A DNA stretch of 64,000 nt. Source: Branchiostoma floridae. Taxonomy: Eukaryota; Chordata; Leptocardii; Amphioxiformes; Branchiostomatidae. The notes under the pieces were generated by a model. It made no database searches, had not been told where the DNA came from, and saw only the letters and a program-made list of their open reading frames with translations. A program made the translations under genes and the position numbers. The stretch covers positions 16,097,418 to 16,161,417 of the forward strand of contig NC_049984.1 in assembly GCF_000003815.2 (NCBI RefSeq), read 5' to 3'. This document shows, in pieces, positions 1 through 64,000 of the stretch (position 1 is its first letter; each line of letters opens with the position of its first letter).

Positions 1-692
1 CACGCTTTTACGTTTTGTATGGTATACCCAGTATGAAAGTGAAGGTTATACATATCCTATGTAGGTCGCAGAGAGAGCGCAGCACGATCGCCGTCCTAGT
101 GGAAAGGGGGCCTTAAAGGTGGGTTTACACCTGCGTATATTTTCATGCCGCATGAGTTCCGTTTTGACATTTTTCGACCTTTTGACTAATTTCTTCAATA
201 CGCGGCCGCACGCACAAGTCGCACCTCTATCGCATCTGAATCGTCTTTAGAAAGTTTCACGTACGCAGGCAAACGAAAATATACGCCCAGTTCGTCTGAT
301 AGTTTTGGACATGCACAAAACTATCATTCGTACGCAGTTTGGTGCCCAAAACGTTCTGGATGCGCAATACAGTGGTCCCACGTCGGTCGATTGCGCTATG
401 AAGACGCTACATGTTTGCGCTTTACACGCAGTAATACGCGGAAATCGCGGTAATGCGAGTACATAGCGTTCTTACAGCGCAGACACAACGCACCATGAGC
501 GACCGTATAACGAATGCACACATAGATCACGATTTAGTACCGTGCGTTCTGCGATCGCTTTGCGCATACTACGCGTACTGATAGCGTGATCGACGCACAC
601 TCCAGATTTGGAATAAATACGAAGGTGCATCTGACTCCAGACAAAAAAAATCATCTCAAGATGTATATAACTTTATTGCACAACAATTATAC

Positions 693-773
693 GAGGTACA
701 AAGTATGGTATCTACGTACATAACTACAGTGCTTATAGCACTGTAGTTATGTAGATGCCATACTTTGTACCTC
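693..773. repeat. Near-perfect 80-base palindrome
   Basis: GAGGTACAAAGTATGGTATC is answered by its near-exact complement ending at 773, with GTGC-TTATA-GCAC at the centre. The arms are about 38 bases with few mismatches. It could be a tiny inverted-repeat insertion inside the larger element or a strong hairpin. Confidence 0.85.
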
Positions 774-925
774 TTAACTTTAGTTAAGGCTTATCTAACT
801 AATACAGGAGTTGTATTATGGGATAAGTTTCTTACAATCATTGGAGGCCTTTACAATCATTTGTGGAATTTCTAATGTCTAAACCTTCTTTTATATATTT
901 TCCTATATCTGCCATGCAGGGATTG

Positions 926-1165
926 TCACATGTCATTATGTATTTGAATTTGCACTTCAGGTCCATTTGGATAAATCCTTGTGTACATGCAAAATGACAG
1001 CCTTCTGTATAGAGAATTGCGTATATCGGAATATTTGGGACATACAACCATAAAGTGATATTCGTCTTCTATTAGCTCTGGACAGAATGGACAAACCCTC
1101 TGGTCGATAGGGATTTTTTGGAATCTTCCGGTTTATGATGTCAGATCCAGGACTGACGAATTTGT
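926..1165 (-). pseudogene. Relic of a non-LTR retrotransposon reverse transcriptase C-terminus
   Basis: On the minus strand one frame reads RVCPFCPELIEDEYHFMVVC followed by PKYSDIR and stops at 926. This CPxC...EDEYHFMxxCPxY pattern is the zinc-knuckle tail typical of animal non-LTR reverse transcriptases. The preceding residues (INRKIPKNP) lie in another frame, so the copy carries a frameshift, and nothing longer of the RT is intact. It sits inside the 2-kb inverted-repeat element, suggesting nested insertion or capture. Confidence 0.65.
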
Positions 1166-2147
1166 ACCGGGGGCATGGAGAGATGGTCACAACTTGCAGG
1201 ACACCATGAATGCAGGACACTGGTCCCAACAGAGCCTCCAGGGACGGGAAGATGTAGAGGAACCTGCTCAAGCACTGGGTCAATTTGTGTGACACACGTG
1301 CCATTTTGTGTAACAGATGTTTGACTTAATTTGCTGATAATGGCACTTTTTTGTGTGTGTAGAACCACATGATATAAAGGTGCAATATAGAGCCATATTA
1401 CAACTTTGAAAGAGGGCGTAAGGTTTCATAATTGTTTAATTTACGTGTTTGATAAAGATCTTGAATACGTTTTGTGGTGTGTATGAGTGTGATTTTTATA
1501 GTAGTTGAAATACTAAGATGATAGGGGAAATCATTAAGGACAAAGTGAAAACAAACACAATCTTAACAGTGCACATAATTTCTTAAGGTAAATGATGGCC
1601 CACATTTCTGTTAAAGCACAGTGTCACTGCTTTATTGCTTCGCAAATGAATAAAAAAACCTCTTCACTGTTTACTTGTCAGTGTTCTACTTGCACTGCCT
1701 GTAAACAAAGGCATACGTAGTACAAAGGGTTCCTCTAACAAAAATACTCTATTGGCAATGCTCGCAAACAAAAGTATATGTAACACAAACTGTTCCTCTG
1801 ACACACCTGAAATGCGTTTGGAATGCAGTTAGCACCAGGTGCGTCAGGCATGCGGTCGGTAGACGTTGTGTGCGTCCGGAAAACGCCCAACATACGTACC
1901 CCATACGAATCTATTCGCAGTACGGAAAATTTTGTTGCGCATTTCAGTTGCAATCATACGCATCTCATGCGAAATGAAAACGCTGAAGTCGTAATTCAAA
2001 CGCCAGATGGGCTCGACGTACAATTTAATTTATTCCAAAAAAATTCCAAATGTTGGGCGTTCGGCCGCGTATTGACAAAATTTCATGCGGAACTCACGCG
2101 CACTTGAAAATATACGCAGGTGTAAACCCACCTTTAAGTACTGCGCA

Positions 2148-2877
2148 AATTTGACCAAAGCATATTAATAGCCGGGCATCTTCAAGAACCCAAGTGCAAG
2201 CAATAAAACCCGACATCGACAGAACTAATATGCCATCAACAACAAAGGCTTGATCATGTCATGGAGCCTGCGACGGAGGTAATACGTATTACCAAGGAGG
2301 TCTGATATCACATCCAATTGACTGTGCCATGATTGTGCGTCAGCGAACATTGTTAAACAGTTGCACATTACTACTATTTGAGTATTTCAAACATGGTACA
2401 TCCTGTGTATACACCTATTAAACCAGGCGTGGTAAAATTCCTAACAACATTACAAACAACATGAATATTATTGCAGTGATTGAAATTATCATTAGTGATT
2501 GTGTCATCATTTGCAGCTGGTTTCCGTGGTATTATATATGATCTGTTCGCCATCTATTAGCCAATACATACAGTAATAGATTTTGAAGAAAGACTGAATA
2601 TATTAATGCAGCTATAGGACTTTCCAAAGACTATAGATGCAGAAGATTATTTCAATCGTTAAACATGTGGTAGCCCTACTCAATTGTAACACTATATCAA
2701 AGACTTATGTTACCCCGAAAACTTTCCGTAGGTCCGCGCCTTTGCAAATTTGACATTTTGGGCCCGAAACGGGCCATTTCGTGTCTTATTCTATACACCT
2801 ATTTTGTACTTTGTGTAATAGTCGTCGTCATACATTGTGATGTGCAATTGTCGTGCAATAACTGAGTTCCTCTATAA
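2148..2877. other. Gene-free stretch
   Basis: AT-rich sequence with no long ORF, no convincing splice-flanked coding segment and no recognised repeat boundary. Confidence 0.5.
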
Positions 2878-3962
2878 CTAGAGTTCGGCGACCTCATACC
2901 TCCATGAAAATTTAGAGCTTTCGTAAATTCCATGCAATTGACTAACACATTAACATAATTTATGCATGGTGTTGTTAATCATTGAATAACGTACACATGT
3001 CACAATTATAAAATTCCCATTATTAATGATAAAGTGGTTTTGCAATTTTTGCATAAATTATGCAAATAAGTTCCTCATTACCATATTTGGTATCTGCTTA
3101 TATTCCACCTATCATAATTAACATGTGTTACATGTATTGAGGTCCAGTTATTGAAAACAATGGAACTATACAATTTCCTCATTAATCATGCAAATAAAGT
3201 CCTCATTTGCATAACATGTATATCATTATGAAAATCTTTGCCTAAGCTACCTGCATGCCTAAAATGCAGGCAATCCGTCGTTCCTTTCTGCAGTTATCCT
3301 CTTTGGAGTGTCTTGACAAAAACACCCCTGCAGTTCTAAAATTAAATATTAGAGGGCTGAAACTTGCCCCACTTGTTTATGGCGCTATAAGCTATCTATC
3401 ACCTAAATGTCAAGACCATAGCATGTCTGGAACAAGAGATACATTGAAAAAACTGCTATGATAGAATATTCTCATTAATTATGCAAATGTACTCCTATTT
3501 TGCATAATTAGTATCTTTTCTTGTAAAACATTGTCTAAGGTACCTACATACCAAAAATGATGAAAATCCGTTGTTCCCTTCTTGAGTTATCCTCTTCAGA
3601 AGTTTTTGACAAAAATGCCCCGGCTATCCCAAAACTAGACGCTTATGTCATTTCTTCCTGAGCACAAGAGCTATCTGATACTCAAAAATCGTGACCATAG
3701 CATGTTCAGAACACCGAGATAGCAAAACCGGAAGTTGCGCTGCAGTACCAAGGGGAGCCACTAGGGGGCCCAAAATCTAATCATTTCCAGCTTTCATCAC
3801 ACACTACCAACACACCAAGTATGAAACCAATCCACCCAGCCCTTCATGAGTTATGCTGACCACAAATATGCGGACACACAGACAGACACACAGACAGACA
3901 GACACACAGACACACACACAGACACACCAAAAACTATACCTCCATTTTTTCATGGAGGTAAC
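2878..3962 (+). mobile_element. ATGCAAAT-rich interspersed element, copy 1
   Basis: It begins near CTAGAGTTCGGCGACCTC and ends in the small palindrome CCTCCATTTTTTCATGGAGG. An inverted copy lies at 10799-11896 with the same ends. The interior repeatedly contains AATTATGCAAAT/ATTTGCATAATT and phrases such as GTCAAGACCATAGCATGT, plus a CAGACA/CACA microsatellite near the right end (about 3875-3927). No transposase is encoded; the ORFs within are low-complexity or chance. Confidence 0.8.
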
Positions 3963-4554
3963 AAATCTTCGTCTATATCGGTGTTAAATAAAGTCATCAT
4001 GAAAAGAAAAAGAGTAGCAGCCCAAAATCTTTCTCTGGAATATACAAGGTTTTCATTCAAACACAGTGCTCTCAAAACTAGCGCTATCATTATACCAGGG
4101 ATCCGTTAGATTTTGGTATCCCAGTTTTATCATAAAACTTTATTCAAGAAAACTCCAGAATCAAGTTGCAGGGCAAAAACACACTAGTACTGAATAACAT
4201 GATACTTAGTATTAGTAATAGATTTTCGTCGTTATAAGAAGATACATATATGTGTATACAGATTGACAGGGCACATTCAGATTGTCCGATAGCCCACCTA
4301 GAGCTAAATATTTATTATAAAAACCGTGAATATACGCAGTGTATTTGTGAAAAGACCAGCGGACCACCTTCGACATATTTTGCTATTTTCTCGGTCAACA
4401 CCGCTCACAATGCGGTTCCGATCCGTCTATTGCGACTGTTACACCTGACCTTTAAAACCAATACACCCCATACGTAATCACAGACGCAAACCAGGGCCGG
4501 GCATGACTGATCACTACGCGCGCGCAAAATAGACAAGTTCCGGTACAGTGTCGA

Positions 4555-5096
4555 TAAGGCCACAGCAAGTACATTTTATGGATAACATCCTCTGCAGACG
4601 CCAAAAATAGTGCGATAGGGCGAAAAAAACAAGATGGCTACATTTTCAAAAATAGGCACCATAAAGTTGTGATAAATGTTGTAACATGACTTAAAGGGAC
4701 AAAACATGGTATCAGAGCCAACAAGGCATTCATTCCTGTATTCAAGACATGTACTGGTGTGGTACAAGTGACACTAGTGTGGTAGACTGGCATCACCAAC
4801 AAAGTTGGTAACCACACTCATGGCTCCCATATTGGTGTCACTTTTACAACTATCCAATAAGTTTCATTTCTACAACTACAGTCCTGGGTACCTCGCAAGT
4901 GTCACTTCTACAAGTACAATTATTAGGCTACAACACAGTATGTTTGCTCATTTTGGTAGTGCATAAGAAAAAAATTCTTGAATGTAAGTTCATCTGTGAC
5001 GGTAGTTAACATAATTCTTGTTTTGTTTTTCTGAAATCAGGCGAAAATTAATGCGCGCGCTGATGTCATCCATAAAATTTACTTGCTGCGGCCTAA
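4555..5096. mobile_element. MITE with GGCCRCAGCAAGTA inverted ends, copy 1
   Basis: The left end AAGGCCACAGCAAGTACATT and the right end ending TTACTTGCTGCGGCCTAA are reverse complements over about 33 bases (both include TTTTATGGAT). A second copy of similar length lies at 17606-18119 and shares interior sequence (GGGCGAAA, ACAAGATGGC, ATTGGTGTCACTT-like blocks). It has no coding capacity. Confidence 0.85.
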
Positions 5097-5648
5097 TGTA
5101 CACACAGGTACGGACATCGATACAACAGTTTGCATGGCAAATACGTCACGGGTCGCCCCGAGCAGCTGGATATATACAGCTATAGTATACAGGTCTAACG
5201 TTACATTGACGTGTATGTGCACTGTTGTCATAGCCAATTGTTGCGCTGTTATTTCTGGCATGTGAGAACTTCGGGCGCAGTCACTTAGCACTGAACTGGG
5301 TCGCCGCAGGCAGCTCAAAGCGTCCGACAGCACAGAACGGTGGGCAGCCACTCATAAAGTAAGGCGAGTTCACTGGTGCAGATCTAAAGTGAACTCCTTT
5401 TGTTGACGAGCCTCCTATTTGCCTTGGCTGCAGCTATTCTATGGCTGCACGGTAGCCCCTTGCAGAACCGGTTTCAGACCTGTGTATAGAACGATTAGTC
5501 TGTAAACGACAAGACAGGACAGCCGTCGGACAAGTGGCCTGTTGACACAAACCGAAGCAGACAAAACAGTCAAGTCAAACTGGTGTGAAAGGCGTTTAGT
5601 TCCAGTTTGGCTGAACACTCGGGCGTCCACTTAACCCTCACAGCACGA

Positions 5649-8600
5649 ATGGCGACGGAGACGAAGAAGAAGAAGGCAAAGCAAGCGGCCCTTCCCTCGG
5701 GCTACCGGGTGGTCGTACTCGGGGACGGCGGCGTCGGTAAGTCGTCCCTCATACGGCGGTTCGTCATGGGGTCGTTCGAGGAGGACCTGAAACCGACGCT
5801 AGACGATATCTACCTGCACCCGCTGTACATGGACGGGCGCCAAAGCAGAATGGAGATCGTAGACACGGGAGGGACTCACACGTTCCCCTCGCTGAGACGA
5901 CTGGAGATCTCACGGGCACACGCACTCGTCCTGGTCTACTCCGCCAGCAGTCTCAAATCATTCATTCGTGTCACAGGTAAATAACAAACTATCTTTATCA
6001 ATTATTTGCACGTTCTTCTCGACACGGGCTAATTGCAGTAGTAATGCTATTACTGTACACGAAAGAGTAACGGTAAACTATCGTCACTAATGTTATAAAG
6101 TATTACACTGAACGAAACACGTAGCACGTAGAGCTATACTATCATTAAATACTCTAGTATATAGTCTACAAGTCGTTATTCGTGTCACAGGTAAATAACA
6201 AACGATCGTTACTTTTTTTCACGTACGGTCTCACCCACATGGGCTAATAACAGTAGTTATAATATTACATGAAAGATTTAAGGTAAAATATCATTATCGA
6301 TTCAATGCTGTTAGTGCACAATTGAAGGAACTAAACACGTAAAGCTATATATACTACCATTAGATATATAGTGTAAAGTCTGTAAACATATAAGGTTACC
6401 TGTAAGCTACCGCTAAATCTATAGTTATCATGTTATCACCTAATGTATCGTTTAGACATATCTTCCCTCTTATCTTTGATACGTTATAATCATGTACGCC
6501 TACCATAAATGTTTTATGGCATTTTCTTATTCTTAGTGCAAATGAAAACTTCACTAACATAATTTATTTATGTCGATGAAATTATTGTGGCAACTGTTTG
6601 AAATAATCTGTTTCTTTCGGCTTCATAGTGAGTACACCGACTGATAAAATGTATTTCATTTTCCACTGAATTCATTGAACAACATATACATAATCTCTCG
6701 TGTTCAGGGAGCTAACTAAACTACGTTTTTACAAGCCCAAAAATGTCGTACCTAAGTACCTAAAAATTCTGCCACGCCCCCCAAATCGCTGCGTTTCTGT
6801 GGGACCCCAACAATAACTATTCACATGCCAAATTTCATACACATCAATCAACAGGATCTTGCGTAATACTGGCGCAAACATAAACATAAACATAACCAAA
6901 CATAACGTCATTCGGGGGCAAAACTCATTCCCCGAGCTAAAAATAAGTTTTTTTATCACGAGTAATCACACTGTAATTGATTTGGTGGGTAGTGTTTTCA
7001 AAACATTTCATTTGTTTGGTAAGATTATATTATTTCAACAAAGAGGACTTCGTCTGGGATTTTACTAAATCCTCTTGGAAGATCGACACACAATTTTCTT
7101 TGTTGAAAGTGTGAGGTTATTGAGCCGAGGCATCTTTAAGATTTGCCTTGACCTGATAAATATTAACGCCTTTGTCTTAAATATCGCTTAAATCCCACTT
7201 AAATCTCGTTCATCACATCTGTTACTTGATACTTCAAGCATAAACACATCACGCATGAACGATCTGTTCGGTGATAGCCGTGAAAATATTTTGGTTATTT
7301 AAACAGTGGCACTGAAGCCGTCACTGACAGTCTTGGGAGAGTTGCGTTGAATCGGTAGATACAGATTCTATTGTCTACTATCGACCTAGATAAAAACCAA
7401 TGCAACTTAAGTCAAACTGTACATTGAATGCACAATCACGCCAGTGGGCACAAAAGTATCACATCATCAATGCAACCGTTGTACATATGTATAGTGCTTT
7501 GTAAAACAGGGACCATTGTACATGTCTACTGACAGAAAAAAAAATCATCTTTACGTCCACTCTATCTCTAAAACACATCAATGTTATCAATATCAACATC
7601 AATATACAAAACGTAAGAAAATTCGTTCTTTATCTCTGAGATTTGTTGCATATTTTTCGAACCCTGCAGTGCCGCACCGGTGCCCCATGTGCAGTGAGAT
7701 ACCACCTTTAGACATCGCTCAACTTGACCAAACAAAATCGTGCCTCGCAGCAACGGATGGGTTTATAGCTTCTGTCTAAATGGTTTATGGTATTTGCATT
7801 CACTGAATGTGGATAGTGGTCCCATCTGTGCTCTTTTATCTCAGGTCAAACAGAAACCACCTGCTACTCGCGTATTTACACACAAAACAGGTGTATTCGG
7901 GGGTTAGATGTAAAGAGAGGGATTGCGTCAATGTAAACCTATCGGAACTTTTTTTTTTGGTGTGTCTGGATACATGACTGTGTTCTTTCGATTTTGGATT
8001 GTGTGTCCTATTTGAATACACGGTTGGTACTAAAGTGAGGAAGTGAGTGGGATGATGGTGTCAACGTAAAGGTCAGACTTGAGGTAGTAACAGGACAGAG
8101 GTGGAGTTCAGAGGTAGTAGAACTAGTTGTTAATCAGACATTATAGGTATAAATTCCAGGTCATGGGGTCAATGGACGAGGCTACTAATTCACGGGGGTA
8201 TTTTCCGTGAGCTAATCGTATTCAAGGAGTGATTAGTGGACACATGTCATGTTAATCAAAACCTTGTTTGCATAACTAATGAACTGCAATCAAATACTGT
8301 AACTGCAGAAATGTTCGCGGTGGATTAATGTTCGCGGTTTTCGCGGTGACCACTTCACCGCGAACTTAAAACCACCGCGAATATTTTTCTATAATGGTAT
8401 TAGACTGCAATCTATGGTGTTACCGCGAAATTAAAACCACCGCGAAAAGTCATTTTCCCGCTACCGCGAAATTAAATCCCCGCGAACTTAAATGCATTTA
8501 CAGTAACACATACGGGGAACCTTTTCACGAGATCATTATGCAAAATTTTATGACGTCATGATGACAGTATCATATCAAAAATTATAGGGCCACGCCAATT

Positions 8601-9019
8601 TTTATAAGTTACTCCCCCTCCTTAAGTTGTCTTTTGTCTTGTCTACAGATATCATGGACTCCATCTCGGCCGTGGGAGGTGGGGTACACAACACGCCCAT
8701 CATCATCGTCGGGAACAAGTTCGACACGGAGTCGGAAGAATCGCGCCAGGTCCCCGTGGACCAAGGCTTCCAGCTCGCGCGCCTCTGGAACTGCAGATTC
8801 ATGGAGGGCTCCGTCAAAAGTTGCACCAACGTCGACGTCGTCTTCGAGAAGCTGATCGACCAGGAGAAACGCTGGCTGGTGACGCTTTCCAAGACGTCAA
8901 AGATTGACGCCTTCAGGTCCAAGGTGCGGAAGGCGTTCGAGGAGAACACGCAGATTCTGCGGAGCCAGAGGCCGAGAGATCCGTGGAGAAAGGTTCCTCC
9001 CGTGGTCGTAGGAACTTGA
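5649..9019 (+). CDS. Di-Ras/RASD-like small GTPase without CAAX box
   Basis: Two exons, 5649-5976 and 8649-9019, join in phase 1 through an ACAG/gtaaat donor and a tctacag acceptor to give 232 residues. The G domain shows the P-loop GDGGVGKSS, switch-I Thr in KPTLDDIY, switch II DTGGTHTFPSLRRL, G4 GNKFD and a G5-like SVK. The DTxGxHxFPxxRRLxI pattern is characteristic of the Di-Ras/Dexras branch, in which the usual catalytic Gln after DxxG is absent; here that position is Thr. The protein ends PPVVVGT with no CAAX motif, so prenylation is not expected; a basic C-terminal stretch could contact membrane. The ATG at 5649 is followed by a Lys-rich leader (TETKKKKAK). Expected role is a signalling GTPase with low intrinsic hydrolysis. 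The orthologue is not assigned; a RERG-like or lineage-specific Ras remains possible. Confidence 0.85.
5963..6330 (+). repeat. Tandem duplication covering the exon-1 splice donor
   Basis: The block ATTCGTGTCACAGGTAAATA at 5963 recurs at about 6179, and sequence after each copy (GGGCTAAT..CAGTAGT, AACACGTA) is also similar. The unit is about 216 bases. The intron therefore starts with a second, apparently usable donor site; use of it would add in-frame stops. Confidence 0.75.
7605..7745 (+). repeat. Interspersed repeat (GTAAGAAAATTCGTTCTTTA family), intronic copy
   Basis: The stretch starting near CGTAAGAAAATTCGTTCTTT and continuing through CCGCACCGGTGCCCC recurs inverted at about 9790-10040 and again near 59455-59580. 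It is a low-copy dispersed repeat within the intron of the Ras-like gene, with no coding potential. Confidence 0.6.
8295..8505. mobile_element. MITE with TACTGTAAATGCA-type ends, copy 1
   Basis: It starts TACTGTAACTGCAG and ends AATGCATTTACAGTA, with inner repeats of CCGCGAAATTAAAACCACCG type that fold on themselves. A second copy lies at 16203-16426. This one sits 140 bases upstream of the second exon of the Ras-like gene. Confidence 0.85.
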
Positions 9020-10798
9020 TTTCTTTACACGTACACTGGTCAAAGTTTGATCAAGGATGTAAAAGGGTTTTCTTTAACCCCGTTGCCTTTGAAATGAATA
9101 CCGTGACTAAGACTTTGTTTTAAACCTCCTTGGGACTCTTCAAAGATTGTAGAGGCAGAACACAGTGGATGATGATGATGGTACTGTAATTGTAGTAGTA
9201 GTAGAAATAGACTGGTTTATTCCTCGACAGCAAAGTTGCGCCTTACCAATTAGATATTTCTGTGCCATGTAAAACGCTATATGATTACAGATTTATTGTT
9301 TGTATATGTACATTTTGGATCTTATCGAAGTTGTATGTCATCTGTTTGCCATTTACTAATATGTATCGATATTATGACGTAAACTGATTTTCTGTAAGCA
9401 TATCTTGACTCTCAATTTTCCACCAAATCGTAATGTAAATTTAGACATCCTTAAGGCTACGTACAGAAAGTTGTCCGTACTTGTTAATGTTAAAAAATCA
9501 GAATAACATGGTCTAGCGAGGGGATAGAGACCAAGGAGGATAGATAGATCAATGAGGTTGAAATTACATAATCATAACTTCCTTGGATAGATAGAGATAA
9601 CTTCTGATTTGTGTCGAAATAGTCAAGAGACATCAGGGTTACTCTTCTCATGACGATGTCATACGCTGATATTTCATATTCAAATGGCACAGCAATTATG
9701 TGAGACAGAATAAAGATATTCTCATGATCTTGAAGATGTTTGAATGATGATAGTCTTATTTTTGTTTCACGGTATAATAATCTTGATACAAATCTCAAAA
9801 GGTGGTATCTCACTGCACTTGGGGTACCGGTGCGGTACTGCGGGATTCGTAGATGACTCAACGAATTTCAGAGATAAAGAGCGTATGTTCTTACATTTTG
9901 TGCATTTTGTTGTCTTCTAGGTCATACTTTTACGTATTACGCAAAATCTGAATTATACAAACAATGGGCGCAAATTTCACAACAGTGCCGCACTGAACGA
10001 ACCCCACAGTGCTGCACCGGTGCCCCAAGTTTTGTTTGTTTATTTGAACCTTTATTTATTCATGAAAGCTCAAATCGGCCTGCAGATCGCTTTTTTTGAG
10101 GTCACGAGGGAAGAGGCAAGGGTCAGACAAGGTAATTAATAGAGATACAGTTTACATAGTTTAGAGTCCTTATACTAGTAAGTCCTATTGGTCTACACAA
10201 TTTTTACATACCAAAGACACAGTTTTTACATAATTCATACAAAATACATGATAGAGAGAAACTGCTACATGATTTAGTCAGTTCATTTTGGCCGTTCCCA
10301 TTACTTTAAGAGAAGTAGAGGTTCTTAACATATTTCCCAGGTAGCGCTCTCATAGGCTCCAGGGTTCAGTAAAGATAAACAACGAATCAGTGACTTATCG
10401 CTGAGCTGAAGCCCTTTTCTTAAAAGCTTAAGGATGACCGATAAGATCAGTCCATGAAAACTGCGTATAAACCTTGTTTTAAAAGTTGTGGAAGCAAGGT
10501 GAGTCTGTATGCGTCAATAGGAACGCCTCCTAGCGACTTAGGAACAAAGTGCTGCGCACCTGTCAAACCTCCGTCGGCTGAGGAGAATGTGAGACAACAT
10601 CTTTGATAAAATGGGTGAAAAATAAGTAAAGGCGATAAAACTTTTCATGTACAATGTGAAATGAGTCGCAGTTTCTGTCTAGCACACACAAACACACACA
10701 CTTGAACACTTTTACTGACACTCATATCAGCTGGTATGGTACGCTAACACTCAAAACAAAAGTATTTGCCTTGCACTGACAATATTGACATTTACTAA
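9020..10798. other. Intergenic, repeats only
   Basis: No splice-supported gene. It holds the presumed 3' UTR of the Ras-like gene, an inverted copy of the GTAAGAAAATTCGTTCTTTA repeat (about 9790-10040) and a further dispersed repeat (10036-10165). Confidence 0.55.
10036..10165 (+). repeat. Dispersed repeat (TTTATTCATNAAARCTCAAA family), copy 1
   Basis: The segment TTTATTCATGAAAGCTCAAA, then GGCCTGC and GAGGCAAGGGTCAGACAA, is matched at 42600-42745 (TTTATTCATTAAAACCTGAA, GGCCTGC, GTCAGACAAAATATAAC) and at about 58320-58475 (GAGGCAAGAGTCATACAAAA). It may be a short retroelement tail; not identified further. Confidence 0.6.
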
Positions 10799-11896
10799 TT
10801 ACCTCCATGAAAAAATGGAGGTATAGTTTTGAGTGTGTCTGTGTGTGTGTTTGTGTGTGTGTGTGTTTGTGTGTGTGTCTGTGTGTCCGCATATTTGTGG
10901 TCATCATAACTTGAGAACCTCTTGATGGACTACGATGACATTTGGTATGTAGGTAGGGGTTGGGAAGACGAGGGCAAGGTCAATTTTGGGCCCCCTGGTG
11001 TGTGACCTTGGTACTGCAGCGCAACTTCCGGTTTTGCTATCTCGGTGTTCTGAACATGCTATGGTCAAGATTTTTAAGTATTAGATAGCTCTTGTGCTCA
11101 GGAAAAAGTGACGTAACTTTAGGCTCCCTAGCGTCTAGTTTAGGGATAGCAGGGGCATTTTTGTCAAAAACTTCTGACGAGGATAACTCAAGAAGGGAAC
11201 AACAGATTTTCATGATTTTTGGTATGTAGGTACCTTAGACAATGTTGTACAAGATTAAATACTAATTATGCAAAATAGGAGTACATTTGCATAATTAATG
11301 AGGATATTATATCATGGCAGTTTTTCAATGTATCTCTTGTCCTGGATGTGATATGGTCTTGACATTTGGCTGGTAGATAGCTTGCAGTGTCATGACAAAG
11401 TGGGGCAGGTTTCAGCCCCCTAACATTTAATTTCGGAACTGCAGGGGCGTTTTTGTCAAGACATTCTAAAGAGGATAACTGCAGAATGGATTGATGGATT
11501 GGCAAAATATTAGGCATGCGGGTACCTTAGGCAAAGATGTTTATAATGATATACCTGTTATGCAAATGAGGACTTAATTTGCATAATTAATTAGGAAATT
11601 GTATAATTCCATTGTTTTCAATAACTGGACTTCAATAAATGTAACACATGTTAATTATGATAGGTGGAATATAAGCAGATACCAAATATGGTAATGAGGA
11701 ACTTATTTGCATAATTTATGTAAAATTGCAAAACTGCTTTATGATTAATAATCGGAATTTTATAATTGTGACATGTGTATGTTGGTCAATGATGAACAAT
11801 ACCATGCATAAATTATGTTAATGTGTTAGTCAATTGCATGAAATTTGCGAAAGCTCTAAATTTTCATGGAGGTATGAGGTCGCCGAACTCTAGTTC
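10799..11896 (-). mobile_element. ATGCAAAT-rich interspersed element, copy 2 (inverted)
   Basis: It is the reverse complement of the 2878-3962 element end to end, including the CCTCCATGAAAAAATGGAGG palindrome, the TG/CA microsatellite at the same relative place (about 10832-10886), the octamer-like ATGCAAAT sites and the AGGTCGCCGAACTCTAG terminus. The two copies lie about 7 kb apart in opposite orientation and flank the Ras-like gene. Confidence 0.85.
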
Positions 11897-12517
11897 TGAA
11901 CTGTTCCCACTTTTGTCCTGGAACAGAGACGTGAAAACATGCACATGGCTTCGAAAGTAAAGCCCTTTTTCGCCAAACTGTAGTTATATACTTGTAACCT
12001 TTAAAACAGCAGTTCAGCAAGGACCACCGACGACGACTATAGAATTTATCAGATAAGAGATGACATGGGACACGCTTCAAAAGATGCAGAAACCGTAGTT
12101 TCACTTTATTTACAATTTTCACGTGCAAACCTCAACACCTCACTGCGAAAAATATCTGCCCGCCGATTCCTTACAATCAAAGGAAGTTAGTTTTTTGTAA
12201 ACCACGTTTCAAAACATTTGAACAATTCAACATATATTCAAAAGAACGAAGTCGTTTTTTTTTTACTTTTGAATATTTTTCCAGTAAAACAACATATTTC
12301 AGACGGCAGATAACGTTACGTCTGTTTGGAACATTTTTTTGTACTTCCATGTAAAACAACCCATGGGTTGAACAACCAAATAGTACTCCCCGTTTACTTT
12401 GACTTGTAAAAATAGAACTTGATCACGATGTAGATAACGTACATACGTGTAAAAACATGTACTTTTGCCTTTCTTGTATGAAGTTTAACAAATCTAACAG
12501 GGAGTGTAGAAAAAGTT

Positions 12518-13916
12518 TTACGGCTCTTTCAAGCCGAGCCACTCCCCGGCCTTATCCCAGCTGGTCATCCTGGATCGCTGCAACTTCTGTGTAGTCTTCT
12601 CTCGATTCTCCTGCATAGGCGGGCAACAAAGGTCAAGAATTACCTCTAATGTTTATTTTAGCCTATTTCAAAATCTTTAGGTACACACATTACAAGCCAC
12701 AGACTAAGAAAACGTTATTTTCTTTTGGTTGGTCCTAGTTGCAATCCAACACAGAATTCTGTCCTTCTTGTCTATATTTCAACAGTAGCGGGTGCACTGA
12801 GAAACTCACCTTCCTGCGTTCAGCTGCTAAGGCCTGTTGTTTCTCCAGATCCTCAGCCGTGGACCTCTTCGCGACTCGTTCTCTCCTCCTGTTCAGACGT
12901 TTCTCCAAAACCTGCGCCTTCTCCGAGTCCCTGGGAACGATGGCGTCCGTGTCGCTGACAGTGGAGATGAGAAAGGCAGTGCTCTTGCGCTCCTTGGCGG
13001 ATGCTTTGGCCTTCATTCTTGCTCTCCTCTCTGCAAGTCTACGTGTTCTCTCAGCCAACATCTCCTGTTCAGACAGATACACGCAAAGCGAATTCGTTAT
13101 TACAGATAGCTTCAAGACTTCAACTGTGCCAACAACCTAGTTTGTTGTCTTCTTTACTTCTTCTTTTTTCATTTAATGTATGATTACAATTCCTACAATT
13201 ACTGAGAAAATAACCTACTCGTTGCCTTGGAATCGAAAACATAGTATGATATGATATGATCCACCTCTCGTCTCTTGGCAGCATCACCGAGTTGCTGTCT
13301 CAGCTGAGTACGTGATCCCGCGGGCTCCTTCTTGACCCGTTCGCGCCTCTCCTGGAGAGTTTCCTCCAGCTTCGCAAGCTTAACTGGGCGGCGTGCGGGC
13401 GTGTCGGGCTCGGAGGCGGGCTTCTCTAGCAGTACCTGGAAAGCGACGGACTCGTCCCGGGTGTTGAGGGGCAACAGGCCGTCTTTACGGAGTTCAGCAA
13501 GCACGTCGGCCGACGACTTACTTGGTCTCGGGAGGGACATTGGAGGTTGGTTGGTCAGAACCGGACATTCTGGAACAATTCATAGAATATGGGAAACTGT
13601 ACATAGTTAATGGTTGTCGTAGCATATTTTACGGCGACAAATACGATATATATTGTAAAAGCAATTCATACGATGTGATAGAAACTCACCACAAGCCTAT
13701 CTAGACTAGGAAAGAAAACAACTTGACACAATAACCGCATTTTTATTTAATTCCGTGTGATGATTACGATAATCAAAAACAATAAACAGAAAACATCGTT
13801 AACCCAGTGTCCTATACCGCACGGACTCACCAGTGGTCCCGCGGACCATCTCCTCCTCTCCCGGTGCTGGTTCTTCCTCATCTCCATCCTCCACAGGGGA
13901 CACCTTGTTTTTGGAG
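12518..13916 (-). CDS. STMND1: Stathmin domain-containing protein 1-like, first exon(s) not found
   Basis: Four phase-compatible exons were read on the minus strand: 13916-13831, 13569-13265, 13064-12810 and 12610-12518 (stop at 12518). The visible peptide runs SKNKVSPVEDGDEEEP, then KSSADVLAELRKDGLLP, DESVAFQVLLEKP, LEETLQERRERVKKE, a long basic helix (LAERTRRLAERRARMKAKAS, EKRLNRRRERVAKRS) and ends WDKAGEWLGLKEP. The order KSSxxLxEL, then a SVAFxVxL strand, then a charged helix matches what I recall of STMND1, whose stathmin-like domain would bind tubulin. The most upstream exon begins mid-codon (phase 2), so at least one 5' exon is missing; it may lie in the MITE-filled region at higher coordinates. 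An ATG at 13540 is a possible internal start. The family is fairly sure; tubulin binding is inferred. Confidence 0.75.
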
Positions 13917-14060
13917 CTGCAGGAGCAAAAACAGCTCGATAGTGTAAGAATAAAATCCCACATTATGCGCGTGTAGTCGTCACGACTGTGATCAGTGACT
14001 ATAACACTCAGTGGAACAGTGGAACTTTGTTGTTCTAAACACAGCTAGGCAACTTTTATA

Positions 14061-14704
14061 ACGTCACAACTGATGGGAAAGTATGGAACGTTCGACTATG
14101 GGACAAGACGAGGGGGTGTAGTATAGTCAACCTGTAAGTAAAGTTGATAAAATGCAATCGTTCTGAATCCGTTTAATCATTTTAGCTCTCGAAAATTAGC
14201 GTAATAGCGGACTACGTACAATAAATTGATGAGAAGCTATGGGATGTTCTAATCATAAGGGACTAGAATAGCGGATGCGGAGGATTTAGCATAAAGTGCT
14301 ATTAGGACAAGCAGTAAAAAGTTTAATTGTGTTGTTATGAAGTCAAGAATGGATGTAACGTTAACTGTTTTACGATCTGAAGCTTACAGTATAACTCTAT
14401 TGGAAATCGCAGTGTTGCCACTGAATTAAAACCAATGCTTACGTTACATAAATGTTACTTCAACTAGTTGAACGTTTGCCGAATAGAAAAGGTGACCAAT
14501 TTCAAGCTCTAGTTTGTACGGCTGTAAAACTGTAGGATAGAAGACTCGTCTGAAGTTTCGACAAATTCGGAGAACTCAAACGAGAAAAGAGAGGTCACAT
14601 TTTATCAGTTTTCTTATGAAACATATACATTAAAGATGCATATGTAACACCCCTCGTCTTGTCCTATAATCGAACGTTCCATACTTTCCCATCAGTTGTG
14701 ACGT
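14061..14704. mobile_element. MITE with 55-base inverted ends (CACAACTGATGGGAAA), copy 1
   Basis: The left end ACGTCACAACTGATGGGAAA and the following bases to GACAAGACGAGGGG are repeated in reverse complement at 14648-14704 with only a few mismatches over about 55 bases. There is no coding content. The right end directly abuts a second copy. Confidence 0.85.
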
Positions 14705-14705
14705 T

Positions 14706-16092
14706 CAACTGATGGGAAAATATCGAATGTTCGACTATGGGACAAAACGAGCCGTGGGTCAAATTGTAAGAAACATGGAAAGAATGCAATATTTCTGATC
14801 TCGTTTAATGAACTTTGCTCTCGAAATTGACGTAACGTCGGACAACTCTTCTAACTACATGTAACGTAAGGTTACCAGTTTACGTGCAGGACCAGTTTAC
14901 GGTCACTTCAATGGGAGGTGCAGACTTCGAGGTGAATTGTGAAAAAGAAAATTCTCTTCAGTAGGCAAGAAGTACGTCTATAGGATCTATGTGCATGTAT
15001 CTTATTCATGATATATGTTTGCATCAAGCAAAGCAGCCGACTAAACATTTGAAAAGCCTGCCAACAATTTAAATTGACGATTTATGATCGTAGAACACTT
15101 ATTACAGATGGCCCGCTTTGATCGTAATTCTCAACCGCTAACTTCGTCCCCTCTTTCTAAATCCTACAAACTCTATATCAATTGCAAAATCGTCTGAAAC
15201 CAAACCTGCAGTTCTTATCTCAAGAATTCATGGTGATTTTATGTATGTTATCCAAAAGAAGTCTTAAAAACTAACACGAAAACAAATGACTGTCGTCGCC
15301 GAGCCGGTAGTTTTCGAACGCCATGTTGTACCACGTGACTATGCAGTTCATAGCTTGTGCATTGGAGGGCAGGGCAAAATCGCTAAGGGGCGCTGTTTTA
15401 GCCAAATTCATGTGGGGAGGGCACGGCATGAGGAAGCCAACGTATACTGAACGCGTTTCAAGGCCAATAACTATCTATACTCTTGATAAAAAACATATAA
15501 ATGCGTCGTCGACGTCATGAGTACCATTGGGCAAGTTGTGGAACAGTATGGTGCTAGGAGTGGCGTTCTGTTGGGGCAAAGATGACCGACCGGTACGTTT
15601 AGCGGCGATGCAAAGTGCACGGCATGGCGTCGATGTAAACAATCATCCACCGTGTTATCTCAGTGAACTACTTGGGGAACTTTTTATGGGAAATGATCAA
15701 TTACATGACCTTTAGAAAAATAACCACAGGGAGAAACACCCAACTGACCGTAAATTGGTCACCCTGAAAGAATTTTTGGCTGCAGGCTTGTTTATTGAAG
15801 CAGCTCGCACGGCGATAAATCCAACTCAGAAGAAATATTATACCACACAGAAGTTGAGGCAGACCGACTAAGATATCTTCCAAAATGAGAGTTTTTCATT
15901 TCTGCCTGCGCGATTTCCGTAAAACTGCGTTGTTAACAAATCGACCGTAAACTGGTAACCTTACGTTACGTGTGAATTGATGAGAAGCTATTTTTTTTTT
16001 TTTTTGTTATAGAACATATACATGTTACCTTTACAATAACGTTACAGCACCCTTCGAACATCCCATCCAATTTTTCCCATCAGTTGTGACGT
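14706..16092. mobile_element. Second copy of the CACAACTGATGGGAAA MITE, split by a nested insertion
   Basis: CAACTGATGGGAAAATAT at the left and TTTTTCCCATCAGTTGTGAC at the right are its ends. The interior is interrupted by a different element at 14861-15970; without it the host copy would be about 280 bases. Confidence 0.7.
14861..15970. mobile_element. Element with GTAACGTAAGGTTACCAGTT inverted ends, copy 1 (nested)
   Basis: The ends GTAACGTAAGGTTACCAGTT and AACTGGTAACCTTACGTTAC are reverse complements; ACCAGTTTACGGTC and GACCGTAAATTGGTCACCCT also occur internally. A shorter relative lies at 19512-20091 and shares the internal AATTGGTCACCCT block. ORFs at 15323-15520 and 15527-15715 resemble nothing I know. 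Confidence 0.8.
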
Positions 16093-16202
16093 CGTGTTGC
16101 CTAGCTGCGCCTACTTTTACCAACGAGGCGAATCTCAGATATTCCGGCTAAGCCATGGCTAAGCGACAAGCCAACAAATTCTACTTTTCCCGCCTTCAGA
16201 AA

Positions 16203-16426
16203 TACTGTAAATGGTGAATTTTTTGCGGGGTTTTAATGTTCGCGGTTTTCGCGGTGGCCGCTTCACCGCGAACTTAAAACCACTGAGAACATTTTTCCAT
16301 GACAGTAAGACTTTACAATGTATGGTGCTGCCGCGAACTTAAAAGTATAAATAAAACCACCGCGAAAAGTCCTTTTTCCCGCTACCGCGATATTAAATCC
16401 CCGGGAACTTAAATGCATTTACAGTA
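16203..16426. mobile_element. MITE with TACTGTAAATGCA-type ends, copy 2
   Basis: It starts TACTGTAAATGG and ends AATGCATTTACAGTA, with the same GTTCGCGGTTTTCGCGGTG interior as the copy at 8295-8505 in the same orientation. Confidence 0.85.
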
Positions 16427-17605
16427 CCAAGAGGGTCTGCATGCTCTTTTCCGCAAGGGGTAGACAGCCTATTTCTATTCCTGCTATTCGTTTGAAACCC
16501 CCCCTTATTCACACAATTCACACATAGACGACCAAATTTTGCGTAATTACCTTCCTTTATTCTGGTGAGAAGAAAAATATCCGCACGGGGTCCTTCATAA
16601 ACCGTCGTCGGGAGTCTCGGGACACTCCATACAGACCCTCGTGCCAGAGCATGCCCAGTCTTGCCCAAGGACCTTTAACCCTTTCAAAATGGACTATTCT
16701 ATTATGAGGTCTTGGGTAAAATATTGTCTTTACATGTATAATTGTTATCAACTATACAGACGTATGTGTCATTATATGACCAAAAAATGATATAAATGTT
16801 GCTTTGAAGTTTTCTTCATTTATAAATTTATGCTTTTATTCTGATCTTTTGTGTTGTCATAATACGCTATATTCAACAAATCCCCATAAAAGGAAAGAAT
16901 CTCCCAGATTTCCCATGAAGCTTAGCGTGTCAATAACAAGCTGTTGGCGGGAAATGTGATGCCAGAGGCGTGACATCTGGGGACAGTGATGCGCGGTAAG
17001 TCAACAAAATCCCTTCATTTGTACACAAATTACGTACACACAAACCCCGGGAAGTTTATCAGATATGAGGTATCGTCCTGGGGTAGCTTTAGACGTATTT
17101 GTGGCCGGAAGAATTGTTGTATGAGCGCGATTTGCGCGCAGAAACTTTCCGGTCGAAATTGTTTTTTTTTCCACTCCCCCATCTCAGAGTGAAGCCGGAT
17201 TTTGCCCGCGTTCTGGGGAAGTAAAATCGCGGGAAATATCCTCTCTGATCAGTGGTGCAAAGAGTTTATACATGTAGTTGCCAGCACAAGTAGATAATGA
17301 CCACACGACACTTATTTCTAGACTTGATTTTATAAGAGTTTTTTTTTGATCGAGGGGAGGGGTGTTGTTGTGTAGATTTCCTGCAGTGCGCGATAGCCAA
17401 GCTTGGCGTGGTATCATGGAATTTTTCATAGGGTAATGATTTATGCATATGTATGTGTACAAAACAATAAGTCATTGTCGTCTCAATACACATCACGACG
17501 TTACACTTCACTCTTTAGCCAGCATTTGTATGATAATAGGCTGGGGCTATTGTTCATGTTAATTAGAAGTTTGCCTGCATTTGACAGGATATGATTTTCC
17601 TGTCA
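16427..17605. promoter_or_regulatory. Gene-free stretch with E2F-like sites; possible distal promoter
   Basis: No coding exon is supported. TTGGCGGGAAA (16944-16954) and ATCGCGGGAAA (17226-17236) match the E2F consensus core, and a third match in reverse orientation (TTTTCCCGCC, 16185-16194) lies just outside. A good donor (GCGCG/gtaagt, near 16990) follows the first site, so this could be the non-coding first exon and promoter of the FHA gene starting at 20690. Inference only. Confidence 0.25.
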
Positions 17606-18119
17606 ATAAGGCCACAGCAAGTAAATTTTATGGATGACATCCTCTGCAGACTGCAAAAATAATGAGATAGGGCGAAAGAAAAACAAGATGGGCAAAAAAA
17701 ACAAGATGGCAAATTTTCAAAATAGACGTTGTAACAAGACTTGAAGTGACAAAATATGGCATCACTTTCCCAAGCATTCTTTCCTGTATTTGAGAAGTGC
17801 ACCAATGTAGTTAAAGTGACACTAGTATGGTAGACTGGTATCATTAGCCATGTTGGCAACTACACTCATAGCTTCCATAGTTGTGCCACTTTTACAACTA
17901 TCTATCAAGTTGCACCTCTGCAACTACAATCAATGCTACAGAGTCTCTAGTGTCAATTCTACATTCAATGTTTAGGTTACAACAAACGTCAACCTTTACC
18001 CATTTTCGTCTATCCGGCCTTCCCTTCAGAAGAAAAAAATTCTTGTTTTTTTTCTGAAATCAGGCGAAAATTAATGAGCGTGCGGATGTCATCCATAAAA
18101 TTTACTTGCTGTGGCCTAA
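17606..18119. mobile_element. MITE with GGCCRCAGCAAGTA inverted ends, copy 2
   Basis: The ends AAGGCCACAGCAAGTAAATT and TTACTTGCTGTGGCCTAA mirror each other and match the 4555-5096 copy, including the internal ATCCTCTGCAGACTGCAAAA block. Confidence 0.85.
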
Positions 18120-18313
18120 GTTAAAATAACTTTTTTCTTAGACGCTATTGCAGTAATTCCTGGTTTTGATAATCTTGTAATCTCCAAGCAGATCCTACGA
18201 TCAGTAGTCAGCCAAGAGGTGTACATTTGCCATGTAGCCAAACACACACACTACTACGCCGGCTTCACTCCTCTAGCGTTTTGATACTATCTTATGCTTC
18301 TGTAGGATCTGCT

Positions 18314-19146
18314 TAGCTAGCCTGGGTACCATCAGGAAAGTAGTTCGCTCCGGCGTTCATTATATACTATATACAAACACTTCTCGCTCTGACATAGTGT
18401 ATAAATAATATACACTACATACAGTCCCTTCTCTGTGTTTCCGTCTGGAAACGCAGACCATCTTAACATCAGGAATCATCCAAATTTTGGACGCAGGCGC
18501 TGATTGGTCCCCACATATGAGCGAATTATGGAATGAGTCCAAGCAATCATTAAAAAAGGCATTCCAACACCGGACCAGCCCTCCGTCTGCTTGCGGGAGG
18601 GCCTGTTGTCATCGAACGAGTGCTAGATAGAAATAGTAGAATGCAAATTCCATGATTTGCTCATTAAGGCCACACCAATTTAATTTCTTGGTTCACGGAT
18701 TCGCTCGCTCCTATTTTTTGGAAAAAAAAAATAAAAATAAAAATCACCACTCAGCAAATTTTCACCATTAATGAAACTATTCACCAACTTTCTGGTGTAG
18801 CAAAGTGGCCTTTACATTATAAGTTCCTTAAAGTGTGGGTACAGGTGCTGTTACTGTACATTAATAGTGTTTTTGTGCTTTTTTCAAGCTGAAAACTTTT
18901 TTTCTCTATGTTTTGGATTAGCCATTACCTTTACCCCAACCATTTTACAGTTGTTATTTTTATTTTTATTTCGCCCTCTCGCTCCAAATTTTTTATGAAA
19001 AAATCCGTGAACCAAGAAATTAAATTGGTGTGGCCTAACTGATGTTAGCACCAAACAGTTTGAATGTGCAGGTCTCCAGACGGGTAGCAGAAGCAAACAT
19101 AGGAGCGAACTACTACCCAGATGGTACCCAGGAAGGCTAGCCTAAG
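18314..19146. mobile_element. Element with TAGCCTGGGTACCATC inverted ends, hosting another MITE
   Basis: GCTAGCCTGGGTACCATC with AGTAGTTCGCTCC at the left is mirrored by GGAGCGAACTACTACCCAG with GGTACCCAGGAAGGCTAG at the right. An inner, unrelated MITE sits at 18665-19038. A lone partial match (CTGGCCTGGGTACCATCCA) appears near 48077. Confidence 0.75.
18665..19038. mobile_element. MITE with GGCCACACCAATTTAATTTC ends
   Basis: TTAAGGCCACACCAATTTAA and TTAAATTGGTGTGGCCTAA are its mirrored ends, extending through TTCTTGGTTCACGGAT over about 37 bases. The interior is A/T-rich. It is nested in the 18314-19146 element. A partial relative (GGGCCACGCCAATTTTTATA) occurs near 8587. Confidence 0.85.
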
Positions 19147-19183
19147 GCCTGATTTATAATTACAGGATGAAAATATGCTGGAT

Positions 19184-19506
19184 CAGGGATAAACAAGTCC
19201 ACTAGCCCTATTGTCCAGGGCAAGTGAAAGTGCTGTTCGGGCAAGTGCATGTTCTACCCCACTTGTTCGATCGGGCAAGTAAGATTTTTCCATTGATTTT
19301 AGTGCAATTTTGATATACTTGTGACTTTTTACAGTCATGACATCAAGCAATTGTCTACAGAGAATTCCATTGCTGGAAGTGAAAATGCATATACTAGTAA
19401 CAGTGACATTTGAATTTTGGGCAAGTGAAAAATTGGTTCAGGCAAGTACATTTTTTATGTGCTTGTCCGATAGACAAGTGGATTATAGAAAACTTGTTCA
19501 ACCCTG
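19184..19506. mobile_element. MITE with CAGGG..CCCTG ends (GGGCAAGTG family), copy 1
   Basis: It begins CAGGGATAAACAAGTCCAC and ends CTTGTTCAACCCTG, is rich in GGGCAAGTG words, and is flanked on both sides by TGGAT, a likely 5-base target duplication. A related inverted copy lies at 31075-31480. Confidence 0.75.
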
Positions 19507-19511
19507 TGGAT

Positions 19512-20091
19512 GTAACGGAAGGTTACCAGTTAACGTGCAGGACTAATTAACGGTCAGTTAGCCACATGACTGCATTTCAAGGTGCACCATGCAAAAATTA
19601 GTCAATAATGATAAAACTATACATGTTTTATTCACATTTAAAACCGTTGCAATGAATATTGCTCAATTTTCATGGAAGATCATAGGCCCATGGTGCCTTG
19701 GTCGACTTTACGAGACGTTCTACTGAGGCAAAATCGGTGGTCCAACCTCATTCATCACTATGGCGCTACTACAGGCGATGGTGGGGTGGACACAAAAATT
19801 TTACTGTGATTTGTTTGTTTACCACTTTCGTAATATTTTGAACTACAAGGAGAAAAACTCAAAGTGACCGTTAATTGGTCACCCTAGAACAATTCTTCAG
19901 TGCCAACTACTCCATTATTATACGCTGGTGCACAGCCAAAGATGGAGGGAAGAAATAATTTACCATGCACTTTTTTTTAACAGACAAACTACTGTTTCTT
20001 CAAATGGGTGAAATATTTAATTCTGCCAAGGCATTTCAGAACAATAATCATTTTCAATAATTCGACCGTAAACTGGTAACCTTACGTTAAC
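19512..20091. mobile_element. Element with GTAACGGAAGGTTACCAGTT ends, copy 2
   Basis: The ends match the 14861-15970 element (GTAACGGAAGGTTACCAGTT and CCGTAAACTGGTAACCTTAC), and the internal AATTGGTCACCCT block is shared, but this copy is about half as long. It abuts the preceding CAGGG MITE. Confidence 0.75.
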
Positions 20092-20689
20092 AGTTAGAAC
20101 AACAGCATACACCTTCAACTCTTTTTGATGCTGCATGTAAATTGGCCCATGGTGCCGCACGGCAAGCATTTCTATGGCCTGTTTTACTTCTATTTTCCTT
20201 GTGTAAATCAGGCTTGGCAAGTTAAACCCTAAATATGTTAAACTTAAAGACCCTAACCCTGAATGGGCTGGTAATATTAAATGATGCAACAATAAGACTT
20301 GTTGACATTCCTTCAGCAAGGCAAATTAATGACCCAAAACCTAAGTTTTATTTTGTGCATGGATATTAAGTCTTAAAATTGTAACATCCAGACCAGAAGT
20401 TCTCTTTCACTTCCCTGAGAAAGTAATCCTGCTCGTATCAGACGACTGATCGAAAGCTTGTTGGTAAGCGCTTATGTTGTGCATGGACATAAAAATTGTA
20501 AAATGATGTTGACTACCGTCACAGATGAGTTTACATTCAACCGTATCATATGGTCTCAAAAAGGCTATGGGACTACCTTTTCAAAGCTTTATTCACTCTC
20601 ACAGTCTCACTCAACAATTTGGGTTACTTACATATTTCTGATTTTTTTTCTACAAGGATATTGACTTTAAGAAGAACTAAATCACCGAC

Positions 20690-23245
20690 ATGACTAGGCC
20701 ACAGAACTCCGACGGGAGACCACAGTTCTACCTGCGTAGAATCAGCCATTGCACACTTAATACTGCAGCAAATAACATCTGGTAAGAATTCTGTCCTTTT
20801 CTTTAGCTAATAGAGTTGTAACAAGGTACTCAAAGTATAGTACTCCTGATGTTGTGTTGATCCGATTATAATGTATACTATGACATCCTGTGGGAACCCC
20901 AAGAGTAATGCAAGTGTGCAAAAGAACAAAGTTTGAAAAAAAAATTCACCTTCATTTATGAACTCTAACTCTAAGTGATCAGGAAGGTTGAAGAAATGAC
21001 TAAACACACAGAGAAATGGTATACCAAACAATAGATTCTTCTTATTTGTTTCTTTCACATCTTTTTGGACTTTTTTAGCTCCGCGTGCCTGCGAAGCTAG
21101 TGTGTTACGCCGGTTATACCGTGGTTATACCGTGGTTATACCGGCTATGTAGATACAGATACAGATATCTCTACAACATTACTACCATTATTGTTTTCCG
21201 ACATTTTTTCCAATTTATGGCACATATTTTCTCATTTTTAATTGAAGGCAAATATTTGTCGATAGGACGTAAAAGACTGATGATGAGACAGTACTGATAA
21301 TTTGATAAACTGATGGTTGATTTTCTTCCCATCCATGTAGCTTTAGCAACAGAATCACGTTTGTTGGACGAGGGGACAATGTCCACTACCTGGTCAGCTC
21401 TTCGGCATGGCCGCAGCGAATCTTCCTGTCACGGCGCCACTGTCGTCTGGTCCGGTCAGCAGCGGACGACTCCCACAGGCTGATCGACTCCAGCATGACA
21501 GGAGTGTACGTCAATGATGTCAAGATCGCTGGTAACAAACTCAATTTTCCTCTCATTCAAAATAGCTTCCTTTCAAACAAAAGACATTCAAACCACAGTT
21601 TGTATAATTATCAGACTTTCTGTCATCTGTCAGTGAGAACAAAGGGGATACACAAGCACTCATAACTCAAAATTTAAAATTCACTGGGATATAAAGTGAA
21701 TTTTAAGTTTTGAGTTCTTGTGTATCATTCATACTAGAGTATGCTGCAGGTAACAGTAGTGTGGAAGGGTCAAGAAAGATTTGTAATTTTGTTAGTCTAA
21801 ATATCTTTTGTCTATGTTATCAAGTATGAAATAAGTGTGTTTGCTGTTGATAGAATGTCAACAGAAAAACAAAATGCTCAGAAAGAAAGAAAGTTGAATT
21901 GTAGTTTCCAACACAAAAATTTTCAAGTGTATAATTCCAGTCAGGTAATGAACAATTCAATCCTACTGGTACGTCACATTATGCAGATAGAACACTTGAC
22001 TCGATGAGCTAAGTTTTAGTGCTTGTGTCTGCTTCTGTTATGGTCCACTGCTCGCTGAGTCTCATGCTCTATCTGCATAACATGACATTGCAGAACAGGG
22101 CTCAAAATACTGGGTGCACCCAAACTTGGAGCTGTGCACCCAATTATTTCCTGTGGGTGCACAGGGTGCACCTAAATATTTCTTACGTATATGTATGTAA
22201 AGATATCAAATTATACTAGTATACATCATATTCTTGACATGATGAGATCTAAATGTTAGAAAGATAATAAGAATGTCTGTCATGGTACTTATTTAAGAAT
22301 TTGATAGCTTGTAACTAAGTTTTATTATTAGGTTAATACAAAAAAATTTTTGTGCACCCAATTTTTTAAGCTGGGTGCACCAGTGCACCTAATCCCAAAA
22401 ATGAATTTTGAGCCCTGCAGAAGTAGTGGATTGTTCATACATTGACAAAGACCAGAATTGAGCGGTAACAAATTTGGGTAAAAACATCTTTTGTGTACGG
22501 AAATTATAGATTCAGACCTTAAAACCATGAACTGGCTTATTACCACTTGTGTAGGATCCTGTGTATTAGAGGAGGGGGATGTGGTGACGTTTGGCCACCC
22601 CAAGGGTGATACCATCAAGGCTGGGACCAGGGTGAGACAACCAGACTCGGAGCACCAGTTTGTGGTATGTCAGTGTTATTCCATACAGTATACTTTCGAG
22701 GACTGTGAACAGTCATAAGAAAACAGAGAATTGGCTGCCAGGTTCTTCACTAGATGCAGCATAGTACATGATTTAAAGTTATCAAACAAAGCTCTTTTAT
22801 TTTCATGGCAATTTAGTTTCGCAGTAGGAGGGGCACAAGTACCATAAGTGTCTTTTTGCTGCTGTGCCTTTTGCTTTTGTTTAATAATACAAAACACATA
22901 CTTGTCGTGTCATGATCTCATTGTAAAAGGTCACTTCAAAAAATGAAAAATAAAACCATAACAATTCAACATTTTTGTTCTTTGTATAGGCATACTACAG
23001 GCTAACTACAGTTAGTTAGCTATTGAGAAAACTGTTCATCACAAAATGAATTTCTGAACTCAAATACTAGACAAGTATTTGATTCTGTAAGATGTCTTAG
23101 TTCTACATTGGCTATATGTAAAGAAAGACATACAGTATTCCTAAATGTTGTTTCCTTGTAGTTTGAGGCCTGCCAATGTATTGCTGAAAACCCTCAACAG
23201 GAAGTGGTCCAGACAGGTGTCCATAAAAGACACAAGCAGCTTGTG
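20690..23245 (+). CDS. FHA domain exons (residues 1-159)
   Basis: Four exons (20690-20781, 21341-21531, 22555-22664, 23162-23245) encode a phosphothreonine-binding FHA fold. Conserved positions are visible: GR at residues 40-41 (ITFVGRGD), SRRH at 61-64, and TGVYVND at 84-90, followed by GDVVTFGHP. The layout, with FxLRRIS near the N-terminus and GDxxTFG late, resembles TCF19 and MDC1 FHA domains. The start ATG at 20690 follows a pyrimidine-rich acceptor (about 20655), so an upstream non-coding exon is likely. FHA domains dock on pThr partners, which in MDC1 promotes dimerisation and ATM contact; the partner here is unknown. Confidence 0.85.
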
Positions 23246-26200
23246 GTAAGAAAATATTCTTTCCAGTTGAATGTTCATAAGAAAAAGAAAGCCATGGTTT
23301 TGATGGTACTTGTGCTTTTTATTATTATATAGATCTATCTTTAACTTGAAATGACCAAGATTGTCGTTGAATGATTTTAAAGAAGTTAAACCATTGTCTT
23401 GTCAAAGATTTGTGTTTCAGTTGAATGCAAGTCTATCGTAGTAGGATAGTAATCTACTGTTAAAGGAAAATAGAATTTATTCAGATGTAGTGCTGACAAC
23501 CATAACAATTTAGATGTTGAAACAAAAAGCGTATGTTTCATGTGTATCTTAGCTCACATGCATATAGCATTGCAAAACATGTACATGTTCTTTGTGTTGG
23601 ATGTTTTGTCATAGGGTGCTGCACCTACAACTCCAGAAATGCTTGGGTCCTTCCGAGTGCCAAAGACAGTCCCCAAAAGGAAGGCACAGTCCCCTGCTGT
23701 ACTTACACATGGCCGCCCTACACAAGGAGGGGCCTCTTCCATAGGCAGTAGTGAAACCACACCTCCGAGTTCGAGACGAAGGCCGCAAACCCGAAGTCAA
23801 GGTCGGCATGTCACAAACCCTGGGTCAAGGTCATCAACGCGTCCTTACACGACCCAGAAAGATGTGGGCATCCAATCAGGCGAGTCGTCACTGGAATCAG
23901 ACACAGACACAGAAATGGGATTCCTAGACGAAACGAGGAAGACCATGGTAAAGGGAAAGGCGTCAGAAAAAGACGTATGTAACCATGTCAAGGACAACTG
24001 CAGTGAAAATCCCAAGCAAAGTGCACCAGTGCAATCCCCTGCTAGGTCTACCAAGTCTCTCGGATCTAAGAATCAAGACCAAAATGGCGTTGGTAAAAAA
24101 GTAAGTAGCACAGACACAGCAGAAGAGCATGTGGAAGACCATCCTCTAGACTTGACCCTGAAATTTGTCCAAACTGGTTTTGCTAATGAAGTCGATCTAC
24201 AAGAAGTGAGCCAAAATGAACATCAGCTTGGAGTCCAAACTCTTGATGGGAAGTTGACCTCAAAAGATAACACAACTAACAACAGTAAAGCAGACAAACA
24301 GCCAGAGGATGGGGCCCAAGAACCTTCCAATGAGCAAGTTACTGTTGATGAACAGAAAGAAGTACTTCAGCAAAATGCACAGTTTGGTGATGAAGAAAAT
24401 GTGAGAGAGGAGCCCAGCAAGCATTCTTCTCAGGATGAAACAGACATGGACGCATCCATACAGCAAGGTCAGAAAGATGCTGAAAGTGCCAAAGTAGTAG
24501 ATAATGATCCTATGGTAGTTACTAAAGCTGGAGCTGGTGCCATGGAGGATGGGTTTCTACCAACACTTCTTGCAGTATCTTCAAGGGATGCATATGAAGA
24601 CATGTCGTCAGGACACTCTGTGCAATCAACTGAAGATAGTGTCCTTTCAAAAGAGACCGGAGAGGAAACTCCAGACATACATGGTTTGGTAGAAGACACT
24701 TTATCACCTAAAAAAATCTTTGAAGAGTCTCCCAAGTCTCCCAAGCCAATGGAGGATAGCAGTGGACAGTCTCCAGATAAGGTGTTAGTTGAGGGTGATC
24801 CCTGTAGTGTTGAGGGGACAGAGATAGCTGATGTCCAAACAGATGAGCAAGAGATAAAGGATACCTTTGAAGACAAACTGACTGATGTAGATGTTGCAAC
24901 CATGTCACCCAAGCCAGTAGAAGATAGCATGGTACAGTCTCAAGATAATGTGTCTGTTGAGGATCAACTTAGTCTTGAGAAGAAAGAGATAGCTGATGTC
25001 TCTACAGATGAGCAAGAGAAAAAGGATACCCTTGCAGACAAACTGACTGATGTAGATGTTGCAGCAATGTCTCCCAAGCCAGTAGAGGATAGCATTGCAC
25101 GGTCACCAGTTGAGGATCATCTTAGTCTTGAGAAGAAAGAGATAGCTGATGTCCCAACAGATAAGCAAGAGATAAAAGATCCCTTTGAAGACAAACTGAC
25201 TGATGTAGATGTTGCAACAATGTCTCCCAAGCCAGTGGAATATAGCATGGTACAGTCTCATGATGATGTATCAGTTGAGGATCATCTTAGCCTTGAAAAG
25301 AAAGAGGTAGCTGATGTCTCAACAGATGAGCAAGAGAAAAAGGATCCCTTCCCAGACAAACTAACTGATATACATGAAGACACTCCAGTCAAGTGTCCTG
25401 ACCCAGTTAAGAACAACATTGTCCAGTCTCATGATAATGTATCAGATGAGAGTCATCATAGTGCTGAGAAGAAAAAGATAGCCCTTACAGATGAGCAAGA
25501 GATGAAGGGTCCTATTGTAGAGAGACTGACAGATGAAGATGGTACTACCACGTCTCCTAAGCCAGTGGAGGATGAAAGCATACAGGTGATACAAGATGAT
25601 AGTTCAATTAAGACCTCAGAGGATGAACAAGATTTGTCCTCAACTGACCCATCTAATCAGACAGAGGAAAAAGACTCTGATGTCAAGATTGATGACTTAA
25701 CCAATTATCAGTACAAAAACACAACAGCAAGTCAGTCAGAAGATAAGACAATGCCAACGGAAGGGAAGGTCACTGATCCAACACTGACAGAGCCTTCCGT
25801 CTTAGAAGACGAAGTTCAGATGTCAGAACTGTTGCAATCACCTAAGAAACCAGAGCCACCATGTAACAGGTCAGCCATAGATGACACAACTGTGCTCCAG
25901 GTAGAAGAAGATGCTCCATTGACTGATGGAATGGAGAAGGAAGAGAATGATCTTGAAGAGACTAACGTGTCACACACTTCTCAACGTACCAGCATCACTC
26001 CCTCTCCTGAAGAAAAAGAAAATAAGCAAGTGAAAGATGTATCTGATCATATTGTCTCAAGTGAGCCTGGGAGTGTGGATAATGATCCAAGCATCTCACC
26101 TCCCAGCCCCATTAGAGAACAGCTACATGAGAAGAGCACCCTAAAGATAGCTCCGAATGACAGTACTGCTTGGGTCTTAAAGGAATTTGAGGATCTGGAA

Positions 26201-29200
26201 TGTTCACCGGAGATTCCGACTGTCTCTAAAACTTTCAACACAAAAGACGCATCCCAAGACTTGTCACAGCGGTCGTGCGATGTTCCCAGCTCAGAGAACG
26301 AGAGAGAGAAAGAGACGATACCCTCAAGCCAGGGATCAAACAGAGAATTTGACAGTGGAGAATCTTCTGACGACCACATGGGAATTCTGAGACTCAGCCC
26401 AAGTGGAAGGAATGGTGACAATTCCTCACAGTCACAGAGTGATGTTGAAAATGAGGACGTGGAAACGCCACTGAGTCAGAACTCGACATATAGTGACTTC
26501 GGCTTGTCAGGAGTAGTACCGTTTGTGGCATCTCCAACTGAGAGTCAGGAAGACAGCAGGGAAGCTTTATACAGTAAAGTCGTTGCAGAGATACAAGCAA
26601 ATGAAGAGAACACAGCAATGCCTACACACTTTGGAACACAAAATGGAGATGCTAAGGACAACAACAGTACAACAGGCTTCAAGAAGTCAGTGACTTGGGA
26701 CATAACAGACTCTTGTTTGGACACAGACGATCAGGAAGATGACGACCCAAGCAGGGATGATTTGGATGACGACTTCAGCGACAGGGACTCGAGATTCATT
26801 ATCTCAGACTCCATCGACTACAGAGCTGAAGATAACAACTATCCCAGTGAGAGTGAAAGCTCCAGTTCCGATGAAGAGGAACCCAGCAACACACCCATAG
26901 AAGGGGTTGGTCTAGGTTTACAAATGTCCGACAGTGAAGGGGAGGCTGAAGAAAGAAGGCACAGTAGTCAGTCTGTTTCACAACACAAGGAACATCCCAG
27001 TTGTGGTCATCAAGTAAAGAATCAAAGCAAAGACGTCAGTGATCCACAAGAAGAGAGCAATGAAGAAAAGATTGAAAACGAGATATCAGAGCCTACAGAT
27101 AACGAGGATTCACCATCAGGCAACTTCCCAGAGACAAGCACACAACAAACTAAAACTGAAGAGGAGAAGAACAAAGTCCTCCCACTTGAAGAGATATCTC
27201 CTGTTGATGCACGTTTGTCTCAAGTTTTGCAAACTCAAGTAACGGGGACTGGAAAGCTTCCAAACATGAAAGAAGATGAAGAAGATGTTGTCAAGGTCAC
27301 AGAATCCAACCCACGGGTGGTGACATCAGGGATCTCCATGGTGATCGAGAGTTCAAGTTCACACGAGCAGCAGAATCAAGACAGGGATAATGACAATGAA
27401 CGTGACATTTCAAATCCTCATATCAATCAGGAAGAGGCTTCTAATTCATCTCTTGAGGAGTCTGGGTCAAAGGGACAGCTTAACACTGAATCTGATCAGA
27501 GTGCCAATGGGAAACTGTTGTGTGCAGATAATGTCAATACACACAACCATGTTGAAGAGAAAAACACTGCCATAGATGATCAGCCATGTGTAGTTGGAAC
27601 TGAAGCCATGTCAGGTTCAAAAAGGCCACATGACGAGAACGATACAGTACTGCCACAGAACAAGAGATTACTCCTGGATGCACAGCTGGAAGAGAAAGAT
27701 AATACTGAGGTTGAAGGGTTTACGTCAATGGATGTCACATCTGAAGGGTGTGAAAATGTTGCTGAGGATTTGCCATGTGCCACAGAAGACAGCTTTGAAG
27801 TGCAATGTGACATACCTGAAGTTGTAGACACTGCACATTTGAAGCAGATGTCTTTGCCACTCATTTTGGTGAAAAGTAGAGCAGACTGTGTGAGAGACGT
27901 GGTCTTAGATTTCTTCGCTCACCGTTTCTTTGTCAACAAGATATCCTCAAAGTTGGACAAGATAGCAGAAGACGCCAGAAAGCAGAAAGTAGCAGAGGAA
28001 GTGAAGAAGTTCTTTGCAAGCGATGCTTGGAAAGAACAGCCCAAAACTACACCTATGGAGGACTCTGTTGAACCTGTATCAGAAATGGCATCATCAGATA
28101 GCAACTCAAGTGCCAAAAAGAGGGACGATTTCACTCATAAGGAAAGTTCAAGTCTTGAGGTGGACAAGAGGAAAGTTATTGAACACGCCGTGTATGAATT
28201 CTTCAGGAAGAAGAACTTTGCAGCAAAGAAAAAGGAAGACTTGGGAACGGAAGTAACTGCACCTAGTGTGACAGAAGATAAAGTGCAGACAATGCCAAAC
28301 AAGAGGCGTAACAGCGAAGAACAAATGCTAGAAAATGCACCAGAGGCGAAGAGACATAGGCTTCAGGAGGTATTAAAAGATCTTGATGGTCCAAGCAGTG
28401 AAGGTACACTAAAAGTACATGAAATAACACCACAGGGACCACAGCAGCCTGACGTGTGTAGGGAATCTATTGGAGATAATAGAGAAGAAGTAAACAGCAG
28501 TCAGAAGTATATCTCTTCATCAGAAAACCAAGATTGTAAGACCTTTGCTGATATCCAGGAAGACAACAAGGAGCATGAGGTCGAAGCCAACCAAGACAAA
28601 CAAAATCCAACACCTGAACGAGATCAAAAGGACAAGAACAGAGAAGAAATAAGTTGTGAAACATCCAATACAAATGACAAATACAATACAAATACAAAAG
28701 ACGACAAAGAGACAGATACACCTGAAGAGATGAATGTAGCCATGGAAAGAGAAACCAGTGACAAAGATGGATATAAACTTGAGACCTCTACAGAAGAGAT
28801 GGACATACATGTTGAACCAGAACAGCATAATGACAAAGAAATTACAGTAGATGCAAAGGAAGTGCATATGGAGATATGTTTGTCAACAGGAAGTGACTCA
28901 AAGGATTTAGACAATGTAGAAGTAGACTCTGAAGATAAAGAAAGTAATAGCCTTTCCTTAGTGTCACTTTCAGCTAAAGAAAATATCATGCCATTGGAAG
29001 AAAGTATTGAGGAAAGTCCTGCACAAGCCAGTGAGGACGAAGTGTTGGCTACTAAGAATCTGTCACAAGATGATTTCTCAGAGAATGGTCCCTTGACAAC
29101 TACAGATGCTGTAAACAATAAGGACTGTAGTGAAATCATGCTTGACACTGCTAGTAGTACTCACTCTCCCATTGAGATAAAAGAAGTGCAATGTCAGGAT

Positions 29201-29608
29201 TTGGCTGAAGTAGACAACAAAGTTGACAATGATGTGTTGCAGTCAGATTTATCATCAACTGAGGAAGTAAGGCTTGAAAAGCCATCTAGTATCTTACCGT
29301 CAGACAATGGTACAGTCCCTCCCAGTCAAAGTAAAGAGCCAGGTCAGAATTCTCAAGAAGATGTAGTACCAGAAGTGTGCAATGATATTACTGTGCAAGA
29401 CGACAGTGGTAGTGGTACTGATGTCAACTCTGACTCATCTCTCCCCTCGCCGGAACGTTATTCTGACTCGGAATCTGACAAGGATTCTAACTACTCAGAC
29501 AACGACAGGTTTCTGTCCTCTAACTCTATGGAGTATGGAGCTGAGTACTACAGTGAGGAAGATGGCGATGAGAGTGATCAAGATGATGAGGGCAATAATA
29601 GCAGTGAA

Positions 29609-29642
<34 letters not shown>

Positions 29643-32600
29643 CAAGCAGTGAACATGATGATGATGATGAAGATGGCTGCTCCAGTACCCCAAAGTCACC
29701 ACCAACAAGTAGCACTGCAGAAAAGACCAACATTGCATCAAAGGGTTGCCCTGATACTGAACAGAATTTGGAGCCATCCAAGGCTGGAATGTCTGGTGAA
29801 TTAGACTATGCAAATGAAGTTGTTATTGAGGAGACAGAAAAGCAAAGTAACGAGGCGGCCCTGCAGGGTCTGAGCTGCGACTTTGATGATGATGATGAGT
29901 TCAGCGCACCACACATCAACATTGATGACATTGACTTTGATGATGACAATTTTGGTGATGACAGCATCCCATCAATGGAGACCAGCTCCAGTCTGCACTC
30001 TCCTATAACTAGTGTAGGAAAAGCTATATCAGCTCAAGAAAAGGCAAATAAGGCAGCTGTGCAGGCATCAGAAATTAAGACAAGTAAGAACGTCACAAAC
30101 GTAGCACTAACTGAGGACAACCTTGGACTTGGAACAAGCCGAGAAAGTGCAAAAGACACAGTAACAAAACCTCCAGCTTTCAAGTCAACAAGCCTATCGT
30201 CTAGCAAGGAGACAGCAGACACAACCCCAGGTGTGGGGAAGGGTAAGGAAAACTCAGGAACGACTGAAGAAACCCCTGGGGTGCTGTCAACTAATGCTGG
30301 AAGGACAAGACGCCGCCTGGTGGATACTCCAGGTATTGCAGCTCGTGTTCTGAGTATTATTATAGCAAAAATGTTGGCATAGTACAATGTATGCGAACAT
30401 GCTCATGTTATGTACAGAAAAGCATCTAGGAAAAGATTTGTCAAGTAGATATATATTGATATAAACATTATCGTTTGAGTAAGATTCAAAAGATCGGAAA
30501 AACTTGTTTTCTCTTCCATCATTGTTGAAAGATACTGCTAAAAGGTTGCTTATATATATTAACATCAAAATGTTATTAACTGCAGTTAAAGGGAAACCCA
30601 TGATAAATCTTTTAGGTTTTACTCATTTCATGATTTTTTGTATTGTGTGCATATAATAAACAATAAACAATTTTTTTGCTACAGGAAAGGTGACCACAGA
30701 CAATGCACCCAGATACATGGAGCAGTGCCAAACCATCCTGGCCAGTCTACAGGGAGCACTGGACAGGGAGCCCAGCTTAAAGGACATATCCAGGGTGCAG
30801 GCATGGAAGTAAGAATCTTGATTAAAACATCACTTAAGTATCACATACACGAGTATGCTGGAGCACTATTATGTAAGTGCCACCCTGAAAAAAATGTGTC
30901 GAGGTATCTCCAATGCAACGTCCTCGTTTGATACACTCCTGCGTATCTAAACTGTGCATACCTACATGTACATGAAGGTTGTGCTTCTCTATGTTTTTCA
31001 AAGTGGTGGATATACATAAGTTATGTATCCTGGTGGATACTGTAAAACTTAAAATATTTGCATTTATTTTGTGTCAGGGTTAGACAAGTTTTCAAAAATT
31101 CCTATCGTCCTATCGGGGAGTAAATTAAAAATTTACTTGCCCGAACCAAATTTTCACTTGCCCGAAATTTAAATTACATTTTTCTATGTGTTTTCACTTT
31201 CATAAATTTTCACTTTTGTTAAGAGACCACGTCTAGCGAAATAATAGACGTTAAAAGAGGACAACAACAACAAAATCTATGTCTCTACTGGCTTAAAAAT
31301 GACATGGTCAATATAGGCAGGCATTCAGCCCCATGTGCTGTCACACTCAGTGGTAATTTGAGCGGGTCACATCTGGAAATTCTGACTTGCCCGTCGGGCA
31401 AGTGGGGAAGCACTTCTGCTTGCCCGAACAGCACTTTTACTTGGCCGGGACAATCGGGCTAATGGACTTGTTTATCCCTGCATGTTTTTTTGCGGTGATC
31501 TCTGGAATTCATGACAATGTATGTATTCCAATCATATTACTACTGTACAACTTAACTATGAAAATATGCAACTTAAAAAACGCTGCAAAAACACTGTTAT
31601 CCCTCAAACCAGTACCACCAAATAATGCCACTGCAAAAGTAAATGAGTTTACAGTAAATGTTAATGGAGCTATACTCTAACAGGAAGGAGGCTGCTAAGC
31701 TGGGTGAAAAGATGTCCCTCCCGGAGACCATCATCGCGGTGGTTGGCGACACGGGCGCGGGAAAGAGCAGCCTGATGAACGCCCTGCTGGACCAGTCCTC
31801 CGTCCTCCCCACCTCCGGCATGCGCGCCTGCACCGCTGTCGTGGTCGAGGTCTCCAACAACGACAAGAACAAAAACTACGAGGCTGAGGTCGAGTTTTTG
31901 TCCAGGAAGGTTAGTTGTGGGCATCTGTTTCCAAGTTTCATTTGTTTGAATATATCGTAACTATTCGTTCTTAGTCTAATAAGAGAAAAATCAAACAGAA
32001 GCATGCCGTTTATCTAATTGTAGTTACAGGCACAAGAAGACCTAAGCTAGGTGTACAATTTCTTACAACTGAAGAGATACCAACTTGCTATTCCGGCATA
32101 ATTGTAATGAACTAATAACAAACAAACTATTACTGCCAGTGACATTGGTGTATAATTATTCAAATGTATGTATGAATGTGGGATTCAACACCTGTTAATA
32201 GATGATAGTCTATTTTCTGTCTCCAGTTAGAAACCACCATTCTGCATCTTGAACTTGTTTCTTGAATTTGCAGTCCTCTCCTGTAGCATATATCATAGTG
32301 TGTACTAAAAAATTGAATTTTTGGTATCCTTTTGGTGACATTTAAGTGCAACATTTTGTACAAGTTTGAATTAATTAAAATCCACAAGTAACTTGACAAT
32401 GTAAAGTTTAGTTAATGAAAGTTAGACATCCTGGTAATAAGATTTGCAAGATTCTCAATGTACATTCTCAATGATTCCTGTCAAGTTGATAAAGGTGGGA
32501 TTTAGTTTCTATTTATCAAAACTACATTGTACCTTTCTGTAGGAATGGCATGATGAGCTCTGCCTGCTCCTTACTGACTTGATAGGAGATCTGTAATGTC

Positions 32601-35600
32601 CCTAACAGATCTGATAGGAGATCTCTAATAGAATTTAGTTTCTATTTATTTGTAAAAGGATTTAGTTTCTATTTATCAAAACTACATTGTGCCTATCTGT
32701 AGGAATGGGATGATGAGCTCCGTCTGCTCCTAACAGACCTGATAGGAGAGGACGGTAAGGCTAAAAGGAAGCCCGACCCCCAGTCTGAGGCAGGAATAGC
32801 CTGGAGCAAGATCAAGGCGGTGTATGGTAGGGTGGAGTCGTACGATGTGCTCTCCAAGTTACCTCACGTACGACATCTACTGGGGACCACCAAACACATC
32901 TCAAAGTCAAGGGTATGTATGCACGTGATTGATTGATTACATTCCTTGTGTAATTGTTAGATACACAGGAAAAGAGTTTGCTCTGTAAACTGTAAGATGC
33001 ATTTATTTTTGCTATGTCTTTACTTCATGGTAAGAAGGGAAAGAGATTTTGTGGTGCTTTAAATTTGTGGTTGAAACAATTTGATAATAATACATTCGTC
33101 AGTCATTGGAAATAAGCCATATTCACTGTCACAAACATTGCAGAAAACAGGTCGCCACAAACACTTCAAAACTAACAGCTAACATTTCAAGATCTTGGGA
33201 GAAAAATTTCCTGTGTAGTTAAGTCACTGATTAAACACCTTACACTTTTTCTTCAAGCCATTTCTGCAGTCTTTTGAAATCGCAGTGGTTTTATGAATTA
33301 TATTCGCGATGAAGCGGCCGCCACAATGATAAGTTTTCAAAAGTTGTTGCTAGCAAACTACATACAATGTATTAAGTGTGGAATTGCTGGTGGCAATGCT
33401 AGATTAGAATGCATGATGCAAAGACCATAACAAAAGGTACAATAAAAATTTATGTAATGGAATGGGACATTGCAACCAAAGCCTACCACTGGCCAACACT
33501 ATATTACCGTTCCAGGCCAGGGAGTTTCGAAGTGAGATTGATAGATATGTGGACTCCATGGACGCCCCTCCCGCCAGGGGGCCTGGGTCACGGGACAGGT
33601 CAGGTGGTCAGCTCTGGCCAATCGTGAAGCGGGTCAAAGTTCAGATCCCCAACTGTGAAGTGTGCAGTAGTGGCGCCATCCTAGTGGACTTGCCGGGAGT
33701 TAGGGACTCCAACGCTGCCAGGGATAACATAGCCAAACAGGTGAGATGTTAGATCTTGTCTTGCTTATGTGGGGTCATGTGGTCTAACTGTGGCGTGTTG
33801 GGCCCAGAACCCCGAGGTCCTGTGTTTGAATCCTGTCATGCTACCAATCTTGTGCCATTGGGAATGGCACTTAACACAACTTTCCTCACTCCGCCGTATG
33901 AAAATGGGTACCTGACTTAAGTTGGGGAGGTAAAAGGCAGTGTGAGGATAGTATTGGGCTCTGCTACCTAATACTATGCCGAAGACATGGTACTAGTGGA
34001 TAACAACCAACTGCCCCTACGGCCATGAAGAGGCTTTGGGACTACCTGTACCTCTTTACCTAGCTTTTGTAAAGACTTGCCACAAAATGAAGTTGTGGCA
34101 GAAAAAGTAGAAATTCCTATTTATGTACATTTTTNNNNNNNNNNNNNNNNNNNNNNNNNNNNNNNNNNNNNNNNNNNNNNNNNNNNNNNNNNNNNNNNNN
34201 NNNNNNNNNNNNNNNNNNNNNNNNNNNNNNNNNNATTTCCTGTCAATTTACATTGTATGTGCTTTAGGCATGCTTTCATCTGTACAAAGACTCACAACCT
34301 GAGGTGTCCAGAAATCATATCAGGTATTTTTGAACATGAACTGAGTTTTCAGTAGCAGGTAAAAGTTTGGAACACTTACTGTTCAGTAGGCATATCTGAT
34401 CAGGAAAGAACTTGTGGTTTTTGACAAGTCTTAGATTAGTGTCATATTGTAGTTCACAATGTTCATTGTGTACTTGTATGATGTTCTTGTGCAACAAGCC
34501 ATACATAACCACTAGTAGTGTTTTTAAATCTGTTAGCAGCCACCCCCTTGTTTTGCCTCTATAAAGATTTCAATATGCCATAACATAACATTGTATATGT
34601 ATATGTACATATAAATATAGGTGTATTGATACTGATACAGAAAAATGAATATGTTTCTAGAATTTAGTTTTCAGAGTCTGATATAAAGATATAGTCCTTA
34701 CTTGTTCATTGGCTTTTGTTAAGAACACATATTGGGAACAACTTGCAAAATATTCTTTAGAATTAAGTAGATTTTTCTAGTTTTTACCCTTTTCTCTGAC
34801 CTTTGACTTTTGACTTTATTCAGATCCACTTTTAGCTATTACAACATTATGTTGCTAGCTATTCTTCCAGTGGTCTACATAAAATACATTGATACACGCA
34901 CAGCATTTCTCTGAACAGTTAATGACTAATCTCTTATTGTTTGTATGACAGAGCTCTGAATCTAGAAGACGAAGTAGAGCAGCTTGAGAATGAAATCAAT
35001 GCCCTGGAGGTAGAGAAGATGTCGCTAACAGAGGAGCTGGATTCACTGAAAGAAGAGGAGGAGGTGACAGATGACGAGTTGGCAGGCATCCAACAAGAGG
35101 TCAACGACCTGAAGGAGGGAGTATTTGAGCTGGAACAGACTGTGGAACCTTTGGGCGATGAGGTTTGTATTTTTTAGTTGACAAAAATGCTCCTGCAGTT
35201 CCAACGCAAGTTGCTAAGGGGGACCAAAGCCACACCTCTTCTTCCTTACATCAAAAGATATCTGCCACCAAAAATGCCAACACCATAGTATGTCCAGGAC
35301 AAGACTTATGTTCTGTCAATAAAGCTGTCTTCTATGTCTGATTGTAATGTGTGAACTTACATTATAGCAAGCCATGTTTGTCCCATGTCGTTAAATTTTG
35401 AATGATATGATTTCATTTTCATTACAGTGATCATGTTAATTTGAATTCCTAAAAGATAGCCATTCAAAAAAAGACTGAAGGTATGCATATAATTGAATTG
35501 TGTATGCACATCATTTCCCAAATACTTTTTCTTTGGATCTGGACACAACCATTGCACAATCACAAACAAAGAACATTATATGTGTCATACAGCTGTCTTT

Positions 35601-38600
35601 CTATGTAAAAACTGGTTGGTTCTGTCACAGTCTGTTTGAAAATTCTATGACATGAAAAAAAATCTTATGACACCTTACGATCACTGTGACTGCACCATAA
35701 TTTATATTTGCTTCCTGAAATTAGGTTGTAAAAAATGAAACTTTAACAATCTTTTACTTGTATCCAACAGGAAGTGATAGTTGATGATGAGGACAGGGAG
35801 CAGTTGAACAGCCTGAGGTCCATCCTGGAGGAGAAACAGAACACTGAACAGGAAACTAAGACAAGCCTGAACGATATTAGATCACAAATAGCTGACAAAG
35901 AGAAAGAGGTAGGAAAGTTTTTACTGATAAAACATTCTACACCAGCTATACCAAGGATTGAATATTCATAATATGTATGATCATAAATAGTCATAATACA
36001 GGTAGATCATTTCTTTGTAGCACAAGTGGTTGTGCTATCCAATTTTGCAATATGGATCAAAGTTTGTGGGTGGGGGCTTAATCCCAGGCTTGTCCCTTGC
36101 TTGGACATGTGGTGAGGGATAATTCATTTGTCAACATCAAACATATGATGAACAAAAAGGGACCAAACACACTTATAAAGAAACTAGAGAGCTGAAGTGA
36201 CCAGAAGTGCTTGGATAAGAACATGATCTGTAGGAAAGCCTACTTAAAAAAGCATCAAGCTTCACTTCAATAGAGGTTTAGAAAAGCAGGAGATTTTGCT
36301 TTTCCTTGCTCTAGAATTTTGTTGGTGAATCATTCAGTTTGAAATTGTAAAGCTGAAATGCTGTGTTTCAGATGGCTGGTGTTGAGCGGCAGGTGTCCAG
36401 GAAACAGAAACAGATGTCTGTGATGTGTGCCAAGGCTCGGAACCAGTACTCACAGACTCAGATCAGGGCTGACTTCAAGGCTGGCATCAGGGTCAGTCTT
36501 TCTACCTACTTCTACTGGAAATAATGTCCCACCAGAGTACAAACTAACCCTTTTCAGCAGGCTTTTAGTCAGGCATGCGTCATGGCGTCATTTGGACGTG
36601 CGTTTCTTGAAATAACAAGAAATTGGACGCACCAAAAGCCCTTACACTGGGGATCACTTACACACTTGCAAACGTAACCACATTTTGCTTGGCGCAACTT
36701 AATTTTAAACCCAGTACGCTGCTTGAAATTTTGCAGTTGGAACACTGCTTTTCTCCCTCCTATGTGCTTTTGATATTTTTTCCTTGATATCTTAAATCAT
36801 ATGTATATAACGAAGTAGTTACATGTAACTGTAAGAAAAGACAATGGGTAAGTAGCTGATATGAAGAAAGTAACAACTTGGAAGTGGGGCAACCTGAAAT
36901 GTTAATGGTGCAACCTGGCTCTTGACTCGAGTTGCCGCCTGAGCAACCTGGCTGAAAAAGTATTTTGAGCACTGCTTGTGTGGGATTGCTCATGTTTGGG
37001 GAAATAGTAATTTTGTTTTCTTGACATAAGTACTACTGCTAACACACTATACCTAATATTTTACATCATAACTGTTTTCTCAATTTGATCACAAAATCCA
37101 CATCTAATAAGTAATTAGATGTAACTCTGTTGCTCTGTACCTAGTAACTGACTGTGCATATATATTTTACATTGCTGTATTTTCCCAATTTGATGACAAC
37201 AGGAGATGAAGAGGAAGGCTGGGATGATGGGAGAAGATGCAGACAGTGATGATGATGAGCAGGAGGAGGAGGCAGGGGACCAGGAGGAGGAAGACATCGC
37301 CAGGGGACTGAGAGTCTTCACTGTCAGCTCCACTGAGTATCTCAAACTCACCAACAAACTTACCAGGTACATGTACAATCTGTTTACCAAAGTTTATTGT
37401 TGGCTCAAATGGCACTTTCGTTAGCAAGACACACCAACATAAACATGTCTATCCTGTATCTATTTAAACAACACATAGAATTTTAGCAGTGCCAATATAT
37501 GTAGTTCTAACCTACATCGACGTGCCAATGTATTGTGTCAAACAAACTGTGCCAAACAAAGTTTGTCTGTGAAGCCTGCTGCGAAGCCCTGCAAGAGTCT
37601 AGCTGCCTGTTGTCGTGCAAAAGACCATCTGACAGTTCCATAAAAAGACTTTGATGATGATTTCATGACATGGTGCTTTTGGGAGAAACACTGTAAAACA
37701 ATCCTTTAAAGTCTAACTGTTGTAGTCACAAGTGCACTTTCCAAGATATGTGTTAAGAGTTCTTACTGTTACAGTAGTAAAGTATTCCACATGTATTTCC
37801 TCCCTAGGGACGGTCCAGCCCAAGTCTTCAGTAACGTCAATGACACCCAGATCCCAGCCCTGCGGGAGTTTGTTCACGAGATGACCAACGTGCGCCGACA
37901 GAGTGGCACAGAAAAACAAATCCGCAGCCTGGGGAGCTTCGTCAGTGACATCGCCAGCTATCTCTTGGATGAGGGAACAAAGGTAAAGCTACAGTAATTT
38001 CGTGCCAATGAACTTCATTCTTATAGAAGTAAAACTTCTTTGCCTTGTACAGTGATATGGGGGATAATGATTGACTTATTGTAGGTGCAAGGTCTGTGTT
38101 CATTCCCAAGAAAAAAGGTATTATACAGAAACTGCTTTGTTTGCTTAGCAATCGGTACTTATGGAGTTGAGTAGCCCCTTGATGTTGACTAGCTCCTTGG
38201 TGTAGTGGCCTGTGGCCCGAGGGCTACAGAAAGAGCTTTGCCCCTATTTACCCTGAAAGGTGTGTGATTTTACCTTTAATTAAAAGTTTGTTCCAAGAAG
38301 ATGAAGCAACCAAATACACGTCTTACTGCAAGTCAAATCACCCACCACATACTATATTAGGTATAGACCTGTGACATCAGCAATTGGTCAAAAGTGCCAG
38401 AAAGTTGATACTGACCGTCATCTCTGTAGATGGTTGCTTTACCTCACGTACATTTGTCTCTTTAAAATGGTTTACAGAATCATGGAACCCGTATGTCAGC
38501 AAAGAGCATCTTCGAACACCACCTGGGCAAACTGAAGACGTCCCTCCAGCCGGTCCTGGGGACCCTACAGACTGACGTGGACCGGTCCATCAGTATCTGT

Positions 38601-41600
38601 ATCCATCCCAAGTTAAAGGAGGGTGTGGCAGCTGCAGCCAGCATGTGTCAGGCTGTTGCCAAGAAATGGGGGGCACCTACGTGTAAGGAGAACAGGTGAG
38701 GAGTGGTACTTTCTTTTTTTCTATAACATGCTAAGTGGACTATATATAGCCATGAAGTCAGTCACTAAAATAGGATTTTAAGCTCTCTAGGCTTTTAGTG
38801 GTCAGTGGGTTCTAAGAGTGGGTTCTTTTAACTTAAAATGTTTTGTGAAGATTTTTTTGTTGCCATATGGATCTAAGTTGATGATATCCCAAATTGTTAA
38901 CTTTCCCAGTTTGACACGTAATGGTTTCTAAACATATGACTTCACAAGCTTGATCGGTGATACCATGCCAATTTAAAAGAGAAGGAAAAACTGCTATCCT
39001 CTTGATACTGTAATTCACTTTGTCTTCTCGGGACCAAACTTTCACGGTCTGAGAAAATTTAACTTGTTCTCTGAACTAAATGTTCACGATAGCAGCAGGT
39101 GCGCATAAAAAAAGTCTGTGAATTATTTGTTATCTGTAATGATAAGTTCACGTTATAGTTGTTACAGCGAAAAGCGTACAGTGAAAAAATCAGGAATTAC
39201 AGTAGTCTTTGTTGAATCCCTTCAGGCAAGCAGGCGGCCTACACTACAGCACGTACAAGGCCACAGTACGCAGGAGTGGAGTCTACAAGTCACCTACCTA
39301 CGGTCCCATCGACATGAACGAGGATCTGTCCAGCCCTCTGTACAACACCATCACTATATCATGGCAGAAAGTTTTCGAGTGAGTGGAGTAGTCCAGCAAA
39401 AACAAAATAATGCTTGATCATGTTTTCCATTGCCAGATCCGGTGATCTTCTTAACTATGTTTGAATAGAACAGGTGCACAGTGTACGTGTAAGGTAACAT
39501 TTCTTAGCGACTTTTCCATCCACTTTTTAATATATTAAAAGCATTTGATAATGACTATTAGTAAGCACTGTTATTATTGATGTGGCAGTGTATTGTTGCT
39601 TTAACTGTACAAAATGCAGAATTAAGAGCCATGGTACGCATTTATTTCTCAACTTAAACCCATACCCTATCCAAAATTCATACCAAATGACTACCATGGC
39701 ACCCTGAATATTAATGAGCTCTGGGCTGCTTTACTGAGTATTTTATGCATTGTATTACAGTATATCATTGACTAACTATGAAACTGTGGAATATAAACTC
39801 AAAAGTTTATCTGTGTTGGTTGTTCTTTAATTAGTTTAACTGTAATGTCCAACACAAAAATTGGACTCACCCAAATTTTTGACTGAACAACACCAGTCTT
39901 TGTCAAGGAATATTGTTATGTTTTTGTCTGTTTTACACCAATGGTACACTTTCTACATGTTTTACAGCAATGGTACGCTGTTCTTTTCGCTGGACAACTG
40001 TAAGCTCAGCATCTTGAGTACCCTGAAAGAGTTCCTACTGAAGCTGCGTACTGAACTGCAGGCCCTGGGTATGGATGCAGACAGGGTCAACAGGGTGGGG
40101 CAGCAGCAGCTCAACTCTACCAAGATGAGGGTAAATCACATTCAGTAAACTGTTGACATTTTGTGAAGTCTTACAATGTCTTTAATGTCTTTAATCATGT
40201 GAAGTTTTACAATGGTTTCAATCTGAATGGAAGTCTTGTAAGGTGCTAAAATGGCATTGAAGTCTTGAAGTTACAATGGCTTTTAAATTAGTAGTTTGAA
40301 ATTTTTTAGTTACTATAGATCTGATACTTCAGGATTGGCCAGTTAGGAATAGAGAGGGCAAAGAAATGAAATTACAACAATTAAAAGAATTGAGAAATGA
40401 ATTCTACAGTTGGAAAAAAAAATAATTTGATCAAAATTTTGACCTGAAAAGTCATGGCAGTAGACCCCCTATCTTTTGTATTCTTGATTATCTCCTATTC
40501 ATAGATTACCTTGAAAAAGAAAGTGTGGCATTTTTACATCAAATTTACTACTATGTAACACTTCAGGAATAACCCCTGCATATGCAGGTTAGTGCGGGTA
40601 AAATTGGAGCTTCTGGTATTTCTGGTGTCTACCTGCACCTACTAGTAACCTGCACTGCAGCTGATCCATGCACTGGGTTTTATACATAAATGTCCTATAA
40701 TGTAGGTGTCTATGGATTGTTATTAGCTGCATTGACTGTTACCACCTATAGTACATAAAAGAAAAAATAGCAATGGTTCCTGAAAAATTTTAGTATGATC
40801 CATACTTTCTAAATTCAAAGTGGTGCAGGTAAAATTTGTCTGGTGCAGGTAATTTTCAATGTTACCTGCACCAGGTATGCAGAAAGAAGTATTTTGAGCC
40901 CTGCACTTGTTATCTCTATTCAGTTGGACAATGCAGTAGCAGAGCTGAAGGAGTTCATCACAGGTCAGCAGAGAGAGATCAGCAGGGTGATGACACCAGC
41001 CGTACAGACCCGCATGGAGCCGGCCTACGAGACGTGCACTAACGAGCGCGGGCCGGGCAGCTTCAACAGGATGAGGAACCACATGGACGTCCACGTAGCA
41101 TACGAGAAGGACGTCATGTTCGACCAGGCGTCACAGTTCTTACTCAAGCAGCTGGCAGACTTAGAGGTTTGCTCTAGTTATCCTATCCTTACTGTCACTG
41201 CAGTACATTATTTTATCACTAGGATGCTGTTGCAGTACATGTACTAAGTATGTCACTTGTATTGTGTTAGTAGTTAAAGACATTTCAATTATTGGAATGT
41301 ACTAGACTAGTGCTTAACATCATTTAGTCAATCGGAGTGAAAGCAGATTCCGATCTTTCATGCAGTATACATTTAAATGTATCGTTACGTAGAAAATGAC
41401 ATCTGAGTTATACAGAAAATTGCTCTTTATCATCTGTATTTGGAAAACGTTGAACCATGCACTTTCAGGAAAATGTTTTAGATGTAAAGATTTTCCTAAT
41501 TTGTAGTCTCTTACAAATTGATTGGGACCCATGATGACTTGAAGATTTAAGTGTTGTATGTAACAGAAAAATAAATAAACATATAGTTTGAATCCCCTTT

Positions 41601-44441
41601 TCAGGTACTGAGGATACAGGTGTTGTGTGAACAGCTTTGTGGTGAAATGTGCTAAAATTATGATAATAATAAATAGCTGATGACAATTTGGCTTTTATGT
41701 CCAGGTGGACATAAAAGTCATTGTGGCCAGAATGCCAGTGCTCTGTCTTGACATGTGATGTTGTGATAGACAGATGACATGATTCGGTATGTATTTCTAG
41801 GTGGATATTGTAGCCAGGATGCAGGTACTGTGTGACCAGCTGTGCGATGACCTTGCAGTGCTGTATGAGCCGTTCTGGGAGGCACCTGTCCACTGTACCA
41901 TACTCAAGAAACACCTCATGGATGGTATAGAAACCCTTACAAAATAATTATAACAGTTACACAGTCATATGAAATTAATATGATAGTTGTACTTCCAAGA
42001 AATCAATTCCTTACAATAATGCTCAGGATTTTGATACCTTTGTGCTGATGATTGTGCAAACGATTAGATCTACATGTATAAATAGCTTGGTTCGGTAAAC
42101 TGTTTAAAACGCTGTGTGCCATGTTAAAAAGGCATGCCCATTCTGAAATCTTTGTTTTGATCTCTTGAATCCAAGGTAGCTACTGGAAGCCTCCTATTTA
42201 TAAGAAATTATGAATTTATTTTTGATGTATTTCAGTTACAAATGGTTAGAAAGCTAAAATGTAACAAAAATGTTCTTGCAACTTGCAAGAGTTGCACAAA
42301 TGATTGAAGAGAAATTTTTGAATGAAGCAGATGCATTTTGAGTCATTTGGTTCTTTGTCATATGTATATTTTGTTAATCTAGAGCAATTCTTCTTGTTTC
42401 AGACATGTTGGCCATCCATGGAAAGGTTAAGACACTGTTTGAAGAAGCAGACCTGAAGGACCTTCCACCACTGCCTGAACCAGCACCACAGTCAGCTGTC
42501 AGCCAGTCAGGACCTGATATAAACTTCTCCCTAATGAACACACCAGGTGAGAGGAGACTTCTGCAATTTTGTAGTGGAAAGTTTCATGTTGTGTCATTTG
42601 TTTTGTTTGAGTCTTTGTTTATTCATTAAAACCTGAATTGGCCTGCTGGCCACTTATTGTGAAAGGTGTCAGACAAAATATAACAAAGATACAGATGACA
42701 TGATCAAAGGCCTAATAAACCAATCAACATAATTTCTAGCTATAAACATATATCCCTGCACATACATGGTGTGTGAAAAAAATGAAAGTTGGCCTATGGT
42801 CCTTCTCTGGTGCAGAAACAACTAATCATGCATGCATGAGTGTTGCAGCACTTGGTCTTCAGGACAAAAGGTGTTCTTACTAAATACTTTCCTGTCCAAA
42901 TATAATGTGTAAAGTTACAAGATATAATGTGCCTTCCTAAGATGAAATATTGTTTTCCATGACTTGTAAACATCTTGCATGATAACGAGTTGACTGATTT
43001 TTTCTCTGTAGGTTCTTCTAACATGGCCACTGGGATCAGGCCTACTGGCAGCAGTCCAGTCACTATGGTAACACCGAACCAGCCAACCTTGCGGATGAAA
43101 CAAGAGTTGGTGGACAATCACAGCTACGGCACACATACTCCGTCAACCAGTCAGTACGGTGTCAGACAACTACCTCCCGGTGCTATAAGTATGAATGCAC
43201 CAGCCAATGCTGTGACTAGTAGGGGATTGGGACCATCTTTCAGTGGTGTTGGTACACATGTGCCAGCCAATATGCAGCCATTCCAGGCTTCTACAAGCAC
43301 ATACACCAGTCTGCCTCACATTAAGAAAGAGGCAAGCCCACAGATGGGTTATGCTGGGGTATCCACACCTCTACTCAACCCCACAGCAGTTAACCAGTTT
43401 AGGAAGAGAACCTTACAGGGTATGACTGGCCCAAGTAACAGCCAAGCCACCACTCCTCCTGTTTTGAAGAAGGTGAAAACAGAAGAAGGCTACTTCGTCA
43501 CTATGATGGGACAAGGTGGGCAGGTGCTCAGATTCCCTGTTGTACAGACCATGACACAGGTGCAACAAAACAGCTGCACCCAGCAAACAGGTGCAGCTGT
43601 CAGTCCGTTCCTGCACACCTGCAGAACAGCAGCGACACCTGTGCATGCTTCCAATCAGAGTTTGTCAACAATAGCAGGAAGTTATGGAGGCAAAACAGGC
43701 AAGCAGCCTTCAGCAAACGTTGCCACAAAGTCTGGAAAGGCATCCACCTCGACATATTCCACTGGCAAATCTGTTACAAGTCAAGGCTTGTCAAGTGCCA
43801 AAGCCAAAGGTGCATCATCCAAGAGTCAGATGCACAGGCCCTCAAATGGACAGACAGGACTGATAGGGAAGTCGACTACTAAGAAGGGAGGCAAAGGGAA
43901 GGGTGCCCGAGGGACTCCAACATCGGTGCCTGTTGCAAGACAGCAGGCGGGACCAGCATTGAGGGTGAAACAGGAGCCCAGGTCTCCTCTGAGAGAAAAT
44001 CAAAGTAGGAAGAAGAGGAAATTTCCACCAGATGGTAAGATTTGCCTCATTACACACAAATATCTTTAGATTACACCACATAAATTTGAAATTGTTTTGG
44101 GAATACTTTGTACAGCATGTGTCGAGTTTGCTCGGATACGACCAGTACCCGTCCAGTAGTTACTAGTATACCTGTATTATTGTAGGGTTGTTGGTCACAA
44201 TGAGTTCTTCCTTCCTTTCTTTCTTACTAGTACTCATATTGTTCACCTTTGGAGTTTGGATTGGATATGGAAACTGTGGAACAATGATCTCACTTCTGCT
44301 TCTGATTGTTGGAAATCGTCACCAGTCCTGAGATGATCAAAAGGAATGAAACAGAATTGATATTTAATTTTGCTTTTTCATATTGCCTTACTTTTCTCAT
44401 TTGTTTTTGCAGAGATTATTGATCTCACCCTGGATGACTAG
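20690..44441 (+). CDS. FHA / MDC1-like disordered / SLIP-GC-type GTPase / SUMO-motif protein (gene model)
   Basis: Coding exons joined by phase: 20690-20781, 21341-21531, 22555-22664, 23162-23245, 23615-30332, 30685-30808, 31684-31909, 32703-32912, 33516-33740, (one lost in the gap), 34268-34323, 34954-35162, 35771-35908, 36372-36491, 37203-37366, 37808-37982, 38478-38695, 39226-39378, 39968-40130, 40924-41166, 41801-41924, 42403-42546, 43012-44034, 44413-44441. The product would exceed 3,640 residues: FHA, a 2,240-residue acidic disordered region, a SLIP-GC-like dynamin-family GTPase, and a basic tail ending in a SUMO-interacting motif. Human SLIP-GC (NUGGC) is a nuclear GTPase linked to limiting AID-induced DNA damage in germinal-centre B cells; FHA with SDTD suggests a related chromatin or DNA-damage setting. 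Every visible junction keeps frame. The weakest link is 30332 to 30685, where two separate genes are possible. AATAAA signals at 44860 and 44881 follow the stop. Confidence 0.65.
22096..22417. mobile_element. MITE with CAGGGCTCAAAAT ends, copy 1
   Basis: CAGGGCTCAAAATACTGGG and AATTTTGAGCCCTG are mirrored ends, with repeated GTGCACCCA words inside. CAGAA flanks both sides as a probable 5-base target duplication. It lies in the FHA intron; a relative lies at 40564-40903, and a weaker trace (TATTTTGAGCACTGC) ends near 36976. Confidence 0.75.
23615..30332 (+). CDS. Giant 6.7-kb exon: acidic, SQ/TQ-rich disordered region
   Basis: One exon encodes about 2,240 residues (160-2399) of Ser/Glu/Asp-rich sequence with no folded domain that I recognise. 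It holds SDTDTE at residue 254 (23897), the type of CK2 motif that in MDC1 binds NBS1; many SQ dipeptides (RSQG, VQSQD, SQSQSD, SPTESQED); about six tandem copies of an approximately 50-residue SPKPVEDS unit (24727-25610); NLS-like patches (SKRPHDEND..NKRLLL, NKRRNS..AKRHRL); three FF-containing helices (27890-28230); and poly-Asp (29610-29670). The reading frame continues to a stop at 30380, but CCAG/gtattg at 30332 gives a phase-1 donor. A long intact exon of this composition argues for selection on disorder and phosphorylation sites rather than on a fold. Confidence 0.85.
24727..25610 (+). repeat. Coding tandem repeat, about 50-residue units
   Basis: Six diverged copies of a unit built as MSPKPVEDS, then QSxDNVSVED, LSLEKKEIADV, TDEQEKKD, DKLTDVDVA. 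Copies 2 to 4 are closest and copies 1, 5 and 6 are degenerate. Each carries an SP site (CDK-type), often SQ, and CK2-type SxxE/D sites, so expansion would multiply phosphorylation sites. There is no frame loss across the array. Confidence 0.85.
29610..29670 (+). repeat. In-frame GAT/GAA repeat encoding poly-Asp
   Basis: A GATGATGAT run encodes about eleven Asp residues followed by ASSEH and a second Asp run. Acidic patches of this kind occur in histone-binding proteins. The run also makes the antisense strand open, which explains long minus-strand ORFs here. Confidence 0.9.
30333..30684 (+). promoter_or_regulatory. Possible alternative 3' end with AATAAA signals
   Basis: If the 30332 donor is not used, translation ends at 30380 after SIIIAKMLA. 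AATAAA occurs at 30655-30660 and again at 30662, just before the next exon's acceptor at 30684. This stretch could serve either as an intron or as the 3' UTR of a short FHA-only transcript. Confidence 0.4.
30685..42546 (+). CDS. SLIP-GC-like (NUGGC-type) dynamin-family GTPase exons
   Basis: Seventeen visible exons encode about 900 residues. The P-loop GDTGAGKSSLMNALL is at 31745, followed by LPTSGMRACTAVVVEV; EWDDELRLLLTDLIGEDG at 32703; WPIVKRVKVQIPN and the G3 motif DLPG at 33687; FICTKT (TK-containing, G4-like) at 34272; a coiled coil (EDEVEQLENEINALEVEK onward, 34954-35908); CAKARNQYSQ at 36426; RVFTVSSTEYLKL at 37314; GLHYSTYKATVRRSGVYKS at 39240; and MEPAYETC..FNRMRNHMDVHV at 41017. These blocks and their order are those of SLIP-GC proteins. 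An exon expected between 33740 and 34268 must start in phase 0 and end in phase 2 and is not visible. The role inferred from the family is a nuclear large GTPase; the substrate is unknown. The E6 sequence contains an ATG (30719) that could begin a separate gene. Confidence 0.85.
31075..31480. mobile_element. MITE with CAGGG..CCCTG ends (GGGCAAGTG family), copy 2
   Basis: It starts CAGGGTTAGACAAGTT and ends GGGCTAATGGACTTGTTTAT then CCCTG, with CTTGCCCGAA words inside. It is an inverted relative of 19184-19506, inserted in the intron before the P-loop exon. Confidence 0.7.
32499..32702 (+). pseudogene. Decayed tandem duplicate of GTPase exon 8
   Basis: The sequence from 32499 (TTTAGTTTCTATTTATCAAA) through an intact acceptor and GAATGGCATGATGAGCTCTG is a copy of the block that starts near 32657 and contains the real exon at 32703. 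It would encode EWHDELCLLLTDLIGDL and then stop. The unit is about 160 bases. Only the 5' part of the exon is duplicated, and the copy has no useful donor. Confidence 0.85.
33765..34076 (+). mobile_element. Probable tRNA-derived SINE
   Basis: The head GGTCATGTGGTCTAACTGTG..GGTCCTGTGTTTGAATCCTG resembles tRNA A- and B-box promoter elements, with a B box of GTTTGAATCC type. It is followed by a non-tRNA body. It lies in an intron immediately before the assembly gap, and a repeat here may explain the gap. Confidence 0.5.
34135..34234. other. Assembly gap (100 N)
   Basis: One hundred N, a common placeholder for unknown length. A GTPase exon is missing from the surrounding intron and probably falls here. 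Confidence 0.95.
35176..35320 (+). repeat. Degenerate fragment of the ATGCAAAT-rich element
   Basis: TTGACAAAAATGCTCCTGCA, AGGGGGACCAAAGCC and CATAGTATGTCCAGGACAAG match the middle of the 2878-3962 element in the same order. It is located just after exon 34954-35162. Confidence 0.6.
40564..40903. mobile_element. MITE of the CAGGGCTCAAAAT family, copy 2
   Basis: The right end TATTTTGAGCCCTG is clear; the left end (CAGGAATAACCCCTGCATA) is degenerate. Internal GTGCAGGTAA words repeat. It ends only about 20 bases before the acceptor of exon 40924-41166. Confidence 0.55.
41601..41800 (+). pseudogene. Two decayed tandem duplicates of GTPase exon 21
   Basis: Acceptor-like TTTCAG at 41604 is followed by a peptide VLRIQVLCEQLCGEMC and a stop; CCAG at 41704 is followed by VDIKVIVARMPVLCLDM and a stop. 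Both resemble the start of the real exon at 41801 (VDIVARMQVLCDQLCDDL). Spacing is about 100 bases, and intervening intron sequence (GATGACA..) is similar too, so the unit is a tandem duplication of exon start plus upstream intron. Confidence 0.8.
42600..42745 (+). repeat. Dispersed repeat (TTTATTCATNAAARCTCAAA family), copy 2
   Basis: Matches 10036-10165 and about 58320-58475 in TTTATTCATTAAAAC, GGCCTGC, GTCAGACAAAATATAACAAA and CCTAATAAACCAATCAA. Intronic. Confidence 0.6.
43012..44441 (+). CDS. C-terminal tail: SUMO acceptor motifs, NLS and terminal SIM
   Basis: Exons 43012-44034 and 44413-44441 encode about 350 residues of Ser/Thr/Gly-rich tail. Four psi-K-x-E SUMOylation motifs are visible: MKQE (43095), IKKE (43320), VKTE (43473) and VKQE (43965). 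A basic NLS-like RKKRK precedes KFPPD, and the tiny last exon supplies EIIDLTLDD and the stop. IIDLTLDD matches the SUMO-interacting motif type of PIAS proteins (hydrophobic core plus acidic flank). The last junction is phase 1 (GATG/gtaaga to tgcag/AG). Together these predict a nuclear protein that both carries and reads SUMO. Confidence 0.8.
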
Positions 44442-45302
44442 GTGCAGTACATGTCTGGAGAGGTAGGTGGCTTCATTCCCTGAAAAACTGACATCAACTC
44501 TACTCCCCGAAGGAAAACCATAGAATTCTACAACCAAGGACATTGAACATTGAGCCTACATACACGATTTTTGTGTATTCATACTTTTATAGACCCATGT
44601 TGAAGGTCTAATGAGAGCTTTGTGAAATTGTTGCTACAGTAGTGCAAAATATTGTTGTCTGCTTGGCAACCTGTTAATTTCAAGTACTTGAAAGTAACTG
44701 TGCATTAACTATTCATTGAATTAGAAGGTAGTACATTGTTCATTTCTAAAATAATGAGATCATGGTGCTAATGGTTTCCAAAAAAGCACTTAGCTTATTT
44801 CAACAACAGTTCGAGTAAAGAAGAAAAGTTTTCCCATTTCTTGTCAATGTTCTGAAAAAAATAAAACACAATAATGTGAAAATAAAGAAGAAGCCACAGA
44901 AAGTATTAAATACTGACAGTCTCTGTAAAATCTGGCACTTACTGTGTTGTACTTTTCATTGACTGCAATATAACATTGATGGCATCTAGTATTTACAAAT
45001 GGCAAGTACTAAGGATACAGTAGGGAATGCCTACTACATGTAGTAGGGTTCGTTTTTTTTAGGAAGACATGATCATTTGCCAAAAGGAGAAAAGTGAAAA
45101 GGAATATTGTCACTGAAGCTTTTAGTTCTACTAACAGTTCACAACCAGTTATATTCTGTTCTGTTTAGTTAGTAGTTTACTCACCTGTTTTATAACTCTT
45201 TTATTTTTTTAAAAGAAGTTTAATATTGATTCAGTTTTGTCCAAATATGTAACATTATGTTGATACTCATAGGATCTTACATTGTATAACTTGTACAAGT
45301 TG

Positions 45303-45397
45303 TAGTCTGGTATCCACACCTAAACTGTTGTTTCTCTTTGGCCTCTTATTCACGGGCTTGGAAGACATATTACATGTAGATTTGGATACCAGGGTAA
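45303..45397. repeat. Short inverted repeat, CTGGTATCCA..TGGATACCAG
   Basis: GTCTGGTATCCACACC is mirrored by TTTGGATACCAGG about 90 bases later. It could be a minimal MITE. Confidence 0.5.
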
Positions 45398-46675
45398 TTA
45401 ACTTGTAGCTATTGTTGCATTTTACAGTAACCATTAAGGTAGTAGTTTAAGCTTTGTTCAAAATCTAACTTTGTTTTAGTTTCTGATGTTATTGTTACCA
45501 GTTGCCTAACCTTAAAAAATGTCACCTGTGCTTGGTCTCATGATGGTGCTCAGCACATTCCAAGGTATGCAATAGATTGCTTCAGTTAAAATGAAAATTA
45601 AGATGGAATAAGATTGGACAACACACTCATTTATCAGAAGTTATTTTTGCAAAGCCTATTAGTAAGTAATGTAAGTCTGCAGGGATGTTCAGTTTGAAAT
45701 TCCTATGTTCAGCATTAAAACTGGTTGTTTTCACTCGATACACTGCTTCACATTTTCAATTACTTGACTCCTGTCAGAATTTTCTTCATAACTTGCCTTT
45801 TGATCCTTTATTTGGTGCTTGTGGCATGAGACAATATCCTTAAACCTCTGCTCAGCTTGTTAATTTGAGTTCAACTGCCCTTTTATTTAGTTTCACTGTT
45901 TGTGGTGTATGGTATTTTCCTGTCTACTCATCACACTAAGCATCACACTCATCTTCAATGCAAATCTGGAGTTACCCTCTTGACAGTGAACCAAAATTTT
46001 TAAGCACTAAGAGAAATATTCTGCTGCTATATTTGTCATTATCCCCAGATCAATGAAATATTTTTTTCAATTAAGATGTTTGATAACCTTAAATGTCTTG
46101 GTTATGGTACTACATACATATGTGTAATTATATGATCTGGCTTTTCCAAAGACTGACCAGGTACGAAAATATTTCTCTGTATTCATACTGAGGTAGACAT
46201 TTCATGACAATGTTATTTGATAACTACATCTACAATACTTTCAATAGAAAGCTTATTCAATATTACTTGGCATGCAACACTATAGTGTTGTTACAGATGT
46301 CAAAATGGTAGTCTGTTGCATAATCAGTATACATTTGTTATGGCCATGGCCAACAAAACTCACACCTGATAATTCAACATTATTAGATGCTACGGTAAAC
46401 ATATTGATGGCCCAGTTCAACAGCATTTTTACAAACTGATGATAATGAGTACTGCCCTTCTTTCTGTTTGTTTAACAAATTTCCCTTTTGTTGTATTAGC
46501 TACCAAACCGCTGATAGGATAATTGTCTGCATGACCCAAAAGTGACTTTGTATGGGCCAGACATGAATATTAAAAAAAAATTAACACAATTTAAATACAG
46601 TACACATGGCTTGACTTGACTTGACATGTACAAGGTTCAAATGTATGCATATCTAATCTCTGCCATACACATACA

Positions 46676-46765
46676 TAAATACTTTGGTCCTACCAGAAAT
46701 CCCCCTGCTGTACTATTTGGGTATTCAACTAAACACACATTTTGTGGAATTCATTCTGCAATTTT
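46676..46765 (-). pseudogene. Relic of a duplicated serine-protease exon
   Basis: On the minus strand PNSTAGGFLVGPKYL is readable, matching PNGTATGFLVGPRHV of the intact protease (about 47508-47580). Flanking bases (GGTCCTACCAGAAATCC, ACACACA..TTCATTCT) also align at DNA level. Stops and a small insertion break the upstream part. It lies just 3' of the intact gene, so it is a remnant of tandem duplication. Confidence 0.8.
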
Positions 46766-46866
46766 GTAGTTAGTAACTGAAGCCAAGCCATCAGAACAAC
46801 ATAACAATCAATGCAACTGTTACATCAACTTAGGAATTAATTTCATAGAATTGGGGGGGGGGGGTA

Positions 46867-47800
46867 TTATTCAAAATCCATCATCTGAGGTGGAAAAATA
46901 TCACTAATCCATGTGTCATTACCATGGGACATCCTTACATGCTCTCTAATGCTAGTCATCAGCACACCCTGTTCTACAATACTTGGAGAGTTTACATAGG
47001 GAAAGAAACCCCTGGTGTGCATAACCACAAGATTCCCACTCTTGTCAAACCCAGGGGAGCCAGAGGACCCATGAAACATACGAGAAGTGTGATAGTTTGC
47101 CCGACCAACTACTTGTTGAGGAAAGTCTTGTGGATTGTCCGGAATTCCTCTGACATCCCGTACATGGATCTCAAAGTTGTTGTCAACAACAGCAATGGGG
47201 CAGAAGTCAACTCGTTTTCTTTGGCCACCTGGATGGCCAACAACAATTACTATTCCATCCTGGTGACATAGCTCTGACACAAACTGACCCAAGGGTTCTG
47301 CATTTGGTGGTGCATGTTCAAGTTCAAGTATGGCATAGTCCAGTTCTGCATCCCAAGAAAGATAGTTTGTTGGGTTGAATCGTGTACAGAAATTTTGCAT
47401 TGAGGAAAAGTGGAAAGTTGCTATGTATCTGTTTAGTTGATTGTTTGTCCTCAAAGCAGGTTCAACATACAGCTCAAGGAAATGGTGATTGGTCATGACA
47501 TGTCTTGGTCCTACCAGAAATCCTGTTGCTGTACCATTTGGACATTGTAACAAACACACAGACTTCATTCTCTCTGTGATTGTGGGGAAGTCTTCGTAGT
47601 CAATGCTGTAGTCTATGACACTGGAGAAGTGTTGTACTCTGCGGGACAGTTGGTCGTGGAATTCTCTCACCCTCTGTCTTCGTTGCGCCTCGTCTCTTGT
47701 GTCCCTGCTTGGAATGAAGCTTATCCCTGGGTACTTCTTCTGGACCAAGGCTGTTGCTTGTTGAAGTTGCAGAGTATCTATTGAATTTCCTAGATGTAGC
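46867..47800 (-). CDS. Serine protease exon with intact catalytic triad
   Basis: The exon encodes residues about 1249-1559. A helical lead-in (RRQRVREFHDQLSRRVQHF) precedes a chymotrypsin-like fold: TGFLVGPRHVMTNHHF (catalytic His about 1355), ELDYAILEL (Asp about 1403), VVGHPGG, and FHGSSGSPGFDKSGNLVVMH (Ser about 1495 in GxSG). The three motifs are in the usual order and spacing. The GSSGSP..F form with GNLVxxH resembles FAM111-type and bacterial V8/Trypsin_2 proteases more than digestive trypsins. No signal peptide or disulfide pattern is evident, so an intracellular enzyme is likely. Substrate unknown. Confidence 0.85.
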
Positions 47801-50800
47801 CTACAGATTAAAGACAAACATAACTGTGAAATTCTCTTACTACTAAATGAACAATATCCCCCTGATGCCACAGTCAAATCTTACTGGATAACCAAAAACA
47901 AGCCTAAATGTCAAATAAGTTTGCCTAAACTCATGGAGTAGGGCATTTGTGTCAAGTCCTCCATCACCTGAAAGTACCCCTATTCTTACAGGAACAAGCA
48001 TATGCATTAATAGGGTCACTTTGATTTTGATTTTCTTAAATGTTCGGGTTTACAGAAAAGGGGCAAAAGTTTTCTGGCCTGGGTACCATCCAATTTCCAC
48101 CGGCCGGGGGCTCCTTGCACTCGCTTAGGGCAACACACTATGCATAAGCACCATTTGGTGGAGTGTGTCATATCTTTCCAAGGTTGGACATGCATTTATG
48201 AATTGATATTAAAAACTGCTAGTCTGAAGTTGTGAAAATTGGACTGAACTGAGCGAGTGAGTGATGCTTTAAATATGCACCTACCTGTCCATTTCTGACA
48301 CAAGATTGGGGGTCGTTTCACTTGCTAAGCCTTCAGGACATGCCACATTTTGTTTTTCTGCAAACATCAAGGTATGTGTCACAAGTTGGATTAAGAATGA
48401 CCTATAGTATATCTTTACTACCCTGTTAACTTATCTGGTTACATCTTTACCTTTATCAACATCATTATGATTTCAGGTATCAATAACTTTGTAGTTTAAC
48501 ACTCACCGGTGAGGTGAGGTGAGGTTAACACTTTCCCCATTCAGTCATATTCATTACACTTAATAAATACAAGAACATGTAGTTAGTAGTTGTTTGGAAA
48601 GTATAAGCTTAGGCTTTTCCCTCCATATTTGTAATTCAGGTACAACTGCAAGTAAATTTTAGACTTACTCAGACATGAATTGGGTGGGTAGACAAGCTCT
48701 GCTCTCACTTGTTGGACTGGAACTGTCATGGGATACTGGGGACATGGAATAGTCCTGTAAAAAGGTGCAGATTGGAACATTTTGAGACAAACTAAGCATT
48801 TCCACCACACCCAAGATTCTTAAATTCATGGTCAAATTCACTCAAAAATACTATTTAGCAACTTATACTTAATGAATACACAGTACTGCATGGACATGTA
48901 CTTACCAAACATCCTTCCCACATTGTTGCTCCAGAACTTCACCCGGGAAGAGACTTGGCAGATCTTTCCCCATCTTCACACAGTGTGCACACTGGAGGAA
49001 GGTGTCACACCTCAGTCCTGGCCATTCCTGGATGAGACTCCGCATGTCTCGATGAATGGAGAGGAATGTTGTCCACAGAAGTGTGATGTCCCTGGTGTGT
49101 CCAGGTTGTTGTTTGGTGACTGGTGCACGTACAGACAAGGTGAAAACCTCTTCTCTTCCACTTCCATCATCTGTCGTTGATCTTGTCAGTAAGATTTGCC
49201 TGCTGTCCACCACTGCCCACACACCATTCTTCCAGTTGACACGCTGAGCTATGTGTTGATGCAGTCTGACAGATGCCCTTTCAAACAGGCCTCTTGGACA
49301 GAAGGTTGGGAAGTGGTACTGCATGGTCAGCTGTTGGTAGTCATCTGGAGGAGGTTGAGGCCACATTTTGGACAGGTATTTGGGAGGGTCAGCAGACAGA
49401 TACCAGGGGATGTGCAGGCGATGGGAAGGTTGCAGACCAGGTGCTACTTTTGAGTCAAGAACTTCATAGCATATGTCAAACTTGATCATGAGCTTGATGA
49501 GGCTCTTTGTGTCTTCCTTGCTGAATCCAAGCTTGTGCCACAGACACTCGACTATTGCCACAGAAAGATTTGCAGTGCTTTCAAACTCCTGCACAGCCAT
49601 GGCAAAACTCTGTTTGGAGAACTGTCCTACTGTGGAAAACACCACATCGTTGAAGTCCAGTTGGTTCTTGATGTCATGGTTGACAATTGCTTTGAAGATA
49701 TCCACCAATTTGGCAGGACGATGGAAAATAAGGTTCTGAAGCTTTTCATCATCAGGGTACCATGTGATCAATCCCACAGCTTTGAGGTATTGAAGGGTTG
49801 TAAACAACCGATCACTTATCTCAGAAGAAAGGCCCATTGATTCACCTCTGGACTTCTCAGTCTCCAAGTAGTAAATTGTAGGTTGAGGGGCATTTGCATT
49901 ATTACCTTTGTTTTCTACCTGGATAGACGTATCTGTTTGAGCAGCAGCATTTGTTTCTTGCTCATAATCACAGCATGGCATAACTTTTACACAGCTATGT
50001 ACATCAGCAGTTACCTTTGGTTCTTCATGTAGTGTTGTGGTCATTTCTTCACTGCTATCACTATCCCCATTGAGGGAGCCACTGTCTGAATCATATTCAA
50101 AGTGCCCCATATGTTCAATTTGATTGAAGAGCTTTTTTGAGTGATCATTGTCTACTAGTAATTCACTGAAGAGTAGTTGCAGATCTTTCCAGGATATCCA
50201 ATGTTGGTTGTCATATTTCTCACTTTGAAGCATCTCATGAAGGTCAAACCAAATTTTTGGAATGTATCGCCCGTTTGACCCAACATGCTTGCACAGCTCA
50301 CGGATGTATGAACTCAAACTGTCTATGCCACTAAAATCAGATGAGCTAACTGTTCTTATTTCTACTGGACTGCCAGGCTCATGCAGAATGGGAAGATTTT
50401 CCAGCTGGCTTTGAAGGCATTTTCGTTGCTTTTGTCTTGCCCGCTCCGCCAAACATTCATTGCTATCATGTTCAATCATTTCAAGCTGGGATGTGATATC
50501 TGCTCTCCATTTTACCTCATCCTCCCCAACTCTTTTAGCAATATACTGCAGCTTCACTTTAATTTCTTCAGGAGAACATTTATCTTTGTGAGTTCCTACC
50601 ATACGTATGTTGGCTCTTGGGACCTTCATTCGGACAACGTCCATCCAAGACCCCATATGTTTATGATGGTCTTGAGGTGTGTAGTTGTTGATATCAAAGA
50701 TAAGCAAGTAAGTTGCATCGGGAGTAAAGAAGCAAGGACTTGTCAGATGGTACATCTCATGGCCTCCAAAGTCATTGATCTGTATTTCTATCCCTCCTTC

Positions 50801-52492
50801 CGCTGGCCATGCCTGCTGTTCCAAAACAACTGTACGCTGCTCAACTCTTGTGAGCTGTGAACTGTTTGCCATTAAAGTCTGTGCTAGGCTTGTCTTTCCT
50901 GACATGGTTTCTCCCACCAAAACTAGCCTTTGATAGTTCATCTTTTGTGCATCAGACCTTCTAAGCTCCTTCAGATGAGTATGAATTCTATACATGCCTT
51001 GTAAGCACACGTCTATTGGAGGATGGATCAGAGGATTTCCTTCTAAAAGCAGTTTTGAGGCTGACTTTCTTAAAGCTTTAATTCGATCAAAAGTTACAGG
51101 TAAGCATGATATATTGTTTCCTTGCAGGTCAAAGTGCTCCACCTTCACAAGATTCCCAATGTTTAGAGGGAGATGGTGTATCATATTGTTTGCTATGTTT
51201 ATATAGGTGAGTTCAGTACATCTACAGACGGAAGGTGGCAAGACTTTCAACTTATTTGATGATGCATTAAATTTCTCCAGATGGCTCAAGTTCCCAATAG
51301 AATCTGGAATCATTTCCAGTTTGTTGTGGTCTATCTGCAATATTGTCAGTCTTAAACAGTCCCCAATGCTTTGTGGTAGTATCCTTAAATCATTATGAGA
51401 CAGCGCTAGTTGCCTCATAGAAACCATATCACTTATGTTGTTTGGTAATGTGCCAATATCATTGCAATTCAAACAGACAACTTTTAATTTACAGCATCCA
51501 CAGATGAAGCTAGGAAAGTAACCAAGGCTATTATCATTACCATTACCATTTAAGTATAATCTAGTCACATGGTTCCAGGCTTTATCTGGCAAGTCATTGA
51601 GTGCTTGTTTGTTTCTTATGCATACCAACTGTGTGAAGTTACTGCTAAAGTTTGTTATGGAATCCAGACTATGTGTCCCATCCCTGATGCTATGTAATGT
51701 TTTCTGTACAAAATCTGACATGATTGCATCAGGGAGACCTTCATCCATCTCAAGTAGTGAACAGATATATTCCAGTGAAACATTGCCTAACATTGATTGA
51801 CCAAAATGAGTTACTCGATGTCTTGAATAGTGCATCTTCTGTAAAATGTGTTTTTTGAGAAATTGTAAATCTACAGTTTTTAATAGTATCTTTTTTACAT
51901 CTACCAGAAGAAAATATACTACCAACAATTCAAAAACGTGTTGACAAAGAGAACCAAAGGACACAAACATCATAGGCCTCCAAAACATACATGTACATGT
52001 AGGCATAGCTATCAAAAGTTCCTTCACCATGTCTTCAATGGACCTCAAATCATAAATACATTTGACATTACTGGATAGGTCCAAAATAAATTCATCCAAA
52101 TGTGACACCTCTTCTAGCAATAAGTCTTGTGGGGGATTGTTTAGCTCTAGTTTTTCTACACCAATCACAGTTATCAGCTGCCTGACTACTGTCTGAAGAA
52201 TGCTGTGCTGCACATTTGATTTTGACACAACTTTCATGCATTTTGGATTAGGTAGAGACACTTTCTGCAAAACGTTGGTGATGTCATCAGCTGTAGCATT
52301 GTTCATCAGTTTTCCCAGGATAACAGAAGAGGGAGGTTCTTTTGTATGTTGAATAATGAATACATCAGCCGAATACATCAGCTGTACCTTTGAGCCTTTA
52401 ACCAAAGCATGGAGCGATTCATTTTGCCTGATATATTGACAGGTTTCTAGTTGTAAGGTCACGGGTGCGTCTTCACTGGTGCCCTCCATCAT
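46867..52492 (-). CDS. Roco GTPase (LRR-Roc-COR) fused to a trypsin-like serine protease
   Basis: Exons on the minus strand: 52492-48906, 48754-48669, 48357-48285 and 47800-46867. All junctions have GT-AG ends and matching phases (2, 1, 2), giving 4,680 bases and 1,559 residues with one stop. Order: an unidentified N-terminal region (1 to about 310), leucine-rich repeats (about 315-470), Roc GTPase (P-loop at 527), COR (about 740-1130), a two-exon linker, and a serine protease (about 1330-1530). Roco proteins act as dimeric GTPase switches; MFHAS1, the closest vertebrate type, modulates Toll-like receptor signalling. A protease on the same chain suggests that nucleotide state gates proteolysis. 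An in-frame TAA just upstream supports the ATG at 52492, and an acceptor-like CTACAG near 52525 suggests a 5' non-coding exon. Confidence 0.8.
48285..48754 (-). CDS. Two short linker exons joining Roco to protease
   Basis: 48754-48669 encodes TIPCPQYPMTVPVQQVRAEL and VYPPNSCL; 48357-48285 encodes KQNVACPEGLASETTPNLVS and EMD. Both have clean acceptors and donors (CTGA/gtaagt, ACAG/gtaggt) and the only phases that keep frame on both sides. A Pro- and Ser/Thr-rich flexible linker is expected. Confidence 0.75.
48906..52492 (-). CDS. LRR-Roc-COR exon (MFHAS1-type Roco)
   Basis: This single exon encodes 1,195 residues. LRRs show the LxxLxLxxNxIxxLPxxI pattern (LKVVCLNCNDIGTLPNNI, LTILQIDHNKLEMIPDSI). 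The Roc domain has GETMSGKTS (527-535; DNA 50888-50914), the G3 motif DFGG (about 574-577) in NDFGGHEMYH, and THKD (about 634-637). COR begins near IPKIWFDLHEML and ends with FCPRGLFERASVRLHQHI and VNWKNGVWA, a signature of this family. An acidic insertion of about 90 residues (DSDSGSLNGDSDSSEEM onward) interrupts the COR N-half. No kinase domain follows, unlike LRRK. The N-terminal 300 residues have no domain I recognise. Confidence 0.9.
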
Positions 52493-53876
52493 GTCAGACA
52501 CAGCTTAGTATGTTCTGGTCAAATCTGTAGGGATATAAAGGATTGTTTGACTGAGTGCTGATGCAGAGTGTCCATACCACTGCATCGGCAGAACACAGTG
52601 GACTACTACTATCACAGGAAAGTTGTGATTAACTAACATACATTTGTATGTTCTATTTTTTTCTGCTGTTGCTGGTACATTTTTACCTCCGTCCATGAAA
52701 TGTCATGGAGGTGTGTGTTAAAAGCATAACTCGAGAAGCCTTGGATGGATCCCAATAATATTTGTTAGGCGGGTAGGGGTCGGGAAAACGAAGGTCAAGT
52801 TCGATAATGGGCCCCCTAGCGGCTTGCTAAGGTACTGCAGCGGAATCTCAATTTTTTATATCTCGTGTTCTGGACATACTGTGGTCGTGATTTTTGAGTG
52901 ATAGATAGCTCTTGGGGCAGAGAGTAAGTGCTGTGAGTTTGGCCCCCCTAGCGGCTTTTTTGGATCTGCAGCCGCCAGTTTCCATTCAAACTTTGGACGA
53001 GAATAACTCGAGAATGTGTTGACGGATCGTCATGATTTTTGGTTTGTAGATAGCCCAAGTAACAATGTACATAATGCTATACTTATTATGCAAATCAATA
53101 GCTAATTTGCATAATTAATTAGGAAAGTTGATAAAATCACTGCATTTCATGATAGGACTTTCAAATTTTTCACACATATAGATGAGAAAGAGAGAAATGT
53201 CGAATGCATATTAATCATGGAAATGACGGCCTCATTTGCATTATTAATGAAAAAATATGAAAGTGTTGACTGATCGTCATGATTTTTGGTATGTAGATAG
53301 CCAAAGAGAAGACTTACATGATGGAATTCCAATTATGCAAATCGACAGCTAATTTGCATTATTAATGAGGAAAGTTTGCAAATCCACTGCATCCATTATA
53401 AGACTTGTCACATTTGTAGCTGAGAAAGAGATATGTAGATAGCCTAAGTAAAAACTAATATAATGAGATACTAATTATGCAAATTAACAGCTAATTTGCA
53501 TAATTAATGAGGAAAGTTGATAAATCCACTGCATTCCGTGATATGACTTTCAAACTTGTCACGTATGTTACTGAGAAAGATGGCAGAGGTGTATGCTTTG
53601 GTCCCCTAACATCGTTTCTTGAACTACAGGAGCCAGTTTAGTTTCAGACTTTGAAGTCAGAAGAAAATAAGTCAAGAAGGGATGAAAGGAAGTAATGTTT
53701 GATACAATTTGATATTAATTATGTAAATAGAGATGAATTGGTATAATCAAAGTCAAATTTTTGTGAACCAACTCCAGGCATATAAAATAAAATGTAATGA
53801 GTAACACATTTTTGTCTACGGACATCATTCTACATCATTCTACATAACAGTTCATGGAACTCTAGTTTACCCTGCA

Positions 53877-53914
<38 letters not shown>

Positions 53915-55560
53915 CAAGATAACGCAAGAACGGGTGAGTGGATTGGTTTCATACTTAGTGTGTTGGTTGGGTGTGATGAAAGCTGGAAATGATTAGATTT
54001 TGGGCCCCCTAGTGGCTTCCCTTGGTACTGCAGCGCTACTTCCGGTTTTGCTATCTCATGTTCTGAACACGATATGGTCACGATTTGAGTGTTAGATAGC
54101 TCTTGTGCTCAGGAAGAAGTGACATAAGTTTGGGCCCACACCTCCATGACACCAGTAAAAGTTACTGGTGTATCAATTGTGTTTGTTATTACTTCCATGA
54201 AATATCATGGATACTGGAGTATTAATTGCGTCTGTTATTACCTCCATGAAATGTCAAGGAGAGTAACATATGATAGAATATTCTCATTAATTATGCAAAT
54301 GTACCTTATTTTTCATAATTAGTATTTTATCTTGTACAACATTGTCTAAGGTACCTACATACCAAAAATCATGAAAATCCGTTGTTCCCTTCTTGAGTTA
54401 TCCTCTTCAGAAGTCTTTGACAAAAATGCCCTTGCTATCCCAAAGCTAGCCGCTAGGGGGCCCAAACTTATGTCACTTCATCCTGAGCACAAGAGCTATA
54501 GGTTGATGTGCATGGGGAATGTGATTGAGTTAAGCAAGTCATGCATGGCGGGTATGGCGCTATTCAAAACAATTTGTTCTGACAAGTTAGGAAACGTTTT
54601 GGGATGATCATAAACCTGACCTGTTAATACTATCGAAAGCCGATGGTACCTCACATGAAAGAAATAAACACAAACTAGAGTTCCAGAACCCCATATCTTT
54701 GCCAAATGATCCTAACCTTTACAACTGATGCATTAATTGTGTTTGTCATTAATTATGCAAATAATTTTCTCATTTGCATAAATTATATCAGTTTCATATC
54801 ATCCACCAGACAACAGACGTACACAATCTAGGTTAAGAAAGAAGGCTTTTATCGCATTTTCTGATGAATTTATGCAAATTAGGATCTTATTTTGCATAAT
54901 TAATGTTCAATGATGTTCACCTCTACATAACTTCCAAATGGTACAAGTAAGAAGTTCCCATCAGTAACATTTTCTTATTGACTATAAAAATTAGGTCTTT
55001 GTTTTGCATAATATATATCAATCAACATTCTTCTTCTCAGTTACAAATGTCACATGTTGCAAAGGTCCTACAATGGAACTAAGCGTGTATTAAAAAATTC
55101 CTAATTAATTATGCAAATTAGATACCAATTTGCATAATTTGATATGTCATTATATGAAGCATCACTTAAGCTATCTACATATTAAAAATCATAACAATCT
55201 GTTATCCCCTTCTTGAGTTATTCCCTTTCAAAGTCTGACACTAAACCTGCCCTGCAGTTCCAAAACAAGCCAGGGGGCCCAAAGCCTACACCACTTACTC
55301 TCGGCGTCAAGAGTTGTCTACCACACAAAAATCATAGCCGCAGCATGTTCAGAACTCAAGATATCAAACTAGGAAGTTCCGCTGCAGTACCGTAACAGGC
55401 CACTGAGGGGCCCCAATCTAATAGTCTCTAGGTCTCATCAAGACCTACCCGCATACCAAATATCAATACAATCCATTTAGGCGTTCTCGACTTATGCTGG
55501 TTTTCTACATACAGACATACAAACGCTACCCAAAATATAACCTTCTCAGCGAAGGGAAAT
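52493..55560. repeat. Block of degenerate ATGCAAAT-rich elements
   Basis: CCATGAAATGTCATGGAGG palindromes near 52700 and 54250, repeated AATTATGCAAAT/ATTTGCATAATT words, and phrases such as AAGAGCTAT, GGGGGCCCAAA and CTTGAGTTATCC mark several overlapping decayed copies of the 2878-3962 family (about 52683-53790, 53820-54160, 54250-54500, 55080-55560). No gene is supported; ORFs at 53830-54081 and 54371-54607 are repeat-derived. Confidence 0.65.
53878..53911. repeat. (TG)n microsatellite
   Basis: An uninterrupted TG run of about 33 bases, at the same relative place as in other copies of the surrounding element. Confidence 0.95.
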
Positions 55561-55926
55561 ATCAAGAGAAAGATGGTTCAACCCTCCTGCGTAGCTGGAG
55601 CTAATTGCTGTGCGCAAACATCAGCACACACACACATACACACAAAGAGAGAGAGAAAGACAGGGCACCTAAAACAACATTTTAGGTGATGGCGATGAAA
55701 GGACCACGACGCACGAAAGTAGCAAATACGCCAGTTCTGGCTGTATGTTGAGGACTTAAAGGCACGTGTATGATCGATTTTTTTCACCATACTTTGTACT
55801 ATTCTGCCCAGCAGGGACCTATATGCTGCCAAATACATACTACTTACCTCTAGAAACTTGGAAACGTTGGTTGTTGCTTGGGGGATGTGACAGAGTACTA
55901 AAGGCCCCCATCTCACTTGACGTGCG
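55561..55926. other. Unassigned sequence before the second gap
   Basis: No recognised domain; a 112-residue minus-strand ORF lacks support. Confidence 0.4.
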
Positions 55927-56026
55927 NNNNNNNNNNNNNNNNNNNNNNNNNNNNNNNNNNNNNNNNNNNNNNNNNNNNNNNNNNNNNNNNNNNNNNNNNN
56001 NNNNNNNNNNNNNNNNNNNNNNNNNN
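55927..56026. other. Assembly gap (100 N)
   Basis: One hundred N; ORFs reported across it are artefacts. Confidence 0.95.
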
Positions 56027-56099
56027 TCGCTTTGCTTTAAATCTAAGGCATCACTTTAAGTTACTGATTTCGTTGAAAAATGAACAAATATATCGTTGA

Positions 56100-57350
56100 A
56101 GAAAAATTTACAACACCGCTTACTACTTACCTTTAACGTATCACCGTGACCCAAAAACCAACAAATGGCCAGAACAGGTGCCATAGAATTAACTGGAACT
56201 TGCTAACACTCAATTTTATTCAGAACGATGTAAACCATTAACAAGCTGCAGTGTTATTTTCCAAGTTGTAGTATACTTCCCACAGTGTGTCTCTTTGGTA
56301 ATAAGGCTGGGTATTTCTTAAATATTGTATAATGCGGATAGAAAGAACATGGACGTACCTTGTTGTCGCACGCCTTTTTGAAATGGGGAAGTACCGTGTC
56401 AAGTTTCAATATTGACCCTTGTACCCTTTACGCCTTGTATTCATGAGCCATGATTGAATAGTCCCTATAATACTAAGCTCGCCAATTTTTGGGAGGTCAT
56501 AACTTTAAAATGTTATTCACGAAGCTGGAAGAAGTCTATCTCAATGACTTGCGTTGTTTTGCTATTGACAATGTAACTAGAACCTAACAATACCAAAATT
56601 TCGGTCTTTTTTGCTTGTTTACATACGTCGCATATATGTAAAAGGAATCGGTCGGTAACGAATCACATGTCTTACCTTGCGTGTAGCCCACAGTCAAAAT
56701 TGACTGCCCCAGAAGGTCATTAGGGACCGATAAAATCTGGTCTATATGAACAGGTGGTCACTATAGACAGGATTCGTGCTTGTTTCACTGACAAAAAATT
56801 ATCTAAGGACCACCAAAAATTAGCAAGGCGGTTCTTATGTAACGTTACCTGACTCTAAAGTGAAATTCACAAAGCTATAGATGACTTGCTTCACTGTTGC
56901 TCAGCTAGTGATAAAGCTGATATTTGTGTCTTTAAGATGGTATAAGGTTGAGAAAAGGTAACAAAAAAAAACAGCTACATACTGATTACCAAGTTGCAGC
57001 ACGTCTTTTTGAAATGGGGAAGCACCATGTCAAAGTTCAGAATCGACCCTTGCACCTCTTCCGCTTTGTATTCATGAGCTCTGATTAAATAGTCCACGTA
57101 ATGGATTTTAGTATGTCATACTCACAGTTTTAACAAGCTATTTACTAAGCTCGAAGAAGTATACCAGAATGATTTCCTTTGTCTAGCGGTTGACATTGTT
57201 AATGCCTATATTGTTCTCTGATTTGCTTGGTATTATTAATGGTAACATACGTCGCTTGGGATCATATGGTACAGGCAAATATTTACCTTGCATAAGCGTT
57301 GCCCAATGTTCACTTGCAACTGGCATTCCACCAAATTGTCTTTCTCTTGA
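56100..57350. repeat. Diverged tandem duplication, about 640-base unit
   Basis: TTTTTGAAATGGGGAAGTAC with TTGTATTCATGAGC (56380-56460) recurs as TTTTTGAAATGGGGAAGCAC with TTGTATTCATGAGC (57005-57080), followed in both by TTCACGAAGCT/TTACTAAGCT, GACATT/GACAAT and CATACGTCGC. No coding sequence was recognised in either unit. Confidence 0.7.
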
Positions 57351-57479
57351 CGACGACTAACCCGGAAACTCTTTGTCACAAATTCTAAAAGTTTTGACTA
57401 TACACGAGATTTTATGTGTGTTAATACAGTAGATTTTTGCCACCGTCGGATACTGTGGTTGAGAATCTGAAGAAACAGT

Positions 57480-57880
57480 ATCGTGTAATCCTGAAGGACT
57501 AATCCAACAATCTTGACAATCCGTCAAACAGTTCTTGAGTTATTATCTGTCAAACTGTGAAACGAAATTGTCACCTACAGTTCCCAAAAAACGCTAGGGG
57601 CCAAAACCTACTCTGCGTTCTAACAGCTTTCTACCAAAGTAAAAAATCTTGACCATAGCATGTTCAGAACAGCAGATATCAAAACTGGAATTTTTGCTGC
57701 AGTACTATAACACGCCGTTAGGGGGTCCTTATAATCGACACTTTTAAAGGTCTTTTAAAGACCTACCCACATACCAAATATTAAAAAAAATCCATCCGGG
57801 TGGCCTCTACTCTTGCGGACAGGCATCTCCGTGACAAACATAGAAGTCGCTTCAATACCCCAGTTCACGGAGGTAATTAA
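57480..57880 (+). repeat. Degenerate ATGCAAAT-element copy
   Basis: CGTCAAACAGTTCTTGAGTT, ACGCTAGGGGCCAAAACC, CTTGACCATAGCATGTTCAG and a terminal CACGGAGGTAA are in the order seen at 3550-3960. Confidence 0.65.
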
Positions 57881-58797
57881 AGCTTTTGAACGTTATGTAC
57901 ATTTTTTTAAAATCTGTAATGTAACAATCATGCATGATGAAATGACGCGATTTATGATATGTTGGTAAATCCGTTTCACGTAGTTTAGAGGATCAATGGA
58001 CTCCCCTCAAAATATTCGTACTAAAGACTTATTGAACTTTTATTGGATAATAAAGCTTGGAAAGCTATGCAAAACGTGCAATGGTGTGTGTGATTTGCTC
58101 TTCTTCGATCCTGCAATGTATTGCATATTAACATGATAGGACTATTATCAATCATCGCACCCTCTGTAAACAAATCGGCTCTACTTGCTATGATGGCTAT
58201 CAGTGTAGACTTTACAAAATAATACTACGCTGCTCAAGTTGAAGGATGCCTATACAGAGCTATAGCTAAAAGTATTTGAGAAATTATTGGAAACCGTTGT
58301 ACAAATTGTTCTTTTGTGTATTCGTTTATTGGTGAACAACTCAAAATTGACCTGCTATACCTTGATTCAAGTCATGAGAGAAGAGGCAAGAGTCATACAA
58401 AATATAAAACAAAGATACGGGTTACACGATCGACGTCCTAATAAATCAATAAACGTAAAATTCATCAAACCATAAGCATAGTCTGCTTTTTAATCTGTAT
58501 TTTCATTACTTCTCTATGGCGTTTATGCGCTTGATGGACCGAAATAGATTTGAAAGAGAATCATGCGCTGCAACGAACAAGCAATGTTGTGTAAAGTTTG
58601 CCTCTGACACATGCTTATGCCTATGTAACAGAAGGAAATAACTCCTTGTAAATGAGAAAATTCCTCCCAGCTGCATGAAGGTTATTCACCTGTGCATATA
58701 CCCTTTCATATGAAATACCTTACCCAATCTGTAGACAATTAGTCTTACCGGTATTTTGTTTGCTGCGCTAGACGACGGAGGGAAGTGCGCATTGCGT
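57881..58797. other. Gene-free stretch with one dispersed repeat
   Basis: Holds the third copy of the TTTATTCAT..GAGGCAAGAGTCA repeat (about 58320-58475). Nothing else is recognised. Confidence 0.5.
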
Positions 58798-58803
58798 CTA
58801 TAT
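58798..58803 (+). promoter_or_regulatory. Possible TATA box of the NHL membrane-protein gene
   Basis: TATATA in TCTATATAGG lies about 40 bases upstream of the ATG at 58840. If real, the 5' UTR is very short. Weak evidence. Confidence 0.3.
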
Positions 58804-58839
58804 AGGACCAGGTATAGGGCATAGGCGCGCTTGTGGAAA

Positions 58840-61800
58840 ATGGCGGGTTCTCCGATAGAAGACCGAAAGACCCTGGCGGCTCCGTCTTTTCCGCCCAAAG
58901 AGAGAGGCGGACAAGTGGGACGTGTGTCCCGGCACGGGCTGCGGGAGGAAGACTTGGTCCACATGCCGTTGAATCCGATGTATGGTGCAGATCTTCTGTC
59001 AGGTTTTGTATATTTTGAAACATTTCAACAAGTAGACCACACCCAGAAAGCGCACTACTCTCTTCGAATCTGGTTCAACACCGCATCTTTAGACGCACAC
59101 TGAAGTTACAGCCAAAAAAGTATAAGCCAATAAATGTCACATTATTGAATGTGAAGAAAAATGATATGTCTGGAATATGAATTTGGTAAATATGGTTTCG
59201 ACTGCAATATTCAAGATCATGCAGCAATATCAACTTTAGGGGCCACTACCCTGTGTTCAAAGACCGACTGAGCTGGTTGGGTTTATAGGGGGCCTTTTCT
59301 CAAATGTTTCATACACGTCTATTAAAATTTGTTTCAATTTCTTGATTTATACTCAAACACACTGCACTCTCATTGCGTCACTGTTTTGTTATTTTCTCCG
59401 ATTTTTTTATAGATTAGATATTGCGTAATACGTAAAAGTATGACTTAGAAGACGGTAAAATACACAAAAAGTAAGAAAATTCGTTCTTTATGTCTAAAAT
59501 TCGTTGAGTATCTGTCAAAACCCGCAGTAGTGACGCAAGTGCCGTGAGATGCCACATTAAGGTCGATGCTCATAATTCCGCCACGTACCCTTAACATAAA
59601 CATAACATAAACGGTGCTATCGAGTTTTTTTTTTTTTTTTTTTTTCAATAATGTCTTGATCATCCGGATAAAATGTGCATACCTCATGGATTACTAATGG
59701 TGCATCAGTAGATGTCTTCTTTTATATTTAACTTTTAATTTTTATGTGGCGGTCTAGGTTTTAGGATTATTGCGTTAGGCGTTGATATTGTGTACGCGTA
59801 CATTATTTTTTATTCATTTATTCACTCATTGTTCTCCTGCTGTGCCTTATACCGTAAACCGTGATATTTGTGGTATATACGAGGGTGAGTCAGAAAGTAA
59901 TTTCATGGTTTCATGGCAGACTCTTTTTTTGATCGAATGAGTTGAAAATTTTCACAAAGGTAGAGGCATATGTCCCTTTGAGATTAAGATATAGAAATCT
60001 GATATTCATTATCTTATGAGTGACTGAGCTGATTTCAAGATGACCACTCCCTTGGAATCCCGTCGGAAGAAAAGTGTGGTCCAATTAACGTACAATTAAT
60101 ACTTTCCTTAAACCAATTTTTGTTATTGTCAACTCAATCGATTAAAAAATGAGTCTGTTACAAAACCACTTGGATTACTTTCTGATTCACCCTCGTATAT
60201 ATGTCTTCTGTGGGAATTTCAGTACAGTGCAACAAGACATCAAATATGATTCGTCTTTGTGTGCTACCCAGCTATATCTAACAACATGGGTAAATGACAA
60301 TAACAAAACGTCAACATTATTATCGCATAGGACCGAATGGAAGCGACTGCTACCCACCGCAAGAACATGAGGGAAGTGAAACAACCCAACCCAAGGTCGC
60401 AGCCTCGGGCGGTCCGGCAGACGGGTCCGTCGGAGATCAGGGTGCGGCTCACCGTGGGGTGGGGCAGACCCGGGCTCAGGCGGCGTCTGACGATCCGTCC
60501 ACCCACGTGTATGAGAACGGGGAAACCTTCGGGATTCAACTGGGACAACATCTCAGCCGCAGCATCCTCGGCCCACCGCCCGTTCCCAACACCCCGAGGC
60601 CGGGTCGTCTCAGGGGTGGGACCCAACCCGTGGCGGCGACCGGCATGCGTCCCGGGCAAGCTCCGCGCCGTGATGCGAGGCAAGCACCGCCGCCTGTCTC
60701 CGCAAGCCCATGCCCACGACCCGGTGGAAGGACCGACGGGACACAGCAAGCGGATGGCGGGGGACTGCCGCAGGACGACCGCAGCCAGCCGCAGCCCGAC
60801 CCGGTGGACGGCGCAAACCAGCCTCCAGGTTGGTGTTCAGTAGTATTACATTGAGCTGAAGTTTAACTTGTTAGTTTTCATCAGACAGCATGGCCACCTA
60901 TTTACTTTGTTCTATCAATATTGATTTAACGTACCAATCAATGAGTACTCTGTTTGGCTGTTTGTTGGTCCGTTTGTTTATTTATTATGGAATCTCCATT
61001 AGTGTTGACATCACGTGACAGCCACTACACTTCCTGGAGTTCTCTTCCATAAAATACAAAAAATAATAACTACTGTTTGCGAAACGTTGTCATACTAACA
61101 CTTATCATCTACTAATTATAATATAATAAATTACACGTTCAACATCAATCCATAACATCATTTAACAACAAAACATGGTGAAATGTTAACCTGAATTATC
61201 ATTTTCTTGGTTTCGGACGATAAATGCCAAACTTAACACCAATCAATAACATGATTTGAGATTTAGGAGTCTAAAGTCTTAACAGATGCTTGATATCTTA
61301 TGTTTGGCTATTCAGTGCTTTGTTGATATTTCAATTTGAAAGATTTGTTGATATTTCAATTTGAAAGATTTGTTGATGAAAATCGAGTTTTTTTCACAAA
61401 TGTGACGTTAGACTGTCATACAAAATCCATTGCCAATTTGCTGAATCAACACTGATATACAAAGAAAGTCTTAAAGGAGGACTATTTTTTCTTCTTCCGT
61501 CTCGTAGACGCTGCTGAAGGAAGGCGTGCCATCTGGAAACAGCTGCGCGAGTGGCTCTCACTGATATTCTTGATCATAGCGCTCCTTGCCATGGTAACAT
61601 TGGTCATCATGTTGCCCATCGTCATGACGCGTGTCCCCTCCCCTTCGTGGCACCGCGGCTTGGTGAGTTTCTTGTGTGTTTTTTTCCTAATGTACTCAAC
61701 CTCCCAAATCCTAACCCTAATCCTAACCAGCTACAACTGATAACATGTGACATTTACAAGTTACACCTGCTACCATTTCAGAATTTGAAATGCGACACCA

Positions 61801-64000
61801 AAATATGGTGACTTAAATGAAAAGAAAGTAGTTGGGAAAATGTATTTGAATTGTGAATCTACTTCCAAACGGTGATGTTTAATGTTGTGAGCTTTCTTAG
61901 TCTTAGGATAAGGGTTAAGGATAGTCCCACCTGCTCTCAATCTTGGTTTTTACTTTTTTCATGATTAGGCTTAATCAGCAATACTTGGTCAACTAAAAAG
62001 TTCATCCTTATTGGTATGAGTCATTCAAAGTTGAAGTTAATTTTCAACAAAAAAGAGTTGGACTTAACCAAACTGACGACTGTTTTCGACAATCGAGTGC
62101 TTTTGTGACGTCACATTATGCAAATGGCACACGTGACTTGGTGAACAGTAGATCATAAGTTGCAAAAAGTCTATGGCGCCCCCGTCTCTGTTGAGGAATG
62201 GCTCTAAAGCTCTGGTGTAGATGTTTTTTTTTTCTTCAAACAAAAAAGTCTGACTAGGTGTCCACAATTCTTACTTTGTCCAGTGAGACTGAGTGTCCAG
62301 GTGACTCTTTATATAACAATGAATGTTTGTGCTATAACAGAGCGCTACGGCCATAGGAGAGGTCAACGTCACTGACATCACTACCACCTGGCAAAGTTCC
62401 ACAGAGCTGATGACGACTGAAGATGTGACCTCCCACTACATCACCACGGTCAGTAGAGTTCTTTTGGACCGTTGTCAGCATCAATGTTGCTTTAATCATC
62501 ACAAATGATTTGTCCACCATTGAATGTTGGACAAATCATTTGTGATTGACTGTTATAATGATGATGATGATGATGATGATGATGAAAAACGTTATTTTAC
62601 ATCTCTTCCCTGATGGGGTCCAAAATACAGGCAAGAACATATTGTTAACCTGGCTTCAATCCCTCTGATATGATATGGCATGGGATATGGTACCTACAAA
62701 TATAAACCCTTATGAAATAGTTTACCAAATTGATCTTCTTCACGAAATGTAAAAAGAAACTGAAGCATGCATGTCGCAGTACAAAGAGATGATCATTGAC
62801 TTTATCTTTTGCAAGTACAGATGTACTTCAAAATTTCAGCCAACTATATAAAACCTAGCACTAATCATGACATCTTTACGATTAATTCACAGGTGAGCCC
62901 GACCCGCGGACATGGTATTCGAGATGGAACCACGTCTGCTAACGGAACCACGTCGGTTTCGGACGGAACCACGTCGGTTGCGGACGGAACCAAGTCCGTT
63001 TCGGACGGAACCACGTCAGTTGCGGACGGAATCACGTCGGTTGCGGACGAAACCACGTCAGCTATGGACGGAACCACGCCGGCTGCAGACGGAACCACGT
63101 CGGCTGCAGACGGAACCACGTCGGTTGCGGACGAAACCACGTCAGCTATGGACGGAACCACGGCGATTGCGGACGGAACCACGTCGGTTGCGGACGGAAC
63201 CACGTCGGTTGCGGACGGAACCACGTCGGTTGCGGACGGAAGAGCCATTTCGGTTATGGACGCCACCAAGCGAACCCCCACGAACATTGCAGGTTTGTCA
63301 TTACAAATCATATCCTGCTTCACGCTGCTGTGACTAAATGTATTCTTTATGTTCTTCACATTTAAGGCATTGTACAACAATACATTGTTTCTTCAGTTGC
63401 AGCTCACTCCCTTTCACACCTTTTTCTGAACACTAACATCAGATGAAAGATACATTTAAATGGATGGATGGATGGATGGATGGGTGGATGGATGGATGGA
63501 TGGATGGATGGATGGATGGATGGATGGATGGATGGATGGATGGATGGATGGATGGATGGATGGATGGATGGATGGATGGATGGATGGATGGATGGATGGA
63601 TGGATGGATGGATGGGTGGATGGATCGATATATGTATGTATGTATGGATGGATGGATGGATGGATGGATGGATGGGTGGATGGATGGATCGATAGATGGA
63701 TGGATGGATGGATGGATGGAACCATGTGTGCCAATTCGTCATCGAACCATGTGTGCCAAGTCTTATTTTCTGTTTTCTGCTACAGGAACATTTGGTGCAG
63801 ACAAGATCACATTCAGCGGAGAAGGGTTCAGGAAACTCGGCAAAGTACGGGAGGTTGTGGTCTCACCCGACAGTGAGATATGGGTTACCGACCTCACAAA
63901 GGCGCCGCTGCAGGTGTACAGCCCGGATGGCATCTACCTGTACCAGTTCCCACCTGAGATGCACGGGAAAACGGCGGCTGCAGTCTCCTTTGACGGAGAT
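58840..64000 (+). CDS. Single-pass membrane protein with Thr/Ser stalk and NHL-like propeller (3' end beyond window)
   Basis: Exons 58840-59002, 60331-60828, 61508-61662, 62341-62448, 62893-63292 and 63786 to the window end join in phases 1, 1, 0, 0, 1. The N-terminus [21 protein letters not shown] is followed by a 170-residue Pro/Gln/Gly-rich region and a TM segment ([20 protein letters not shown]) near 61552, preceded by Arg/Lys ([12 protein letters not shown]), which implies a type II topology. Outside lie [12 protein letters not shown], a 15-unit GTTSVAD stalk, then [20 protein letters not shown] and [24 protein letters not shown], the repeat pattern of NHL/TRIM-type beta-propellers. NPMY fits the NPxY class that binds PTB or endocytic adaptors. 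Probably a cell-surface receptor or adhesion protein; ligand unknown. It is truncated by the window, not by mutation. Confidence 0.75.
59455..59580 (+). repeat. GTAAGAAAATTCGTTCTTTA repeat, third copy
   Basis: Matches 7605-7745 (AGTAAGAAAATTCGTTCTTT, GTGAGATGCCAC..). It lies in the first intron of the NHL gene; a T-run (about 59626-59646) follows. Confidence 0.6.
59876..60200. mobile_element. Mariner-like MITE
   Basis: TATACGAGGGTGAGTCAGAA at the left and TTCTGATTCACCCTCGTATA at the right are inverted ends of about 26 bases beginning at TA. ACGAGGGTG..TCAnAAAGTAAT is typical of mariner-type termini. At 325 bases it cannot encode a transposase. Confidence 0.85.
62498..62546. repeat. Perfect 19-base hairpin
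   Basis: ATCACAAATGATTTGTCCA and TGGACAAATCATTTGTGAT are exact reverse complements around an 11-base loop, in the intron after exon 62341-62448. Confidence 0.9.
62558..62584. repeat. (ATG)n microsatellite
   Basis: About nine ATG units immediately after the hairpin. Confidence 0.9.
62926..63240 (+). repeat. Coding 21-base minisatellite (GTTSVAD)n
   Basis: Fifteen units of GGAACCACGTCGGTTGCGGA type, all 21 bases except the first (18), encode [21 protein letters not shown] and similar. The frame is kept throughout, with substitutions at few codons. All three forward frames and one reverse frame stay open because of the repeat, so overlapping ORFs there are shadows. Confidence 0.95.
63460..63720. 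repeat. (GGAT)n tetranucleotide array
   Basis: About 260 bases of GGAT/ATGG repeat with short interruptions (GGGT, and a TATGTATG patch near 63630), in the intron about 65 bases before exon 63786. Long MDGW and SIHP ORFs here are artefacts. Confidence 0.95.

Follow-up and report, generated by a model that had tools for sequence, protein, structure and literature searches.

This locus raises the question whether a Roco GTPase and a serine protease, which follow each other on the minus strand, are encoded by a single gene and, if so, what kind of protein that gene would make. It lies in a 64-kb stretch of Branchiostoma floridae DNA, which is called the window here.

Structure and domains of the predicted gene

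Scripted splicing of four minus-strand exons, extending from 52492 to 46867 with the stop codon included, yielded one frame of 1,559 residues without an internal stop. The introns have GT-AG ends and the phases are 2/1/2, and the exon number, splice ends, phases and frame length of the first-pass annotation were thus reproduced. Exon 1 (48906..52492, 3,587 bases) encodes LRRs, a Roc GTPase domain, COR-A and COR-B, preceded by an N-terminal region that matches nothing in Pfam. Exon 2 (48669..48754, 86 bases) encodes the end of the Roco part (IPCPQ...AELVYPP) and ends in phase 1, exon 3 (48285..48357) is a linker of 73 bases that leads from phase 1 to phase 2 and contains the methionine M1247, and exon 4 (46867..47800) contains the whole FAM111-type serine protease module (Trypsin_2) and the stop codon. 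The donors of exons 1, 2 and 3 read TTG|GTAAGT, TGA|GTAAGT and CAG|GTAGGT, and the acceptors of introns 1, 2 and 3 read TTTTTACAG|G, GTTTGCAG|A and AATCTGTAG|G, with the ends TACAG, TGCAG and TGTAG. Judged from the sequence alone, exon 1 may contain a further T-rich, in-frame GT-AG intron of 90 bases (51901..51990, minus strand), whose removal would result in five exons and 1,529 amino acids, 30 residues fewer. The first canonical poly(A) signals downstream are found at 45807..45887 of the same strand, with AATAAA starting at 45887 and 45812. The last ATTAAA before them is at 50563, inside exon 1, and neither AATAAA nor ATTAAA occurs between 50563 and 45887.

In the Pfam analysis, each domain of the encoded protein was judged against its curated cut-off, and all were above it. 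The LRRs matched LRR_8/LRR_14, and they are followed by Roc (residues 522-637, E 3.4e-12), COR-A (residues 897-1013, E 2.4e-9), COR-B (residues 1053-1211, E 1.4e-11) and Trypsin_2 (residues 1340-1507, E 9.3e-13). These E-values imply that the matches did not arise by chance, and, together with the splice sites, the domain scores exclude a chance open frame. The succession of Roc and COR identifies the protein as a Roco. An alignment of the Roc domain with 11 paralogs showed that the GTPase motifs are intact (GETMSGKTS 527, DFGGHE 574, THKD 634), and GTP binding and nucleotide-dependent dimerisation are predicted from these motifs.

The junction of exons 1 and 2 was compared with lancelet paralogs that have no intron at this position. 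The uninterrupted frames of four paralogs (L009, L010, L012, L034), and in part that of L011/L033, align across the junction and into the residues of exon 2. For a wider comparison, the best 80 of 485 bacterial relatives of lancelet Roc domains were scanned, 76 of which have sufficiently long tails. In the consensus of these 76 bacterial tails, COR-B ends as in the window gene, with the pattern C..C ... I.C. This cysteine pattern, which is common to the 76 bacterial Rocos and the lancelet paralogs, possibly binds a metal. Directly after the motif, a donor-like site in phase 1 was found by eye in four of five paralogs (L009, L010, L012, L033), which the phase-1 end of exon 2 resembles; in L034, the donor-like site at the same motif is in phase 0, unlike that of exon 2.

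The protease module contains the motifs TNHHF 1352, ELDYAILE 1401 and GSSGSPG 1493. A putative catalytic triad of H1355, D1403 and S1495 was assigned from an alignment with FAM111A and from the motifs of trypsin. With these motifs intact and all Pfam domains above their cut-offs, the order of LRR, Roc, COR and a protease with His, Asp and Ser, which had been read from the sequence in the first-pass annotation, was borne out. Among solved structures, human FAM111A was the best relative of the protease, with two chains matched at E 1.7e-13 and 4.8e-13, followed by a 'possible membrane-associated serine protease' (E 0.0015). With its Trypsin_2 domain, its His, Asp and Ser motifs and FAM111A as its closest solved relative, the protease is of the FAM111 type. 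An ordinary secreted trypsin was rejected, as FAM111A is the best solved relative and the Pfam Trypsin match is below the cut-off. Comparison of exon 4 with the PADLOC defence models gave matches to RT-Protease_XI (E 8e-8), LmuA (E 5.3e-6) and Avs1b (E 7.7e-4). No homology was found between the N-terminal segment of the protease and the dimerisation helix of FAM111A, the alignment covering the barrel only. N-terminal helices appear only in an AlphaFold model of the lone protease, which was calculated from one sequence and has a confidence too low for use (pLDDT 35). UBL domains were not among the matches of the protein in the general Pfam scan.

A second copy of the protease exon is preserved as a decayed fragment (46676..46744, minus strand), which was detected by tblastn with residues 1328-1350 (56.5% identity, E 4.9e-4) and is located about 120 bases past the stop codon of the gene. 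A plasmid search with the protease led to matches in 8 of 72,556 records, with identities of 23.5 to 28.6%; the annotations displayed for these records contain no Roco (2 of the 8 records carry no annotation).

The window contains several further features. On the plus strand, an exon at 31658-31957 matches a GTPase of the Dynamin_N type (E 1.1e-8), and two exons at 5589-5981 and 8588-9016 each correspond to one half of the Ras family model, the former being counted also among the Roc matches of the genome. An open frame of 2,255 codons on the same strand (23615-30379) has no Pfam match at E 0.001, and a tandem repeat at 63437-64000 reads (WMDG)n in one frame.

Effector exons at other loci of the genome

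The assembly surveyed comprises 513 Mb in 431 contigs. The Roc repertoire is large, with at least 147 matches (150 scored of 370 candidates; ordinary small GTPases are included). Of 44 Roco regions with long frames, 24 distinct ones were searched by tblastn for exons that follow Roc in the same orientation. A GT4-conflict exon was found at no fewer than 12 of the 24 loci (L011/L033, L016, L030 and nine others), and a Death exon at at least 2 of them, with one additional weak case; both counts are lower bounds, because the downstream flanks differ in length. In the same search, with its varying flank lengths, a FAM111-type protease was found downstream of Roc at 0 of the 24 loci. A weak protease match in L024 (E 0.02) was dropped, since its frame resembles, by eye, a reverse transcriptase. 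Pfam confirmed GT4-conflict at all three loci tested (E 1.2e-74, 2.3e-83 and 6.2e-84) and Death at the one locus tested (E 1.5e-9). Genome-wide, 21 of 57 GT4-conflict matches have a Roc match on the same strand within 20 kb upstream, whereas an opposite-strand Roc within this distance upstream occurs in none of the 57. On the downstream side, 11 of the 57 have a Roc of the same strand within 20 kb, as expected of tandem clusters. By their position in the DNA, GT4, Death and the window protease look like interchangeable C-terminal effectors on LRR-Roc-COR.

Matches to the protease occur at 20 places in the genome, and a Roc match is nearby only at the window, so that the fusion was seen once (0 of 24 Roco loci with a protease, 1 of 20 protease places with Roc near). 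The proximity counts were based on 89 of the 147 Roc matches; the 58 omitted, which are mostly short or weak, include none within 300 kb of any protease place. NACHT receptors were rejected as partners of the protease exon, as 0 of 104 NACHT matches are closer than 1 Mb to any of the protease places.

Eight protease exons were read, that is, the one in the window and seven others of the 20 places (L115-L121). By eye, the open frame that runs to the stop codon starts at a phase-2 acceptor (AG|G or AG|A) in all eight. In L115 and L117, further upstream acceptors in other phases are also possible by eye, and the phase-2 rule is therefore not strict. At all six of the 12 GT4 loci for which the exon start could be read, the acceptor is in phase 1, with an alternative in L030, and this phase fits the phase-1 donor of the Rocos. 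Spliced directly to the phase-1 donor of a Roco, a phase-2 protease exon would be out of frame, and the 73 bases of exon 3 bring about the required change of phase.

On one contig (C18), GT4 exons are found at distances of 12 to 22 kb from four protease exons that have no Roc in their vicinity. Upstream of one of these four, a Death exon is present (PF00531, E 6.3e-11), which has a phase-2 donor-like site 261 bases before the protease exon; splicing from this site would keep the frame. Unspliced, the Death frame runs into an immediate stop. We regard this arrangement (L122:2314-2655 and L118) as a candidate Death-FAM111 gene within a cluster that also contains GT4 exons. Because exons of the GT4 and FAM111 types are present at Roco and Death loci, they seem to serve several types of sensor as alternative effectors. 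The first-pass annotation overlooked that the protease is of the FAM111 type and that the same slot is occupied by GT4-conflict or Death elsewhere in the genome.

One gene or two, and a possible mechanism

We judge it likely that the Roco and the protease form a single fused gene. The donor of exon 2 (TGA|GTAAGT) is strong, exon 3 is free of stops in the frame required by exon 2 and restores the phase, and other Roco loci carry effector exons in the corresponding place. If there were two adjacent genes, the Roco would end with exon 2 or later, and a separate FAM111-like protease gene would start at M1247. The last bases of exon 3 are ATG GAC AG|gt, with the ATG in frame, and a separate protease transcript is thus possible. 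The start context of M1247 is good, with G at -3 and +4, and the codon is in frame and close to where the conserved part of the protease module begins; by eye, L115 has a Met at nearly the same distance. Furthermore, 19 of the 20 protease places have no Roc nearby, read-through past the exon 1 donor meets an immediate stop, and false gene fusions have been documented in lancelet gene models (PMC4967905). However, only 311 bases between exon 2 and exon 3 would have to hold both a 3' end and a promoter, and there is no AATAAA or ATTAAA from the Roco to the protease. Less frequent variants of the signal, for example AGTAAA, are present there, and when 48668-47801 was shuffled, about 20% of the resulting sequences were likewise free of both AATAAA and ATTAAA. 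Taken together, two separate genes appear rather unlikely.

The splice chain and M1247 are each intact, as would be needed if the locus produced both forms, a fused sensor-protease as well as a free Roco and a free protease via an internal promoter or alternative splicing. We give this a low probability. A further reading has its precedent in PMC7159879, where the domains were judged catalytically inactive; the window protease keeps all three catalytic motifs, and we consider this reading quite improbable here.

Starting from a single fused gene, we lean slightly towards an intracellular LRR-Roc-COR sensor of MFHAS1-like layout, the effector slot of which has been filled by an exon-shuffled FAM111-type protease. 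A single transcript would join the sensor and the protease, a ligand would bind to the LRRs, and the nucleotide cycle of Roc-COR would shift the state between monomer and dimer. The dimerisation of Roco proteins is mediated mainly by RocCOR and is nucleotide-dependent (PMC6337361). Two protease domains would then pair and become active, and the cleavage of invader or host proteins would restrict the intruder or lead to cell death. Activation by pairing is proposed because FAM111A cleaves its substrates only as a dimer, which is formed via an N-terminal helix; its autocleavage is independent of dimerisation (PMC10920703). By analogy, the window protease is probably activated upon dimerisation of Roc-COR, and the gene may have a role in immunity. 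The first-pass annotation had proposed a nucleotide-switched protease, and this proposal gains from the one frame, the intact motifs and the evidence for a switch plus an effector in the family; that the junctions are transcribed is what we infer.

The protease FAM111A acts against viruses and in replication, and its original role is debated. A relative that is tied to a dimerising Roc-COR switch suggests that the ancestral job was that of an effector of an intracellular sensor, and the join of Roco and FAM111 suggests an activation mechanism for FAM111-type proteases that can be tested. More tentatively, and at somewhat less than even odds, lancelets may possess intracellular plug-in receptors, in which Roco or Death sensors are combined with shuffled effector exons (GT4 glycosyltransferase, FAM111 protease), each of which prefers an intron phase of its own, in parallel to the swapping of effectors in bacteria. 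If this is true, such an effector would have a relative in vertebrate FAM111A that has become free of its sensor, and the window gene would encode an animal protease switched by GTP, for which we found no described counterpart.

Comparison with known systems

Exon shuffling is reported to be unusually active in lancelets, with a bias towards 1-1 phased exons (PMC4284660), which the protease exon of the window does not fit. Human FAM111A and the window protease have GxSGSP, ELDYA and GHP stretches in common. Vertebrate FAM111 proteins contain two UBLs and, in some mammals, a PIP box, whereas the partner of the window protease is a Roco sensor (PMC9798293, PMC10920703). FAM111A-like proteins without UBLs have been reported from Branchiostoma belcheri and a coral (PMC9798293). 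MFHAS1 and other animal LRR-Roc-COR proteins have the same domain order as the window gene and no kinase, but MFHAS1 consists of LRR plus RocCOR only (PMC6337361), to which the window gene adds a protease.

Among the 76 bacterial tails, from the best 80 of 485 relatives, TIR_2 (20), TIR (14), CHAT (3) and ThsB_TIR (2) were matched most often, one protein possibly matching several, and EAD1, EAD7, Metallophos and Peptidase_C25 were matched once each. A trypsin family was matched by 0 of these 76 tails, and phmmer and a motif scan found none in 80 frames either. The bacterial precedent for a Roco with a trypsin is therefore the one in PMC8195603, which describes LRR-AP-GTPase-COR proteins with at least 24 C-terminal domains. 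Like the window gene, these conflict proteins combine LRR-Roc-COR with a variable C-terminal effector, and trypsin and GT4 are listed; they differ in being bacterial, and the accessible text names no FAM111-type protease in them. The second precedent is found in three brown-algal ROCOs (group 3) and some ROCOs of other SAR organisms, which have, like the window gene, a C-terminal peptidase domain (IPR009003) behind LRR-ROCO (PMC11378527). These proteins are from stramenopiles, and the likeness is at the level of IPR009003. The accessible text of that paper makes no statement on COR for the three and elsewhere calls LRR-ROC-COR the only layout in brown algae. Trypsin-type C-termini were thus in print for bacteria (PMC8195603) and brown algae (PMC11378527), and the view of the first-pass annotation that a Roc-COR-trypsin architecture was undescribed had to be given up.

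Animal ROCOs are reported to occur in as many as forty domain combinations (PMC11378527). In the literature searched, which covered a minority of the subscription papers and no list of these forty combinations, no Roco of an animal was found to carry a protease of the FAM111 or trypsin type. The window gene links the Rocos of animals to the effector-swapping Rocos of bacteria, and this link bears on the original function of the relatives of MFHAS1 and LRRK2. In summary, the layout itself has precedent, and what is new here is the animal version of the Roco-protease layout and its genomic setting.
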